64,000 bases of DNA, from contig JAHCJY010000008.1 in assembly GCA_026126065.1 (NCBI GenBank), positions 1-64,000 on the forward strand, in the 5' to 3' direction. Both the position numbers and the translations under genes were made by a program. The DNA is from Bauldia sp. (lineage in GTDB: Bacteria; Pseudomonadota; Alphaproteobacteria; Rhizobiales; Kaistiaceae). Shown piece by piece: positions 1 to 64,000 of this stretch (its first letter is position 1; the number at the start of each line of letters is the position of its first letter). The notes under the pieces are model-generated. The model made no database searches. It had not been told where the DNA came from and saw only the letters and a list, made by a program, of their open reading frames with translations.

Positions 1-50
1 GGGGGTGGGGGGGGGGGGGGCCCCCCCCCCCCCCCGCCCGCCCGCCCCGG
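1..50. repeat. Homopolymeric poly-G / poly-C tract at window edge
   Basis: The first bases are a near-pure G run followed directly by a near-pure C run, about 15 bases each, then C-rich sequence. Such a G/C inverted homopolymer is not typical of the rest of the window. It may be an assembly or sequencing artefact at a contig end, or a real hairpin just upstream of the permease gene. Open reading through it gives a low-complexity Gly/Pro peptide, so it was not used as coding sequence. Confidence 0.6.
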
Positions 51-61
51 AAGGAAATGAC

Positions 62-1081
62 GTGGTGGACTTATCCGCCACCGCAGAATTCGCCCGCTCG
101 CGGCAACGCCGCCGGGCGTTCGCGGCCCTTGCGATCGCGGGCGTTCTGCTCGTGCTGGCGATCGGCACGGCAACCGCTTTCGGCGCCGTCACGCTGCGCC
201 CCGCCCAGGTTCTCAACGGCCTCTTTGACGGCGGCGATCTTTTCGCGCGTCAGGTGGTCCGGGACCTTCGCCTGCCGCGCGTTCTCGTTGCGGCGCTGGT
301 CGGCGCGGGCCTTGCGATCGCCGGCGCCATCCTCCAGGCCGTGACCCGCAACCCGCTGGGCGACCCGCACATTTTCGGCTTCTCCGCGGGCGCTGGCGTC
401 GCTGCGATTGCGCTCCTCCTGTTCGTCCCCGGCTATCCGACCGGCCTTGTACCGCTCGCCGCCTTCGTCGGGTCGCTCGCGGCGGCCGCGATCGTCTTCG
501 CCCTCGCCTGGCGCGGCGGCATCTCGCCGGTCCGTTTTGCGCTTGCCGGCGTGGCCGTGGCAGCGCTCTTCACCGCCATCTCGACGACCCTGATCGCCTC
601 ATCCGATCTCTTCACCCAGGCCGTGCTCGCCTTCCTCGCCGGCGGCCTTTACCTCGTGAACTGGAACGATCTGTGGACCGTGCTGCCCTACACCATCGTC
701 GCCGGGGCGATTGCGATCGCGCTCGCGGACTGGCTGAACATCCTCGCGCTCGGCGACGACGTGGCGCGGAGCGTCGGCCTTCGCGTCGATCGTGCGCGCC
801 TCGTCCTGGTGGGGCTCGCGGCCGTGCTCACGGCGGCGGCCGTATCCGTCGCCGGCCTCATCGGCTTTGTCGGCCTCGTGGCGCCGCACGTCGCCCGCCT
901 CATTGTCGGTTCGGACGAGCGGTTTGCGATGCCCCTTGCAGCGATTCTGGGCGCGTTCCTGGTAGTCGTCGCGGATGTGGTGGCGCGCGTCGTCATTGCG
1001 CCGTCGGAGATTCCCGTCGGTATCCTGACGGCCATTGTCGGCGCGCCTGTCCTCCTCATCCTCGTGCGGACGCGGACATGA
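62..1081 (+). CDS. FecCD/BtuC-family iron-chelate or cobalamin ABC transporter permease
   Basis: This is an inner-membrane permease of the FecCD/BtuC type II importer family, which moves ferric siderophores, haem or B12 with a periplasmic binding protein and an ATPase. The 339-residue product is almost wholly hydrophobic. It carries the family signatures GAGLAIAGAILQAVTRNPL near the N-terminus and GLIGFVGLVAPHVARL near the C-terminus. GTG at 62 is chosen because AAGGAA lies at 51-56; a longer reading would run through the poly-G/C tract. It overlaps the ATPase gene by ATGA, so the two are translationally coupled. The binding-protein gene is not in the window, and the substrate cannot be told from the sequence. 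Confidence 0.88.
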   Translation: MVDLSATAEFARSRQRRRAFAALAIAGVLLVLAIGTATAFGAVTLRPAQVLNGLFDGGDLFARQVVRDLRLPRVLVAALVGAGLAIAGAILQAVTRNPLGDPHIFGFSAGAGVAAIALLLFVPGYPTGLVPLAAFVGSLAAAAIVFALAWRGGISPVRFALAGVAVAALFTAISTTLIASSDLFTQAVLAFLAGGLYLVNWNDLWTVLPYTIVAGAIAIALADWLNILALGDDVARSVGLRVDRARLVLVGLAAVLTAAAVSVAGLIGFVGLVAPHVARLIVGSDERFAMPLAAILGAFLVVVADVVARVVIAPSEIPVGILTAIVGAPVLLILVRTRT

Positions 1082-2067
1082 GCGCGCTCCTCGCGGCCAC
1101 CGGCGTCCATCACGGCTACCGGCAGAAGGCGGTTCTCCGCGACGTGTCGCTGACGGTATCCGCCGGGGAGTTCGTCGCCATCATCGGGCCGAACGGCTCG
1201 GGGAAATCGACGCTGCTCCGCTGCCTCGGCCGGCTCCTTCGGCCGAACGCCGGGACCGTAAGCTTCAGCGGCGAGGCCATCTTCGACATCGATCCCAGAA
1301 CCTTCGCACGGCGCGTTGCCTTCGTGCCGCAGGGACCGCTCGCCCCGCCTGACCTCGTTGTGGAGGAGCTCGTCTGGCGCGGCCGGTTCCCGCATCGCGG
1401 ACTGTTCGGCCGCCGGTTGGGCCATGACCGCGCGATGGTCGAACGCGCCATGGTGCTTGCCGACATCGTCCATCTTCGCGGCCACGCTATGGGGACGCTG
1501 TCGGGTGGCGAGCGCCAGCGCGCCTTCATCGCTCTCGCCCTGGCTCAGGAACCGTCGCTCGTCCTCCTGGACGAACCGACGACCTTCCTCGACATCGCCC
1601 ACCAGCTCGACCTCCTTGCCCTTCTCGCCCGCCTGAACCGGGAGGAGGGGCTGACGGTGGTGGCGGTGATGCACGACCTCGGCCAGGCCGCCTTCTTCGC
1701 CAGCCGTCTCGTCGCGCTCCGCGACGGCATGGTCGCCGCCGATGGCGCGCCGCGCTACGTGGTCACCGAGCGGGCCGTCGCCGCGATCTTCGGCCCTGGC
1801 CTTCGCGTCACGCCCGACCCGGTGACCGGCCTGCCGCTGGTCTTGCCGGCCGCGCCCCCGCTGCCTGTTGAGGCGCCCGCGAAGCCAGCGCGGAGGCGAA
1901 CAGCACAACCCAAATTGCAGGCCGAGAGTCGTCGAGGGAGCGCGGCGCCTGCCGCCACAACGGAGGAATCCCTCGAAGCGGACGTTTCCGTAGCGTCACG
2001 GAAGTCGCCGGCCCCGCGTCGCAGAAAGCCACGCTCCGAGGCACACAAACCCACGCAACCTCAATAA
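1078..2067 (+). CDS. FecE/BtuD-type ABC transporter ATP-binding protein with long basic C-terminal tail
   Basis: This is the cytoplasmic ATPase of the importer whose permease lies just upstream. The 329-residue protein shows Walker A GPNGSGKST, a Q-loop (VPQGP), the signature LSGGERQR and Walker B LVLLDEPTTFLDIAHQ followed by the switch histidine (MHDL). The start ATG at 1078 overlaps the permease stop. The canonical ATPase ends near residue 260. About 70 further residues follow that are rich in Pro, Ala, Arg and Lys and show no domain, an unusual tail for this family. No terminator with a U-tract is visible before the convergent antiporter gene. Confidence 0.88.
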   Translation: MSALLAATGVHHGYRQKAVLRDVSLTVSAGEFVAIIGPNGSGKSTLLRCLGRLLRPNAGTVSFSGEAIFDIDPRTFARRVAFVPQGPLAPPDLVVEELVWRGRFPHRGLFGRRLGHDRAMVERAMVLADIVHLRGHAMGTLSGGERQRAFIALALAQEPSLVLLDEPTTFLDIAHQLDLLALLARLNREEGLTVVAVMHDLGQAAFFASRLVALRDGMVAADGAPRYVVTERAVAAIFGPGLRVTPDPVTGLPLVLPAAPPLPVEAPAKPARRRTAQPKLQAESRRGSAAPAATTEESLEADVSVASRKSPAPRRRKPRSEAHKPTQPQ

Positions 2068-2159
2068 TCTCGTCCGGGGGTGGGCGATCAGTACCGGATC
2101 GAGGCGGAGTGTAGGAGGCGGTCCCCGCGAGTCCCTATCCAAGCAGGCCTCGGCGGCCG

Positions 2160-4043
2160 TCAGCTCGGCGTGGGCGTCGGCACCCTGTCCCTGTCGCTCG
2201 CAACGACCGCTGTCTCCTCGCTGAGCGGCGTCGATTCGCGAACGGGCGTCGTCAGCGGCGTCGGGACAGGCTGGCGGAAGACGAGGTTGCGGCCTGCGGT
2301 CACCGTGCCTTCCAGCACCTGGAGGCGAAGCCGCTCGAGGTCGCGCTCCTTCACGTTTGCCTTGGTTTCGGCGGCCTCCTCGGCGGTGAAGCCGAGGCCG
2401 ATCAGGCTCGCCTCGCCGAGCGCGAACGCCGATTCGACCGTTTCGCGGATCTCGAAGTCGACGCCTTTGCTGAGGACTTCCATTGAGTGGCCGCGGTCGA
2501 AGCTGCGCACGAAGAGCTTGGCGAAGGGGAACTCCTCCTTGCACACCTCGATGATGCGATTGGTCGCCTCGCGGTCGTCGATGCACACGCAGATGATCTT
2601 CGCCTGGTGCGCGCCGGCGGCGTGCAGAACGTCGGCGCGCTGGCCGTCGCCGAAGTAGATCTTGAACCCGAACCGCGCCGCGCCGCGGATCATGTCCGGC
2701 GAGGAATCGATGATCGTCACGTCGATCCCGCGGGCAAGCAGGAACTGGCACGTGACCTGGCCGAACCGGCCGAAACCGATGACAAGCGCGGAGCCCGACA
2801 GATTTTCCGGCGCCTCGAGGCCATCGAGCGACGGGGCTGGCGGCGGTGCGATGAAGCGGAGGAGAAGCGGCATCAGCGGCGTGATCGCCATCGAGATGAT
2901 GACCGTCGCCGACAGGATCGCCAGCGTCCGCTCGTCGAAGAGACCCGCGCCGCCCGCTGCCGAATAGAGGACGAAGGCGAACTCGCCGCCCTGCGCCATC
3001 AGGAGCGCGCGGTGCGCCGCGTCGCGGTGTTTCGCCTTGAGTACGCGGGCAAGCGCATAGACACCCGCCGCCTTCAGCAGCATCAGCCCGACGACGGCGC
3101 CGAGCACGATGGGCCAGTCGCTGGCCACCACCGCGAGGTCGAGCGACATGCCGACCGCGAGGAAGAAAAGGCCGAGAAGGAGGCCGCGGAACGGCTCGAT
3201 GTCCGCCTCGAGCTGGTGCTTGAAGCTCGAATCGGACAGCACGACGCCGGCGATGAACGCACCCATGGCCATCGACAGCCCGCCCGCTTCGAGCGCCATT
3301 GCGGCGGCGAGCACCACGAGGAGGGCGGCCGCCGTCATGATCTCGCGCGACCGCGTCGCCGCAAGGATGCGGAACAGCGGCGTCAGGATGCGCCTGCCGG
3401 CGAAGACCACTCCGAGGACCGCGAGAATCGCCGTCCCGATCTGGATCCACACCGACACGTTCGCCCCGTTGTCGACGCCGGGATCGAGGAACGCGACGAT
3501 CGCCAGCAGCGGCACGATCGCAAGGTCCTCGAGGAGGAGGATCGAGACGATCTTCTGGCCGTTCGGCTTGGTCAGCTCGCCGCGTTCCTCCAGCATCTGG
3601 AGGACGATCGCCGTCGATGTGAGCGTGAAGCCGGCGGCGCCGATGAATGCCGCGATGCTGTCGAGCCCGGCGAGGCGCAGCGCCCCGAACAGAAGGGCGC
3701 CCGTGATGACGACCTGGAGTACGCCGACGCCAAAAATGTCGCGCCGGAGGCTCCACAGCCGCGACGGCTGCATCTCGAGGCCGATGACGAACAGGAGCAG
3801 CACCACGCCGAGTTCCGCGATGTGCAGCACCGCCTCGGGATCGTTGAAGAAGCCGAGCGCCGAAGGGCCGATGACGACGCCCGCGGCGAGGTAGCCGATG
3901 ATCGGCCCGAGCCCGAGGCGCTTGAAGATCGGCACGGCGATGACCGCGGCGGCGAGCAGGACCACCAGATTGGTGAGGTCGAGCCCGCCCACTGCATGCG
4001 CGGCGTCCGCCGCGTGCGATGCTGCCTCGATTGCGTCCGGCAT
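2160..4043 (-). CDS. KefB/KefC-type monovalent cation:proton antiporter with TrkA-N domain
   Basis: This is a CPA2-family inner-membrane antiporter, probably K+/H+. The first ~390 of 627 residues are a multi-span Na+/H+ exchanger domain (VIGLEMQPSRLWSLRRDIFG and GGEFAFVLYSAAG regions are typical). A Rossmann-type TrkA-N domain follows, with the nucleotide motif VIGFGRFGQ and an acidic residue at the end of the second strand. ATG at 4043 was chosen because upstream sequence is coding for tldD in another frame. The gap to the tldD stop is 19 bases, so the gene is probably last in that operon. About 50 low-complexity residues rich in Thr and Pro end the protein. Whether it is glutathione-gated like E. 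coli Kef cannot be judged. Confidence 0.88.
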   Translation of the reverse strand: MPDAIEAASHAADAAHAVGGLDLTNLVVLLAAAVIAVPIFKRLGLGPIIGYLAAGVVIGPSALGFFNDPEAVLHIAELGVVLLLFVIGLEMQPSRLWSLRRDIFGVGVLQVVITGALLFGALRLAGLDSIAAFIGAAGFTLTSTAIVLQMLEERGELTKPNGQKIVSILLLEDLAIVPLLAIVAFLDPGVDNGANVSVWIQIGTAILAVLGVVFAGRRILTPLFRILAATRSREIMTAAALLVVLAAAMALEAGGLSMAMGAFIAGVVLSDSSFKHQLEADIEPFRGLLLGLFFLAVGMSLDLAVVASDWPIVLGAVVGLMLLKAAGVYALARVLKAKHRDAAHRALLMAQGGEFAFVLYSAAGGAGLFDERTLAILSATVIISMAITPLMPLLLRFIAPPPAPSLDGLEAPENLSGSALVIGFGRFGQVTCQFLLARGIDVTIIDSSPDMIRGAARFGFKIYFGDGQRADVLHAAGAHQAKIICVCIDDREATNRIIEVCKEEFPFAKLFVRSFDRGHSMEVLSKGVDFEIRETVESAFALGEASLIGLGFTAEEAAETKANVKERDLERLRLQVLEGTVTAGRNLVFRQPVPTPLTTPVRESTPLSEETAVVASDRDRVPTPTPS

Positions 4044-4062
4044 TGACCGCCCCCGGGCGTTG

Positions 4063-5487
4063 CTACGTGGCGGTGCCGCCGACGACGAGCTGGTCCACCC
4101 GGAGCGTCGGCTGTCCGACGCCCACCGGGACCATCTGGCCGTGCTTGCCGCACATGCCGATGCCGGGATCCAGAGCAAGATCGTTGCCGATCATCGAGAT
4201 CCGCTTCATGTCGGTCGGCCCGTTGCCGATCAGCATCGCGCCGCGGATCGGATTGCCGACCTTGCCGTCACGGATCCGGTACGCCTCGGTGCACTGGAAC
4301 ACGTACTTGCCCGACGTGATGTCGACCTGCCCGCCGCCGAACGAGACGGCATATATGCCGTCCTTCACCGATTCGATGATTTCGCCCTTCTCGCGGTTGC
4401 CGGCGAGCATGTAGGTGTTCGTCATCCGCGGCATCGGCGTGTGCGCATAGGACTGGCGCCGGCCGTTTCCGGTAGGCTGCATGCCCATCAGCCGGGCATT
4501 CTGGCGATCCTGCATGTAGCCGACGAGGATGCCGTTCTCGATCAGCGTTGTGGTCCGGCTCGGCGTGCCCTCATCGTCGACCGTGAGCGAGCCGCGGCGC
4601 TTCTCGATCGTCCCGTCATCGACGACGGTGACGCCGTCCGCGGCAACCTTCTGGCCCATCAGGCCCGAAAAGGCGCTCTGCTTGCGCCGGTTGAAATCGC
4701 CCTCGAGCCCGTGGCCGACCGCCTCGTGGAGGAGAACGCCCGGCCAGCCGGGGCCCAGCACGACGTCGAACGTTCCGGCCGGGGCCGGCTCGGCGTCGAG
4801 GTTCACCAGCGCCTGCGCGAGCGCGATGTCGACCGCGCCCTTCCACACGTCCTCGGTAATGAAAGCGGCAAAGCCCTGCCGGCCGCCGGTGCCGTGAGAG
4901 CCCTGCTCCTGGCGGACGCCGTCGCCGACCTGGACCAGCACATTGAGCCGGACGAGCGGGCGGATGTCGCGGACGAAGGTGCCGTCGGCGCGCAGAATTT
5001 CCACCTGCTGCCACGACCCGGCAATCGTTGCCGAGACCTGTTTTACGCGGGGGTCCTTGGCCCTTGCATAGGCGTCGATCTCTTCGAGCAGCTTTACCTT
5101 TTCGGCAAAGCTCGGGGAGGCGAGGGGGTTCTCGTCGCCATAGAGCAAGCGGTTCGTGCCCGGCGGCGGGGCGGCATACGTGCCGCTGTGGCCGTGCTTC
5201 ACCGCCGCGACCGCTTCGCCCGCGCGCTTGATCGAGGCTTCCGAGATCTCACCCGAATGGGCATAGCCGGCAGCGTCCCCCGCGATCGAACGGAGGCCGA
5301 ACCCCTGCGAGGTGTCGAACGAGGCCGTCTTCAGCCTGCCATTGTCGAAGGCAAGGCCCTCGGTCTGGCTCAGCTCGAGATAGAGTTCGCCGTCGTCGGC
5401 GCCGGAAAGGGCGTCGGCAACGAGTCGGCGGGCCTGCTCGCGGTCGAGCCCGGCGCGGGAGAGGATGCTGTCAGCGGCGTCCGTCAT
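4063..5487 (-). CDS. tldD: Metalloprotease TldD
   Basis: TldD is a zinc metalloprotease that works with TldE/PmbA in trimming modified peptides such as microcin precursors and in CcdA turnover. The 474-residue length fits the family. The zinc motif HEAVGHGLEGDF lies near residue 250, and the glycine-rich C-terminal region (RGAMLIGNGPTDMKRI, MCGKHGQ) is typical. No tldE/pmbA is in the window. Start ATG at 5487 overlaps the stop of the upstream GNAT gene by ATGA. Tandem placement beside IalB-like genes and ctaC is common in Rhizobiales. Confidence 0.95.
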   Translation of the reverse strand: MTDAADSILSRAGLDREQARRLVADALSGADDGELYLELSQTEGLAFDNGRLKTASFDTSQGFGLRSIAGDAAGYAHSGEISEASIKRAGEAVAAVKHGHSGTYAAPPPGTNRLLYGDENPLASPSFAEKVKLLEEIDAYARAKDPRVKQVSATIAGSWQQVEILRADGTFVRDIRPLVRLNVLVQVGDGVRQEQGSHGTGGRQGFAAFITEDVWKGAVDIALAQALVNLDAEPAPAGTFDVVLGPGWPGVLLHEAVGHGLEGDFNRRKQSAFSGLMGQKVAADGVTVVDDGTIEKRRGSLTVDDEGTPSRTTTLIENGILVGYMQDRQNARLMGMQPTGNGRRQSYAHTPMPRMTNTYMLAGNREKGEIIESVKDGIYAVSFGGGQVDITSGKYVFQCTEAYRIRDGKVGNPIRGAMLIGNGPTDMKRISMIGNDLALDPGIGMCGKHGQMVPVGVGQPTLRVDQLVVGGTAT

Positions 5488-6005
5488 GTCGAAGAATCCT
5501 CGGCCGGGGCGGAGAAGCGAGCGAGCGTTGCGAAGGCGTCCATGACCAGTGCGTGGGCCATGACCGGCTCGGCGAGCGCCCCGAGGGATGAATATGTAGC
5601 ATGGGCCCGGCGGTTTGAAGGCTTGGAGGCCCACCACAGGTATTCGCCGCCGATCTTCGTCGTCCGGTCCGCGGCTGCAGCGACGAGCGCGGTCGCGACC
5701 CCGCGGCGGCGGAATGGCTCGTCGACCCACAGCGACACCACGAACGCGCCCCGCGCCGCCCAGGCGGTCTCGTAGGATGGGTACCACAGGAGCATGCCGG
5801 CGACCGCGCCGCCGATCTCGGCGATGAGGCCGGATACCCACGGCCGTGGGCCGAACAGGTCGGCTTCGGCCGCCGCGCGGTCGAAATGGGTGTCCGGATC
5901 GCCGTCGTGCCGCGACAGGTCGCCGGCCATGCGGACAATGATGTCCGCGTCTTCGCGTCTTGCATCGCGAACGGCGATGGCGGGATCAGGCCGGCGGGGC
6001 GTCAT
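5484..6005 (-). CDS. GNAT-family N-acetyltransferase
   Basis: This is a 173-residue GNAT acyltransferase of unknown substrate. The acetyl-CoA binding region is recognisable as SLWVDEPFRRRGVATALV, the RxxGxA loop between strand 4 and helix 3, and a conserved hydrophobic strand (GAVAGMLLW) precedes it. The gene is nested in a coupled operon: its ATG overlaps the stop of the IalB-like gene before it, and its stop overlaps the tldD start, both by ATGA. A link with TldD peptide processing is conceivable from position alone. Confidence 0.82.
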   Translation of the reverse strand: MTPRRPDPAIAVRDARREDADIIVRMAGDLSRHDGDPDTHFDRAAAEADLFGPRPWVSGLIAEIGGAVAGMLLWYPSYETAWAARGAFVVSLWVDEPFRRRGVATALVAAAADRTTKIGGEYLWWASKPSNRRAHATYSSLGALAEPVMAHALVMDAFATLARFSAPAEDSST

Positions 6006-6580
6006 TCCAGGATGGCGTCGAATCCTTCGCCGAACCCGGTCAGCGAGATGGGGATGCCGATTGCCTCGTCCTCGGCGGCGTTGAGGTAGAAGACGAAGAC
6101 CGCCGTCGAGCCCGTGCGGAGGAGGGCGAGCGTCGCCGCGTCGAGGACGACCTGGGCGACACAGCCATCCGCCCCGCAGGTCTGGTATTCGATCGTGCCC
6201 ACGCGCGCTGCCTCGGCCGAGCCGCCGACGGCATCGGGATCGACCCAGAGCGACACGCCCTGCCGGAGCGCGACCCCCAGCGGCGTGATGACCTGAAGCG
6301 CCTGGCCCTCGGGAATGCCGCGCCAGACGACGACGCGAAGCTCCGTGCCTGGCCTGTCTTCCGCGACGACGTACTGCGTGAGCGCGCACCGCGGCGTGAC
6401 TTCGGTGGCAAAGCAGCGCGTCAGCCAGTCGCCATGGGCCTCGGTGACCACCTCGCCGGGAGTTGGCTGGGCCGACGCTCCGCCGCAGAACGCGAGCAGG
6501 AACGCGCCCGCGGTCGCGGCGATCCGACCGGGCAGGCGCGCGTGGGCCCGCGCGGCGGCTATGTTATTGCAGTGCGTCAA
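6002..6580 (-). CDS. Invasion-associated locus B (IalB)-family secreted protein
   Basis: This is a 192-residue secreted protein of the IalB family, named from Bartonella but widespread in Rhizobiales, where its role is unsettled. A signal peptide is visible (hydrophobic stretch ending CGGASAQ). The mature part has family features: GDWLTRCF, a cysteine pair (CALTQY), ITPLGVALRQGV, a CGADGC pair and a C-terminal GFGEGFDA. The only suitable start is TTG at 6580, inside the end of the preceding paralogue (17-base overlap), which implies coupling. It is a close paralogue of the protein encoded just upstream. Confidence 0.82.
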   Translation of the reverse strand: MTHCNNIAAARAHARLPGRIAATAGAFLLAFCGGASAQPTPGEVVTEAHGDWLTRCFATEVTPRCALTQYVVAEDRPGTELRVVVWRGIPEGQALQVITPLGVALRQGVSLWVDPDAVGGSAEAARVGTIEYQTCGADGCVAQVVLDAATLALLRTGSTAVFVFYLNAAEDEAIGIPISLTGFGEGFDAILE

Positions 6581-7112
6581 ATCCCTCGGCGAAGCCCTGG
6601 AGCGAGATCGGAACCCCGATGGGCTCCCCCGGCGTCGTCACTATCACGAATTCCGCTGACGTGCCCGTGCGAAGCTGGCCGAGCAGGATGTCGTCGATGA
6701 TGACCTCCGCCATGCAGCCCTCGGGATAGAAGCAGCGGACGAACTCGGTGGTGCCGATCGACACCGCATCGATGCGGAGGCCGAGCCCGTAGGGCAGGAG
6801 GACGCCGAGCGGGGCGAAAACGCGCAGGAGCTGCGACTGCCTGTCCGCTGTCCGGAAAACGATCACGTCCAGACCGATATTGCTGCGATCGGATGCGTAC
6901 ACCCGCTGCGTCAGCGAGCATTGCTCCCCCTGGGCCCCGGCGGGCTGGGCGCATTCCAGCGTCCAGTCGCCGATCGCCCGGTCGGGCGTCGCCTGTGCCC
7001 GGACAGGCCCGCCGGCCACTGCCGGGAGAAGGCCGAAGACGAGGGCTGCGGCGGTCCGAATCGTGCCCGACACGCGGTGTTTCCGAATCGTCATCTTGGA
7101 CAGGCTTTCCAT
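6564..7112 (-). CDS. Invasion-associated locus B (IalB)-family secreted protein, second copy
   Basis: This paralogue of the next gene has about 182 residues with a signal peptide ending near PVRAQA. Shared motifs are GDWTLEC, CSLTQRVY, FAPLGVLLPYG, a CFYPEGC cysteine pair and QGFAEGFDAL at the C-terminus. The cysteine spacing suggests two conserved disulfides. ATG at 7112 is used. ATG at 7094 is an alternative, with GGAAAG ten bases upstream. It is the first gene of the minus-strand operon that continues into the second IalB copy, GNAT, tldD and the antiporter, and it is divergent from ctaC. Confidence 0.8.
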   Translation of the reverse strand: MESLSKMTIRKHRVSGTIRTAAALVFGLLPAVAGGPVRAQATPDRAIGDWTLECAQPAGAQGEQCSLTQRVYASDRSNIGLDVIVFRTADRQSQLLRVFAPLGVLLPYGLGLRIDAVSIGTTEFVRCFYPEGCMAEVIIDDILLGQLRTGTSAEFVIVTTPGEPIGVPISLQGFAEGFDALQ

Positions 7113-7432
7113 GTTTGTTGCCGCCGCATTGGGGCACTGGTACGGCTTTATCAAGAGGGGGAAGGCGGCAGGAGTCGGGCGGCTTCCGGGGCTGCTGCAA
7201 AAATGCCGCATCGTGCCTCCTTCGCAGGCATTGCGAGACGGTCCGGCTTTGTGGTTCTGTTTCTAAAGTGCCGACAAGACGGGGGTTTTGGCTCGGCAGA
7301 CGCATTCGGCGCGGGGAGCACGGCGACGATGCGCGGCTTGCACAGTTCATACGGGATCGGCTAACCGGCACGGCGCCAGAGGCGCCACGGCGGTCTCGGG
7401 GAGACGCAGGGTTCACGGAGGGCTTGGGGCAA
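7113..7432. other. Divergent intergenic region between IalB-like operon and cox operon
   Basis: About 320 bases with no convincing gene. It must hold the promoters for both the minus-strand IalB/tldD operon and the plus-strand oxidase operon. The inverted words TGCCGA and TCGGCA flank a short G/T-rich stretch near 7269-7300. No operator of a known family was recognised. Confidence 0.5.
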
Positions 7433-8335
7433 GTGACCAAGGGCATTGGATTGATGGGGCGTACCGTAGGCCGCCTCGCGGCTGTTGCGGCGCTTCTGGC
7501 GCCGGGCGCGGCGCTCGCGCAGGATCACGCCGAGGACTGGCAGCTGTATTTCCCTGAACCGGCGTCGCCGATCATGGAAAACATCATCAGCTTCAACAAC
7601 GGCGTGATGGTCGTCATCACCGTGATCACGATCTTCGTGATGCTGTTGCTGGCGATCGTGATGATCCGGTTCAACGCGAAGCGGAACCCGGTCCCGTCGA
7701 AGACCACGCACAACACGCTTGTCGAGGTACTGTGGACCGTCGTCCCGGTGCTCATCCTGGTCGGCATCGCCATCCCGTCCTTCTCGCTCCTCTTCGCCCA
7801 GTACGATCCCGGGCGGGTCATCGAAGACTACAATCCGGACGACTCGATCACGCTGAAGGCCACGGGCCAGCAGTGGTTCTGGCAATATGACTATCCGGAC
7901 TTCCCGGGTGTCCGGACGATCACGTCCATTCCGCTCACCGACGACCTGATCGGGGAGCACGATCTCCGCCTTCTCTCGGTGAACAACCCCGCCGTTGTGC
8001 CGGTCGGCACGGTGGTTCGTCTTCAGGTGACGGCCGCCCCGACGGGCGTCCTCCATGCCTTCGCCCTGCAGTCGATGGGCGTGAAGCTGGACGCGGTCCC
8101 CGGGCGCATCACCGAATCGTGGTTCCGCGCGGATCGCGAGGGCATCTTCTACGGCCAGTGCTCGGAGCTCTGCGGCCGTGCGCACTACAACATGCCGATC
8201 GAGGTCCACGTCGTCAGCGCGGAGCAGTTCGACCAGTGGATCGCCGCCATGGAGGCGCGCGATCAGGCTGGGGCCAACGCCCTCCTCGACCAGTGGGCCG
8301 CCGAGCGGCGCGCGGCCCAGGTCGCGGCGCTCTAG
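7433..8335 (+). CDS. ctaC: Cytochrome c oxidase subunit II (aa3 type)
   Basis: Subunit II of the aa3 oxidase binds the CuA centre that takes electrons from cytochrome c. A signal peptide ends near AALAQD, two transmembrane helices follow, then a periplasmic cupredoxin domain. CuA ligands are visible as GQCSELCGRAHYNMP (Cys, Cys, His, Met), with the earlier His in VLHAFALQSMG. The aromatic motif GQQWFWQYDY is the cytochrome c entry site. GTG at 7433 is preceded by GGAGGG ten bases upstream. ATG at 7454 is also possible, preceded by AAGGG. No cytochrome c domain is fused. The gene opens the oxidase operon. Confidence 0.96.
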   Translation: MTKGIGLMGRTVGRLAAVAALLAPGAALAQDHAEDWQLYFPEPASPIMENIISFNNGVMVVITVITIFVMLLLAIVMIRFNAKRNPVPSKTTHNTLVEVLWTVVPVLILVGIAIPSFSLLFAQYDPGRVIEDYNPDDSITLKATGQQWFWQYDYPDFPGVRTITSIPLTDDLIGEHDLRLLSVNNPAVVPVGTVVRLQVTAAPTGVLHAFALQSMGVKLDAVPGRITESWFRADREGIFYGQCSELCGRAHYNMPIEVHVVSAEQFDQWIAAMEARDQAGANALLDQWAAERRAAQVAAL

Positions 8336-9982
<1,647 letters not shown>

Positions 9983-9994
9983 CGCCACGATCCT

Positions 9995-10020
9995 CTGCGG
10001 GCCGCCCCGGCGGCCCGCAG
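9995..10020 (+). terminator. GC-rich hairpin between ctaD and ctaB
   Basis: Perfect 12-base arms CTGCGGGCCGCC and GGCGGCCCGCAG are separated by two bases. No U-tract follows. It may act as an attenuator, or as a 3' stabiliser for the ctaCD message, rather than as a full terminator, because assembly genes continue on the same strand. Confidence 0.5.
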
Positions 10021-10057
10021 CACTCGGAACCACCGGTCGCGGCGCGGAGGAGAGACG

Positions 10058-10984
10058 ATGGCTTTCGTTGACAAGATCGATGCCGCCGCCGAGCCGCGGA
10101 TTTCCATGGCGTCAGCGGGCGACTACCTCGCCCTCCTGAAGCCGCGGGTGATGTCGCTGGTGATCTTCACCGCCGTGGTCGGGCTCCTGCTCGCACCGGG
10201 CGGCATCAATCCCTTCGTCGGCTTCGTCTCGCTTCTGGCGATTGCCGTGGGCGCCGGCGCCTCAGGCGCCCTCAACATGTGGTACGACGCCGACATCGAC
10301 GCCCGCATGGCGCGGACGCGGACCCGGCCGATCCCGGCCGGCCGCGTGACCCCCAACGAGGCGCTGTCCTTCGGCCTCATCCTTTCAGTCCTGTCGGTTG
10401 CGATCCTCGGCCTCGCGTCGAACTGGGTCGCCGGCGGACTGCTCGCCTTCACGATCTTCTTCTACGCCGTCATCTACACGATGTGGCTCAAGCGCTGGAC
10501 GGTCGAGAACATCGTCATCGGCGGCGCCGCCGGCGCGCTGCCGCCGGTTGTCGCCTGGGCCGCCGTCACCGGTTCGGTGGGCATCGAGAGCGTCACGCTC
10601 TTCCTGATCATCTTCATGTGGACGCCGCCGCACTTCTGGGCGCTGGCGCTCCTGAAGACCGAGGACTACCGGCGCGTCGGCGTGCCGATGCTGCCGGTGG
10701 TGGCAGGCGAGGCCGTCACCGCGCGCCGCATCCTCATCTATTCGATCCTTCTGGCGCCGGTAGGCGTCGCGCCGGCATTCCTCGGCATGGCGTCCGTCGC
10801 CTACGGCATCGTCGCCGCCGGCCTCGGCGCGATCATGATCGCCCGTTCGATCCCGATCGTCCGCTCGCGCGGCCTCGACCGGGTCGCGGCGCGCCGCTTG
10901 TTCGGCTACTCGCTCTTCTACCTCTTCCTCGTCTTCGTCGCGCTCCTGGTGGATCGCGGCCTCGACACGCTGGGCCTCTTCTGA
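10058..10984 (+). CDS. ctaB: Protohaem IX farnesyltransferase (haem O synthase)
   Basis: CtaB farnesylates protohaem to haem O, the step before haem A, in the inner membrane. The 308-residue UbiA-superfamily protein has the prenyl-diphosphate motif in [19 protein letters not shown] and a second conserved stretch in [18 protein letters not shown] precedes the start closely. Its stop overlaps the start of the small next gene (TGATG). ctaA, needed for haem A, is not in this window. Confidence 0.96.
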
Positions 10985-11160
10985 TGACCGCAGGAACGGA
11001 CGTGAGCACCAATGGCAGCCGCGGCCCGGACGGGCTGACCGACGACGAGCGTCGTCGCCGCAAGGGCCGCTCGCTGGCCCTCGGCATAGCGCTCGGCGCA
11101 TTCGTGATTCTCCTCTTCATCCTCGCATGGGTGAAGGGGCCGGGGGTGATTGCCTCCTAG
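10984..11160 (+). CDS. CoxF-like small single-span protein of the oxidase operon
   Basis: A 58-residue protein with a charged N-terminal half (DDERRRRKG) and one C-terminal transmembrane helix (ALGIALGAFVILLFILAW). Its size, topology and place between ctaB and ctaG match the CoxF-type open reading frame seen in this position in other alphaproteobacteria. The function is not firmly known, and an accessory role in oxidase assembly is likely from context. The ATG overlaps the ctaB stop, and the stop abuts the ctaG start with no gap, so expression is tightly coupled. Confidence 0.75.
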   Translation: MTAGTDVSTNGSRGPDGLTDDERRRRKGRSLALGIALGAFVILLFILAWVKGPGVIAS

Positions 11161-11772
11161 ATGACCGAAACCCCCGCCACCGATGGGGCCGCGCACGCGG
11201 CCGGACGAGCGAAGCGGAACCGCCGGACGGCGATGGTCTCGCTGTTCGTGGTATTCGGCATGGTCGGGGCCACATTCGCGGCCGTGCCGCTCTACGAGAT
11301 ATTCTGCCAGGTCACCGGTTACGGCGGCACGACGCAGCGTGCGGACGCGGCGAGCGACCGCATCCTCGACCGCATGGTGAAGGTGCAGTTCGACGCGAAC
11401 ATCGATCCCGCGCTCGGCTGGACCTTCGAACCCGCGCAGCGCAGCGTCAACGTCCACCTCGGCGAGACGGCGCTCATCGACTACACCGCGGTGAACAACA
11501 GCGGCCATGACACCGTTGGCACGGCGGTCTTCAATGTGACGCCGGAGAGCGTCGGGCGATACTTCAGCAAGATCCAGTGCTTCTGCTTCACCGAGCAGCG
11601 CCTCGCCGCGGGCGAGAGTGCGACATTGCCGGTGCTGTTCTTCGTCGATCCGGCCTTGGCCGACGATCCGATTCTGGACTACATCGACACGATCACGCTG
11701 TCATACACCTTCTACCCCGCCACTCCGGCGCCAGGCCCCGTCGCCGGCGCGGGTACGGCGGGGGCAGGCTGA
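11161..11772 (+). CDS. ctaG: Cytochrome c oxidase assembly protein CtaG/Cox11
   Basis: Cox11/CtaG is the copper chaperone that delivers Cu(I) to the CuB site of subunit I. The 203-residue protein has a single N-terminal membrane anchor after a basic stretch and a periplasmic domain. That domain carries the copper motif KIQCFCFTEQ and the region AVPLYEIFCQVTGYGG, both diagnostic. The start codon follows the coxF-like stop directly. Confidence 0.96.
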   Translation: MTETPATDGAAHAAGRAKRNRRTAMVSLFVVFGMVGATFAAVPLYEIFCQVTGYGGTTQRADAASDRILDRMVKVQFDANIDPALGWTFEPAQRSVNVHLGETALIDYTAVNNSGHDTVGTAVFNVTPESVGRYFSKIQCFCFTEQRLAAGESATLPVLFFVDPALADDPILDYIDTITLSYTFYPATPAPGPVAGAGTAGAG

Positions 11773-11851
11773 GCTGAGGGCCCGCAGGTCGCGGGGGGAA
11801 CGCATCCGGTGGCGCGGTACGGCCGCGAGCTGGTGACGAGTGGAGAACGAA

Positions 11852-12688
11852 ATGGCTGCTGAGGCGCACGTCAAGCATCACGACTACCACCTGGTCGATC
11901 CAAGCCCGTGGCCGGCGCTTGGTGCGATCTCGGCTTTCACCCTCGCGCTCGGCTTCATCGCCGTCATGCACGGGTCGAGCCTCCTGTGGCTGATCCCGGG
12001 CTTCCTCGGCATCGGCTACACGTTCTACGTCTGGTGGCGTGACGTCATCAAGGAAGCCCATAGCGGCTTCCATACGCCGGTCGTGCAGTTGCACCTGCGC
12101 TACGGCATGTTCCTGTTCATCGCTTCGGAGGTGATGTTCTTCGTCGCCTGGTTCTGGGTGTTCTTCGACGCCGCCCTGTTCCCGGACGACGCGTTGCAGC
12201 AGGCGCGCACGGCCTTCACCGGCGGCATGTGGCCGCCGGAAGGGATCGAGGTGTTCGATCCGTGGCACCTGCCGCTCCTGAACACGCTGATCCTGCTCAC
12301 CTCGGGCACGACCGTCACCTGGGCGCACCACTCGCTCATCCACAACGACCGGAAGGGCCTCATCTGGGGCCTGGTGCTTACGGTACTGCTCGGTCTCACC
12401 TTCTCGGGCGTGCAGTTCTACGAGTACTCGCAGGCGCCGTTCTCCTTCGTGGGGAACATCTACGGCGCCACCTTCTTCATGGCGACCGGCTTCCATGGCT
12501 TCCACGTCCTCGTCGGCACGATCTTCCTGATCGTCGTGCTGCTGCGCGCCCTGAGGGGTCATTTCACCCCGCAGCAGCACTTCGGCTTCGAGGCGGCCGC
12601 CTGGTACTGGCATTTCGTCGACGTGGTGTGGCTGTTCCTGTTCATCTTCGTCTACGTCTGGGCGGGCTGGAACGGCGTCTACCACTAG
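11852..12688 (+). CDS. ctaE: Cytochrome c oxidase subunit III (aa3 type)
   Basis: Subunit III is a seven-helix membrane protein that stabilises the active site of subunit I. The 278-residue sequence shows SGFHTPVVQLHLRYGM, the conserved glutamate helix (SEVMFFVAWFWVFF) and the C-terminal FHGFHVLVGTIFL and WYWHFVDVVWLFLF. ATG at 11852 is chosen because GGAGA lies six bases upstream; GTG at 11840 is in frame but lacks a better site. It lies 79 bases after ctaG. Confidence 0.96.
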   Translation: MAAEAHVKHHDYHLVDPSPWPALGAISAFTLALGFIAVMHGSSLLWLIPGFLGIGYTFYVWWRDVIKEAHSGFHTPVVQLHLRYGMFLFIASEVMFFVAWFWVFFDAALFPDDALQQARTAFTGGMWPPEGIEVFDPWHLPLLNTLILLTSGTTVTWAHHSLIHNDRKGLIWGLVLTVLLGLTFSGVQFYEYSQAPFSFVGNIYGATFFMATGFHGFHVLVGTIFLIVVLLRALRGHFTPQQHFGFEAAAWYWHFVDVVWLFLFIFVYVWAGWNGVYH

Positions 12689-12704
12689 CAATCTTCGCAA
12701 GATC

Positions 12705-12732
12705 GGCTGCGGCGGCAAACGCCGCCGCAGCC
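12705..12732 (+). terminator. GC-rich hairpin after ctaE
   Basis: Perfect 12-base arms GGCTGCGGCGGC and GCCGCCGCAGCC enclose the loop AAAC. No run of T follows. It resembles the hairpin after ctaD and may partly terminate transcription or protect the upstream structural-gene mRNA. Confidence 0.5.
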
Positions 12733-12749
12733 GCTGGAATCACGGATAG

Positions 12750-13130
12750 ATGCCCGACGGATCGAAGAGCTTCCAGCAGGTACGATCACCGGCCGCCGCC
12801 GGGTTTCGCGGGCGGTGCCCGCGCTGCGGCAAGGGCCGCATGTTTGCGGGCTTCCTCGAGGTTGCCGAGACCTGCCCGGAGTGCGGCCTCGACTATTCCT
12901 TCGCCGACGCCGGTGACGGGCCCGCGGTTTTCATCATCCTCATCGTCGGCTTCCTCATCGTCGGACTCGCCCTCTTCGTCGAGTTCATCTGGCACCCGCC
13001 GTACTGGCTCCACGCCCTGATCTGGGTGCCGCTCATCCTCGGCCTTTCCATCGGCCTTCTCCGCCCGCTCAAGGGGTGGTTCGTGGCCGTGCAGTACCGC
13101 AACAAGGCTCAGGAAGGCCGCCTCTCCTAA
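12750..13130 (+). CDS. DUF983 zinc-ribbon membrane protein
   Basis: A 126-residue protein found beside ctaE in many alphaproteobacteria, of unproven function, probably in oxidase biogenesis. The N-terminus has two CxxC pairs (RCPRCGKG and TCPECGLDY) that would bind zinc. Two membrane helices follow (ADAGDGPAVFIILIVG region and HALIWVPLILGLSIG). It lies ten bases before the SURF1 gene. Confidence 0.85.
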   Translation: MPDGSKSFQQVRSPAAAGFRGRCPRCGKGRMFAGFLEVAETCPECGLDYSFADAGDGPAVFIILIVGFLIVGLALFVEFIWHPPYWLHALIWVPLILGLSIGLLRPLKGWFVAVQYRNKAQEGRLS

Positions 13131-13140
13131 GGCAAGCGCC

Positions 13141-13926
13141 ATGTCCGAGACCACCGTACCCGCCGCGGGGAAGCGCCGGCTGGCGCCGCTGCTCATTTCG
13201 GCCGCGATCGCGTTCGTGATCCTCTGCGGCCTCGGGACGTGGCAAGTGCAGCGGCTGTCCTGGAAGAACGACCTGATCGCCACCGTGGAGACGCGGACAT
13301 CGCTGCCGCCGGTCGCGGCGCCGGCGCCGGCCGACTGGCCCGCGCTCGACTTCGCGCAGTCCGACTACCTTCCGGTCGCGGTGTCGGGCTCTTTCCGGCA
13401 CGATCAGGAGATCCACGTCTTCGCAAGCCTCGACGAGCCGCACGGCCCGATCGGCGGCTTCGGCTATTTCGTCCTCACGCCACTCGAGACGGCGGATGGC
13501 TGGTGGGTCATCGTCAACCGCGGTTTCGTCCCCGACGACCGGGCTGACCCCGCCACACGCCCCGATGGACAGGTCCCGGGCGTCGTTTCCGTGACCGGCC
13601 TCCTCCGCCAGCCGCAGGGACAGAACGCCTTCACGCCGGCGAACGACGTCGAAGGCAACGTCTGGTACACGCGCGATCCGGTTGCCATCGGCGCCGAGCT
13701 CGGGCTCCCGGCCGACCGCCTGGCGCCCTACTACATCGACGCGGCATACGATCCGACGCTGCCCGGCGGCCTGCCCCAGGGCGGCGAGACGATGGTGACG
13801 TTCACCAACAACCACCTGCAGTACGCGGTCACCTGGTATGGCCTTGCCATCGCGCTGGTCGTGATCGTCATCGCAATGATCCGGCGGAAGCCGACCGAGG
13901 CGCCGCCGCCCGATCCGTCGGTGTAG
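13141..13926 (+). CDS. SURF1-family cytochrome oxidase biogenesis protein
   Basis: SURF1 (Shy1) is an inner-membrane factor that helps insert haem a into subunit I. The 261-residue protein has the expected topology of one N-terminal and one C-terminal transmembrane helix around a periplasmic domain. Family motifs are LGTWQVQRLSWKNDLI at the start, VNRGFVP in the middle and NNHLQYAVTWYGLA before the last helix. It is the last gene of the oxidase operon; the convergent UPF0301 gene ends 12 bases downstream. Confidence 0.93.
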   Translation: MSETTVPAAGKRRLAPLLISAAIAFVILCGLGTWQVQRLSWKNDLIATVETRTSLPPVAAPAPADWPALDFAQSDYLPVAVSGSFRHDQEIHVFASLDEPHGPIGGFGYFVLTPLETADGWWVIVNRGFVPDDRADPATRPDGQVPGVVSVTGLLRQPQGQNAFTPANDVEGNVWYTRDPVAIGAELGLPADRLAPYYIDAAYDPTLPGGLPQGGETMVTFTNNHLQYAVTWYGLAIALVVIVIAMIRRKPTEAPPPDPSV

Positions 13927-13937
13927 GGGCGCGCCGC

Positions 13938-14543
13938 TCAGGCGTGCCCGGCGTCCGCCGACAGCATGGTCGGGTCGACGCCGATCTGCGCCAGCGCCCG
14001 CTCGTACTTGCCCGCAAGGCTGCGGTCGAACACGAGATCGGCCGGCGCGGGACACAGGAGCCAGCCATTCTGCTGGATCTCGTTCTCGAGCTGGCCCGGG
14101 CCCCAGCCGGCATAGCCGAGGGCGAGCAGCGCCCTCCGCGGGCCTTCGCCGGCGACGATCGCCCGGAGGATCTCCATGGTCGCGGTCAGGCAGAGATCCT
14201 CGTCGATCAGGAGCGTCGATTTCTCGCTCACATAGTCGGCGCTGTGGAGGACGAAGCCGCGGCCGCTTTCAACCGGGCCGCCATTGTGGACCAGGATCGC
14301 TTCGGTCCCCTCGGGCAGGCCGGCATGATCCTCGCCGACGATGTCGAGCTTCTCGAGGATGTCGCCGAACGTCACCTGCGGCACCGCCTGGTTGATCCGG
14401 ATGCCCATCGCCCCTTCGTCGGAGTGCGCGCAGAGACAGATCACCGCCCGCTCGAACCGAGGATCGGTCATTCCCGGCATGGCGACCAGGAGTTGGCCAT
14501 CGAGAAACCGGCTCAAGCCGCTGCGCGACCGCTTCACTGCCAT
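13938..14543 (-). CDS. UPF0301 (YqgE/AlgH) family protein
   Basis: A 201-residue member of the widespread YqgE/AlgH family, whose biochemical role is unresolved. Characteristic stretches are [20 protein letters not shown], the NGGPVE turn and [14 protein letters not shown]. It is convergent with SURF1 and divergent from the DsbD-N-like gene. The divergent pairing with a disulfide-related gene is commonly seen in alphaproteobacteria. Confidence 0.92.
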
Positions 14544-14671
14544 GGCGAAATCCTAACACGCGTCCCGCAAAAGAGAACGCGCGAGACGGCAGCCCGCCTC
14601 ACAACAAAATGAAGCCCGCATGGCAAAAGCCGTTGTCCGGTTGCCCCCATCGGCTGCTTAGCTGTTTGCAG

Positions 14672-15508
14672 ATGCGCCGACTCCATTTCCACCTCCGCCT
14701 GCTCGCAGGTCTTGGCCTCCTCATGCTGCTGATCGCCGGCCGCCCCGCTGCGGCCGCGATGGGGGACTGGGTGACCACGACCGGCGTCAAGGTCCGGCTT
14801 GTCGGCACGCCGGACGCCAACGGGGTGCTCTCGGCAGTGCTCGAATTCAGCCTCGACCAGGGATGGAAGACCTACTGGCGGTCGCCGGGTCTTGCCGGAC
14901 TGCCGCCTGTGTTCGACCTGGGCGCCTCGTGGAACCTTGGCACGTTCAGCATCCAGTATCCGGCGCCGCAACGCTACAATGACGGGTTCTCGATCACGAA
15001 CGTCTACTCGGGCCGCGTCCTCATTCCCATCACCGTCGTGCCGTCGGTCGCGGGAGCGCCGGTCAACCTCGATATCGTCGGCGATCTCGGCGTCTGCGAC
15101 GTCGTCTGCATTCCGGTCCGCTTCCAGACATCTCTCGTGATCACGCCCGGCAGGGTCGACAGCGAGGCCCTCGCGATCGTGGAAGAGGCGCGCTCCCTCA
15201 TCCCGACCGGACCGGTGCGCGGCGAGTTCGAGGTCACGTCGTTCCGGGTGGTCGGAACGAATGGTCGGAATGTGGCGGTGTCCGTGTCGATGACCGTCCC
15301 TCAATCGTTCGGCGCGGCCATGTTCGTCGAGGGACCGAACGACTGGATCGCCCAGGATGTCCGGCAGACGGGCGGCATGGGCACCACGGCGACGTTCGAG
15401 TTCACCATCACGCGCCCGACGACCGTCGATCCTACTGCGGGCGTACCCCTGCGCCTCACCGCCGTCTCCGGCGGCCGGGCGATCGAACAGACGATCAGGC
15501 TTCCGTAG
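14672..15508 (+). CDS. Secreted protein with DsbD N-terminal (thiol:disulfide interchange) domain
   Basis: About 278 residues with a signal peptide ([14 protein letters not shown], then cleavage near AAA) and a periplasmic domain like the N-terminal DsbD/ScsB domain, which receives electrons and passes them to periplasmic substrates. The motif [12 protein letters not shown] holds the likely redox pair CDVVC. No membrane DsbD core or thioredoxin domain is attached, so it would need a partner encoded elsewhere. ATG at 14672 starts the signal peptide; ATG at 14609 is in frame but adds a non-signal stretch. Its 3' end overlaps rnhA by 14 bases, tail to tail. Confidence 0.8.
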
Positions 15509-15965
15509 CGCGTGAACCGGAGCGCCGCGGCTTGAAGGGCGCCATGCCGTCGCGCGCCAGTTGGTCGGCGCGTTCATTGCCCTCGGTGCCCGCATGGCCG
15601 CGCACCCAGTGCCACGTCACATCGTGCCGCTTCTGGGCGGCGTCGAGCCGCTGCCAGAGGTCGGCGTTCTTCACGGGTTTTCTGTCGGCGGTGCGCCAGT
15701 CGTTGCGCTTCCAGTTGTGCATCCACGACATGATGCCGCCGCGGACATACTGGGAGTCCGTATAGAGGTCGACCGCCGACGGACGCTTCAGCGCCTCGAG
15801 CGCGGCGGCCGCGGCGATCAGCTCCATCCGGTTGTTCGTGGTCATCGCCTCGCCGCCCGAGAGCTCCTTCTCGTGGCCGTTCCATCGCATCACCGCGCCC
15901 CAGCCGCCCGGTCCCGGATTGCCCGAGCAGGCGCCGTCGGTCCAGATGGTGATCCGGTCGGTCAC
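15495..15965 (-). CDS. rnhA: Ribonuclease HI
   Basis: RNase HI cleaves RNA in RNA/DNA hybrids. The 156-residue protein has all four catalytic acids: [29 protein letters not shown] and NERADQLA, and also the basic handle region and [16 protein letters not shown] at 15965 overlaps the homoserine kinase stop (GTGA), so it is coupled to thrB as in many Rhizobiales. Confidence 0.96.
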
Positions 15966-16927
15966 GCGGTGAAGCCGTAGGCCGAGGCGTCGGCCGCGCT
16001 GCGGTGGAAGCGCAGCTTCGCAAGATATTCGAGCGGGTTCTTCGGCGTCACGAGCGCCCCGGGCGGCACCGACAGCCAGTCGTAGAGGCGCGTCAGCAGG
16101 AAGCGAAGGGCTGCGCCGCGGGCGAGAAGGGGGAGGGCGGCGATCTCCTCCGGCGCCAGCGTACGGACACGATGGTAGCCGTCGAGGAGCGCCTTCGCCT
16201 TCGTCACGTTGAGCGCGAAATCGGGTTCGAAGCACCACGCGTTAATGCAGATCGCAAGGTCGTAGGCGAACATGTCGTTGCAGGCGAAATAGAAGTCGAT
16301 CACGCCCGACAGGCGCTCGCCGAGGAAGAAGACGTTGTCCGGGAAGAGGTCGGCATGGATCACGCCGCCCGGCAGCCCGAAGGGCCACGCCTGTCCCAGC
16401 GCCATCACCTCGTCGAGGATCGTCTGCCGGAGGCCGGGCGACACCGTGTCGGCGCGGTCAGCCACCGCCTTCACGAGCTCGGTCCACCCCGCGACCGAAA
16501 GGGCGTTCTTGCGCTTGAGGGGAAAATCCGCGGCCGCGATGTGGAGCCGCGCCAGCGCTTCGCCAACCGCCGCGCAATGCTCGCGGCGCGGCTTCCGCAC
16601 CGACATGCCCTGCAGGAACGACACCATCGCAGCGGGCTTCCCGGCGAGCGTGCCGAGCGCCGTTCCGTCGATGTCGCGGATCGGCGTGGGACAGGAGATC
16701 CCGCGCGCCGCAAGGTGCTCCATCAGGCCGATGAAGAAGGGGAGGTCGTTCGGGTCGACCCGCTTTTCGTAGAGCGTGAGGATCAGCGGCTGCCGGTCGG
16801 TCACCAGGAGGAAGTTGGAATTTTCGACCCCTTCGGCGATGCCCTTGAAGGAGAGAACCGTGCCGACGTCGTAGCGGCGGATGAAGTCCGCCAGTTGGTC
16901 CTCGCTGATGTCGGTGTAGACGGCCAT
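15962..16927 (-). CDS. thrB: Homoserine kinase (APH-fold type)
   Basis: This alphaproteobacterial homoserine kinase phosphorylates homoserine for threonine synthesis. It has the aminoglycoside-phosphotransferase fold rather than the GHMP fold. The 321 residues include [11 protein letters not shown], the catalytic loop [13 protein letters not shown] (HxDxxxDN type) and [18 protein letters not shown] with the metal-binding aspartate. It works with threonine synthase, encoded 6 kb away on the same strand. It lies between ispH and rnhA, the order usual in Rhizobiales. Confidence 0.93.
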
Positions 16928-16962
16928 GCGGAGCGCCGGGTGGGGTGAGCCGTGAGGGAGAG

Positions 16963-17062
16963 GCGAATAGCGAATTGCGAATAGCGAGTAGGGGAAGCTG
17001 GCATGCGGCGCAACGAGTGCTGGCCCGCGAACCCCATTCGCTACTGGCTATTCGCTACTCGC
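16963..17062. repeat. Extragenic GCGAATAGC-type inverted repeat reaching into ispH 3' end
   Basis: The word GCGAATAGCGAGTAG at 16977-16991 is matched by its inverted copy CTACTGGCTATTCGC at 17041-17055 with one mismatch. Further partial units (GCGAATAGCGAATT, ATTCGCTACTCGCT) extend both arms. The right arm contains the ispH stop codon and the last codons of that gene. This looks like a short interspersed extragenic element able to fold into a hairpin. Confidence 0.7.
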
Positions 17063-17991
17063 TGTTGCCGCAGCTCCCGCGGTAGGGCGAACGAGATCGG
17101 CTCCTCGGCCGTCGTCACCACCTCGACGTCGAGGTGATATCGTGACGCCAGGGCCTCCAGCACCTCCTCCACGAGCACCTCCGGCGCCGAGGCGCCGGCC
17201 GTCACGCCCACGGACGTGGCGCCGTGGAGCAGCGCCCAGTCGAGGTCGCTTGCGCGCTGGATCAGCACCGAGCGGCAGCCGAGCCGCTCGGCGACCTCGC
17301 GCAGGCGCTGCGAATTGGACGAGTTCGGCGCGCCGACGACGATCATCGCGTCGACCATCGGCGCCACGCGCTGCACGGCCTCCTGCCGGTTGGTGGTCGC
17401 GTAGCAGATGTCCTCCTTGTGCGGAGGGATGATGTCCGGAAAGCGCTCGGTGAAGACCTTCACGATCTCCGCCGTGTCGGCGACGGACAGCGTGGTCTGC
17501 GTGATGAAGGCGAGCGGGTCATCGGTCCGCCGCCGGTAATCCTGCGCCTCCTCCACGGTCTGGATCAGCGTGATGGCGCCCTCGGGCAGCTGGCCCATCG
17601 TTCCCACGACCTCGGGATGCCCGGCATGGCCGATCAGCACGATCTCGCGGCCGCGCTTCCGGTGGATCTCCGCCTCGCGGTGGACCTTGGTGACGAGCGG
17701 GCAGGTCGCGTCGATCTGGAAGAAGTTCCGCGCGCTTGCCGCCAGCGGGACTGCCTTGGCCACGCCATGGGCGGAGAAGATGACCGGCTGGGCAGTCTCC
17801 GGAATCTCGTCGAGTTCCTCCACGAACACCGCGCCGCGCGCCTTGAGGCTGTCGACGACGAAGCGGTTGTGGACGATCTCATGCCGGACATAGACCGGCG
17901 CACCGAAGCGCTCGAGCGCGAGCTGCACGATCTGGATCGCACGGTCGACGCCGGCGCAGAACCCGCGCGGCGAGCACAGGAGCACCTTCAT
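17041..17991 (-). CDS. ispH: 4-hydroxy-3-methylbut-2-enyl diphosphate reductase
   Basis: IspH (LytB) is the last enzyme of the MEP isoprenoid pathway, a [4Fe-4S] reductase making IPP and DMAPP. Cluster cysteines are seen in [19 protein letters not shown] and [11 protein letters not shown], with the substrate residues SNSQRL and the GASAPE motif. ATG at 17991 is preceded by AAGGGCGGAG and aligns with the E. coli start; ATG at 18042 would add 17 residues. The C-terminus after RELRQ is QRVANSQ, encoded by an extragenic repeat. IspE lies elsewhere in the window. Confidence 0.96.
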
Positions 17992-18048
17992 CTCCGCCCT
18001 TGCTTCGGGCCGGCCAACCTCGGGGGCGAACATCGTGTCCATCGGGCG

Positions 18049-20943
18049 TCAGGCCGGGATCGCGACCGGCCGCTCCCGCAGGAGGAGTTTCGAAGCGTCA
18101 GTGGCGACCATCGGCGCGCCGAACAGATAGCCCTGCGCGTACTCGCAGCCGAGGTCGACAAGCTCGGTCACGTCGTCCTCGGTCTCGGCGCCCTCGGCCA
18201 CGACGTCCATGTCGAGGTCGTGGGCAAGGTTCACGATCGAGCGGAGGATGATCTCGCGCGGCCCGCCGTTCTGGCCGCGGACGAAGCTCTTGTCGATCTT
18301 CAGCGTGTCGAACGGGAAGCGCTGGAGGTAGGCGAGCGACGAGTAGCCGGTGCCGAAATCGTCCAGCGACAGGCCCGCGCCGAGTTCGCGGATGCGGTTC
18401 AGCACCTGCGCGGTGTGCTCCGGATTCTCCATCACGATGCTCTCGGTGATTTCGAGCTTCAGCGAGCCGCGGTCGATGTTGGAGCGGACCAGCACCGACT
18501 TCACGTCCGAGATGAGGTCATGGCGCAGGAGTTCGCGGCTCGAGACGTTGACGGAGACGAACAGCGGCACGTTGATCCGTCGCTCGTGCTGCCAGTCGCT
18601 CAGCTGCTTGGCCGCGCGCTCGAGCACGAAGACGCCGAGCTGCGAGATGAGGCCGGCGCGTTCGGCGAGCGGGATGAAGTCCGATGGCGGGATGCGGCCA
18701 TGCTTGGGATGGTCCCAGCGCACCAGCGCCTCGAAGCCGGCGATCGATCGGTCGAACAGTCGGACGACCGGCTGGTAGAGGATCTTGATCTCCTCGCGGC
18801 CGAGGGCGCGCTTGAGGTCGGCCTCCATCGTGGTCATGTCCGCGCCGACCTGGCGGAGCGCTGGGCGGAACGCCTCGATCCGGTCTCCGCCGTGGCGCTT
18901 GGCGTGATACATGCCGATCTCGGCTTCCTTGATCAGCTCGAGCGGGTCCGATCGCTTCAGCTTGTCGTCGGCCGTGGCAAGGCCGATCGCCGCGGTCGGG
19001 ACGATCTCCTTCTCGCCGAAGCCGATCGGGCTGCGCACCGCGCGGCGGACGGATTCCGCGAACGCTGCGATCTGGCCCGGCTCCGTCTCCGACAGGAGGA
19101 TCAGCGCGAACTGGTCCGCGACCATCCGGGCGAGCGTGTCCTGCGGCTTGATCAGGCGGGTGAGGCGACGGGAGATCGTCAGGAGGATCGAGTCGCCCAC
19201 CGGCATGCCGAAGGTGTCGTTGATCTGTTTGAAGTTGTCGAGGTCGAGCACGAGCACCGACGGGCGCGTTGCGTTCTCGGTGTTGGACCGCGTCAGCGCC
19301 GACCCGAGGCGGTCGAGGAAGAGCTGGCGGTTCGGGAGGCCCGTAAGGTTGTCGCGCACCGAATCGTGGAGGAGCCGCTCCTCCGCCACGCGCTCGTCCG
19401 TCACGTCGAACAGCGTCCCGACGCAGCGCAGCACTTCGTTGTCGCCACCCAGCACCGGCCGGGCGCGGAGGAGGAACCAGCGGTAGTGGCCGTCTTCGGC
19501 GCGCAGCCGGAATTCCTGGTTCAGCCTGCCGCGGCGAACTTCGATGATCGCATCGAGCATGGCCTTGAACCGCTCGCGATCGCCCGTGTGCATCAATTCG
19601 AGCCAGTCGAGCGAGGGCGCCGACATCGTGCCGCGCTCCAGGCCGAGGATATCGTCGAGTTCCGGGCCGGTCTGGATGCGGTCGCGCTCGACGTCCCAGT
19701 CCCAGATGATGTCGCCCGCGCCGATGAGCGCGAGCGCCCGCCGTTCGGTGTCGTCGATCGGCCCCTGTACGACCGAGCCGCCGGCGAAGGCGTGCTGCAT
19801 GACCGTGAAGCCGATGAGGAGGACGATCAGAACGAGGCCCGCAGCGAGCGCCGGCTGGACGATGTCGCCCGACAGGACCCCGAGCACCGTGAGTCCGGCG
19901 GTGCCGACCCATAGCAGCAGCAGGAACCAGGTCGGGATAAGCATGATGGCGCGGTCGAAGCCGCGCTTGATGGCGAGGTAGATGATGAGGGCGAAGCCGA
20001 GGACGACCGTGCCGCCGAACGACAGCCGGCCGATACCGGCCGCCACAGACGGTTCGATCACCGCGATGCCCAGCACCGCGACCAGGCCGATGATCCAGCC
20101 GATCGTGGCGTGCGAGTAGCGCACATGCCAGCGGCCGAGGTGAAGGTACGTGTAGGTGAAGATGACCAGCGTCGCCGCGAGCAGCACCTCCGCAGTGGCG
20201 CGGTAGATCTGGTCGTCGCCCGGCTGGAGCTGCGCCACGCGGTTCCAGAAGCCGAAATCGATGCACAGGTAGATCAGCACCGCCCAGGCGAGGGCCGCAG
20301 CCGCGGGGAAGAGCGCGGTCCCCTTCACGACGAACACGACCGTCAGGAGAAGGGCGAGGAGGCCGGCGATGCCGAGCACGATGCCGCGGAACAGCGTGTA
20401 GCTGTTGATGGCGTCCTTGTAGGCGTCGGCTTCCCAGAGCTGGAGCTGCGGCAGTTCGCCCGTCCGGAGTTCGACGATGAAGGTGACGATGGAGCCGGGA
20501 TCGAGCGTGATCCGGAAGACATCCGCCTCCTGGCTCGGTTCGCGCGGCGGCTCGAGCGCACCGGTCGATGCCACCTGGACGATGCGGGATCCGCCGAGGT
20601 CGGGCCAGATCAGCCCCGATCCGGCGAGGCGGAAATGCGGCGCGACTAGGAGCCGGTCAATCTGTGAATCGCCGTTGTTCACGAGCGCGAACGTCGCCCA
20701 GTGGCTGATCTGCGCGTTGCGGTCCGCGGCGTCGACGACCACTCGGCGCGCGAGGCCCATCGCGTCGGGGGCCACCTGAACCGTCAGCTCCGGCCCCTGG
20801 ACGTTGGGGTAGAGGTCGATCACCGGCGTGAGGTCGAGCGTGCGGCCGTCGAGCGGAACCGCCACGGTTTCGAGCGCAAACGCGGTGTTCGTGGAGACGA
20901 AGGCCGCCATTAACGCAGCGGCGAGAATCAGTATCCGACGCAC
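18049..20943 (-). CDS. Membrane-bound PAS-GGDEF-EAL protein, likely c-di-GMP phosphodiesterase
   Basis: A 964-residue signalling protein. In order it has a signal peptide, a periplasmic beta-rich sensor (to about residue 180), some seven membrane helices (to about 390), a PAS domain (GDIIWDWDVERDRI), a GGDEF domain and an EAL domain. The GGDEF active site reads VADQF, so cyclase activity is probably lost. The EAL domain keeps FEALVRW, NVSSREL, EITES, DDFGTGYSSL, KIDKSFV and VAEGAE, so it should hydrolyse c-di-GMP. The 7TM layout resembles 7TMR-DISM receptors. Its stop lies just upstream of ispH, with no clear shared function. Confidence 0.9.
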   Translation of the reverse strand: MRRILILAAALMAAFVSTNTAFALETVAVPLDGRTLDLTPVIDLYPNVQGPELTVQVAPDAMGLARRVVVDAADRNAQISHWATFALVNNGDSQIDRLLVAPHFRLAGSGLIWPDLGGSRIVQVASTGALEPPREPSQEADVFRITLDPGSIVTFIVELRTGELPQLQLWEADAYKDAINSYTLFRGIVLGIAGLLALLLTVVFVVKGTALFPAAAALAWAVLIYLCIDFGFWNRVAQLQPGDDQIYRATAEVLLAATLVIFTYTYLHLGRWHVRYSHATIGWIIGLVAVLGIAVIEPSVAAGIGRLSFGGTVVLGFALIIYLAIKRGFDRAIMLIPTWFLLLLWVGTAGLTVLGVLSGDIVQPALAAGLVLIVLLIGFTVMQHAFAGGSVVQGPIDDTERRALALIGAGDIIWDWDVERDRIQTGPELDDILGLERGTMSAPSLDWLELMHTGDRERFKAMLDAIIEVRRGRLNQEFRLRAEDGHYRWFLLRARPVLGGDNEVLRCVGTLFDVTDERVAEERLLHDSVRDNLTGLPNRQLFLDRLGSALTRSNTENATRPSVLVLDLDNFKQINDTFGMPVGDSILLTISRRLTRLIKPQDTLARMVADQFALILLSETEPGQIAAFAESVRRAVRSPIGFGEKEIVPTAAIGLATADDKLKRSDPLELIKEAEIGMYHAKRHGGDRIEAFRPALRQVGADMTTMEADLKRALGREEIKILYQPVVRLFDRSIAGFEALVRWDHPKHGRIPPSDFIPLAERAGLISQLGVFVLERAAKQLSDWQHERRINVPLFVSVNVSSRELLRHDLISDVKSVLVRSNIDRGSLKLEITESIVMENPEHTAQVLNRIRELGAGLSLDDFGTGYSSLAYLQRFPFDTLKIDKSFVRGQNGGPREIILRSIVNLAHDLDMDVVAEGAETEDDVTELVDLGCEYAQGYLFGAPMVATDASKLLLRERPVAIPA

Positions 20944-21025
20944 GGGCGCGACCGACCCTCCTACCTTCGATCAGCAGTGTTTATTGACCACGACCGGGCG
21001 TCACAAGCCCAAACCGCGGTCACGG

Positions 21026-21613
21026 CTACCGCCGGGGGTCGTCATTCACCATCGCGTAGAGAAGGTGATCCTGCCAACGCCCGTCGATGCAGAGATAGCT
21101 GCGCGCGTAGCCTTCGCGGCTAAATCCGACCTTTTCTAGGAGGCGGATCGAAGCCGCGTTGTGCGCCAGGCAGGCAGCCTCGATGCGATGGAGGCGAAGC
21201 GAATCGAAAGTGTAGGAAACCAGCGTCCGGACCGCGTCGCTCATGTAGCCGCGATTTGCGTGGCGCTCGCCCATCCAGTAGCCGAGCGCGCCGGACTGCG
21301 TCACGCCGCGCTGGATCTGCGACAGCGTGAGGCCGCCGAGAAGCGCCACGCCGTCGGCGGAGAACACGAAGAACGGGTATCCCGACCCCTCCCGCATCTC
21401 GCGCTGGTAGCGCTTGATGCGGCGACGGTAGCCGAGGCGCGACAGCTCGTCCGCCGGCCAGATCGGCTCCCACGGCGCGAGAAACTTCCGGCTCTCCGCC
21501 CGCAGCATCGACCATTGCTGGTAGTCCGCCATCGTCGGCGGCCGGAGGACCACCTTCTCGCCGCGGATCGTGCCGGCGGCGGGAGGGGGCGGAACACTCC
21601 GGAGAAAGGCCAA
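21026..21613 (-). CDS. RimJ/RimL-type GNAT N-acetyltransferase
   Basis: A 195-residue acetyltransferase resembling RimJ, which acetylates ribosomal protein N-termini, though the substrate here is unknown. Typical features are RPPTMADYQQW, GALGYWMGERHANRGYMSDA (acetyl-CoA loop) and the HRIEAACLAHNAASIRLLEK helix with GFSREGYAR. TTG at 21613 has AGGAGA six bases upstream, whereas longer readings run into the protease gene. It lies 13 bases after the M16 peptidase, the usual neighbour in Rhizobiales. Confidence 0.88.
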   Translation of the reverse strand: MAFLRSVPPPPAAGTIRGEKVVLRPPTMADYQQWSMLRAESRKFLAPWEPIWPADELSRLGYRRRIKRYQREMREGSGYPFFVFSADGVALLGGLTLSQIQRGVTQSGALGYWMGERHANRGYMSDAVRTLVSYTFDSLRLHRIEAACLAHNAASIRLLEKVGFSREGYARSYLCIDGRWQDHLLYAMVNDDPRR

Positions 21614-21626
21614 GGAGCGTCTCCTG

Positions 21627-22904
21627 TCAGGCCGCGGCGGCCGGTGCGCCAAGGCGGCGCGACAGGTCGTCGTGGCGGATGAGGCCCTTGATCGGGCCGA
21701 TGGCGGCGAGCGTCGGCGTGGTGGCGGTGAACATGGTGCCGGCGAGGCGCCGGACGGTGTCCACGCCCACGGCATCGATCTTCTGGACGATCTCGTTCAC
21801 GTCGAGCGTGCGCCCGTGGATGAGGATCTGCCGCGCCATCTGGCCCGCGCGGGCGACCGGGCTCTCGAGCGCCATCAGGAGGCCGGCCTTGAGCTGCGCC
21901 TTGGCCCGGTTGAGCTCCGCCTCCGTCAGGTCGTGCGCGATTCGCTCGACCTCACCCAGTACGACGGGCATCAACTGCCCCACGTCACCTTCGCCCGTCG
22001 CCGCGTGGATGCCGAAAATCCCCCCGTCCGTGAACGCCCAGTGGAAGGCGTAGATCGAGTAGCACAGGCCGCGTTTCTCGCGCACCTCCTGGAAGAGCCG
22101 CGAGGACATGCCGCCGCCGAGCGCCGTCGAGAGGATCTGCGCGGCATAATAGTCGGGCGAGGCGAACGAGCGTCCGGCGAAGCCGAGGAGGATCTGCGCC
22201 TCCATCAGGTCGCGCGTCTCGCGCCGGTCGCCGCCACGGTAGAACGATGCCACCGGCCGGACGGCCGGATCGGTGGGGAGGGAGCCGAGGCCCGCCTCGG
22301 CAAGCGCGCGGACCTCGGCATGATCGACCGCGCCCGCGGCCGCCACCACCATCGACGGCCCGTGATAGTGCTTGCCGAGATAGTTGAGGATCGCCGGACG
22401 GCTCATCGAGCGCACGGAAGCCTCCGTGCCGAGGATCGGCCGCCCGAGCGGCTGACCGGGGAACGCCGCCTCGGAGAAGAAGTCATAGACGAGGTCTTCC
22501 GGCGTATCGAGCGCAGCGCCGATCTCCTGGACCACGACGTGGCGCTCACGCGACAGTTCCTCCTCGTCGATCACCGAGTTGACCATGATGTCCGACAGGA
22601 TGTCCATCGCGAGCGGCAGGTCGTCCTTGAGGACGCGGGCGTAGTAGTTGGTCATCTCGACGCTCGTCGAGGCGTTCAACTCGCCGCCGACCGCTTCTAT
22701 CTCCTCGGCGATGGCGATTGCGTTGCGCCGCTGCGTCCCCTTGAACGCCATGTGCTCGAGGAGGTGGGCGATGCCGTGCTCGGCCTCGGTCTCGGCGCGG
22801 GAGCCGGCCCCGACCCAGATGCCGAGCGATGCGCTCTGAAGGTGCTCCATCCGCTGTGTGACGACGGTGAGGCCGGAGGGAAGGCGGGAGATTTCGACGG
22901 TCAT
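21627..22904 (-). CDS. M16-family zinc metallopeptidase (processing-peptidase-like)
   Basis: A 425-residue pitrilysin-family protease related to the mitochondrial processing peptidase beta subunit. The inverted zinc motif is HLLEHMAFKGT, and the downstream acidic ligand region (RHVVVQEIGAALDTPEDLVYD) is present. The C-terminal half holds the R/Y region (REKRGLCYSIYAF) used in substrate binding. The gene starts seven bases after thrC and forms one unit with the GNAT gene. Confidence 0.92.
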   Translation of the reverse strand: MTVEISRLPSGLTVVTQRMEHLQSASLGIWVGAGSRAETEAEHGIAHLLEHMAFKGTQRRNAIAIAEEIEAVGGELNASTSVEMTNYYARVLKDDLPLAMDILSDIMVNSVIDEEELSRERHVVVQEIGAALDTPEDLVYDFFSEAAFPGQPLGRPILGTEASVRSMSRPAILNYLGKHYHGPSMVVAAAGAVDHAEVRALAEAGLGSLPTDPAVRPVASFYRGGDRRETRDLMEAQILLGFAGRSFASPDYYAAQILSTALGGGMSSRLFQEVREKRGLCYSIYAFHWAFTDGGIFGIHAATGEGDVGQLMPVVLGEVERIAHDLTEAELNRAKAQLKAGLLMALESPVARAGQMARQILIHGRTLDVNEIVQKIDAVGVDTVRRLAGTMFTATTPTLAAIGPIKGLIRHDDLSRRLGAPAAAA

Positions 22905-22911
22905 GGAGCGG

Positions 22912-24318
22912 TCAGGCCTCTAGAGTGGCGGCGCGGGCGCGGGCCTCGATATGGTGTTCCAGCGCGCGCACGTCATTGGCTAGCACGGTATAGCGCTCCT
23001 GCCGTTCGAAGAGGTCACGGAGATGTGCGGGAAGCGGGGGGCGAACCCCCGTCGCCTCCTCCACCGCCGCCGGGAACTTGGCCGGATTGGCCGTGGCGAG
23101 CGTCACCATCGGCACGTCGGAGACCGGAATGCGCCCGGCGACAGCGAGCGCCACGGCGGTATGCGGATCGGCAAGGTAGCCCGAGCGGTTCCATGCCGCA
23201 GCCATCGCTTCGGCGGTCTCCGCCTCGTCGGCGCGGTCGGCCGAGAACTCGCCGCGGATGCGCTCCATCGCGCCGTCGGGGATGGTGAAGGCGCCGCTCT
23301 GGGCCAGCCCGTGCATCAGGCGGGTCACGGCGGCCCCGTCATGGTCGAGCGCTTCGGAGAGGAGCCGCTCGAAATTGGACGAGATCTGGATATCCATCGA
23401 CGGCGACTCGGTCGGAACGACGCCGCGGACCTCATAGCGTCCCTCGGCGAAGGTGCGTGCGAGGATGTCGTTCCGGTTCGTGGCGATGACGAGGCGATCG
23501 ATCGGCAGGCCCATCCGCCGCGCGACATGCCCGGCAAAAATGTCGCCGAAATTGCCGGTCGGGACGGTGAACGACACCTTCCGCCCGGGAGCACCGAGCG
23601 CGGCAGCGGCGGAGAAATAGTAGGCGGTCTGAGCGACGATCCGGGCCCAGTTGATCGAGTTGATCGCAGCCATCGCGACACGCTCGCGGAAGCGGTCGCG
23701 CGCAAACAGCGCCTTCACCAGCGCCTGGCAGTCGTCGAACGAGCCTTCGATGGCGACCGCGTGGACGTTCTCATCCGCCACCGTCGTCATCTGGCGCTGC
23801 TGCACCTCGGACGTGCGTCCCTTCGGGAACAGGATGAACACATCGACCTTGCTGCTGCCGCGGAACGCCTCGATGGCGGCGCTGCCGGTGTCGCCGGACG
23901 TCGCGCCAACGATCGTCGCCCGCCGTCCGCGCGCACCGAGGACGTGGTCCATAAGCCGCGCCAGGAGCTGCATCGCGAGGTCTTTGAAGGCCAGCGTCGG
24001 CCCATGGAACAGCTCGAGAATCCAGGCGTTGGGGCCGGACTGGACCAGCGGCGCCACGGCCTTGTGGCCAAAGCCGGCATAGGCGTCGCGGCACATCGAA
24101 AGGAGGAGATCCCCGGGGATGTCGTCGCCGGTGAAGCGCGAGACGACGTCCGCCGCGACGTCGGCATACGGCATGGCCGCAAAGGCGGCGATCTCGGCGC
24201 CGGATATGGTCGGCCACACCGACGGCAGATAGAGCCCGCCATCTGGAGCGAGGCCGCCAAGGAGCACGTCGGCAAAGCCGAGCCTGGGCGCCCGTCCGCG
24301 CGTGCTGAAATAGTCCAA
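22912..24318 (-). CDS. thrC: Threonine synthase
   Basis: ThrC converts O-phosphohomoserine to threonine using PLP, the step after the homoserine kinase encoded at 16 kb. The PLP lysine is in TLAFKDLAMQLL, and the phosphate-binding and catalytic segments GDTGSAAIEAF, NSINWARIVAQ and VPTGNFGDIFAG are present. TTG at 24318 gives MDYFSTRG, the usual family start, and has GGAG seven bases before it. ATG at 24339 is in frame but lacks a site. It is first in a unit with the M16 peptidase and GNAT genes. Confidence 0.94.
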   Translation of the reverse strand: MDYFSTRGRAPRLGFADVLLGGLAPDGGLYLPSVWPTISGAEIAAFAAMPYADVAADVVSRFTGDDIPGDLLLSMCRDAYAGFGHKAVAPLVQSGPNAWILELFHGPTLAFKDLAMQLLARLMDHVLGARGRRATIVGATSGDTGSAAIEAFRGSSKVDVFILFPKGRTSEVQQRQMTTVADENVHAVAIEGSFDDCQALVKALFARDRFRERVAMAAINSINWARIVAQTAYYFSAAAALGAPGRKVSFTVPTGNFGDIFAGHVARRMGLPIDRLVIATNRNDILARTFAEGRYEVRGVVPTESPSMDIQISSNFERLLSEALDHDGAAVTRLMHGLAQSGAFTIPDGAMERIRGEFSADRADEAETAEAMAAAWNRSGYLADPHTAVALAVAGRIPVSDVPMVTLATANPAKFPAAVEEATGVRPPLPAHLRDLFERQERYTVLANDVRALEHHIEARARAATLEA

Positions 24319-24472
24319 GGCCGAACTCCGGCAGGTCATTGGGATTGCGGCGCGACCCTAGCGGGGTCGCATGGCGGCGGCAACAAAACGCCCTAACGGG
24401 CGATGTCGTCAATCGGAATGACCCTTGTTATAAGGACCGCCCGTTTTCCGGACCGGTCCAGCGAGGTACGAG

Positions 24473-24994
24473 ATGTCGCGTAGAGTCCCTTCGCCCCTTC
24501 TGGCGGCCCCGTTCGTCGCCGCGCTGCTCCTGTCCGGATGCATGGGCACGCGCGGCGTGGACACCGCGGCGGCGCCGGAGGCGCGGAACTACGAGGGACC
24601 GGGCTGCCCGGCGATCGTCGTGCAGTCCGGCGCTCAGGCGCGCGTCGTCTACAGCGGTAACACCACCGACCCCGCGCGCATCCGCTATCAGGTCGGGATC
24701 CTGGACGTTTCGCGGACCTGCACGGTGCTCAACGATGTCATCTCGGTGAACATCAGCGTCTATGGGCGGTTCGCCGGCGGTCCCGCCGCCCAGGCCGGCA
24801 CGGTGCGCGACACGCTGCGCGCCGCCGTCGTCGCTGCCGACGGCACGGTCGTCTCGACGCGCGACTTCGCCATCTCCGGCACGCTCGCGGCGCCGATCTT
24901 CGGCCAGGATTTCCGCGTCACCGATTCGATCGTGGTTCCCCCGCCGACGGTGGGAACCCTGTACCGGGTGCTGGTCGGCATCGATCAGGGATAG
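24473..24994 (+). CDS. Small lipoprotein of unknown function
   Basis: A 173-residue predicted lipoprotein. The lipobox LLLSGC gives a lipidated cysteine at about residue 23. The mature part is beta-rich with one further cysteine pair (PGCP and RTCTVLND) and no recognised domain. The start has GAGGT a few bases upstream. A candidate promoter lies in the 130 bases shared with the divergent thrC. The gene is convergent with the nicotianamine-synthase-like operon. The function is unknown. Confidence 0.75.
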   Translation: MSRRVPSPLLAAPFVAALLLSGCMGTRGVDTAAAPEARNYEGPGCPAIVVQSGAQARVVYSGNTTDPARIRYQVGILDVSRTCTVLNDVISVNISVYGRFAGGPAAQAGTVRDTLRAAVVAADGTVVSTRDFAISGTLAAPIFGQDFRVTDSIVVPPPTVGTLYRVLVGIDQG

Positions 24995-25015
24995 GAGCGA
25001 TCGGGGCCGATCCGA

Positions 25016-25801
25016 TCACGCTCCCTCGAGGTCGAGGACCAGGTCGCGCGACAGGAAGAGGGGACTCTCGCCGCCCGTGTGGCGCAAGGCGTAGCCACGG
25101 GGAAGTTGCCCATCGACCTGTTCGGCCAGCAGCCAGCCGTTTCCGTACGGGTCGCGCGCGATGACGGTCGCCGGCCGTCGGATGGTTGCGGCAATGCGCT
25201 CGAGCACGTCCCGTTTCGGCGCCGTCTGGTTTGCCACATAGACGAGGTCCGCCGTCGCGTAGTCGTAGTCGACCCCGTCGATGCAGGCGAGGCGGAGTCG
25301 CGACGCGCCCAGCATCCGCACCAGGCGTTCGGCGGTCTCCAGCGCGCCGGCGTTCGTATCGAGTCCCACGCAATGAAGATCGGGATAGCGGTCGACGAGC
25401 CAGAGGAGGGTTGCCGGCAGGGGACCGCAACCCACCATGACCACACGCGCAACGCGGCTGTCGTCCAGTTCGCGCGCGAGTTCCCTCTGCCACGTGCCCG
25501 AGTTTTCTCCGAAGACGCGACGGAGAAGCGCTTCCGGCGACGGGCCGGTTTCGGTCAGCGCCTCGTGGGACGCCGCCAGCTCGGTTTCGGTCAGGTAGCG
25601 CAGATGGCAGGCGCGAAAGAAGGCGGCGTGGTCGGTCAGAAGATCCTGATCAAGGGATGCGAAGCAGCCGTCCGGAAGGGCGGCGAGTGCTCTTATGAAT
25701 GCATCGTGACGCCCCACGAAAGCCGCGACGGAATCGACGTTCAGTCGTGCGCGCTGGGTCAGCAGGAAATGTTCGCCGGCGTCCGCGTCAGGACGGATCA
25801 C
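25016..25801 (-). CDS. Nicotianamine-synthase-like protein (SAM aminobutanoyl transferase fold)
   Basis: This 261-residue protein has a helical N-terminal part and a Rossmann domain with VMVGCGPLPATLLWL (GCGPLP at 124-129), matching the GSGPLP loop of nicotianamine synthases and staphylopine-type CntL enzymes. Also similar are LVYVANQTAPKRDVLERI and VIARDPYGNGWLLAEQVD. Known relatives transfer the 3-amino-3-carboxypropyl group of SAM to an amine; the substrate here is unknown. The gene starts with GTG inside a GTGA overlap with the ATP-grasp gene, so it is the third gene of the ovoA operon. An ordinary class I methyltransferase is the alternative. No opine dehydrogenase or exporter gene is adjacent. 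Confidence 0.65.
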   Translation of the reverse strand: MIRPDADAGEHFLLTQRARLNVDSVAAFVGRHDAFIRALAALPDGCFASLDQDLLTDHAAFFRACHLRYLTETELAASHEALTETGPSPEALLRRVFGENSGTWQRELARELDDSRVARVVMVGCGPLPATLLWLVDRYPDLHCVGLDTNAGALETAERLVRMLGASRLRLACIDGVDYDYATADLVYVANQTAPKRDVLERIAATIRRPATVIARDPYGNGWLLAEQVDGQLPRGYALRHTGGESPLFLSRDLVLDLEGA

Positions 25802-26634
25802 CGGAAGTACCCATGGATGGCGCGGGCGCGCTCGCGCCGGGCCTGGGCAACGACGGGGTCGTCCGCGAAATGCTCGCTGAGGCCGATGGTCTTGTTGACG
25901 TCGAGAATCACCGGCCTGTCATCGACGAGCACATAGTCGATCTTCCCATAGTCCAGCCCGAGTGCGAGGCGGAGCGTTCGCAACCGCGGATCTGGTTCCA
26001 GCGCATGGGTCTCCGTCTCCGGCCCGCTTTTGACCAGCGGATGCGGCGACGTCAGGAGGAAGCACGATTCGTGTTCGCCGAAGCAGTGATAGGTGCGGAC
26101 CGCGTACCGGTCGTCCACCCGCTCGGGCAGGAATTTTTCGACGAGAAGGTAGGGATCGAACCATACGAGCGCCGGAACACTCGCCATCGACGGATACACC
26201 CGATATCCCACGCCCTCCCGGGCGCCGGTGAGGAACCGAAGTCCCATCCCCCGCAGGCGGTGATAGGCCCGGACCACGTAGTTCGGGTGCAGTGTCCGTT
26301 CCGGCTTCCCGCCGTAGTTCAGGTTCGTCTTCACGATGACGGGACCGGAGTGGCTGCTCACCCGGGTGAGCGCCAGTGAACTGTAGACGCGCTTGCGAAT
26401 GTCGGTGACGCGCCCGTTGATCGTTCGAGCGTAGCGGCGGGCGAGATGGAGAAACCGATCGGGAACGACGGACAGGTCGACGTGAAGGAACAGGACATCG
26501 GCGGGCACGTACCGGCTTGTGCCGAAGAGGAAGTGTACGGTCAGGCCTTCCTCCCGCCAGTACGCGGCCAACCGGGAGACGACGTATTTGTCCGGGTTGT
26601 CGCCTGACAGGAAGAGGACAACGACGCTTTTCAC
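25798..26634 (-). CDS. ATP-grasp family ligase of unknown substrate
   Basis: A 278-residue protein with an ATP-grasp layout. A Rossmann-like N-terminal part comes first, then VIVKTNLNYGGK (ATP lysine near 102), LLVEKFLPE (adenine-contact hinge, 163-171), and GKIDYVLVDDR with VILDVNKTIG, where D233, D245 and N247 are the likely Mg ligands. Known relatives join a carboxylate to an amine or thiol via acyl phosphate. The substrate is unknown; the neighbours suggest a histidine- or thiohistidine-type acceptor. The gene starts with GTG overlapping the ovoA stop and ends overlapping the next start, so all three genes are translationally coupled. Confidence 0.7.
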   Translation of the reverse strand: MKSVVVLFLSGDNPDKYVVSRLAAYWREEGLTVHFLFGTSRYVPADVLFLHVDLSVVPDRFLHLARRYARTINGRVTDIRKRVYSSLALTRVSSHSGPVIVKTNLNYGGKPERTLHPNYVVRAYHRLRGMGLRFLTGAREGVGYRVYPSMASVPALVWFDPYLLVEKFLPERVDDRYAVRTYHCFGEHESCFLLTSPHPLVKSGPETETHALEPDPRLRTLRLALGLDYGKIDYVLVDDRPVILDVNKTIGLSEHFADDPVVAQARRERARAIHGYFR

Positions 26635-28763
26635 ATCGACCGTTCCCAGATCGTCATGTCCGCGATCGAGTGCTGGAACTTGCGGGTCGTTTCACGGATC
26701 ACGAACGGGACGTCGCGCCTGTCGACGAGGGCAAAACTCGGCGACAGGCGGTCCCGCAGCGCGTCGAACGTCGTGTAGGGCGCGCCTCGAGGCGTCTTGA
26801 ATCCGCCTAACCATTTCGCGCGAGCGGTGAACTCCTCCAGCCACGTATGGGGCGAGCTGATCACCAGCAGCCCGCCCGGGCGAATGCGTTCCGGGATGAT
26901 TTCGAGGAACCGCGCCGGGTCGTACAGCCGGTCGACGAGGTTGCCCGCAAAGACGAGGTCGTACCCGCCGTACTTGTCGGCGAGGTTGCACGCGTCGCCC
27001 TGCGCGAAGACGACCTTGTGGGCCGCATCGCGGAACGCGAAATCGTCAAGGCGGACTTCGCGATGTCGGACGAGCTCGCCTTCGTCCTGAATCGCATATT
27101 GCTGCCGGCCGGTTCGCTGCAAATTCGACGGGACCTGGATGAAGCGCGCCGAGAAGTCCACCGCGTCGACCCGATCGAACGCGCCGGCGATCTCGAAGCT
27201 GAAGCGGCCCACGGCGCAGCCAATGTCGAGCGCGCGTTCCCGCCGTCGTCCCCGCATGTGTTCGAGGCAGATGTCCGCGCAGGCCTTGGGGTAGTTGGGG
27301 ACTTCGAAATACGTGTCGCCGTAGTGGAACTCGACGTAGAGCGAGACCATGCGGTCGGTCTCGTATGGGTTCGGCTCATGAATCCGGTACGCGCCGGCCT
27401 CGACGTAGCGAAAGCCGGCGTGCTGGTGGAAATGACGACGGAAGGCGTAGCGGGAATCGCGCAGGGCATAGTTGCCGGTGGAGATCCAGCATCCGCCTTT
27501 GAAGAGGTTGTGTTTGCCGTCGAAGGTCGGGGTGGAAAAATCGTCGTAGACGGGATGAACCGCGAACCCCTCGAAGGCGTCGATGGGCGTTTCCGTCCAC
27601 TGCCACACATTGCCGATGATGTCGTAGAAGCCCCCGTCGAAGGCGAATTCGTCGACCGGGCAAGCCGACATGTAGTGTTCCAGATTGACGTTGCCGGGCG
27701 CTCGCTCCCACTCGGGCTGGTCCGTATCGACGAGTTCGCGCAGTCGATACCACTCCGCTTCGGTCGGCAGGCGAATGGATGCGCCCGTCTGCTCGCTCTT
27801 CCAGGTACAGAATGCCTTGGCCTCCAGGTAGTTCACCTCCACGGGCCAGTTCCACGGCATCTCGATGATCTCGAGCATGGTGCGCAGGCGGTACCTGCCG
27901 TCATCCCTCACCCAGTAGACCGGGTGTTCGGCGTGACGGTAGACGGCCCAGTTCCATCCTTCCTCGGTCCAGTATCGTCGCTGCGAATACCCGCCATCCT
28001 CCACGAAGGCCAGGTATTCGGTATTGGAAACGAGGTACTGGCTCGCCTTGAACGATGCGATCTCTTCGACCTGAACGCCGTATTCGTTGTCCCAGCCGTA
28101 GTACGGATTGTTCCGTGACTTGCCGAGCGTGATCCGGCCGCCGGCCACCGGCAGCAGGGTATTCTCCGGTGCAGCGCCCCGTGTGCGGCAGATCCGGCCC
28201 CAGAGGGGATGCGGCCGCACGTGCTCGAGCGGGAGTTCGCGGATGAGGACGGAAGACGTCTCGAGGTGGATACGCTCGTGCTCGATGCCCATCATCACGA
28301 TCCAGAGTGGGTCGTTCCATTCGATGGGAATCGTAACCGCGCAGGCCTTCATGACGGCATCGACGACCTCGCACACTTCGGCGCGGTAAGCCCGGACATC
28401 GGCGGGCGCCGGCCAGTCGTCACGTCCCTCGCGCAGGTCGTCCCAGGACATCTCGTCCACGCCGACCGCGAGGAGCGATTCGAGCCGAGGGTCGATCGGC
28501 GCGTCGACTATCCCGGCCGCCCTGAGCTTGTTGATGAAGAACACGGCGGTGTGGCCATAGTAGAAGATCAGCGGGTGCCGCAATGGATTGGGGCGTGCGA
28601 GGTACGCGTCATCGCCCGCAAGGCACTCGAACAGGCTTTCGTAGAGTGCCGACGTCTCGTGGAAGTAGCGGAGGATTTCCTCGCGCTTGCCGTCGGGCGT
28701 CCCGTGCCTCAGGTCGACCGTTCTGGAATGGCCAATACTGATTTCATCGATCCCCAGGCCCAT
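26631..28763 (-). CDS. ovoA: 5-histidylcysteine sulfoxide synthase fused to mercaptohistidine N-methyltransferase
   Basis: OvoA joins cysteine and histidine at imidazole C5 with O2 to make 5-histidylcysteine sulfoxide, the first step to ovothiol. The 710 residues comprise a DinB-like domain with iron motif HERIHLE (H162, H166, E168; also H71), a formylglycine-enzyme-like lectin domain (SNTEYLAFVEDGGY, NVWQWTETP, GGCWISTGNYALRDSRYAFRR split by spacers), and a C-terminal SAM methyltransferase (ALDIGCAVGRFSFEI) like the N-methylating domain of full-length OvoA. ATG at 28763 places nine residues before GHSRTVDL, as in known OvoA; ATG at 28832 would overlap the upstream gene. No ovoB (PLP lyase) lies nearby. 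It heads the three-gene operon. Confidence 0.92.
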   Translation of the reverse strand: MGLGIDEISIGHSRTVDLRHGTPDGKREEILRYFHETSALYESLFECLAGDDAYLARPNPLRHPLIFYYGHTAVFFINKLRAAGIVDAPIDPRLESLLAVGVDEMSWDDLREGRDDWPAPADVRAYRAEVCEVVDAVMKACAVTIPIEWNDPLWIVMMGIEHERIHLETSSVLIRELPLEHVRPHPLWGRICRTRGAAPENTLLPVAGGRITLGKSRNNPYYGWDNEYGVQVEEIASFKASQYLVSNTEYLAFVEDGGYSQRRYWTEEGWNWAVYRHAEHPVYWVRDDGRYRLRTMLEIIEMPWNWPVEVNYLEAKAFCTWKSEQTGASIRLPTEAEWYRLRELVDTDQPEWERAPGNVNLEHYMSACPVDEFAFDGGFYDIIGNVWQWTETPIDAFEGFAVHPVYDDFSTPTFDGKHNLFKGGCWISTGNYALRDSRYAFRRHFHQHAGFRYVEAGAYRIHEPNPYETDRMVSLYVEFHYGDTYFEVPNYPKACADICLEHMRGRRRERALDIGCAVGRFSFEIAGAFDRVDAVDFSARFIQVPSNLQRTGRQQYAIQDEGELVRHREVRLDDFAFRDAAHKVVFAQGDACNLADKYGGYDLVFAGNLVDRLYDPARFLEIIPERIRPGGLLVISSPHTWLEEFTARAKWLGGFKTPRGAPYTTFDALRDRLSPSFALVDRRDVPFVIRETTRKFQHSIADMTIWERSM

Positions 28764-28780
28764 TCGATCCAGCACATCGC

Positions 28781-30853
28781 TCAAGGCCGCAACGCTGCCG
28801 GTGATCCGATTGCCGGCGCACAGCCATCGCACACTACCTCGATCGACGCCGCGCCGAGGACGAGGCCCGACGAGCCGCCGACGTAATTGAGCACGAAGAC
28901 GCCCGGTTCGGCCGGGGCGACGAGCGTGGCCGTGGTGCCGGCAACGAGCCGGACGCTCGCCACCGCACGGCTCACGTCATCGAGGACCCGCGTCAGGCGG
29001 ATTTCGTCGAACTGGCCGCCGGGGCCCGTCCACGTCACCCTGAACGGCGTGCCGGCCTGGATCGGACCGGCAACCGACATCGTGACTGCCGACCCCGTGA
29101 CCGTGATCGCCCGCCGCGCCAGTACGGCCTGGCCTTGCGCGATATAGCGAAGCTCGTAGGCGCCCTCGGTCGCGGGGGCGTCGACAACGGCGGCGCGCCC
29201 GAACGCCGACACCCGAACTTCTGCGGCGGCTTCGGTGTCAGCCGCTCCCGCGGCGGCGATCGCGATGCGGTCGCCGGGGTGGCCCGGACCGGTCCAGTCT
29301 ATCGTGAGCGTCGCCCCGGCCATGACCTCCGCCGGCGCGTCGAGCGTTGCGACGGGGGCAACGATGTCGACCGGCACCGTCGCGACCACGGCCGACACGG
29401 CCGCGGACCAGTAGCGGAGTTCGTAGCGGCCGGCAGGGAAGGGCGCGACGAATGTGACGGTTTCGCGCTCGGGTCGCGCCACGGCGACGCTCGCCTCGGG
29501 CGGGCTGCCGGCCACGGCAAGCCGGATCTCGTCGTTCGGGCCGCCCGGCCCCGACCACTGGACGCCGAACCGCGCGCCCGCAACGATGCCGCCAACATCC
29601 GCCTGCATCGTCACCGCCGCCGGTATGACGTCGATCGTCTGCGTCTCGATGATGCGATCTTCGGGCGCACCGCGGATCGCGCCGCCCACGGCAGGCGGCT
29701 CGGGTCGGACGAGCCGGATCTCGTAGCGGCCAGGCGTCGCGGGGGCGAGGAAGGTGACCGTCGATTCGTTGCGACGAAGCGGCTCCTCGGCCAGCGGCCT
29801 GTCGATCGGCGCCAGGGGCGTCGCCAGCTGGATCGTGTCGCCGTTCTGGAGCGGCGCCGTCCAGCCGACAACGATGACGCCGCCTTGCTGCACGCGGTCC
29901 GGCGCGTCGAGGCTTGCCGCGATCTCGCGGACGCTGAGCCGGGCGCTCGCCAGCACGACCCGGCGCTCGGCGTTCCAGTAGCGGATCTCGTAGGCGCCGC
30001 GCTCGGCCGGTGCGGTCAGCGTGACCGGCGCGCCGTCGGACTTCACGAACGCCCCGACGAGCCGGGCCTCCGGGGTCGTGCCGTACCACGAGATGCGGAT
30101 CTGGTCGCCTTCGCCGAGCGGCCCCTCATACGCCACCTCGAAAGGCTGCCCCTGGATCACGGCTTCCGGAACGGTGAGCGTTGCCGTCGGCAGTGGTTCG
30201 GGCGGCGGTACCGGCACCGCCCACGCGGCTTCGAGCACCTGCGCCAGGTTCGCCCGGAAGCCGGCGGCGTCGTTCGCGCGGAGGAACACGCCGCCGGTGA
30301 TCTCGGCGAAACAGGACAGGGCGCTCGCCTCGTCGGAGGGAACGCCGAGGCCCAGGACTGAAATGACGAGGTTCGGCATCCGCTCGTGGAGCGCGGAGAT
30401 CACGGCGCAGGGGTCGGGTGCGCAATTGTCCTGATTGTCGGTGATGATGATGAGGGTCGCCGGCGCATCCGGATCGGCGAACGCTGCTGCTGCCGTGACG
30501 GCCCCTTCGGCGAGCGGCCCGCGGCCGATCGGCGAGACTTCGCCGGCTGCGGCGATTGCCTGGGCGGGCGTTCCGGGGGCACGGATCACGCGATGCGAGG
30601 ACGCCGAGCAACTGTCGGCGATCGTGCCGTAGACCGCGACGCCGACGCGGAAATCGGCCGGCGCGCCACCCAGCACTGCGCTGAACGCGTTGCGGGCAAT
30701 GTTGAGCTTCGAAGTGCCGCCGATCGCCACGCTTGATGAGCGGGAACCGTCGAACAGGACCATGACGTCGGCGGCGCGCGCCGCGGGAAGGGCGGCAAGG
30801 GCGCCCAGCATCGCCGCAAGCGTTGCGGGCAGCAGCTTTCGCAGGAACGTCAA
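28781..30853 (-). CDS. Secreted von Willebrand factor A protein with five Ig-like repeats
   Basis: A 690-residue exported protein. After a signal peptide (to about AARAAD) comes a VWA domain whose metal site reads DGSRS, with TDNQDNCAPD as a second conserved loop. About five tandem beta modules of roughly 90 residues follow, each with a W-x-GP turn and a GRYELRY-like end. The modules resemble bacterial Ig-like domains. TTG at 30853 opens the signal peptide, with AGGGAT nine bases upstream; TTG at 30886 is also in frame. It lies 17 bases upstream of ovoA on the same strand, so cotranscription is possible. It is divergent from ccrM. Binding partner unknown. Confidence 0.8.
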   Translation of the reverse strand: MTFLRKLLPATLAAMLGALAALPAARAADVMVLFDGSRSSSVAIGGTSKLNIARNAFSAVLGGAPADFRVGVAVYGTIADSCSASSHRVIRAPGTPAQAIAAAGEVSPIGRGPLAEGAVTAAAAFADPDAPATLIIITDNQDNCAPDPCAVISALHERMPNLVISVLGLGVPSDEASALSCFAEITGGVFLRANDAAGFRANLAQVLEAAWAVPVPPPEPLPTATLTVPEAVIQGQPFEVAYEGPLGEGDQIRISWYGTTPEARLVGAFVKSDGAPVTLTAPAERGAYEIRYWNAERRVVLASARLSVREIAASLDAPDRVQQGGVIVVGWTAPLQNGDTIQLATPLAPIDRPLAEEPLRRNESTVTFLAPATPGRYEIRLVRPEPPAVGGAIRGAPEDRIIETQTIDVIPAAVTMQADVGGIVAGARFGVQWSGPGGPNDEIRLAVAGSPPEASVAVARPERETVTFVAPFPAGRYELRYWSAAVSAVVATVPVDIVAPVATLDAPAEVMAGATLTIDWTGPGHPGDRIAIAAAGAADTEAAAEVRVSAFGRAAVVDAPATEGAYELRYIAQGQAVLARRAITVTGSAVTMSVAGPIQAGTPFRVTWTGPGGQFDEIRLTRVLDDVSRAVASVRLVAGTTATLVAPAEPGVFVLNYVGGSSGLVLGAASIEVVCDGCAPAIGSPAALRP

Positions 30854-30891
30854 GGCTTTGTCATCCCTTCGCAATCCGGCGCGCAACTCAC

Positions 30892-30960
30892 GGGTAGCAC
30901 TTCGGTAACCATGCTTCTTAGGCCGCCATTAGGCGTGTTCGGTAACCATGCGGGCTACCC
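30892..30960. promoter_or_regulatory. Repeat-rich ccrM upstream region (two TTCGGTAACCATGC copies)
   Basis: The 14-base word TTCGGTAACCATGC occurs at 30901-30914 and again at 30938-30951, 37 bases apart. Inverted words GGGTAGC (30892-30898) and GCTACCC (30954-30960) flank the pair. GTAACCAT is one base from the CtrA half-site TTAACCAT, and ccrM is CtrA-controlled in Caulobacter, so cell-cycle regulation is a reasonable inference. The site sits between ccrM and the VWA gene. Confidence 0.55.
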
Positions 30961-30992
30961 GACGCCGCATCCCGCGGCATTGTTCTGCGTAG

Positions 30993-32117
<1,125 letters not shown>

Positions 32118-32221
32118 CTGTCGCGCTGTTGCAGCAAGAAATGGGTGGTGGTCGTGAAGTCGCGCGACTCCCACTCCGTTGCGCGTTGCGCGTTGCGTCC
32201 CGCCCGGCCACGATGCGGCCA

Positions 32222-32908
32222 ATGGCGCGCCCCAGACAGACCGATTCGCTCCTGCCGCTCGACGAGGCTCCGTCGCCGACCGACTTCTTCGAGCGCCGCG
32301 CGCGGAAGCGCGGAGCAGAGTGGGTCGCCGGCGTCGACGAGGTCGGCCGCGGGCCGCTCGCGGGGCCTGTCGTCGTCGCCGCCGTCATGTTCGACGGCCG
32401 GAAATTTCCAAAAGGCCTCAACGATTCGAAGGTCCTCACGCGCGCCGATCGCGAGGGGCTCTACGAGAAGATCATGGCGCGCGGCATCGTCTCGGTGGCG
32501 GTTGCCAGCCGCGAGCGCATCGACCGGATGAACATCCTCCGCGCTTCCCTGTGGGCCATGAGCCAGGCGCTGCGTGGCCTTGCCCGCACGCCGCAGCACG
32601 TGCTGGTCGACGGCAACATGCTGCCGCCCTGGCTGCCGTGCCCGGCCGAGGCGCTGATCGGCGGCGACGGGCGCTCGGTCTCGATCGCCGCGGCGTCGAT
32701 CGTGGCAAAAGTCACGCGCGACCGGCTGATGGGCAATGTCGGCGAAGCGTTCCCCGACTACGGTTTTGGCTCCCACATGGGCTACTCGACCCCGGCCCAC
32801 TTCGCCGCGCTCGAATCCCACGGCCCCTGCATCCACCACCGCCGTAGCTTTGCCCCGGTGCGGCTGCAGTTGGAACCGGCGGGGGAGCCGGAAGCGCTGC
32901 TGATTTGA
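32222..32908 (+). CDS. rnhB: Ribonuclease HII
   Basis: RNase HII removes ribonucleotides from DNA and RNA/DNA hybrids. The 228-residue protein has the acidic start of the active site (GVDEVGRGPLAGPVV), LVDGN, and SIAAASIVAKVTRDRLM, then GYSTPAHFAAL. ATG at 32222 is used; ATG at 32213 adds three residues and cannot be excluded, as neither has a clear ribosome site. It may be cotranscribed with ccrM. Confidence 0.95.
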   Translation: MARPRQTDSLLPLDEAPSPTDFFERRARKRGAEWVAGVDEVGRGPLAGPVVVAAVMFDGRKFPKGLNDSKVLTRADREGLYEKIMARGIVSVAVASRERIDRMNILRASLWAMSQALRGLARTPQHVLVDGNMLPPWLPCPAEALIGGDGRSVSIAAASIVAKVTRDRLMGNVGEAFPDYGFGSHMGYSTPAHFAALESHGPCIHHRRSFAPVRLQLEPAGEPEALLI

Positions 32909-33247
32909 ACGGACCTCTCTTGCTCGGCAATGGCGGGCTTGGGCCTCTGCAACTCTTGGCATAGGTCTGCATGCCGGCGGGGACGGACGGGGCTGGACGT
33001 CTTCAGCCGGCACCAACACACAATCCAACTCGTCTTTGTCGGGCTTGACCCGGCAACCCATGAGGCAACGCCACAAGCACTCCCGTCACGGGGGGGCGGT
33101 CGCCGGGACTTCCGTCGGGTGGCGGGGGATCGGCGGCATGCACCTTCCGATGGAGCTGTCGCCCCGCTGAATCAGCCTCACGCCGAAACGAAAAAGGGCC
33201 GCAGCGTCGCCGCTGCGGCCCCTCGAAAGTCCGTGCAGTTGCGAACC
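32909..33247. other. Intergenic region with extragenic repeat copy (33031-33064)
   Basis: About 340 bases between convergent rnhB and atpF without a supported gene. It carries one copy of the dispersed repeat with the core GGGCTTGACCCGGCAACCCA at 33041-33060, also found in the mutY/radical-SAM gap, and the F0 operon terminator near its right end. Open frames through it look non-coding. Confidence 0.6.
33191..33221 (-). terminator. Rho-independent terminator of the F0 ATP synthase operon
   Basis: On the minus strand, 11-base arms GGGCCGCAGCG and CGCTGCGGCCC around a four-base loop are followed by five T residues. It sits 27 bases past the atpF stop, so it ends the atpI-atpB-atpE-b'-b transcript. 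It is the clearest intrinsic terminator in the window. Confidence 0.9.
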
Positions 33248-33733
33248 CTAGTGCAGCCGCGCCTTCACTTCGCCGATGGCGGAGGACACCAGGCGCTCGG
33301 CCTCGGAGCCGGCCACCTTCGCCGTGAGGATGCGCTCGGCGGCGGCGATCGCAACGTCGGCGGAGAGGGCGCGCACCTCCTGGAGGGCGACGGTCTCGGC
33401 CTGGGCGATCTTCTGCTCGGCGATCTTCGTTCGGCGGGCGACGTATTCGTCGGTCCGCGCCATCGCTTCGGTCGCATAGGCGGTTGCCTCGCGGCGGGCC
33501 TGCTCGACGATCTCGCCGGCCTCGCGCTCGGCGTCACGCGCTTTGCGTTGGTACTCGGCGAGCAGCGACTGCGCCTCCTCGCGGAGGCGGCGGGCTTCGT
33601 CGAGTTCGTTGCGGATCGTCGTGCCACGCTTGTCGAGCGACGTCCCGATCAGCTTCGGCACGCCGACGCGGAGGAGGAGAAGGATGAAGAGGACGAGGGC
33701 GACGGCGGCCCAGAATGTTGCGTCTTCAAGCAT
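33248..33733 (-). CDS. atpF: ATP synthase F0 subunit b
   Basis: Subunit b of the F0 stator links the membrane a-subunit to F1. The 161-residue protein has one N-terminal membrane helix (FWAAVALVLFILLLLRVGVP) and a long charged helix suited to dimerisation. It overlaps the b' gene by eight bases and is the last F0 gene before the terminator. Having b and b' as separate genes, in an operon apart from F1, is typical of alphaproteobacteria. Confidence 0.95.
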   Translation of the reverse strand: MLEDATFWAAVALVLFILLLLRVGVPKLIGTSLDKRGTTIRNELDEARRLREEAQSLLAEYQRKARDAEREAGEIVEQARREATAYATEAMARTDEYVARRTKIAEQKIAQAETVALQEVRALSADVAIAAAERILTAKVAGSEAERLVSSAIGEVKARLH

Positions 33734-34385
33734 TGCCGGCTCCTCCGGAACGGGCCGCGGTGACGGCGTCGCTCAGCTCCGACGGGCTCGCCTTGAGTCC
33801 GACGAGGCGCTCGACCACCGCATCGGCGGCGTCCGCGGCGATGGCGCCGACATCGGCGAGCGCCTTCGCCTTGATCTCGGCGATCCGCTCCTCGGCGGCG
33901 GCAAGCTTGCCGTCGAGGTTCTTCTCGATCTCGGCCTGGCGGGCGGCCGCCTCGGCTTTTGCCTTGTCGCGCGCCTCGGCGGCGATGCGGAAGGCGTTGG
34001 CGCGGGCGTCCGACAGCGCCTTGGCATAGGCCGCGTTGGCTTCTTCCGATTGCTGCTTGAGGCGTCCGGCCTGGTCGAGGTCACGGGCGATGCGGTCGCG
34101 CCGATCTTCGAGGATGCCGCCGATGCGCGGGATGATCACCCGCGACATCAGCAGGTAGAGCACCACGAAGCTGATCGCGAGCCACAGGAACTGCGAGGCG
34201 AAGTAAGTGGAATCGAATGGCGGGAACGTGCCGCCATGATCCTCGGTGGCGTGCTCCTCGATGACGACTCCTGCGAGTTCGCCGTGAGCAGCGTCGGCCG
34301 GCGGCGTCGCGTCCTCGGCCGCCGGCGCTGCCGGAGTGGCCTCGAGCTGCGCGACGATGAAGCCCGCTGTTGCGGTGCCTTCCAT
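33726..34385 (-). CDS. ATP synthase F0 subunit b'
   Basis: The second stator b-type subunit, which pairs with b. The 219-residue protein begins with an unusual ~45-residue Ala/Pro/Glu-rich leader. A membrane helix (FLWLAISFVVLYLLMSRV) follows, then a long charged coiled-coil region. Family members are often about 160-200 residues, so the leader makes it slightly long. The motif PPFDSTYFASQFLWL before the helix is characteristic of b' proteins. Confidence 0.93.
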   Translation of the reverse strand: MEGTATAGFIVAQLEATPAAPAAEDATPPADAAHGELAGVVIEEHATEDHGGTFPPFDSTYFASQFLWLAISFVVLYLLMSRVIIPRIGGILEDRRDRIARDLDQAGRLKQQSEEANAAYAKALSDARANAFRIAAEARDKAKAEAAARQAEIEKNLDGKLAAAEERIAEIKAKALADVGAIAADAADAVVERLVGLKASPSELSDAVTAARSGGAGNA

Positions 34386-34425
34386 GGATGTCCCCGTTCC
34401 GGCGCGGGCCGGAGGCCGTTCGCGA

Positions 34426-34653
34426 CTAGTTCGCGAAGAGGAGGAGGAGGGCGATCAGCAGCGAGAAGATGCCCAGAGCTTCGGTAACGGCGAAGCCGAA
34501 GATGAGGCGGCCGAACTGGCCCTCGGCGGCGGCCGGGTTGCGGACGGCGGCGGCGAGGTAGTTGCCGAAGATCGAGCCCACGCCAATGCCGGCGGCGCCC
34601 ATGCCGATGCAGGCGATACCTGCGCCAATGGCGTTTGCTGCTTCGAGTTCCAT
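34426..34653 (-). CDS. atpE: ATP synthase F0 subunit c
   Basis: The c-ring proteolipid, 75 residues in two hydrophobic helices. The first has the glycine zipper ([11 protein letters not shown]). The polar loop is RNPAAA, and the second helix holds the proton-carrying glutamate in [12 protein letters not shown]. Residues around the glutamate do not show the Q/S/T pattern of Na+-coupled rings, so proton coupling is expected. GGAG lies a few bases before the start. Confidence 0.96.
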
Positions 34654-34687
34654 AGTCGACTCCCTTAGAGAATGGTTGTCCGCGGCC

Positions 34688-35440
34688 CTAGTGGCCGGGG
34701 TGGATGGCGTCGTTGAGGTAAAGGCTGGTCAGGATCGCGAAGACGTAGGCCTGCAGCACCGCAACGAGGACTTCGAGTGCCGTGAGCGCGACGGTGAGGA
34801 TGAGCGGCAGGACCGCGGCGATCCACCCGTACCAGCCGAGGCTTCCGAGCACGACGACGAAGCCGGCGAACACCTTCAGCGTGATGTGGCCGGCGAGGAT
34901 ATTGGCGAAAAGTCGGATCGAGAGGCTGATCGGCCGCGAGACGAACGACAGCACTTCGATGAACACGACGAAGGGAAGGATGACGCCCGGCACGCCGTGC
35001 GGCACGAACAGGCTGAAGAAGCCGAGGCCGTTGCGGTAGAGGCCGTAGACGATCACGAGGCCGATCACGAGGACCGAGAGCGCGGCCGTGACGATCAGGT
35101 GGCTCGTGACGGTGAAGAAGTACGGCACCATGCCGAACAGGTTCACCATCAGGATGAAGAGGAAGAGCGAGAAGACGAGCGGGAAGAACCGCATGCCCTC
35201 GCTGCCGGCCGAGCTGCGCAGCGTGTTGGCCACGAACTCGTAGACGAGTTCGGCGCTCGACTGCCAGCGGCCGGGAACCAGCTTCCGGCGCGATGAGGCG
35301 AGCAGCAGGAACCCGCAGCCGAATAGGACGGCGAGCACCATGAACAGGGCGGAATTGGTGAAGGAGATGTTCGTCGAGCCGAGATTCAAAGAGATGATCT
35401 CTTTGATCTCGAACTGGTGGATCGGATCCGGAAGCTCCAC
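34688..35440 (-). CDS. atpB: ATP synthase F0 subunit a
   Basis: Subunit a forms the proton half-channels beside the c-ring. The 250-residue multi-span protein carries the essential arginine in [14 protein letters not shown] and the downstream helix [23 protein letters not shown] at 35440 is the start. It lies 42 bases after atpI and 34 before atpE in one operon. Confidence 0.95.
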
Positions 35441-35482
35441 GCCCTGCCCCTCGTCAGAACCCGGGCGTTGTCCGCCGGGCCG

Positions 35483-35869
35483 TTATTTCTTGCCTTCGAG
35501 CCGGGACCGTGCCGGCGATTCCGCCACCACGCCCGCGGTACGAAGAGCGTTGAGCACACCTGCGGCAAAGCCCGCCAGCAGGAAAACGATCAGCCCCCAG
35601 GGAGATGTTCCCAACCAGCCATCGAAGAACCAGCCGATTGCCCCGCCCACCAGAATTCCGGCGACGAACTCGGTGGCCAACCGTAGCGCCATGCCCTGGC
35701 CGGCGCGGCCTGTCGGGGCCGCAACGGTCGCGGACTGGGCTGCTACCTCCCCGCGGCGGCTCTCGAGCTCTTCGTTGAGAGCCCCAAGTCGCGCGTTCAG
35801 CCGTGCCTCGTCGTCGCCGGTCGCCGGCTTCTGTTCCTGCCCGCCGTCGCCCGCACCCGGATCGCTCAT
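35483..35869 (-). CDS. AtpI-like F0 ATP synthase assembly protein
   Basis: A 128-residue protein at the head of the F0 operon. The N-terminal half is polar, with the short coiled segment RLNARLGALNEELESR. Two membrane helices follow (EFVAGILVGGAIGWFFDGWL and WGLIVFLLAGFAAGVLNALR), the AtpI/AtpZ pattern. AtpI is thought to help c-ring assembly or Mg transport. ATG at 35869 is used because longer readings lack family similarity. It is divergent from the DciA-like gene. Confidence 0.87.
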   Translation of the reverse strand: MSDPGAGDGGQEQKPATGDDEARLNARLGALNEELESRRGEVAAQSATVAAPTGRAGQGMALRLATEFVAGILVGGAIGWFFDGWLGTSPWGLIVFLLAGFAAGVLNALRTAGVVAESPARSRLEGKK

Positions 35870-36038
35870 CGGCTTGATGCCGCCTGAAGAAGAGCGCCCG
35901 GGAGCCGGGAAATGTCGGGGAAACCGCCGAAAACCGCGCGCACCATAGTGACGACCCCTATCGGTGTCAAGGAAACGGGAATGCCCTTTAACCCATTGAT
36001 TCGGCAGGGAAGTTAGGCCATCTGCACCGTTCGCACAA

Positions 36039-36587
36039 ATGGTCGCATCACGACCCTTCCGGGGACGGCCGGATCGTGCCAGAAAACGGGGCATGGCGTC
36101 AGCGATAAAATGGAGCGGGCCCCGGCCGCTGGGCGAGTTCGCCGCACGAGTGATCGATCCTGCCGTGGGGAAGCGCGGCTTTGCGACCGCCGAACTCCTT
36201 GCGTCGTGGGATACGATCGTCGGCGCCCGGAACGGCGCCTTCACCCAGCCGGAGAAGCTCGTCTTTGCCCGCGGCCAGTCCGGCGGCGGCGTGCTGACGA
36301 TCCGCGTCGACGGGCCGCGGGCGATCTTCCTGCAGCACGAGGCCGGGCAACTGATCGCGCGGATCAACACTTTCCTCGGATTCTCAGCGGTGGCCGAGCT
36401 TCGCTTCGTGCAGAAGCCGCTGTCGCCCAAGGCCCGGAAGCCCGAGGCGCCGCCGGCCGCGCCGATCCCCGCCCCGCTTGCGACGGCGCTCGACGAAGCG
36501 GTGTCGACAGTCGATGGCGATCGGCTCAGGGAAGCACTGCGGCGGCTCGGCGAGGGCGTCATTCGGGACCGCCTCGCGAGGCCGTGA
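36039..36587 (+). CDS. DUF721/DciA-family protein
   Basis: A 182-residue protein of the DUF721 family. In many bacteria this family includes DciA, the ancestral loader of the DnaB replicative helicase. The core LLASWDTIVGARNGAFTQPEKLVF, with LTIRVDGPRAIFLQHEAGQLI, is characteristic. The C-terminal third is Pro/Ala-rich. ATG at 36039 is used; ATG at 36093 (MASAIKWSG) is an alternative, and neither has a strong ribosome site. The location before dsbA-like genes and smc is usual in alphaproteobacteria. Confidence 0.82.
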   Translation: MVASRPFRGRPDRARKRGMASAIKWSGPRPLGEFAARVIDPAVGKRGFATAELLASWDTIVGARNGAFTQPEKLVFARGQSGGGVLTIRVDGPRAIFLQHEAGQLIARINTFLGFSAVAELRFVQKPLSPKARKPEAPPAAPIPAPLATALDEAVSTVDGDRLREALRRLGEGVIRDRLARP

Positions 36588-36688
36588 CAGCCACGGGCGC
36601 CAATCCCGCCACAATTTCTCTGTCGGTTGCCGGCTCGATGGGGCAAAGTGCGCGCCGCTCGCCGGGCGGCCGACAGGAGGGAAATGCT

Positions 36689-37321
36689 GTGAGCTTTGAT
36701 CTGAGGACTGCATTCCGTGGCCTTGCCGCCGCGGCCATCGTCGCGCTCGGCTTCGCCGGGCCTGCGCAGGCCCAGGACGTCAACCCGCTCCAGCTTGCCG
36801 TCGAGAGCCCGCTCGGCGACGTCGTCCTCGGCGCGGCCAAGGCGCCGGTCACGATCATCGAATACGCCTCGATGACCTGCCCGCATTGCGCCGCGTTCCA
36901 CAATGACGTCTTCGGCCAGTTGCAGGCCGCCTACATCGACACCGGCAAGGTCCGCTTCATCATCCGCGAGTTCCCCCTCGAGGCTTGGGCCGCCGCAGCC
37001 TTTTCGCTGGCGCGCTGCGCCGAGGCGGCGACGCCGGGCGTCTACTACACGCTCATCGGCGACTTCTTCGAGAACCAGTCGGTGTGGACGGCAAGCGTCG
37101 ATGCCTTTGTGGCGTTCGTCCAGCCCTATGGCTTCACGCCCGAGAGCTTCTACGCCTGCATCGAGGACGAGACCATTCTCGCCGGCATCGAATGGTCCTA
37201 TGACCGCGGCGTCGAGCTTGGCGTGAATGCCACGCCCACCTTCTTCATCAATGGCCGGCGCCAGATCGGCGGGATTTCCTTCGAGGATCTCAGCCGCATC
37301 ATCGACGGCCTGCTTCCATAA
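36689..37321 (+). CDS. DsbA-family periplasmic thioredoxin-like protein
   Basis: A 210-residue exported thiol oxidase or disulfide isomerase of the DsbA/DsbG type (BdbD-like). A signal peptide ends near AQAQD, then APVTIIEYASMTCPHCAAFH holds the CPHC active site, and GVNATPTFFINGRR contains the conserved cis-proline. GTG at 36689 has AGGAGG eight bases upstream, a strong site. A closely similar lipoprotein copy follows. Both precede smc. Confidence 0.92.
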   Translation: MSFDLRTAFRGLAAAAIVALGFAGPAQAQDVNPLQLAVESPLGDVVLGAAKAPVTIIEYASMTCPHCAAFHNDVFGQLQAAYIDTGKVRFIIREFPLEAWAAAAFSLARCAEAATPGVYYTLIGDFFENQSVWTASVDAFVAFVQPYGFTPESFYACIEDETILAGIEWSYDRGVELGVNATPTFFINGRRQIGGISFEDLSRIIDGLLP

Positions 37322-37328
37322 CCGAACC

Positions 37329-37346
37329 GGCGGCCCCGCGGCCGCC
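37329..37346 (+). terminator. Short GC hairpin between the two dsbA-like genes
   Basis: Arms GGCGGCC and GGCCGCC around CCGC, then CCCCTTTG. The stem is short and the T-run weak, so it may be a partial terminator or attenuator. Confidence 0.4.
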
Positions 37347-37365
37347 CCTTTGCGAACGAGAACCC

Positions 37366-38007
37366 ATGCAGCTTCCTGCCACGATCCGAGCCGCCTTCGT
37401 CGCGCCGCTTCTTCTGCTCCTCGCCGCGTGCGGTGGCTCCGGCGAGACTCCCCAGGACACCGTCCCGATCGCCGACCTGATGGCGCCGCAGGCGCTGCCC
37501 GACATCACGGTGGGCGACCCGAACGCGCCGGTCACCGTCATCGAGTACGCCTCGATGACGTGCCCGCATTGCGCCGCGTTCCACAACGAAGTCTACGACG
37601 ACTTCAAGGCCACCTACATCGACACCGGCCGCGTCTACTTCATCTTCCGCGAGTTCCCGCTCGATGCCGTGGCTGCGGCCGCCTCGCAGCTTGCGCGCTG
37701 CGTGCCCGGCGGCAATGAGGGCTACATGGCGATGGTCGAGGTGCTCTACGAGACCCAGCCCGTCTGGGCCCAGGCCGCCGATCGCGTTGCGGCGCTGCAG
37801 GCGATGGGCGCCCAGGCCGGCATTACTGCCGAGCAGTTCAACGCGTGCTTCGCGAATCAAGCTACAACGGACGGCATCTACGCCGTGCACGACCGCGGCA
37901 TCGAGCTTGGGGTCAATGCGACGCCGACCTTCTTCGTCAACGGTGCCCGATATGCGGGCGAGATCGAGATGGATCGCTGGGCGACCATCCTCGGTCCGCT
38001 GCTGTAG
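37366..38007 (+). CDS. DsbA-family lipoprotein
   Basis: A 213-residue paralogue of the preceding gene, but with a lipobox (LLLLAACGG), so it should be membrane-anchored and face the periplasm. The active site is again CPHC in APVTVIEYASMTCPHCAAFH, and GVNATPTFFVNGAR carries the cis-proline. Two further cysteines (ARCVPGG and NACFANQ) are also present in the partner. Gene duplication followed by relocation to the membrane is the simplest reading. Confidence 0.9.
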   Translation: MQLPATIRAAFVAPLLLLLAACGGSGETPQDTVPIADLMAPQALPDITVGDPNAPVTVIEYASMTCPHCAAFHNEVYDDFKATYIDTGRVYFIFREFPLDAVAAAASQLARCVPGGNEGYMAMVEVLYETQPVWAQAADRVAALQAMGAQAGITAEQFNACFANQATTDGIYAVHDRGIELGVNATPTFFVNGARYAGEIEMDRWATILGPLL

Positions 38008-38014
38008 CACCCTG

Positions 38015-38040
38015 GCTCCGGCGGTCCTGTCCGCCGGAGC
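38015..38040 (+). terminator. GC hairpin after second dsbA-like gene
   Basis: Perfect 10-base arms GCTCCGGCGG and CCGCCGGAGC with loop TCCTGT. No U-tract follows. It could separate the dsbA-like message from smc, whose start is 120 bases on. Confidence 0.5.
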
Positions 38041-38160
38041 GACACCGCGCCGGATTGCGCGCCTTCACGCCATGACGGTCGGAGTCCCCCATCCCCGGGG
38101 GGAGGTGAAGAAGGCGCAGATCGACGACCCCTCCAGAAACGGGCTCGGAGGTGGCGCGGA

Positions 38161-41100
38161 ATGAAGTTCACCCGCCTCCGCCTCACCGGCTTCAAGTCCT
38201 TTGCCGAGCCGACCGACGTCCCGATCGAGCCGGGGCTGACCGGGGTCGTCGGGCCGAACGGCTGCGGCAAGTCCAACATTGCCGACGCGCTGCTCTTCGT
38301 GATGGGCGAAAGCTCGTACAAGGCGATGCGCGGCGCGGGCATGGAGGACGTCATCTTCGCCGGCTCCGGCGCCCGGCCGGGCCGGAATGCCGCGGAGGTG
38401 GTGCTCACCCTCGACAACACCGATCGCACCGCGCCGGCCGGGTTCAACGACAGCGACCTGATCGAGATTTCGCGCCGGATCGAGCGCGAATCAGGCTCGT
38501 CCTACCGGTTCAACGGCCGCGAGGTCCGCGCCCGCGACGTCCAGCTGCTGTTTGCCGACGCGTCGGCCGGCTCGCGGTCGCCCGCGATGGTGAGCCAGGG
38601 CCGCGTCGGTTCGCTGATCACGGCCAAGCCCGAGGCGCGTCGCGCGATCCTTGAGGAGGCGGCCGGCATCTCCGGCCTCTTCGGCCGCCGCCAGGAGGCC
38701 GAGACGCGTCTCAAGGCCGCCGAACAGAACCTCGAACGGCTCGAGGACGTCCTCGCCGAGATCGACCGGCAGCTCGAGACACTGCGCCGCCAGGCGCGCC
38801 AGGCCGTCCGCTACCGCAACCTCTCCGCCGAGATCAGAAAGAGCGAAGCCGCGGCGCTGACGGTTCGCTATGCCGCAGCGACCGCCTCCGTCACCGCCGC
38901 GGAAGCCGAGCTTGCCCGCGCGGTCGCCACCGTCGCCGAACGCGGCGCCATCGACGCGATGGCGTCCGCCGCCCAGGCCAAGGCGGCCGCCGCCCTGCCG
39001 GAACTCCGTGACGCGGCGGCCGCTGCGGCCGCCGCGCTCCAGCGCGTCCGCACCGAGGACGAACGCATTGCCGCCGAGGAGCGCACGGTCGCCGCGCGCA
39101 TCGCCGACCTCGATCGTCGCCGCACCCAGTTCGCCGCGGACCTCGAACGCGAGCGCCGTCTCGCTGCGGAGAACGCCGCCGTCATGGCGCGCCTTGACGC
39201 GGAGCGGGAACGCCTTGCGGCCGAGGAGGCGGCGACAATCGGCCGCCGGACCGAAGCCGCGCAGCGCGTCGCCGCCGCCGAAGGCGTCCTTGCCGAGGAC
39301 GAGCGTCTCGCCGGCGACGCCCAGGCGACGCTCGCGGAGCTGAAGGCGCGACGCGGTCAGGCCGAACGGGACCTCAACGATGCCCGCCAGCGCGCCCGCC
39401 GCCATGCCGACGACGCGGCGCGGATCGACCGCGACCGCGCGGCCCTCGCCAACGCTCCATCCGCCGTCCGGCTCGAAGCCGCGCGGGAAAAGGTGAGCGC
39501 GCTCGAGGAACAGCTGGCCGTGTCCGAGCAGGCAGCCATTGCCGCCGATGCCGCCGCCGACGAGGCACGCTCGGTGGAGGCCGCCGCCCGGACCGCAATG
39601 ACGGAGGCCGAAAGCGCGTTCGCCCGCGTCGACGCGGAGGCAAAGGCCCTGCGCTCGGTGCTGCCGCGCACCGAAGTCGAGAACCCGATCGTCGACCTCG
39701 TCACCGCCCGCGACGGGGCCGAGGCAGCGGTCGCGGCCGTCTTCGGCGACGAGCTCAGCCTGTCCGAAGACGAGGCGCGTCCCGCCCACTGGCGTTCTCT
39801 GCCGGCCGGTGACCCGGCGCCGCTCCCCGCGGGCGCGCGGCCGATGGGCGAGTTTGTCGACGCGCCGCCCGTCCTTGCCCGCCGCCTCGCGCAGACCGGC
39901 GTCGTCGAGCGCGCTGACGGCGCGCGGCTCCAGCCGATGCTTCATCCCGGCCAGACCCTGACGAGCCTTGAAGGCGACCTCTGGCGCTGGGACGGCCTCG
40001 TGGTCGCCGCCGGCGCGCGCCGGGCCGAGGCCGACCGCCTTGCTGCGCGCAAGCGCCTTCGCGACCTCACAGCGAAGCTGGCCGACCTCAAGCCGTCCGT
40101 CACGGCGACCGGCGAGGCGCTGCGCGTGGCGCGCGAGGGGCTGCAGCGGGCGATCGGCGCGGCCTCGACCGAGCGCACCACCTGGCGGACGCTGCAGCGG
40201 GATCTCGACGCGGCCCGCAATGCGATGGCGACCGCGCAGCGCGAGCAGGCCGCGGCCGATGCCCGCCTGTCGGCGCTGGCCGAGGCCGGGTCCCGCGTCG
40301 CGGCCTCGATCGCCGAGGCAGCGGCCGCCGAGGCGAAGGCCACCGAAGCCCTGCAGAAGCTGCCGCCGGCCGAATCGCTGGAGAAGCCGATCGCCGACCT
40401 CCGCGCGAAGGTCGGTGCCGGGCGAAGCGCCGTCACGGAAGCCCGCACGGCGCTCGCCGGCATCGACCGCGATTCGCAGCACCGGCAGAGCCGCCTCCGC
40501 TCGATCGCCGACGAGAAAGCGGCGTGGGCGCTCCGCGAGAAGAACGCCGGCGCCCAGATCGCGACGCTGGCACAGCGTGAGGCGGAGGCCGGCGCGGAGC
40601 GCGAGGTGCTTGCCGGGCAGCCTGCTTCGCTCGCCGCGAGACGCGCGGCGCTCGCGGCCGCGGCTGCCGAGGCGGAGGCCGAGCGCGCGGCCGCCGCTGA
40701 CCGGCTCGCCGAAGCCGAGGAGGCGCTCGCGATGTCGGAGAAGGCGGCACGGGTTGCCCAGGCCGATCTTGCCGAGGCGCGCGAGATCCGCGGCCGGAGC
40801 GAGGAGCGGCTCGGCGGCGCCCGGCAGCGCGTGACCGAACTGGCGCAGCGGATTGCCGAAGCGCTGCAGTGCAAGCCCGAGGATGCCGCCGCCGCGGCCG
40901 GCCTCAAGGAAGGCGCGCTGCCGGCACTCGACCAGGTCGAGGCCCGCGTCGAGCGGCTGAAGGACGAGCGCGAGCGGCTCGGCGGCGTGAACCTCAATGC
41001 CGAGCAGGAGGCGACCGAACTCGATGGCCGCCGCCAGTCGATCATTGTCGAGCGCGACGACCTCGTCGCTGCGATCCAGAAGCTCCGCCAGGCGATCGGC

Positions 41101-41604
41101 AGCCTCAACCGCGAAGGCCGTGAGCGGCTGCTGGCCGCCTTCCACAGCGTGGACGAGAAGTTCCGCGAGCTGTTCACGACGCTGTTCGGCGGCGGCACGG
41201 CCGAACTGAAGCTCACCGACGCCGAGGACCCGCTCCAGGCCGGTCTCGAGATCATCGCGCGGCCGCCCGGCAAGAAACCGACGACCATGACGCTCCTCTC
41301 CGGCGGCGAGCAGGCGCTGACGGCGCTGTCGCTGATCTTCGCCGTGTTCCTCACCAAGCCCGCGCCGATCTGCGTCCTGGACGAGGTCGACGCGCCGCTC
41401 GACGACGCCAATGTCGAGCGCTTCTGCCTGCTCCTCGAGGAAATCACGAAGCGCACCGACACGCGCTTCCTCGTCACCACGCACAACCCGATCACGATGG
41501 CGCGGATGCGCCGCCTCTATGGGGTGACGATGGCCGAGCGCGGCGTCAGCCAACTCGTCTCGGTCGACCTCGAGACCGCGGAACGATACCGCGAGGCGAG
41601 CTGA
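38161..41604 (+). CDS. smc: Chromosome segregation protein SMC
   Basis: SMC is the condensin ATPase that organises and segregates the chromosome. The 1147-residue protein has the N-terminal head with Walker A GPNGCGKSNIADALL, long Ala/Arg/Glu-rich coiled coils, and a central hinge (near residues 510-600, VDLVTARDGAEAAVAAVFG). The C-terminal head follows, with signature LLSGGEQALTALSLIFA and Walker B ICVLDEVDAPLDDANV. Partner genes scpA and scpB are not in this window. mutY follows 11 bases downstream. Confidence 0.97.
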   Translation: MKFTRLRLTGFKSFAEPTDVPIEPGLTGVVGPNGCGKSNIADALLFVMGESSYKAMRGAGMEDVIFAGSGARPGRNAAEVVLTLDNTDRTAPAGFNDSDLIEISRRIERESGSSYRFNGREVRARDVQLLFADASAGSRSPAMVSQGRVGSLITAKPEARRAILEEAAGISGLFGRRQEAETRLKAAEQNLERLEDVLAEIDRQLETLRRQARQAVRYRNLSAEIRKSEAAALTVRYAAATASVTAAEAELARAVATVAERGAIDAMASAAQAKAAAALPELRDAAAAAAAALQRVRTEDERIAAEERTVAARIADLDRRRTQFAADLERERRLAAENAAVMARLDAERERLAAEEAATIGRRTEAAQRVAAAEGVLAEDERLAGDAQATLAELKARRGQAERDLNDARQRARRHADDAARIDRDRAALANAPSAVRLEAAREKVSALEEQLAVSEQAAIAADAAADEARSVEAAARTAMTEAESAFARVDAEAKALRSVLPRTEVENPIVDLVTARDGAEAAVAAVFGDELSLSEDEARPAHWRSLPAGDPAPLPAGARPMGEFVDAPPVLARRLAQTGVVERADGARLQPMLHPGQTLTSLEGDLWRWDGLVVAAGARRAEADRLAARKRLRDLTAKLADLKPSVTATGEALRVAREGLQRAIGAASTERTTWRTLQRDLDAARNAMATAQREQAAADARLSALAEAGSRVAASIAEAAAAEAKATEALQKLPPAESLEKPIADLRAKVGAGRSAVTEARTALAGIDRDSQHRQSRLRSIADEKAAWALREKNAGAQIATLAQREAEAGAEREVLAGQPASLAARRAALAAAAAEAEAERAAAADRLAEAEEALAMSEKAARVAQADLAEAREIRGRSEERLGGARQRVTELAQRIAEALQCKPEDAAAAAGLKEGALPALDQVEARVERLKDERERLGGVNLNAEQEATELDGRRQSIIVERDDLVAAIQKLRQAIGSLNREGRERLLAAFHSVDEKFRELFTTLFGGGTAELKLTDAEDPLQAGLEIIARPPGKKPTTMTLLSGGEQALTALSLIFAVFLTKPAPICVLDEVDAPLDDANVERFCLLLEEITKRTDTRFLVTTHNPITMARMRRLYGVTMAERGVSQLVSVDLETAERYREAS

Positions 41605-41615
41605 CGACCGCGGGA

Positions 41616-42680
41616 ATGTCCGTCCCGGCAAGACTGCTCGACTGGTACGACCGGCACGCACGGCGTCTGCCGTGGCGCGTCGGACCCGCCGACCGCGCCG
41701 TCGGCGAGCGGCCCGACCCCTACCGGGTCTGGCTTTCCGAAGTGATGCTGCAGCAGACCACCGTCGCCGCGGTGAAGAGCTATTTCGAGGCGTTCGTGGC
41801 GCGCTGGCCGACGGTGAACGACCTTGCCGCGGCGCCCGAGGCCGAGGTGATGAAGGCGTGGGCGGGGCTCGGCTATTACAGCCGCGCCCGCAACATGAAG
41901 GCGGCAGCCGATCTCGTCGCCGCGCGCGGCGGGCGGTTCCCGGGCACTTCAGCCGGGCTGCGTGAACTCCCCGGCATCGGCGGCTACACGGCCGCCGCGA
42001 TAGCCGCCATCGCCTTCGACGAGACGGCGGCGGTGGTGGACGGCAATGTCGAGCGCGTCCTCGCGCGCCTCTTCGCGATCGCAACGCCGCTGCCCGCCGC
42101 GAAGGAGGCGATCCGCGCCCATCAGGCGCGCCTGACGCCGTGGCAGCGCCCCGGCGACTACGCGCAGGCCATGATGGATCTCGGCGCCACGATCTGCACG
42201 CCGAAGCGTCCCGCCTGCGCGCTTTGCCCGGTCAACGCCCACTGCCGCGCCTTCGCCGAAGGCAACCCCGAGCGCTACCCCGTGAAAGCCGCCAAAGCCG
42301 AGCGTCCGACCCGCCGCGGCCTCGCCTTCGTCGCCGTCCGCGCCGACGGCGCCATCCTCCTCCGCCGCCGCCCGCCGGAAGGGTTGCTCGGCGGCATGAC
42401 GGAAATTCCCGGCAGCGACTGGCCTGACAAGGCCGGCACGGGGGAGGGCGCCCCGCCGCTCGCCGGCGGCTGGGCTGAAATCGCCGCGCCGGTGATCCAC
42501 GTCTTCACGCACTTCCGGCTGGAGCTGATGGTTCACCGCGCGGACTTCGCCGCCGACATCGCGGCGCCGGCGGACCACTGGTGGTCGCCGTCGTCCGACC
42601 TGCCCGGCGAGGCGCTGCCGAGCGTGATGAAGAAGGCGATCGAAGCCGCCGTCCCCGGCGCCACGAAGAAGCGGCGGTAG
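41616..42680 (+). CDS. mutY: A/G-specific adenine DNA glycosylase
   Basis: MutY removes adenine mispaired with 8-oxoguanine. The 354-residue protein has SEVMLQQTTVAAV (catalytic glutamate), the helix-hairpin-helix ELPGIGGYTAAAIAAIAF followed by VDGNVERVLARLF, and the [4Fe-4S] cluster CTPKRPACALCPVNAHC. The C-terminal NUDIX-like domain recognises 8-oxoG. It is probably cotranscribed with smc. Confidence 0.95.
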   Translation: MSVPARLLDWYDRHARRLPWRVGPADRAVGERPDPYRVWLSEVMLQQTTVAAVKSYFEAFVARWPTVNDLAAAPEAEVMKAWAGLGYYSRARNMKAAADLVAARGGRFPGTSAGLRELPGIGGYTAAAIAAIAFDETAAVVDGNVERVLARLFAIATPLPAAKEAIRAHQARLTPWQRPGDYAQAMMDLGATICTPKRPACALCPVNAHCRAFAEGNPERYPVKAAKAERPTRRGLAFVAVRADGAILLRRRPPEGLLGGMTEIPGSDWPDKAGTGEGAPPLAGGWAEIAAPVIHVFTHFRLELMVHRADFAADIAAPADHWWSPSSDLPGEALPSVMKKAIEAAVPGATKKRR

Positions 42681-42712
42681 CGGCCGAATTCGAGGCGGCC
42701 CCGACCTACCAT

Positions 42713-42844
42713 CCTCGTCTTCCCCGGGCTTGACCCGGGGACCCATGATGACGATCCCCAGCACGGAGGTTCCCGATTGTACCCTATACCTCACCCGTGT
42801 GGTGATTCATCATGGGTTGCCGGGTCAAGCCCGGCAATGACGAG
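42713..42844. repeat. Inverted pair of dispersed extragenic repeats
   Basis: A unit at 42713-42752 with the core GGGCTTGACCCGGGGACCCA is followed, after about 50 bases, by an inverted copy at 42806-42844 with the core TGGGTTGCCGGGTCAAGCCC. A third copy lies at 33031-33064. Each unit has its own small palindrome (GGGCTTGACCC type), and the pair could fold into one long stem. The convergent neighbours mutY and the radical SAM gene suggest use as a bidirectional terminator or an inert repeat. Confidence 0.75.
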
Positions 42845-42867
42845 TATTGGAGCTGAAAGAATACGCC

Positions 42868-44001
42868 TCAGAACAGCGTCATCTGCGCCGGCTGGAGCGG
42901 CGGGCGGAAGAGGTCCGTCCGCAGCTCCGTGCGCATCGCATTGAGCCCGAGCCGCTTGCAGGCGATCTCGAAGCGCCGGCCGATCTGCCAGGCGTAGGGG
43001 CCGTTGCCGCTCATCCGCTGGCCCCACGACGAATCGTAGTCCTTGCCGCCGCGCATCGAGCGGATCAGCGACAGGACGTGCGCGTAGCGGTCCGGGTAGT
43101 GGCGGAGGAGGAATTCCTTGAACAGTTCCGCGACCTCCTGCGTCAGGCGCAGCAGCACATAGCCGGCGTCGCGGACCCCTTGCGCCTTCGCGGCGTCGAG
43201 GATGCGCTCCATCTCCGGCTCGTTGAGCGCTGGGATGATCGGCGCGGTCATCACGAAGGTCGGGATGCCCGCCTCGGAGAGGAGCCGCATCGCTTCGAGC
43301 CTCTTCGCCGGCGTCGAGGCGCGCGGCTCCATCGCCCGCGCGAGTTTTCGGTCGAGCGTCGTCACCGACAGGCCGACCTTGACGAGGCCGCGCTCGGCCA
43401 TCGGCGCGAGGAGGTCGATGTCGCGCGTGACGAGCGCGTTCTTGGTCAGGATGCCGACCGGATGGTTGGCGCGCGACAGCACTTCGAGAATCTCGCGCAT
43501 GATCCGGTAGCGCTTCTCGATCGGCTGGTAGGGGTCCGTGTTGGTGCCGATCGCGATCGTCTCGACCTTGTAGCCCGGCTTCGACAGCTCGCGCTCCAGC
43601 AGCCGCGCAGCGTCAGGCTTGGCGAACAGGCGCGTCTCGAAATCGAGCCCGGGCGAGAGGCCCATATAGGCGTGCGTCGGCCGCGCGAAGCAGTAGGCGC
43701 AGCCGTGCTCGCAGCCGCGATAGGGGTTGATCGACTGGGCGAAGCCGACGTCGGGCGAATCGTTGGTGGTGAGGATCTTGCGCGGCCGCTCGATCTGCAC
43801 CTCGGTCTTGAGCTCGGGCAGTTCCTCGAGGCTCTCCCAGCCGTCGTCGACCGGGATCTTCTCCAGCGGCTCGTAGCGGCCGCTGCGGCTGGTTTCCGAC
43901 CCGCGCCCGCGGCGACGATCCGGCGCTATGTGGGCGGGGTCGACGGCCGGAGGAGCCAGCGGGCGCAGGTCGGAATCGGTCTTGAGCCGGGCTATGGACA
44001 T
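42868..44001 (-). CDS. PA0069/SplB-like radical SAM protein
   Basis: A 377-residue radical SAM protein of the family often called PA0069-like, of unknown reaction, with distant resemblance to spore photoproduct lyase. The cluster motif is RGCEHGCAYCFARPTHAY (CxxxCxxC), preceded by SINPY, and IGTNTDPYQPIEKRYRIMRE and VGLSVTTLDRKLARAMEPRA are conserved. ATG at 44001 has AGGAATG upstream; an upstream in-frame ATG at 44043 is less likely. Confidence 0.88.
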   Translation of the reverse strand: MSIARLKTDSDLRPLAPPAVDPAHIAPDRRRGRGSETSRSGRYEPLEKIPVDDGWESLEELPELKTEVQIERPRKILTTNDSPDVGFAQSINPYRGCEHGCAYCFARPTHAYMGLSPGLDFETRLFAKPDAARLLERELSKPGYKVETIAIGTNTDPYQPIEKRYRIMREILEVLSRANHPVGILTKNALVTRDIDLLAPMAERGLVKVGLSVTTLDRKLARAMEPRASTPAKRLEAMRLLSEAGIPTFVMTAPIIPALNEPEMERILDAAKAQGVRDAGYVLLRLTQEVAELFKEFLLRHYPDRYAHVLSLIRSMRGGKDYDSSWGQRMSGNGPYAWQIGRRFEIACKRLGLNAMRTELRTDLFRPPLQPAQMTLF

Positions 44002-44142
44002 GAATTCATTCCTAGCCGAGGAATGAGAACATAGCAAGAACAATTGGCGAGACTGCGAAGCCGCGAGAAGGGCGCGGCTGTGCTAGCCTCGCGTTCGGCC
44101 GGGGCAAGTGGCGGAGGCGGCGACAAGCCGGGCAGGATCGGG

Positions 44143-44478
44143 ATGAAGGTCAGGGCAGCAGGAATTCTGGCGCTCGCGATGGCCGCGGCGCCGGCACCGA
44201 CGCAAGCGCAGGCGATCTGGGTCGAGGCGGGGATCGACTGCGGCCAGTGGGTATCCGCGCCCGCAGCCACCCGGGACCTCTACGAGGCGTATCTCCTCGG
44301 CGCGGTCGATGCCTGGGCCGTGGCGCTCGACCTCGACTTCTGGCGCGTTCCGACGCGCACCTCGCGGGACGCGGTCTACCTCTGGGTCGACAACTGGTGC
44401 CGCGCCAACCCGCTCAGCCTCCTCATCGACGCGGCATCGGCCCTGTTCACGTTCCGCACCGGCGTGAAGCCGGATTAG
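44143..44478 (+). CDS. Small secreted protein of unknown function
   Basis: A 111-residue exported protein. The signal peptide runs from MKVRAAGILALAMAAA to about TQAQA. The mature domain is acidic and aromatic, with two cysteines (GIDCGQW and NWCRANP) likely to form a disulfide, and a conserved-looking helix LYEAYLLGAVDAWAVAL. It has no recognised domain. The divergent radical SAM gene shares its promoter region. Confidence 0.65.
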   Translation: MKVRAAGILALAMAAAPAPTQAQAIWVEAGIDCGQWVSAPAATRDLYEAYLLGAVDAWAVALDLDFWRVPTRTSRDAVYLWVDNWCRANPLSLLIDAASALFTFRTGVKPD

Positions 44479-44507
44479 CCGCGGAAACAAACGCCCCACG
44501 AACCGCT

Positions 44508-44606
44508 CATCCCCGCGGAGGCGGGGACCCATCGCAATGGAGAAAGCCGGGCCGAAGGCCCGACCTTCTTGCGAAGAGGATGGGCCCCCGCCTTCGCGGG
44601 GGTGAG
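44508..44606. repeat. Long extragenic hairpin with 27-base arms
   Basis: The arm at 44508-44534 (core CCCCGCGGAGGCGGGG) pairs with 44580-44606 (core CCCCCGCCTTCGCGGGGG) with few mismatches. Between them is a second nested palindrome around GGGCCGAAGGCCC. The layout is that of a paired REP-like element. It lies between convergent genes and could serve as a two-way terminator. Confidence 0.7.
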
Positions 44607-44631
44607 CGGAGTTTGGGTTGCCGCGGCGCCG

Positions 44632-46977
44632 CTACCCGCCGATCTTCGAGAAGTCCGCCACCTTCAGCGTTGCGGCGCGGATGCGGTTGAGGAGGCGGAG
44701 GCGGTTCTGGCGGACGGCCGGGTCGGGGTCGTTGACGAGCACCTTCTCGAAGAAGGCATCGACAGGACCGCGGAGGTTCGACATCGCGTCCATCGCCGCC
44801 TCGAAATCCTCCTCGCGGAGGGACTCTTCCACCTCGGTCTCGGCGACGGATATCGCCTCGTTGAGAGCGACTTCCTCAGGCGCGGTGCCGGCCTCGGTCG
44901 CGCCCTCGATGCGCTGGCCGGACTTCTTCTCCTCGTCGCGAAGGATGTTCGTCGCACGCCGATAGCCGGCGAGCAGCGCCTTGCCGCTCTCGCTGTCGAG
45001 GAACGCCCCGAGCGCCTCGACGCGTCGGACGATCAGCAGGAGGTCATCCTGGTTGCCGAGCGCGAAGACGGCATCGACGAGGTCGTGCCGCGCGCCCTGT
45101 TCGCGGAGCTGGACTTTCAGGCGGTCGGCGAAGAAGGCGAGGAGGTCGAACGAAGCCGACCAACTTTGCTTCCAGGCCGGATTCGGCTCCGCCGGTGGAC
45201 TGAGAACGAAGTTGCCGGATGCCGAGCGATAGTCATCTGGCCCACGAGAAGCACGGGCGTCGCCCGGCGCGGCCCCGGCCGCGGCGACCATCGTCTGAGC
45301 CGCAACGAGGTCAGGGTCGGAGCCGGCGTAGGTCGCAAGAACCCGCCAATAATGGGGCCACACGACCCCCTCTACAAAAGCTTGGTACCCGGCGTTGCTG
45401 CCGAACCTGATTCCCCGCTCCAGCACGATCCGGATCACCCCCAGCGCCGCACGCCGCAGCGCATACGGGTCCTTGCTCCCCGTCGGCTTCTCGTCGATCG
45501 CCCAGAACCCGACGAGAATGTCGAGCTTGTCCGCCAGCGCGACCGCGATGGCCACCGGGTCCGTCGGCACGCGATCCCCGGGACCCTGCGGCTTGTAGTG
45601 CTCCTCGATCGCGGCCTGCACCGACGGGTGCTCGCCCTGGCGCTCGGCGTAGTACCGCCCCATCAGCCCCTGCAACTCGGGGAACTCGCCGACCATCTCC
45701 GTCGGCAGGTCCGCTTTGGCCAGCGCGGCGGCGCGCTTCGCCAGCTCGGGATCGGCCCCGACCAGCGGCGCGATCTCCGCCGCGAGCCGCACCAGCCGCT
45801 CCACCCGCTCGCCCTGCGTGCCGAGCTTCTCGTGGAACACCACGCCGGTCGAGGCGAGCTTCGCCATCCGCTGGTCGAGCGGCTTCGACAGGTCGAGGTT
45901 CAGCCGCTCCGCCGCCTCGCGCATCTTCGGCGTGTCGTGGTCCGGCAAATCGCGCTGGTCGGTCTCCCAGAAATACTTGGCGTCGGACAGGCGCGAGCGG
46001 ATGACGCGCTGGTTGCCGGCGACGATCTCACGCCCGCCGTCCTCGGCCTCGACATTCGCCGTCAGCACGAACCGGTTGGCGAGCTTCCCCGTCGCGGGGT
46101 CACGCAGCACAAAACACTTCTGGTTCACGCGGATCGTGGTCCGGATCACCTCTGGCGGGATCGCGAGGAACGCTTCGTCGAACGAGCCGACCAGCACCAC
46201 CGGCCATTCGTTGAGGCCGGCGACTTCCTCCAGCAGCCCCTCGTCCTCGATCAGTTCGAGGCCGAGCGCGAAGGCGCGGTCGCGGGCGTCGTGGAGGATG
46301 ATGTCCTTCCGCCGTTCAGGGTCGAGCACCACCTTGGCGCGGGCGAGCGACGCCTCGTAGTCGTCGAAGCGTTTCACGTGAATCGCCGCGGGCGCCATGA
46401 AGCGATGGCCGTATGTCGTGTCGCCTGCCGCGACCCCGCCGACGTCGAAGCGGATCACCTCGGGGTCCTCGGTCTCCGGGCCGAAGGTGGCGATGATGGC
46501 GTGGAGCGGCCGCACCCAGCGGAGGCTGCCGGCGTCGGCCGAGGCCGCGCCCCAGCGCATCTGCTTCGGCCACGGGAACTCGCGCACGATCTTCGGCAGC
46601 GCCTCCGCAAGAACGTCGGTCGCCGCGCGGCCGGGCTTCGCGATCACCGCGACGTAGAAGTCGCCCTTCTTGTCGGGCTGCACTTTCGCCTCGTCGATCG
46701 ACGCGAGTCCGGCGCCCTTGAGGAACCCCGCGATCGCCGCCTCCGGAGCGCCGACGCGCGGCCCCTTCTTCTCCTCGCGGACATCGGCCGAGCGGGCTGG
46801 AATGCCGTTCACCGTCAGCGCCAGTCGACGCGGCGTCACGAACGCCTTCGCGCCCTCGTAGACGAACCCCGCCTCGACCAGCGCATCGGTGACGAGCTTC
46901 CGCAGATCCTCCGCCGCCCGGCGCTGCATGCGGGCCGGGATTTCCTCGGAGAACAGCTCAAGAAGGAGGTCGGGCAT
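44632..46977 (-). CDS. glyS: Glycyl-tRNA synthetase beta subunit
   Basis: GlyS is the large tRNA-binding subunit of the alpha2beta2 glycyl-tRNA synthetase. It begins with the typical [17 protein letters not shown] and keeps [32 protein letters not shown] and the [11 protein letters not shown] region. At 781 residues it is longer than the roughly 690 of E. coli. An extra segment of about 75 residues between the [10 protein letters not shown] region and [10 protein letters not shown] accounts for much of this. The partner glyQ is 2.6 kb upstream, separated by unrelated genes. Confidence 0.95.
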
Positions 46978-47143
46978 CGTGTGGCGCTCGCACGGGATCG
47001 GCGCCGTGGTGGTTAGTAGGTTCCCCGCCCCTTGTCACGCCGCGTACGGCGCGGGGAACGCCCGGTTTGGTCGGGCGACGCTGGTCGGGCTCAGGGCGGG
47101 AACCGTCCGGCGAACCCGTCGCGTGCTTCCGATCCGAAACCGG

Positions 47144-47172
47144 CAGCATCGGCCCGATGCGGGCCGATGCTG
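47144..47172 (-). terminator. GC hairpin downstream of small secreted gene
   Basis: Perfect 12-base arms CAGCATCGGCCC and GGGCCGATGCTG with a five-base loop, 21 bases beyond the stop of the minus-strand secreted-protein gene. No T-run is visible, so rho-independent termination is uncertain. Confidence 0.5.
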
Positions 47173-47193
47173 TCGTCGGCGGCTCCGGACGCA

Positions 47194-47592
47194 CTAACGG
47201 CGGCCGAAGACCTCGACGATCGTCTCGCCGCGGAAGTTCAGCGGGCGCTGGTAGTTGATGACGATGGCCGTGATGATCCTGTTGTTGCCCACCAGATCGA
47301 GCACGCGCCGCTCACCCTGCGGAATGACGTTCCCCACGGCGACGTCCTGGGTCTCGCCGTTGCCGAAGACGATCCGGACGCTGTTCACGAACAGGTCGTT
47401 GCCGCGGACGATGATGCCGACAGCGGAGAAGACGCCCTGCGCGGCGGTGACCGGGATCGTGTCCTGGTCGGCCGTGATCGTCACCGTCCTTGCGCCGAGG
47501 AGTTCCCAGTCGGCTTGCGCTGCCGCCGGCCCGGCGACGGTGAGTGCGGCCAGGAGTCCAATAAACGCTGCCAGTACGGTTCTTCTGTTCAT
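47194..47592 (-). CDS. Small exported beta-rich protein, possibly DUF2541-like
   Basis: A 132-residue secreted protein. The signal peptide MNRRTVLAAFIGLLAAL runs to PAAAQ. The mature part is beta-rich, with DWELLGARTVTI, VRIVFGNGETQDV, IPQGERRVLDL and ETIVEVFGRR. This layout resembles the DUF2541/YaaI-like secreted proteins of unknown function, but the assignment is tentative. ATG at 47592 is preceded by AGAGGG; 47601 is an in-frame alternative. Confidence 0.6.
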   Translation of the reverse strand: MNRRTVLAAFIGLLAALTVAGPAAAQADWELLGARTVTITADQDTIPVTAAQGVFSAVGIIVRGNDLFVNSVRIVFGNGETQDVAVGNVIPQGERRVLDLVGNNRIITAIVINYQRPLNFRGETIVEVFGRR

Positions 47593-47698
47593 GGCTTCCA
47601 TCCCTCTTGCCCGGAGGTTCCCCGGGGCCATTGCGGTTGGCTCTCGCGGGCCGATGGCCCGACGACGCCGGCGCCAGCCTGATCCGGCATCGGACGGC

Positions 47699-48436
47699 TC
47701 ATTGAGGGCCGCCGAAACTGAGTTCCGCGATGCGCTGCATCAAAGCCCGAACGTTCGGGACCGATCGTGCGTATTGGGCTACCGGCGTTTGCATCGGCCA
47801 GAAGACGAGCGGCGCGACCTGTCCGAACACCGCAAGGTCGGGCAGCAACGGCCGCTCGCCGAAGAGAAACGGCCGGTCGCCCAGAAAGCCGGAGAGCATG
47901 TCGATCTGCGCGCGCCCGAGGTCGGCGATCGTCGCCGGGGGATGCCGGGCGATGCCGCGCGCATGGAGTTGACGGGCGAAATGGCGCTTCAGAGACGCCG
48001 CGACCACGCCGCGGACCAGCGGCGGCAGCTTCGCGCGGACCTGACCGTCGATGTAGGCGGCACCGGCCGGATGAACGAACAGCTCCCATTCGAGAATCTG
48101 GTGGAAGCGCTCCTCGAAGGATGTCTTGAAGGCGTCTCCGATCGCGCGATCGCGGGCGTCCAGGCCGTCATCGAGCGATATGCCGAACGTGCCGGCGAGG
48201 TATCGGATGATGACGTCGCTGTCCCCGATCCGGCGTCCGCGATGTTCGATCCACGGGCTCTTGCCGAGCGGACCCTTGCGGGAATCGTCCTGGTAGACCT
48301 GCTCGTACGCAATGCCGGCCAGCCTCATCCAGCTGAGCAGCTTCAGGGCGAACGGCCCCGTCGTCGGGAGTCCCCAGTCCGCCGAGAACGTGAACACGCG
48401 CAGATCTGGCAACGCGATCTCCATCTCGCCTACCAT
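47699..48436 (-). CDS. Glutathione S-transferase family protein (FAX/metaxin-like)
   Basis: A 245-residue GST-fold protein. The N-terminal thioredoxin-like part has SPWIEHRGRRIGDSDVIIRY, and the C-terminal helical domain contains ADLGRAQIDMLSGFLGDRPF and LPDLAVFGQVAPL. The pattern matches the failed-axon-connections/metaxin-like branch of bacterial GSTs, possibly detoxifying. The divergent TetR gene and a palindrome two bases upstream of the start imply control by that regulator. ATG at 48424 is an alternative start. Confidence 0.82.
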   Translation of the reverse strand: MVGEMEIALPDLRVFTFSADWGLPTTGPFALKLLSWMRLAGIAYEQVYQDDSRKGPLGKSPWIEHRGRRIGDSDVIIRYLAGTFGISLDDGLDARDRAIGDAFKTSFEERFHQILEWELFVHPAGAAYIDGQVRAKLPPLVRGVVAASLKRHFARQLHARGIARHPPATIADLGRAQIDMLSGFLGDRPFLFGERPLLPDLAVFGQVAPLVFWPMQTPVAQYARSVPNVRALMQRIAELSFGGPQ

Positions 48437-48437
48437 T

Positions 48438-48458
48438 GGTAAGTTGGTCTAACTTACC
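48438..48458. promoter_or_regulatory. Palindromic operator between GST and tetR genes
   Basis: Perfect arms GGTAAGTT and AACTTACC with a five-base spacer lie in the 39-base gap between the two divergent genes. A further GGTAAG half-site follows at 48462-48467. This is the expected form of a TetR operator, allowing autoregulation and control of the GST gene. Confidence 0.8.
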
Positions 48459-48475
48459 CGCGGTAAGGAGACAAG

Positions 48476-49087
48476 ATGCGATCGCGAGGAGCCAACACCC
48501 GTTCCGAAATATTGAGGGCTGGAGCAGCCATCGTCCGCGAGGGCGGGCCGATGCGGCTGACGTTCGACGAAATCGCCGCGCGGCTCGGCGTCTCCAAGCA
48601 GGCGGTCATCTACTGGTTCCCGAACAAGGAAGCGTTGATCGCGAGCCTGGCCCTGCCGGCGTTGCGGGCCGAAACCGACGCCGCAATCGCGGCGCTCGCG
48701 GGAGTCCCGCCCGGTATGGCCGCGGTGCGCGCCTTCGCCCACGCCCTGATCGACTTCCACCTCTCGGACCTCGACCGCTTCCGGCTGACCTACATCGCCG
48801 TCCAGATGCCGGGCGCGTCCGTCGAGCCGTCGCCGGACCTGAAGGAGCAGATCCACGCCACGACCCGACCGATGTACGACGCAATCGAGGACCTGCTCAC
48901 GCACGTCCCGAAAGCGCGCCGCCGACCCTCGGCGATGGCGATCCACATGGCCGTCCTGGGCTTCGTCCTGCTGACGTCCCTGTCCGACACGGTGAGGGAC
49001 CCGCTGCTGCACCGGCGCGCCGAGCTCGTGGCGGCGCTACTGGCCATCCTCGCACCCGAGGATGCGGTTGAGGGTAGGGACCGGTGA
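48476..49087 (+). CDS. TetR-family transcriptional regulator
   Basis: A 203-residue repressor. The N-terminal helix-turn-helix is seen in LTFDEIAARLGVSKQAVIYW followed by FPNKEALIASL, the TetR DNA-binding signature. The C-terminal ligand domain is not recognisable by specificity. AGGAG lies just before the ATG. It is divergent from the GST gene, with its probable operator in the gap, so it likely senses a toxic or redox compound. Confidence 0.92.
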   Translation: MRSRGANTRSEILRAGAAIVREGGPMRLTFDEIAARLGVSKQAVIYWFPNKEALIASLALPALRAETDAAIAALAGVPPGMAAVRAFAHALIDFHLSDLDRFRLTYIAVQMPGASVEPSPDLKEQIHATTRPMYDAIEDLLTHVPKARRRPSAMAIHMAVLGFVLLTSLSDTVRDPLLHRRAELVAALLAILAPEDAVEGRDR

Positions 49088-49283
49088 CCGTGGCACCGGC
49101 CCGCGCCCGCGTGGCCGACTGCTGAGGATACGCCTGCAACCGCTCCTCCTGCGCCTCGGCCGCCGCCATCACGCGCGCCACGAGAGCGAGATCGGTGACC
49201 ATCACGTCGATCGCAGGGCCAAAGTAGCGGCGAGGCGGTTCCATGCCGCCAGAGTGTCCGGAACGTACGATTATCGGCCAGGA

Positions 49284-49463
49284 TCAAAGAAACGGCTCGT
49301 AGCCGAAGAGGGATTCGGCCTGGCGGTTGGCCAGCGCTATCCGGACCGTGCGGTCGGCGACGATGACGGCGTTCGGCGTCGATTCGATCGCATTCTGCCA
49401 GACCCCGTCTCCGGCGTTGGGCGACCTCGGGACCGGACCTCCTGCGGAACCTGGAGCGTCCAT
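49284..49463 (-). pseudogene. Truncated PAS-domain gene remnant
   Basis: A short frame encodes about 59 residues starting at ATG 49463, with GGAGGTG about seven bases before it. It encodes the beginning of a PAS domain (AIESTPNAVIVADRTVRIAL, then ANRQAESLFGYEPFL). It stops at 49284, in the middle of the fold, and no kinase or cyclase domain follows in any frame. It looks like the 5' end of a broken sensor gene left between tetR and glyQ. Confidence 0.6.
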
Positions 49464-49583
49464 TGTGCGCACCTCCACCCAATGAGCGATCCGTCCGGAT
49501 CGAACACTTAGTGCGGGAACGGGAGGAGGTTGCAGCCCCAAGGGCTCGGCGACGGGCCCCGCGGTCGGGCTTTGGAGCCGGTT

Positions 49584-50498
49584 CTACGTCGCGCCAGCGG
49601 CATCCGTGCGGAGCCACGCCGCGCCGCACGCCTTCGCAAGCTCCCGAACGCGGAGGATGTAGCTCTGGCGCTCCGTCACGGAGATCACGCCACGCGCGTC
49701 GAGGAGGTTGAAGGCGTGGCTGGCCTTGATGCACTGGTCGTAGGCCGGCTGCACCATCAGGTGGCCTTCCGGCCGGTCGCCCGCGGCGAGGAGCGCCCGG
49801 CATTCCTTTTCGGCGTCGCGAAAACGCTGGAACAGGATCTCCACGTCGGCATGCTCGAAATTGTGCCGCGAGTATTCCTTCTCGGCCTGCAGGAACACGT
49901 CGCCATAGGTGACCTTCCGGTCGCCCTCGCCGCCGTTGAAGTTGAGATCGTAGACGTTCTCGACTCCCTGGACGTACATCGCGAGGCGCTCGAGGCCGTA
50001 GGTGAGTTCGCCCGCCACGGGCGCGCATTCGATGCCGGCGACCTGCTGGAAATAGGTGAACTGCGACACTTCCATGCCGTCGCACCAGCACTCCCAGCCA
50101 AGGCCCCAGGCGCCCAGCGTCGGGCTCTCCCAGTCGTCCTCGACGAAGCGGATGTCGTGGAGCCTGAAGTCGACGCCGATCGCGGCGAGGGACTTGAGAT
50201 AGAGGTCCTGGAGGTCCGGCGGGCTCGGCTTCAGGATCACCTGGAACTGGTAGTAGTGCTGCAGCCGGTTGGGGTTCTCGCCGTAGCGGCCATCCTTCGG
50301 CCGGCGCGACGGCTGGACATAGGCCGCGTTCCACGGCTTTGGCCCGAGCGCGCGCAGCGTCGTCGCCGGATGGAACGTGCCGGCGCCCATCTCGATGTCG
50401 TAGGGCTGCAGGATCACGCAGCCGCGCTCCGCCCAGTAGAGCTGGAGCGTCAGGATCAGGTCCTGGAACGAGCGTTTCGGGTCGAGTGTCCTGGCCAA
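49584..50498 (-). CDS. glyQ: Glycyl-tRNA synthetase alpha subunit
   Basis: GlyQ is the catalytic subunit that activates glycine, forming a tetramer with GlyS. The 304-residue protein has [60 protein letters not shown] and [19 protein letters not shown], all diagnostic. In alphaproteobacteria glyQ and glyS are usually close; here 2.6 kb with four unrelated features separate them. Confidence 0.97.
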
Positions 50499-50624
50499 GG
50501 CGGCCTCCGGCAGAAGATCGGGACCGACCGCTAGCCTTGCTCAGCCATCGGAATCAAGCGGCGATGGCGCTGAACGAACGATTCCGTGGGCCGGGAGGGC
50601 AGATGTCGGCGGAGAGAGCACGCG

Positions 50625-50810
50625 TCAGTGCTTTTGGCGCTCTTGCTCGACCGGGTGGTAGACGCCGGTCTCCGGGTCGCGCTGCAGTTCCGTGGCGCTC
50701 GGGCGTTTAGGCGTCGTCGGCGGTCGCCGCGTCGCCGGCACCTGGCCGAACGAGCGCCACAGGACGAAGCCGACCCCCAGAACCACGAGAATGAGTAGGA
50801 ACTGCCCCAT
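50625..50810 (-). CDS. Small single-span membrane protein
   Basis: A 61-residue protein with one N-terminal membrane helix (QFLLILVVLGVGFVLWRSF) and a basic Pro/Arg tail ending in a LQRDPETGVYHPV motif. Proteins of this form next to glyQ occur widely in alphaproteobacteria; the function is unknown. ATG at 50810 starts the helix directly; ATG at 50843 is less likely. Confidence 0.7.
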   Translation of the reverse strand: MGQFLLILVVLGVGFVLWRSFGQVPATRRPPTTPKRPSATELQRDPETGVYHPVEQERQKH

Positions 50811-50881
50811 CGGCCTGTCCGAGCCCCGCCCAGCGAAGTGCAATCATCGCATCTGCTCGTCCCCGCGCCAAGCGGCTGTCG

Positions 50882-51694
50882 TCACACGACCGGACGCCAC
50901 GCACCGTGCACGTCCGAGATGCCCGCCTCGCCGCGAAGGATCGCCTCAGCCTCGGGCGTGTAATGCGGCCCGTCGTGCAGGAAGAGGCCCGGCAGGAGCG
51001 AGAGGGGTGCGCGGCTCCCCTTCCGGGCCGCGACGAGGATGCGGAGCGCCGGCTCGTCCCGGCGCGGGTGGATGGGAAGGACGGCGCCGTCGCCGAACCG
51101 GCCTGCGAGGCCCTCGAGCGCCTCATAGAGGCTGGCCGCCGGCAGGATGGCCACGAGGGCACCGCCCGGACGGAGCGCCCATGCGGCGAAGCGGAACCAT
51201 GGATCGAGACCACCCTCGGCGACGTGCGCGGCGGCGCGCGCCGGATGGGGCGAGGCGCGAACGGCGCCTTCCGGGCGGAATGGCGGGTTCGTGAGGACGA
51301 TCGCCGCCTGCTCGCGAAGAACCCCTTCGGCGCCTCGCGCGGCCTCGCCGTCCGTTGTGATGTCGAGCCGGGCGAGGGCGATGCGGCTGGCGAGCGCGCG
51401 GTTCGCGGGACGGCGGAGCGCCGCCGATGCCGCCGCCAGAAGTTCCGGTTCGCGCTCGACCAGCGTCACTTCGGTTCCAGGCGCGCGGACCGCGGCGCAC
51501 AGGCCCGCCACGCCCGCTCCCGCGCCGAGGTCGATGACGCGACCGGTGGCATCGGCGGCGATGGCCGCGCCAAGGAGGACCGCCTCGAGGCCCGATCGGT
51601 GATGGCCCGCTGCGGGCTGCACCGCTTCGACCCGGCCCCCGAGGAACGCATCCACCGTGGTGTCCGCGTGCCCTGCCACAGCGCTTACCGCCAC
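50882..51694 (-). CDS. tRNA1(Val)-type N6-adenine methyltransferase family protein
   Basis: A 270-residue SAM-dependent methyltransferase of the TrmN6/YfiC type, which in E. coli modifies A37 of tRNA-Val. It has VIDLGAGAGVAGLCAA (SAM loop), the acidic residue in VTLVEREPEL and the catalytic LTNPPFRPEG (NPPF). GTG at 51694 starts the gene within the 3' end of the DUF2007 gene (10-base overlap). The substrate assignment to tRNA rests on family resemblance. Confidence 0.82.
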   Translation of the reverse strand: MAVSAVAGHADTTVDAFLGGRVEAVQPAAGHHRSGLEAVLLGAAIAADATGRVIDLGAGAGVAGLCAAVRAPGTEVTLVEREPELLAAASAALRRPANRALASRIALARLDITTDGEAARGAEGVLREQAAIVLTNPPFRPEGAVRASPHPARAAAHVAEGGLDPWFRFAAWALRPGGALVAILPAASLYEALEGLAGRFGDGAVLPIHPRRDEPALRILVAARKGSRAPLSLLPGLFLHDGPHYTPEAEAILRGEAGISDVHGAWRPVV

Positions 51695-51924
51695 GGGCGG
51701 TGCGGCTCCACCAGTTCGGCGGCAAAGCCGGCATCCGAAAGCACCTCGCGCGCCTCGGCTGCATCGTCGGAGTGGACGAGGAGACGACGCGGCAGGATGC
51801 CGATAGAGCCTTCGATGATGCTCATGTTCTGGTCAAATATATGCACGGTGATCCCCGCGTCCTTCAGCAGGGCTTCAGCATAGGAAAGAAAGACCGCATC
51901 GTTCGTCCTGAGAAGTTCTTCCAT
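51685..51924 (-). CDS. DUF2007 domain protein
   Basis: A 79-residue protein of the DUF2007 family (putative signal-transducing protein). It shows EELLRTNDAVFLSYAEALLK, the central DQNMSIIEGSIGILPRRLLV and a C-terminal DDAAEAREVLSDAGF. The function is unproven. It precedes the methyltransferase and is divergent from octaprenyl diphosphate synthase, a common alphaproteobacterial arrangement. Confidence 0.83.
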   Translation of the reverse strand: MEELLRTNDAVFLSYAEALLKDAGITVHIFDQNMSIIEGSIGILPRRLLVHSDDAAEAREVLSDAGFAAELVEPHRPWR

Positions 51925-52066
51925 CGGCTCCCACGGGTTCCCGCCCGGCATTTCGCAAAACTCTAGAGGCTGCGGCGAGGTATCACAATCGGGCGGGCCG
52001 CCGCGTCTTGTTCGTCCCCAGCCTGTTGCCTATTGTCTCCGGCCGCGAGTGAGGGAGTTAGCATCT

Positions 52067-53086
52067 TTGGGTGTCGTCGTAGCTCTTGACGAAGACAAGC
52101 GCCGGCGGTCGGCAGGCATTGCGCCGCTGTCGGCCCTCGTCTCGGCCGACATGGAGAAGGTCAACCGGCTGATCCTGTCGAAGACGGGGTCCGAGGTCGC
52201 CCTCATCCCGGAAGTCGCCAATCACCTCATCTCGTCGGGCGGCAAGCGGCTGCGGCCGATGCTCACGCTGGCTGCCGCGCGGATGTGCGGCTATCTGGGC
52301 GAGGGGCATGTCGCGCTCGCCGCCGGCGTCGAGTTCATGCACACGGCAACCCTCCTGCACGACGACGTGGTCGACGACAGCAAGCTGCGCCGCGGCAAGC
52401 TCGCCGCGCGCATGCTGTGGGGTAATTCGGCCAGCGTCCTGGTCGGCGACTTCCTTCTCGGCCAGGCCTTCAGGATCATGGTCGACGTCGGCTCGCTCGA
52501 GGCGCTCGCCGTCCTGTCCGAAGCCGCCGCCGTGATCGCCGAGGGCGAGGTACGCCAGCTCGCGGCCGCCAACAACATGGCGACCACCGAGGACGAGTAT
52601 CTCTACGTCGTCCACGCCAAGACGGCGTCGCTGTTCGCCGCCGCGTCCGAGGTAGGCCCGATCCTCGCCGGGCGCGGCCGCGACGAGCGCGCCGCATTCC
52701 GGTCCTACGGCGCCAATCTCGGTCTTGTCTTCCAGCTCATCGACGACGTGCTCGACTATGCCGGCGACGCCTCCGATCTCGGCAAGAGCGTCGGCGACGA
52801 TTTCCGCGAGGGCAAGATCACGCTGCCGCTGGTGCTCTCCTATCGCCGCGGCTCGGACGCCGAACGCGCTTTCTGGCAGCGCGCGATCGAGACCAGGGAT
52901 ATCCGCGACGGTGACCTCGAACACGCCGTGGCGCTTCTGAAACGCCACAATGCTCTCGATGATACCGTCCGGCGGGCCCGTCACTTCGGCGAGGTCGCGC
53001 GCGATGCGCTCGCCCCGTTCCCGGATTCGCCACACAAGGCGGCGCTGCTGGCGGTGGTGGATTTCTGCATCGAGCGGGCCTACTGA
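52067..53086 (+). CDS. ispB: Octaprenyl-type polyprenyl diphosphate synthase
   Basis: This prenyltransferase makes the long side chain of ubiquinone. The 339-residue protein has both aspartate-rich motifs (LLHDDVVDDSKLRRG and LIDDVLDYAGD), GGKRLRPMLTLAAARM and KTASLFAAASEVG. TTG at 52067 gives MGVVVALDEDK, with AGGGAG nine bases upstream; GTG at 52049 is in frame but sits before the ribosome site. Chain length is inferred from family resemblance; a nona- or decaprenyl product is possible. Confidence 0.9.
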   Translation: MGVVVALDEDKRRRSAGIAPLSALVSADMEKVNRLILSKTGSEVALIPEVANHLISSGGKRLRPMLTLAAARMCGYLGEGHVALAAGVEFMHTATLLHDDVVDDSKLRRGKLAARMLWGNSASVLVGDFLLGQAFRIMVDVGSLEALAVLSEAAAVIAEGEVRQLAAANNMATTEDEYLYVVHAKTASLFAAASEVGPILAGRGRDERAAFRSYGANLGLVFQLIDDVLDYAGDASDLGKSVGDDFREGKITLPLVLSYRRGSDAERAFWQRAIETRDIRDGDLEHAVALLKRHNALDDTVRRARHFGEVARDALAPFPDSPHKAALLAVVDFCIERAY

Positions 53087-53119
53087 CGGACCATTCACCG
53101 GATTGCTCCAAGGGGGGTC

Positions 53120-54802
53120 ATGCGCCTTCGTCTCAAAGCCGCCGCCGCCCTCCTTGCCGCAGTCGCGGGTGCGGCAGCGCTTGCGCCTTCGGCCTCCGCG
53201 CAGACGCAGTTCATGTCGAGCCCGACTGGCGCCTTCCTCGCCGGACAGGCCGCGGCGTCCCGCCTCGACCTCGAGGCCGCGGCCTGGTTCTACGGCTTCG
53301 TTCTCCAGCGCGACCCGTCCAATACCCAGCTCGCGGCGACCGTCTTCTCGCTGTGGCTCGAGGTCGGCAACATCGCCGCGGCGGCGCCCATAGCGGCGAC
53401 GCTGGTCGGGATCGATCCGGGCTTCGAGATGGGTCGGCTCGTCCTTTCCTCCCAGGCGATCCGGAGCGGCCAGTATCAGGCCGCGCTCGACCAGATCGAC
53501 GCCATCACGCCGGTGGATGCGCTAGGCGCCATTACGGTGAGCCTCCTTCGTGCCTGGCTGCACCAGGCCGTCGGCGAGACCGACGAGGCGCTCGCCCTCC
53601 TCGACGGGATGACCGACGATTATGCCGAGTTCGCCTACTTCCACTCGGCGCTCATTGCCGACCTTGCCGGCCGCACGGACGTCGCGCTCTTCTTTGCCGA
53701 GACGGCCGTGGAGCGCGGCCGCTCGATCGGCTCGACGCTCCTCCACGCCAGCCTTCTGTCGCGCACCGGCGACGCTGCCTCGGCCGAGCAGGTGCTCATC
53801 GAGGTGCTCGAAATCATCCCGGGCCAGCCGCAGGTGGTGGCGGCCCTTGAAGCACTCCGCGCGGGGGAGACGCTTCCGCCTCCGGTAACCGACATCCGCA
53901 CCGGCACGGCAACCCTGTTCTTCGATCTCGCGACTGCCGTGATGCTCCAGGACCGCGGCCAGCGCTCTGTGCCGTATCTCCAACTTTCACTCCGCCTCTG
54001 GCCCGACGGTCCGGCCACGGCCGCGGCGCTGGGCGAGCTCCTGCAGGAACTCGGCCGCCACGAGCAGGCGATCGACACGTTCTCGCTCGTCGCGCCCGGT
54101 TCGCCGTTTGCCGCCGCCGCAATCCTTGGCGCCGCGACGAGCGACGCTGCGCTCGGCCGCATCGACGAGGCCATCCGGCGGCTCGAGCCGGTCGCCGCGG
54201 CCGAGCCGGACGATGTCCGCGTCGCGCTCACCCTGGCGAGCCTCTACCGGGGCGCCGAGCGCTTCCGCGACGCGGTCGACGCAATCAGCCCCGCGATCGC
54301 CGCGATGGACGGTCCGGACGAGAACTCGTGGCGGCTCTATTTCATCCGCGCCTCCTCGCTGGAGCGGCTCGGCGACTGGGAAGCCGCCGAGGACGACTTC
54401 CGCATCGCGCTCCTCCTCTCTCCCAACCAGCCGGACGTTCTGAACTATCTCGGCTACTCGATGGTCGTCTACGGCGGGGACATCGACGAGGCGCTCGGCT
54501 ACATCCAGCGCGCCGTCGAGGCGCGGCCGCAGGCCGGCTACATCATCGACAGCCTCGGCTGGGCCTATTTCCACCTCGGCCGCTACGAGGACGCGGTGGT
54601 CGAACTCGAACGCGCGGTGGAACTCGAACCCGATCATCCTGAGGTTGCCGAGCATCTCGGCGACGCTTACTGGCGCGCCGGCCGCGAGTACGAGGCCGTC
54701 TTCCAGTGGCGGCACGCCCTGGAGTTCGACCCGCCGGAGGACGCCGTGGATCGTCTCCAGGAGAAGATCGCCAACGGTCTTCCCGATGCCGGCGCCGACT
54801 GA
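53120..54802 (+). CDS. Exported tetratricopeptide-repeat protein
   Basis: A 560-residue periplasmic or outer-membrane TPR protein of unknown role. A signal peptide ends near ASAQT. The rest is built of helix pairs; clear TPR units near the C-terminus are NYLGYSMVVYGGDIDEALGY, SLGWAYFHLGRYEDAVVELE and HLGDAYWRAGREYEAVFQW. It overlaps ispE by 17 bases and follows the octaprenyl synthase closely, so the three probably form one operon. Confidence 0.85.
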   Translation: MRLRLKAAAALLAAVAGAAALAPSASAQTQFMSSPTGAFLAGQAAASRLDLEAAAWFYGFVLQRDPSNTQLAATVFSLWLEVGNIAAAAPIAATLVGIDPGFEMGRLVLSSQAIRSGQYQAALDQIDAITPVDALGAITVSLLRAWLHQAVGETDEALALLDGMTDDYAEFAYFHSALIADLAGRTDVALFFAETAVERGRSIGSTLLHASLLSRTGDAASAEQVLIEVLEIIPGQPQVVAALEALRAGETLPPPVTDIRTGTATLFFDLATAVMLQDRGQRSVPYLQLSLRLWPDGPATAAALGELLQELGRHEQAIDTFSLVAPGSPFAAAAILGAATSDAALGRIDEAIRRLEPVAAAEPDDVRVALTLASLYRGAERFRDAVDAISPAIAAMDGPDENSWRLYFIRASSLERLGDWEAAEDDFRIALLLSPNQPDVLNYLGYSMVVYGGDIDEALGYIQRAVEARPQAGYIIDSLGWAYFHLGRYEDAVVELERAVELEPDHPEVAEHLGDAYWRAGREYEAVFQWRHALEFDPPEDAVDRLQEKIANGLPDAGAD

Positions 54803-55697
54803 CGCCGCGCTCGACCTGACCGACGCCGCCACGGCGGCGCCGGTCCCGAGCGAAGCGGCGCCCGCGAAGGTGAACCTCGCCCTTCATGTGCGGGGCCGTC
54901 GGCCGGACGGCTACCACGACCTGGACACGCTCGTGGTCTTCGCCGCCGATGCCGACACGGTCGAGCTTGCCGAGGGCGGGGACGCACTCACGATCGACGG
55001 GCCGTTCGGGCAGCTCCTGCGGGGGGACGAGTCCGAGAACCTCGTCCTCCGGGCCGCCCGGCGGCTCGCGGCGCGCGCGGGGCGCTCATGGCCGGCGCTC
55101 CGCCTCACCAAGAATCTTCCCGTTGCGGCCGGCCTCGGCGGCGGCTCTGCCGATGCGGCTGCGACGCTGCGCCTGCTGACGCGGGCCTGGCGCCTCCCGC
55201 CCGGCGACGCGGACCTTGCCGCAGAGGGAATAGCGCTGGGGTCGGACGTGCCGATGTGCCTCCGGTCCCGGCCGCTCGTCGCTCGCGGTCGCGGCGAAAG
55301 GATCGAGGACGTCGTGTCTTTCCCGGCGCTCGCGATTGTCCTGGTGCATCCGGCGGTCGCGGTGAGCACCGGCCAGGTCTTCGCCCGCCTCGACGCGCCC
55401 GATGACCCGCCGCTGCCGGAGCTTCCGGATCGTTTCGAAACGGTCGCGGACTTCATCCGCTGGCTTCGCCCGACGCGGAACGGCCTTGCGGACGCCGCAC
55501 GCGACATCGCGCCGGTGATCGGCAATGCGCTCCTGGCGCTCAGCAACACGGGCGCGATGTTTGCGCGGATGTCGGGGTCCGGCGCCAGCTGCTTCGGGAT
55601 CTTCCCGTTCGCGGAAGCCGCCGAGCACGCCGCCCGGATCATCCGCGGCGCCGAGCCGGCGTGGTGGGTCTCGGCCACGACGACGGGCGGTTCCTGA
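54786..55697 (+). CDS. ispE: 4-diphosphocytidyl-2-C-methyl-D-erythritol kinase
   Basis: IspE phosphorylates CDP-ME in the MEP pathway, supplying isoprenoids used by the prenyl synthase upstream. The 303-residue GHMP kinase has APAKVNLALHVRGRRPDGYH, the ATP loop LPVAAGLGGGSADAAATLR and the C-terminal MSGSGASCFGIF. ATG at 54786 lies inside the 3' end of the TPR gene, so translation is probably coupled. Confidence 0.95.
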   Translation: MPAPTDAALDLTDAATAAPVPSEAAPAKVNLALHVRGRRPDGYHDLDTLVVFAADADTVELAEGGDALTIDGPFGQLLRGDESENLVLRAARRLAARAGRSWPALRLTKNLPVAAGLGGGSADAAATLRLLTRAWRLPPGDADLAAEGIALGSDVPMCLRSRPLVARGRGERIEDVVSFPALAIVLVHPAVAVSTGQVFARLDAPDDPPLPELPDRFETVADFIRWLRPTRNGLADAARDIAPVIGNALLALSNTGAMFARMSGSGASCFGIFPFAEAAEHAARIIRGAEPAWWVSATTTGGS

Positions 55698-55715
55698 CAT
55701 CAGGCGGAACCGCCA

Positions 55716-55754
55716 ACCCCGCCCGACGTTTGCCGCACGGCGAGCGGGCGGGGT
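55716..55754 (+). terminator. Hairpin downstream of ispE
   Basis: Perfect 10-base arms ACCCCGCCCG and CGGGCGGGGT with a 19-base loop that has its own small stem. No T-run follows. It lies between ispE and the DUF3096 gene. Confidence 0.45.
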
Positions 55755-55805
55755 GGGGCGCACCCTCCACGGCGACTCGACGCGAGTCTTTCCCCGGAGG
55801 TTCTT

Positions 55806-55943
55806 ATGGAAATCGACATTGGCACGATCCAGCCCATCGTGGCGCTCGCCGCAGGCATCCTGATCCTGCTCATCCCGCGGCTCCTCAACTACATCGTTGC
55901 GATCTACCTCATCATCATCGGCGTGACCGGCCTCATCAACTAG
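55806..55943 (+). CDS. DUF3096 micro-protein
   Basis: A 45-residue hydrophobic protein starting MEIDIGTIQP, with two membrane-spanning stretches (IVALAAGILILLIP and NYIVAIYLIIIGVTGLI). This is the DUF3096 family, of unknown function. GGAGG lies six bases before the ATG, which supports it as a real gene despite its size. Confidence 0.85.
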   Translation: MEIDIGTIQPIVALAAGILILLIPRLLNYIVAIYLIIIGVTGLIN

Positions 55944-56069
55944 GCCGCGCGATAGCGGCGGGCCGCGTCACTCCGCGCGACTCGCCACCGGCGCCGCAGC
56001 GACCTATAGTCCCCTCCTTGTTTGCGGGAAGGGAGGCCCGGGCTTGATTTCGCCGTGCCATACCCTAGA

Positions 56070-56088
56070 TATGCTCATGTTGAGCATA
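56070..56088. promoter_or_regulatory. Palindromic operator upstream of nadABC
   Basis: Perfect arms TATGCTCA and TGAGCATA around TGT lie 28 bases before the nadA start, within the likely promoter. Alphaproteobacterial nad operons are known to be controlled by NAD-responsive repressors such as NadQ or NrtR. Which regulator binds here cannot be told from the sequence. Confidence 0.75.
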
Positions 56089-56115
56089 ACTCCTCTTGCT
56101 GGAGGACACTGAAGG

Positions 56116-57183
56116 ATGGCCATGTACCGTGACGGCCTTGCGACGCAGGGTGGATTTGCGCGGGGCGGACTGTCGGTCCTGCCGCGGCCCAACCTCGACT
56201 ACACCGAGGAGGTCGCGCGCGAGACCGCGCCGATCTACGAGCGTGTCAGGCATTCGATCCCCGCGATCGAGTGGCCCGTCCACGCGCCCTACATCAAGGC
56301 GATCAACGACCTCAAGAAGGTCCGGAACGCCGTGATCCTGGCGCACAACTACCAGACGCCGCAGATCTTCCACGGCGTGGCGGACGTCGTCGGCGATTCG
56401 CTGCAGCTCGCCCGCGAGGCCTCGCGCACGGATGCCGCGGTCATCGTCCAGGGCGGCGTGCACTTCATGGCGGAAACGTCCAAGCTGCTGAATCCCGACA
56501 AGATGGTGCTCATCCCGGACCGCCGGGCCGGCTGCTCGCTCGCGGAATCGATCACCGGCGCCGACGTTCGCCTCCTTCGCCAGCGCTATCCCGGCGTGCC
56601 GGTCGTGACCTATGTCAACACGTCAGCCGAGGTGAAGGCTGAGAGCGACATCTGCTGCACGTCGGCCAACGCCCTTGAGGTCGTCGAGAGCTTCGGCGTC
56701 GATACCGTGCTCCTCATCCCCGACGAATACCTCGCGCAGAACGTGGCCGCGCGGACGAAGGTGAAGATCCTCACCTGGAAGGGCCATTGCGAGGTTCACG
56801 AGCGCTTCACGGCGGCCGAGCTATTGTCGTTCAAGGAGGCTCACCCGGGCCTCGAGATCATTGCCCATCCCGAGTGCCCGCCGGAGATCGTGGCGATCGC
56901 CGACTTCACGGGTTCGACCTCGGGCATGATCAAATACGTCAAGGACAACCGGCCGCCGAAGGCCCTCTTCGTGACGGAGTGCTCGATGGCTGCCAACGTC
57001 CAGGAAGCGGTGCCGGAGGTCGAATTCATCGGCCCCTGCAACCTCTGCCCCCACATGCAGCGGATCACCCTGCCGAAGATCCTCGACAGCCTCCTGACAC
57101 TTTCCGAGGAGGTCACGATCGATCCGGATATCGCCGTCCGCGCCCGCCGCGCGGTCGAGCGGATGATCAACCTGCGGAACTGA
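56116..57183 (+). CDS. nadA: Quinolinate synthase
   Basis: NadA condenses iminoaspartate with dihydroxyacetone phosphate to quinolinate, using a [4Fe-4S] cluster. The 355-residue protein has [36 protein letters not shown] and [14 protein letters not shown], which contain the likely cluster cysteines. ATG at 56116 is preceded by GGAGG at 56100. It opens the de novo NAD operon nadA-nadB-nadC. Confidence 0.97.
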
Positions 57184-57201
57184 ACCAGGGCTCAGGGCCG
57201 G

Positions 57202-58827
57202 ATGTTCGAGACCGAGACCGACAGCACCTTCCCGCCGCAGTCGCTGGCCGGCGTCGACGATGTCGTCATCGTCGGCGGCGGCCTGGCAGGGCTCTTCTGC
57301 GCCCTTCGCCTCGCGCCGCGGCCGGTCACGGTGCTGACCGCGGCGCCGCTCGGGCTCGGTGGCTCCTCCGCCCGGGCCCAGGCCGGCATCGCCGCCGCGC
57401 TCAGCCCCGGAGACAGCATCGAGTCGCATCTTGCCGACACGATCGCCGCCGGGGCGGGCCTGGTCGAGCCGCGGATCGCCGAACTGATGGTGCGCGAGGC
57501 GTCGGCGCGCATCCACGACCTCCTCGCCTACGGCGTTCCCTTCGACCGCGACCTTGCGGGCCGGCTCGCGCTGTCGCGCGAGGCGGCGCATTCGGCCGCG
57601 CGGGTCGTCGGCGTCGGCGGCGACAAGGCGGGCGCGACGATCATGCAGACGCTCGTTGCCGCAGTCCGCCGGACACCGTCGATCCGCGTCGTCGAGGGCG
57701 TCGTGGGCGAGTCGCTCCTGCATGAAGGGCCGTATGTCACCGGGGTCGTCGGCCGCCTCGCGGGACGGCGCGACCCGGTCTCCTTCCGTGCCCGGGCGAT
57801 CGTGCTCGCGGCGGGCGGCATCGGTCACCTTTACGCCGTCACCACCAACCCGGCCGAGGCGCGTGGCGACGGCATTGCGATGGCGGCGCGCGCGGGCGCG
57901 GTGATCGCCGACGCCGAGTTCGTCCAGTTCCATCCCACCGCCATCGCCGTCGGCAAGGATCCCGCACCGCTCGCGACCGAATCGCTGCGTGGCGCCGGCG
58001 CCATCGTCATCGACGAGACCGGCGATCGCTTCCTCGCCCGCGTCGACGCCTCGGCCGAACTGGCTCCCCGCGACGTCGTCGCCCGTGCCATCCACGACCA
58101 CCTTGCCGCCGGCCACGCCGTCTTTCTCGACGGCCGCACCAACCCCGGCGCGCACTTCGCAGAGGCCTTCCCCACGGTATTCGCCGCGTGCGTCGAGGCC
58201 GGCATCGATCCGGCGAAGGAGCCGATCCCCATCGCCCCGGCGGCGCACTATCACATGGGCGGCGTGCTGGTTGACGCGAACGGCCGTTCGACGCTCGAGG
58301 GCCTCTGGGTCTGCGGCGAGTCCGCCTCGACCGGCGCCCACGGCGCCAACCGCCTCGCGTCGAACTCGCTTCTCGAAGCCGTCGTCTTTGCCGCCCGCAT
58401 CGCCGACGACATTGCCGGCACCATGCCGGCGGCAGCGGCGTCGGCGGCGGCCGGCGGTGTCCTCGCCGAAGCATCGCCACACGTGGACCCCGCGGCGCTG
58501 ACACGCCTCCGCCAGACGATGACGGCCGATGTGGGCGTCGTCCGCACTGGCGCCGGGATCGCCCGCGCCCTTGCCGTCATCGCACGGCTCGAAGCCTCGC
58601 CAGGCGCCGCCTCGATCCGCAATCCTCTCGTCGCGGCCAAGCTCATCGCGACCTCGGCGCTGCTTCGCAGCGAAAGCCGGGGAGCGCATTTCCGCTCGGA
58701 CCATCCGCTGCCCGATCCGCGCCAGGCCGTGCGGAGCCACATCACGCTCGCCGTGGCCGAGAAGGTGGCGGCGGAGGCCGATGATGCCGGGCACGGCGCC
58801 CCGCGCGCGCTGGCGCCGGCAGGCTGA
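57202..58827 (+). CDS. nadB: L-aspartate oxidase
   Basis: NadB oxidises aspartate to iminoaspartate, the substrate of NadA. The 541-residue flavoprotein has the FAD loop [48 protein letters not shown] and [19 protein letters not shown], with [23 protein letters not shown] flavin contacts. It lies 18 bases after nadA and overlaps nadC. Confidence 0.96.
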
Positions 58828-59678
58828 TGCCGGACATCCCGCCGCTGCCGTCGGGCCTCGTCGCCGAGGCCGTCCGCGTGGCGCTTGCCGAGGATCTCGG
58901 CCGCGCCGGCGACATCACGTCGGCCGCGACGATCCCGGCTGATCGTTCGGCGTCCGCCGTCATTGCGGCACGCCGGCCCGGCGTGGTGGCCGGCATGGCG
59001 TTCGCGGCAGAGGCGTTCCGGCAGGTCGATCCGGCCGTGCGTTTCACCGTGGAGCGCGACGACGGCGCGACGCTGGACGCCGGCGCCGTCCTCGCCCGCA
59101 TCAGCGGCCCGGCCCGCGCCATTCTCGCTGCGGAACGCGTGGCGCTGAACTATCTCGGCCGCCTCTCCGGCATCGCCACGGCTACGGCCGAACTCGTGAC
59201 GGCGGTCGCCGGCACCGGCGCCCGCATCGTCGATACGCGCAAGACGACGCCGGGCCTGCGCGCCATCGAGAAGTACGCCGTCCGCTGCGGCGGCGGCTCA
59301 AACCACCGCTTCGGCCTCGATGACGCGGTTCTCATCAAGGACAACCACATCGCCGTCGCCGGCGGTGTCGCGGTGGCGATCCGCGCCGCGCGCGCCGCGG
59401 TCGGGCATCTGGTCAAGGTGGAGGTCGAGGTCGACACCCTGGAGCAGCTGGCCGAGGCGATGACGGCGTCGCCGGACGCCGTGCTTCTCGACAATATGAA
59501 TCCGGCGAAGCTTCGCGAGGCGGTGGCGCTGATCGCCGGCCGCTGCATCGCCGAGGCCTCCGGCGGTGTCACACCGGCGACCGTGCGCGCGATCGCCGAA
59601 ACGGGCGTCGACGTCATCTCCTCCGGCTGGATCACCCACTCCGCGCCCAGCCTCGACCTCGGACTCGACATGGTGTGA
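58827..59678 (+). CDS. nadC: Nicotinate-nucleotide diphosphorylase (quinolinate phosphoribosyltransferase)
   Basis: NadC converts quinolinate and PRPP to nicotinate mononucleotide. The 283-residue protein has [49 protein letters not shown] and the C-terminal [14 protein letters not shown] and [17 protein letters not shown]. The ATG overlaps the nadB stop (TGATG), completing a coupled nadABC operon. Confidence 0.97.
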
Positions 59679-60012
59679 GGGCGGTCGCTCTCGTTCCGGA
59701 CACACGACGCTCGCCTGCGCCGACCACAACCCCCATTCGTCATCCCGGCCTTCGAGCGTGTGAAGAGATTCGGAGGAGGGTGAGCGGGCGTCGGTGGTGA
59801 GTTTCTGCGGGCGGCGCCCCCTCACCCTTTCGAGCCGAAGGGGAGCATCGCCCAGCGGACAAACCAGGCTCGGCAACTGCCTCGACAGATTCACGAAATC
59901 GGCTATGCCCCATCGAACTGGAACGCCATCAAAGCTTGTGCCGGTAACGTCACGCCAAGCATGAACTTCGCCGCCTAGGCGACTCGCGCGACTCGTGAAC
60001 CCGGCCCTGTGG
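59679..60012. other. Intergenic region with inverted repeat (59777-59828)
   Basis: About 330 bases between convergent nadC and the sleB-like gene. The arm AGGGTGAGCGGGCG at 59777-59790 pairs with CGCCCCCTCACCCT at 59815-59828 with one mismatch, giving a hairpin that could end both transcripts. The stretch at 59840-59990 has a codon-like texture but no intact frame with a start and ribosome site. It may be a decayed coding fragment. Confidence 0.5.
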
Positions 60013-61050
60013 CTAGATCCAGCCGCCGCCATAGGTGCGATAGAAGATGTGCACGCCGATCTGCGCCATGCGCTGCATCTGCGGCGCCCAGTTCGGCCGG
60101 ACATAGTTGGCGTGGTAGTGCGTCGCCGAGCCGATCTCGTCGAGGTAGATGGCCGTGCCGTCGATCTCGGAATTGGCGATCGCCTGGGCAATGGACCATG
60201 CGTTGCGATCGGTGACCACGTCGCGGATGCCGTCGCAGGCGAACGAGAACTGGCAGGCGTTGCGCATGTGCTGGTTCTGGTAGACCACGCCGCAGACCGT
60301 CCCCGGATAGGCCGGGTTGCGGAGCCGGTTGATGACCACCTGCGCGACCGCGATCTGGCCGCGGATCGGCTCGCCGCGCGCTTCGAAATAGACAGCCTCG
60401 GCAAGGCAGCGGCGCTCGGCTGCCGTTCGGGCGCTGTCGGGGATCGGGTTTGCCGCCCAGTTGTGGTCGTTGACCGGATCCGGCCTCGGGATGTCGAAGG
60501 CCGGCTTCGAGCGCGGCATGATCAGCGCCTCGAACGGCGCCTCGAAGGCGGCGGCGCCGGTGTCGGCATAGGCAAGCGGCGCCTGCGGGTCGACCGCGGC
60601 GACCATCACCGCCGCGGCCGGGGCGGCCTCGGGCGCCGGCTCCGCATCGCCGCGGCCCACCGGCTGGGCGGGCAGCGGCGCGGCGAAGGCGAACATGACG
60701 CCGGCGGTCGCGGGCGGCGTCGCGATGAAGACGTCCGCCTCGGTCAGGCGCGGCAGCATGCCGGTGACGCGGGGACCTGCGGCAATGAAATCGGAGTCTC
60801 CCTTGCCGAGGCGGTTGATCCGCGCGGCATCGGGCGTGACGATCGCGGCGGTGGCAATCGGGTCGATGCCGGGCGCGGCGGCGGCCGTCACTGCGCCCGA
60901 GAGCGCGATCGGCGTCGTTGACAAAAGGAATAGCGCGAGCGCCGCAGCGGTGCGGGCGAAGAATCGCAGCTCGGTCTGGCCCCGCGGCCGCGTCCTGTAC
61001 AAACGCCCCACTCCACGCTTACGCAACACGAACGCGACCCGGCCGAACAC
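60013..61050 (-). CDS. SleB-type cell wall hydrolase
   Basis: A 345-residue exported protein with a C-terminal Hydrolase_2 (SleB/CwlJ) domain, a lytic transglycosylase-like fold acting on peptidoglycan. The domain is seen in CLAEAVYFEARGEPIRGQIA (catalytic glutamate), VVINRLRNPAYPGTVCGVVY and CQFSFACDG. The N-terminal ~180 residues hold a membrane helix and an Ala/Pro-rich linker, so the enzyme is probably membrane-tethered. The start is GTG at 61050. Similar genes sit beside ppdK in many alphaproteobacteria. Confidence 0.88.
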   Translation of the reverse strand: MFGRVAFVLRKRGVGRLYRTRPRGQTELRFFARTAAALALFLLSTTPIALSGAVTAAAAPGIDPIATAAIVTPDAARINRLGKGDSDFIAAGPRVTGMLPRLTEADVFIATPPATAGVMFAFAAPLPAQPVGRGDAEPAPEAAPAAAVMVAAVDPQAPLAYADTGAAAFEAPFEALIMPRSKPAFDIPRPDPVNDHNWAANPIPDSARTAAERRCLAEAVYFEARGEPIRGQIAVAQVVINRLRNPAYPGTVCGVVYQNQHMRNACQFSFACDGIRDVVTDRNAWSIAQAIANSEIDGTAIYLDEIGSATHYHANYVRPNWAPQMQRMAQIGVHIFYRTYGGGWI

Positions 61051-61074
61051 GTCGGATCTTCATCAGTTTGAACT

Positions 61075-61098
61075 GGTTAACCTTGAAGCGGGGTTAAC
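61075..61098. promoter_or_regulatory. GTTAAC-containing site upstream of the sleB-like gene
   Basis: The palindrome GGTTAACC at 61075-61082 and a second GTTAAC at 61093-61098 lie about 25-50 bases upstream of the hydrolase start. TTAACC words resemble CtrA half-sites, but the spacing is not the classical seven bases. Control by CtrA is only suggested. Confidence 0.35.
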
Positions 61099-61254
61099 GC
61101 GCGCACGTGGCAGGCCTATTGCGGCGAAAGCCGGGCCGCACCGGGGCTGTCTCGCCTGTCGACTGGAGTGGCCACGCGCGGACTTCGTCGAGCCGTCATC
61201 ACTTGCCTCCGTGAGTATCCTCCGGGAAGTTAGGCGGCACGGGGTACGGGGTGC

Positions 61255-61958
61255 ATGATGACCAAGGACGGACGACCGTCACGTATCAACGACCTTCGCT
61301 ACTTCTTCGGCCCGGAAGAACATTCGGGGTATCTCACGGGCTGTGAGGAAGCGGTGGCCTATGGCCGGCGGATGGCGATGTTTCTGAATGGCGAAGGGTT
61401 CAGCATGGGGCCGTACCCGGCATTGTACCTGCTGCTGAATCCGTCGATGGACCCCGGTGAGGTCGTCGTGACGGACTACGGCGGAGACTGGTGGCAACGC
61501 TACACGCACGTCGCCGTACCTGCAGACCTTCCGGGGCTGTCCAACGCGACCGAAATAGTGATGGACGCTACGGTGGCCGCCCTGCGGGCGATTCGGCCGG
61601 ATCTCGATGTGGTGGTCAAGGCAGCGGATCGGGTCGTTCGCGAACACGGCAAGTCTCTGCGCTTCCTGATGAGGACGCAGACGACCAAGCGTTACCTCAT
61701 CGAAAAATCCTTCAGCATCGGCGTATGGGAGCGTGTGCTCCGACCGCAGCTGGCGCAACATCCATCGTACATCTTCACCTCGTTGACTGACCTATCAACG
61801 GGCGAGTTCTTGGATGGTCCAGCACAGCCGCACCCATTCGACCACTACAGCGCTTTCATGTTCAACAAGCCCGTTCGGGTCTCTGAGATTGAAGCAAGGC
61901 TCAGCTCATTCGTGAGCCGTGAACGGCCACCGACATCCAAGCTTGTGAAGCCCCGCGG

Positions 61959-61962
<4 letters not shown>
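61255..61962 (+). CDS. Protein of unknown function between sleB-like gene and ppdK
   Basis: A 235-residue soluble protein with no recognised domain. Visible features are RINDLRYFFGPEEHSGYLT near the start, an aromatic patch (YGGDWWQRYTHV), KSLRFLMRTQTTKRYLIEKS in the middle and a polar C-terminus. By eye it is less GC-rich than its neighbours, with more A/T-ending codons, which suggests recent acquisition. It breaks the usual pairing of the hydrolase with ppdK. Its stop shares the bases CTAG at 61959-61962 with the ppdK stop on the other strand. Confidence 0.65.

Positions 61963-64000
<2,038 letters not shown>

Follow-up and report, generated by a model that had tools for sequence, protein, structure and literature searches.

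In the genome of Bauldia sp. we identified a compact block of three minus-strand genes encoding OvoA, a probable ATP-grasp enzyme and a protein resembling nicotianamine synthase (NAS), a combination which suggests an as yet undescribed modified thiohistidine. Our tentatively preferred reading, to which we assign a probability of about 0.4, is that the block represents a horizontally gained tailoring cassette, whose enzymes aminobutyrylate (or methylate) and ligate a 5-thiohistidine or ovothiol. The block is located in a 64,000-nucleotide stretch of DNA, here called the window, in which it occupies a site that is empty in a genome of the same genus.

Gene organization and the empty site in a related genome

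The three open reading frames (25016-28763, minus strand) were confirmed, as were the two overlaps between them reported in the initial annotation. The first gene, ovoA (26631-28763, minus strand, ATG start), codes for a full-length sulfoxide synthase fused to a thiohistidine N-methyltransferase domain. The GTG start of the middle gene, encoding a probable ATP-grasp ligase of 278 aa (25798-26634, minus strand), overlaps the ovoA stop codon by 4 nt, and the GTG start of the third gene, encoding a NAS-like SAM-dependent transferase of 261 aa (25016-25801, minus strand), overlaps the stop codon of the ligase gene to the same extent. Both junctions are 4-nt GTGA overlaps (ATGTGAAAAG and CCGGTGATCC). 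The ATG at 28763, placed 17 bp past the stop codon of a same-strand upstream gene, is the likely start of ovoA, while an alternative GTG at 28832 would overlap this upstream gene. The latter (28781-30886, minus strand) is a resident gene that is not part of the cassette. It encodes a 701-aa secreted protein, whose N-terminal start resembles a VWA domain and which has no match in Pfam. A promoter scan found none, and the upstream gene may supply the transcript for the cassette. Inspection of translations showed that the surroundings are of a housekeeping type (heme-o synthase, IspH, ThrB, ThrC, CcrM and ATP synthase).

Comparison with relatives supports the view that the three genes form a unit. 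The block is bordered by a lipoprotein gene and, upstream, by the gene for the secreted protein; in a genome of the same genus (G182) these two lie about 250 bp apart, whereas in the window 3.8 kb is found between them. The flanking proteins of G182 are 90-95% identical to those of the window, and a homologue of the 701-aa gene (81% identity) occupies the same position, with no cassette beside it. BLASTN comparison of the window with L073 revealed colinearity on both sides of the block (86% and 83% identity). The inserted block (24999-28811) holds exactly the NAS-like gene, the middle gene and ovoA. The equivalent locus of three further genomes (G158, G063 and G205) is also devoid of this trio, and none of the 27 other genomes of the family that were searched contains the NAS-like gene. 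Moreover, the G+C content of the cassette genes (63-67%) is lower than that of the adjacent genes (68-72%), and their GC3 is below that of most adjacent genes. No convincing flanking repeats or mobile-element remains were found at the block ends.

Given the clean empty site in G182, the absence of the NAS-like gene from the 27 other family genomes searched and the lower G+C content, the trio behaves like a single inherited element that has been gained, or differentially lost, as a single block. Most likely the trio arrived as one unit, apparently recently. The gain of one block is the simplest reading of the sequence comparisons; repeated loss in the relatives is possible, although less economical. 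Arrival as one unit in turn supports a shared pathway. The chance adjacency of three old resident genes is rejected on account of the empty site in the same-genus genome, where the block is absent between conserved flanks.

The three encoded proteins

The identification of the first gene product as OvoA was borne out. The protein is complete, with both TIGRFAM domains scoring far above their cut-offs (TIGR04344, 662 bits, cut-off 400; TIGR04345, 316 bits, cut-off 170), and it contains the HX3HXE iron-binding motif (HERIHLE, residue 185 in a 733-aa reading). It is 61-65% identical to solitary OvoAs from the same order, with which it clusters; plasmid-borne OvoAs are all less than 60% identical.

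The assignment of the middle protein to the ATP-grasp enzymes gained the backing of ordered motifs and a weak similarity to RimK, but not of any family model: for this protein and eight homologues, no significant match to an ATP-grasp model was found in Pfam, NCBIfam or PHROGs. Across the nine homologues, the motifs VIVKTNLNYGG, LLVEKF and GKIDYVL...VILDVNKT are invariant or nearly so. The expected succession of ATP/Mg motifs (Lys, hinge Glu, Asp, DxN) is present, with K102, E166, D233 and D245 invariant in all nine, and N247 replaced in two homologues (L030 and L031). Local similarity to Escherichia coli RimK, evaluated by shuffling, was detected in four of the nine members (z 3.4-5.2) and not in the others; weak similarity to MdnB (E=1) and Ddl was also noted. 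When the profile of the middle protein was aligned by hhalign to RimK, GshB and TupA, no alignment was significant, though that with RimK sits on the expected DxN segment. A structure predicted from the single sequence reached a pLDDT of 33. Based on the motifs and the weak RimK similarity, the middle gene probably encodes an ATP-grasp enzyme of an unnamed family. A paralogue (38% identity) adjoining response regulators is present in the same genome and further homologues occur in relatives, none of them in the vicinity of ovoA or the NAS-like gene. Plasmid searches with the middle protein and its relatives gave no match.

The resemblance of the third protein to the NAS family is supported by several sequence comparisons. 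PF03059 (NAS) is the only Pfam family above its cut-off (33.8 bits; gathering cut-off 27.1), the match being confined to residues 109-237, i.e. the C-terminal SAM domain. When a profile built from five relatives was compared with PDB entries, CntL (E=6e-12) and MtNAS (E=2e-10) were the top hits, with the first methyltransferase at 0.012; a profile of three sequences (the window protein and two Mesorhizobium relatives) again placed CntL and then MtNAS on top, with weaker scores. The N-terminal region of this protein of about 260 aa is divergent from CntL and MtNAS. Positions equivalent to E81 and Y107 of MtNAS are essential in plant NAS (PMC10248798). The N-terminal alignment of these two residues with the window protein differs by method and gives no reliable placement; Trp104 may occupy the position of the Tyr found in some relatives. 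The proposed NAS identity was thus sustained by the Pfam cut-off and the leading profile hits, but the catalytic Glu/Tyr pair could not be confirmed. The protein may transfer aminobutyrate.

A rival reading takes the third protein for a plain SAM methyltransferase, which would N-methylate ovothiol, thiohistidine or another small substrate prior to conjugation by the ligase, with no aminobutyrate transfer. Such an enzyme could fill a known gap, as the Nalpha-methyltransferases for ovothiols B and C have been predicted while the enzymes are not known (PMC12631010). In keeping with this, the protein matches Methyltransf_25 at 23 bits, though below the cut-off, and both Mesorhizobium relatives weakly match Methyltransf_31 and not NAS. 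Structure prediction does not separate the two types of enzyme. The model obtained from three sequences has a generic class I methyltransferase fold; a structure comparison placed CntL at rank 37 (Z 12.7 vs 14.4 for the top hit), and Foldseek placed MtNAS among many methyltransferases, the Rossmann part resembling many of them equally. However, this model is of low confidence (pLDDT 48), NAS is the sole Pfam family past its cut-off, and CntL and MtNAS lead every sequence-profile search. We therefore favor the NAS-like assignment and regard a plain methyltransferase as rather unlikely.

Distribution of the trio and its partners

The NAS-like gene was searched for in genomes of the order (199), class (385), phylum (299, by profile) and family (28), and in the genome_contigs collection. 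The three-gene order was seen in no other genome among those searched. The relatives of the NAS-like gene that were found are all distant (in G136, G347, G270 and two Mesorhizobium strains), and none of them adjoins ovoA in the order, class, phylum, family or genome_contigs samples. The genome_contigs scan is a weak negative, since it employed two short patterns only and missed homologues seen elsewhere. Plasmids yielded no match to the NAS-like protein or its relatives, and nothing was found in viral contigs.

Analysis of other ovoA loci gave a consistent picture: none of the 31 (8 in the order, 23 in the phylum) has an ATP-grasp or NAS-like neighbor, one of the 8 being a contig fragment (L062) and the phylum loci spanning only 1.5 kb on each side. 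A short, weak match in L089, which falls within a different gene, was taken as noise. In several of the phylum loci, a gene for a PLP enzyme (lyase/aminotransferase) adjoins ovoA, as expected for OvoB. No OvoB-like lyase gene adjoins ovoA in the window, and the OvoB candidates encoded in this genome are only distant aminotransferase-like proteins (22-26% identity).

In Mesorhizobium (L063 and L064), the NAS-like gene, whose product is about 31% identical to that of the window, is directly followed by a gene for a TupA-type ATP-grasp enzyme (PF14305, E=3e-6), and ovoA is absent. The NAS-like/ATP-grasp pair thus appears twice, with ligases of different families, and is joined by OvoA only in the window. 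This suggests that a NAS-like protein and a ligase may form a recurring module. Such a module could be self-standing and act on its own substrate (e.g. histidine or another amino acid), with ovoA merely co-located or supplying an unrelated thiol following a chance assembly that was later transferred. The Mesorhizobium pair, the lack of these partners beside all other OvoAs seen, and the grouping of the window OvoA with the solitary OvoAs of its order are all compatible with this scenario. It is opposed by the two 4-nt overlaps and by the single insertion boundary on each side, enclosing only the three genes, and we consider it doubtful. The initial proposal of one unit acting on thiohistidine is, in turn, supported by the double overlap, the same-genus empty site, the lower G+C content and the better fit of the third protein to NAS than to methyltransferase models.

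A possible branch of thiohistidine metabolism

For the substrate, the order of the steps, the activity of the ligase and the biological role of the cassette we infer the following. OvoA makes 5-histidylcysteine sulfoxide, and it can methylate 5-thiohistidine (PMC12631010). In the proposed pathway it would join histidine and cysteine to form the sulfoxide; C-S lysis would be carried out by an unlinked lyase, after which OvoA could methylate the ring to give ovothiol A. In the reactions of NAS-family enzymes, aminobutyrate from SAM becomes linked to the alpha-amine of a starter, histidine or glutamate, and in CntL (D-His aminobutanoyltransferase) the nucleophile is the histidine alpha-amine (PMC10248798). 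The OvoA product keeps this group, and since NAS enzymes use the starter alpha-amine, the action of the NAS-like enzyme on that of thiohistidine or ovothiol would be chemically natural. Most likely, SAM would donate its 3-amino-3-carboxypropyl group, which the NAS-like enzyme would attach to the alpha-amine of the histidine derivative in a reaction like that of CntL on histidine. The ATP-grasp enzyme would then form an amide with one carboxylate, leading to an extended thiol-imidazole amino acid. The independent NAS-like/ATP-grasp pair of Mesorhizobium and the precedent of a 5-thiohistidine-tailoring enzyme encoded beside ovoA (5THNAT, PMC12631010) speak for this pathway. Several observations were counted against it: the trio was seen in no other genome searched, no relative of the NAS-like gene adjoins ovoA, the middle gene has no ATP-grasp model match and its predicted structure has a pLDDT of only 33, the catalytic NAS residues could not be aligned, and the cassette contains no lyase.

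Comparison with known systems defines the position of the cassette. It shares a complete two-module OvoA with the bacterial and eukaryotic ovothiol pathways (OvoA and OvoB), and differs from them in its two extra enzymes, encoded in an overlapping operon, and in having no adjacent OvoB-like lyase. According to a 2025 paper, the only enzyme besides OvoA known to act on 5-thiohistidine is 5THNAT, a 5-thiohistidine N-acetyltransferase encoded beside ovoA (PMC12631010). The window resembles the 5THNAT systems of Proteiniphilum and other Bacteroidota in having an ovoA neighbor that may modify the 5-thiohistidine alpha-amine, but 5THNAT is a GNAT acetyltransferase, to which the NAS-like transferase and the probable ATP-grasp enzyme are unrelated. 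With CntL (of pseudopaline and staphylopine synthesis) and MtNAS the window protein shares the NAS-family SAM-binding domain; in contrast to these systems it is accompanied by OvoA and a ligase, and not by CntM, a transporter or a racemase.

The products of nicotianamine, staphylopine and ovothiol chemistry bear metal-binding groups, which would also be expected in the product of the cassette. Together with the NAS-family membership of the third protein, this speaks for a metallophore, opine-like or thiol in type and secreted, that would bind Cu, Zn or Ni; a metallophore was also suggested in the initial annotation. Nothing found supports this proposal: the operon and the genes next to it include neither a CntM-like gene nor an exporter, importer or metal regulator, and genes for an opine dehydrogenase, a lyase or a metal transporter are likewise missing from the operon. 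The insert consists of three genes only, in housekeeping surroundings, whereas in characterized zincophore clusters cntM and the genes for an exporter and an importer lie close by (PMC7438024). A genome-wide search for PF10100 gave no match, but neither did control genomes. We consider a metallophore role conceivable but very improbable; a thiol that acts within the cell is no less likely.

It is a bolder and decidedly less certain proposition that the tailoring cassette defines a new class of natural product, in which a 5-thiohistidine or ovothiol would be both aminobutyrylated and amide-linked. It would be made by OvoA together with an enzyme of the NAS family and a member of a new ATP-grasp family, all encoded by a mobile three-gene cassette. 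If this is true, the product would correspond to the nicotianamine/staphylopine precursor, but would bear a thiol. A cassette combining ovothiol and NAS chemistry would also describe an ATP-grasp family that at present has no model, add a branch to the small pathway of 5-thiohistidine, and give a direct test of ovothiol use.

Inverted repeat at the empty site

The spacer that occupies the place of the three-gene cassette in the same-genus genome G182 contains a perfect 15-nt inverted repeat (CCTCCCCCTTGCGGC; L073:3380-3526), whose arms lie 117 nt apart. It resembles a small palindromic element; no copy was found in the window.

Distant relatives of the NAS-like gene

At two Mesorhizobium loci (L063:5644-7430 and L064:5677-7448), a distant NAS-like gene is directly followed by a gene for a TupA-type ATP-grasp protein, i.e. 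of a family other than that of the window's middle gene. Both loci lack ovoA, and the pair possibly represents a separate, unrelated NAS-ligase pathway. Next to the L063 pair lie genes for an FAD oxidoreductase and for a protein resembling glutamine synthetase.

Another NAS-like protein, whose PF03059 score is slightly below the cut-off, is encoded within a lipid/polyketide-like cluster of genome G270 (L054:2634-13508), whose other products include an acyl carrier protein, two enzymes of the acyl-activating type and proteins resembling ketosynthases. Such surroundings are unusual for a NAS relative.

ATP-grasp-like paralogue and OvoA neighbours

The genome's own contig C2 carries a paralogue of the window's ATP-grasp-like gene (L030:6157-7002; 38% identity), distant from ovoA, where the adjoining genes encode a histidine kinase along with two response regulators. 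This ATP-grasp-like family, the paralogue included, has no model in Pfam, NCBIfam or PHROGs.

In four genomes of family f230 (L095, L096, L097 and L098), OvoA is accompanied by a downstream aminotransferase/alliinase-like gene and a conserved upstream gene of ~375 aa; the latter, which has no Pfam match, is a candidate for a further OvoA-linked gene.
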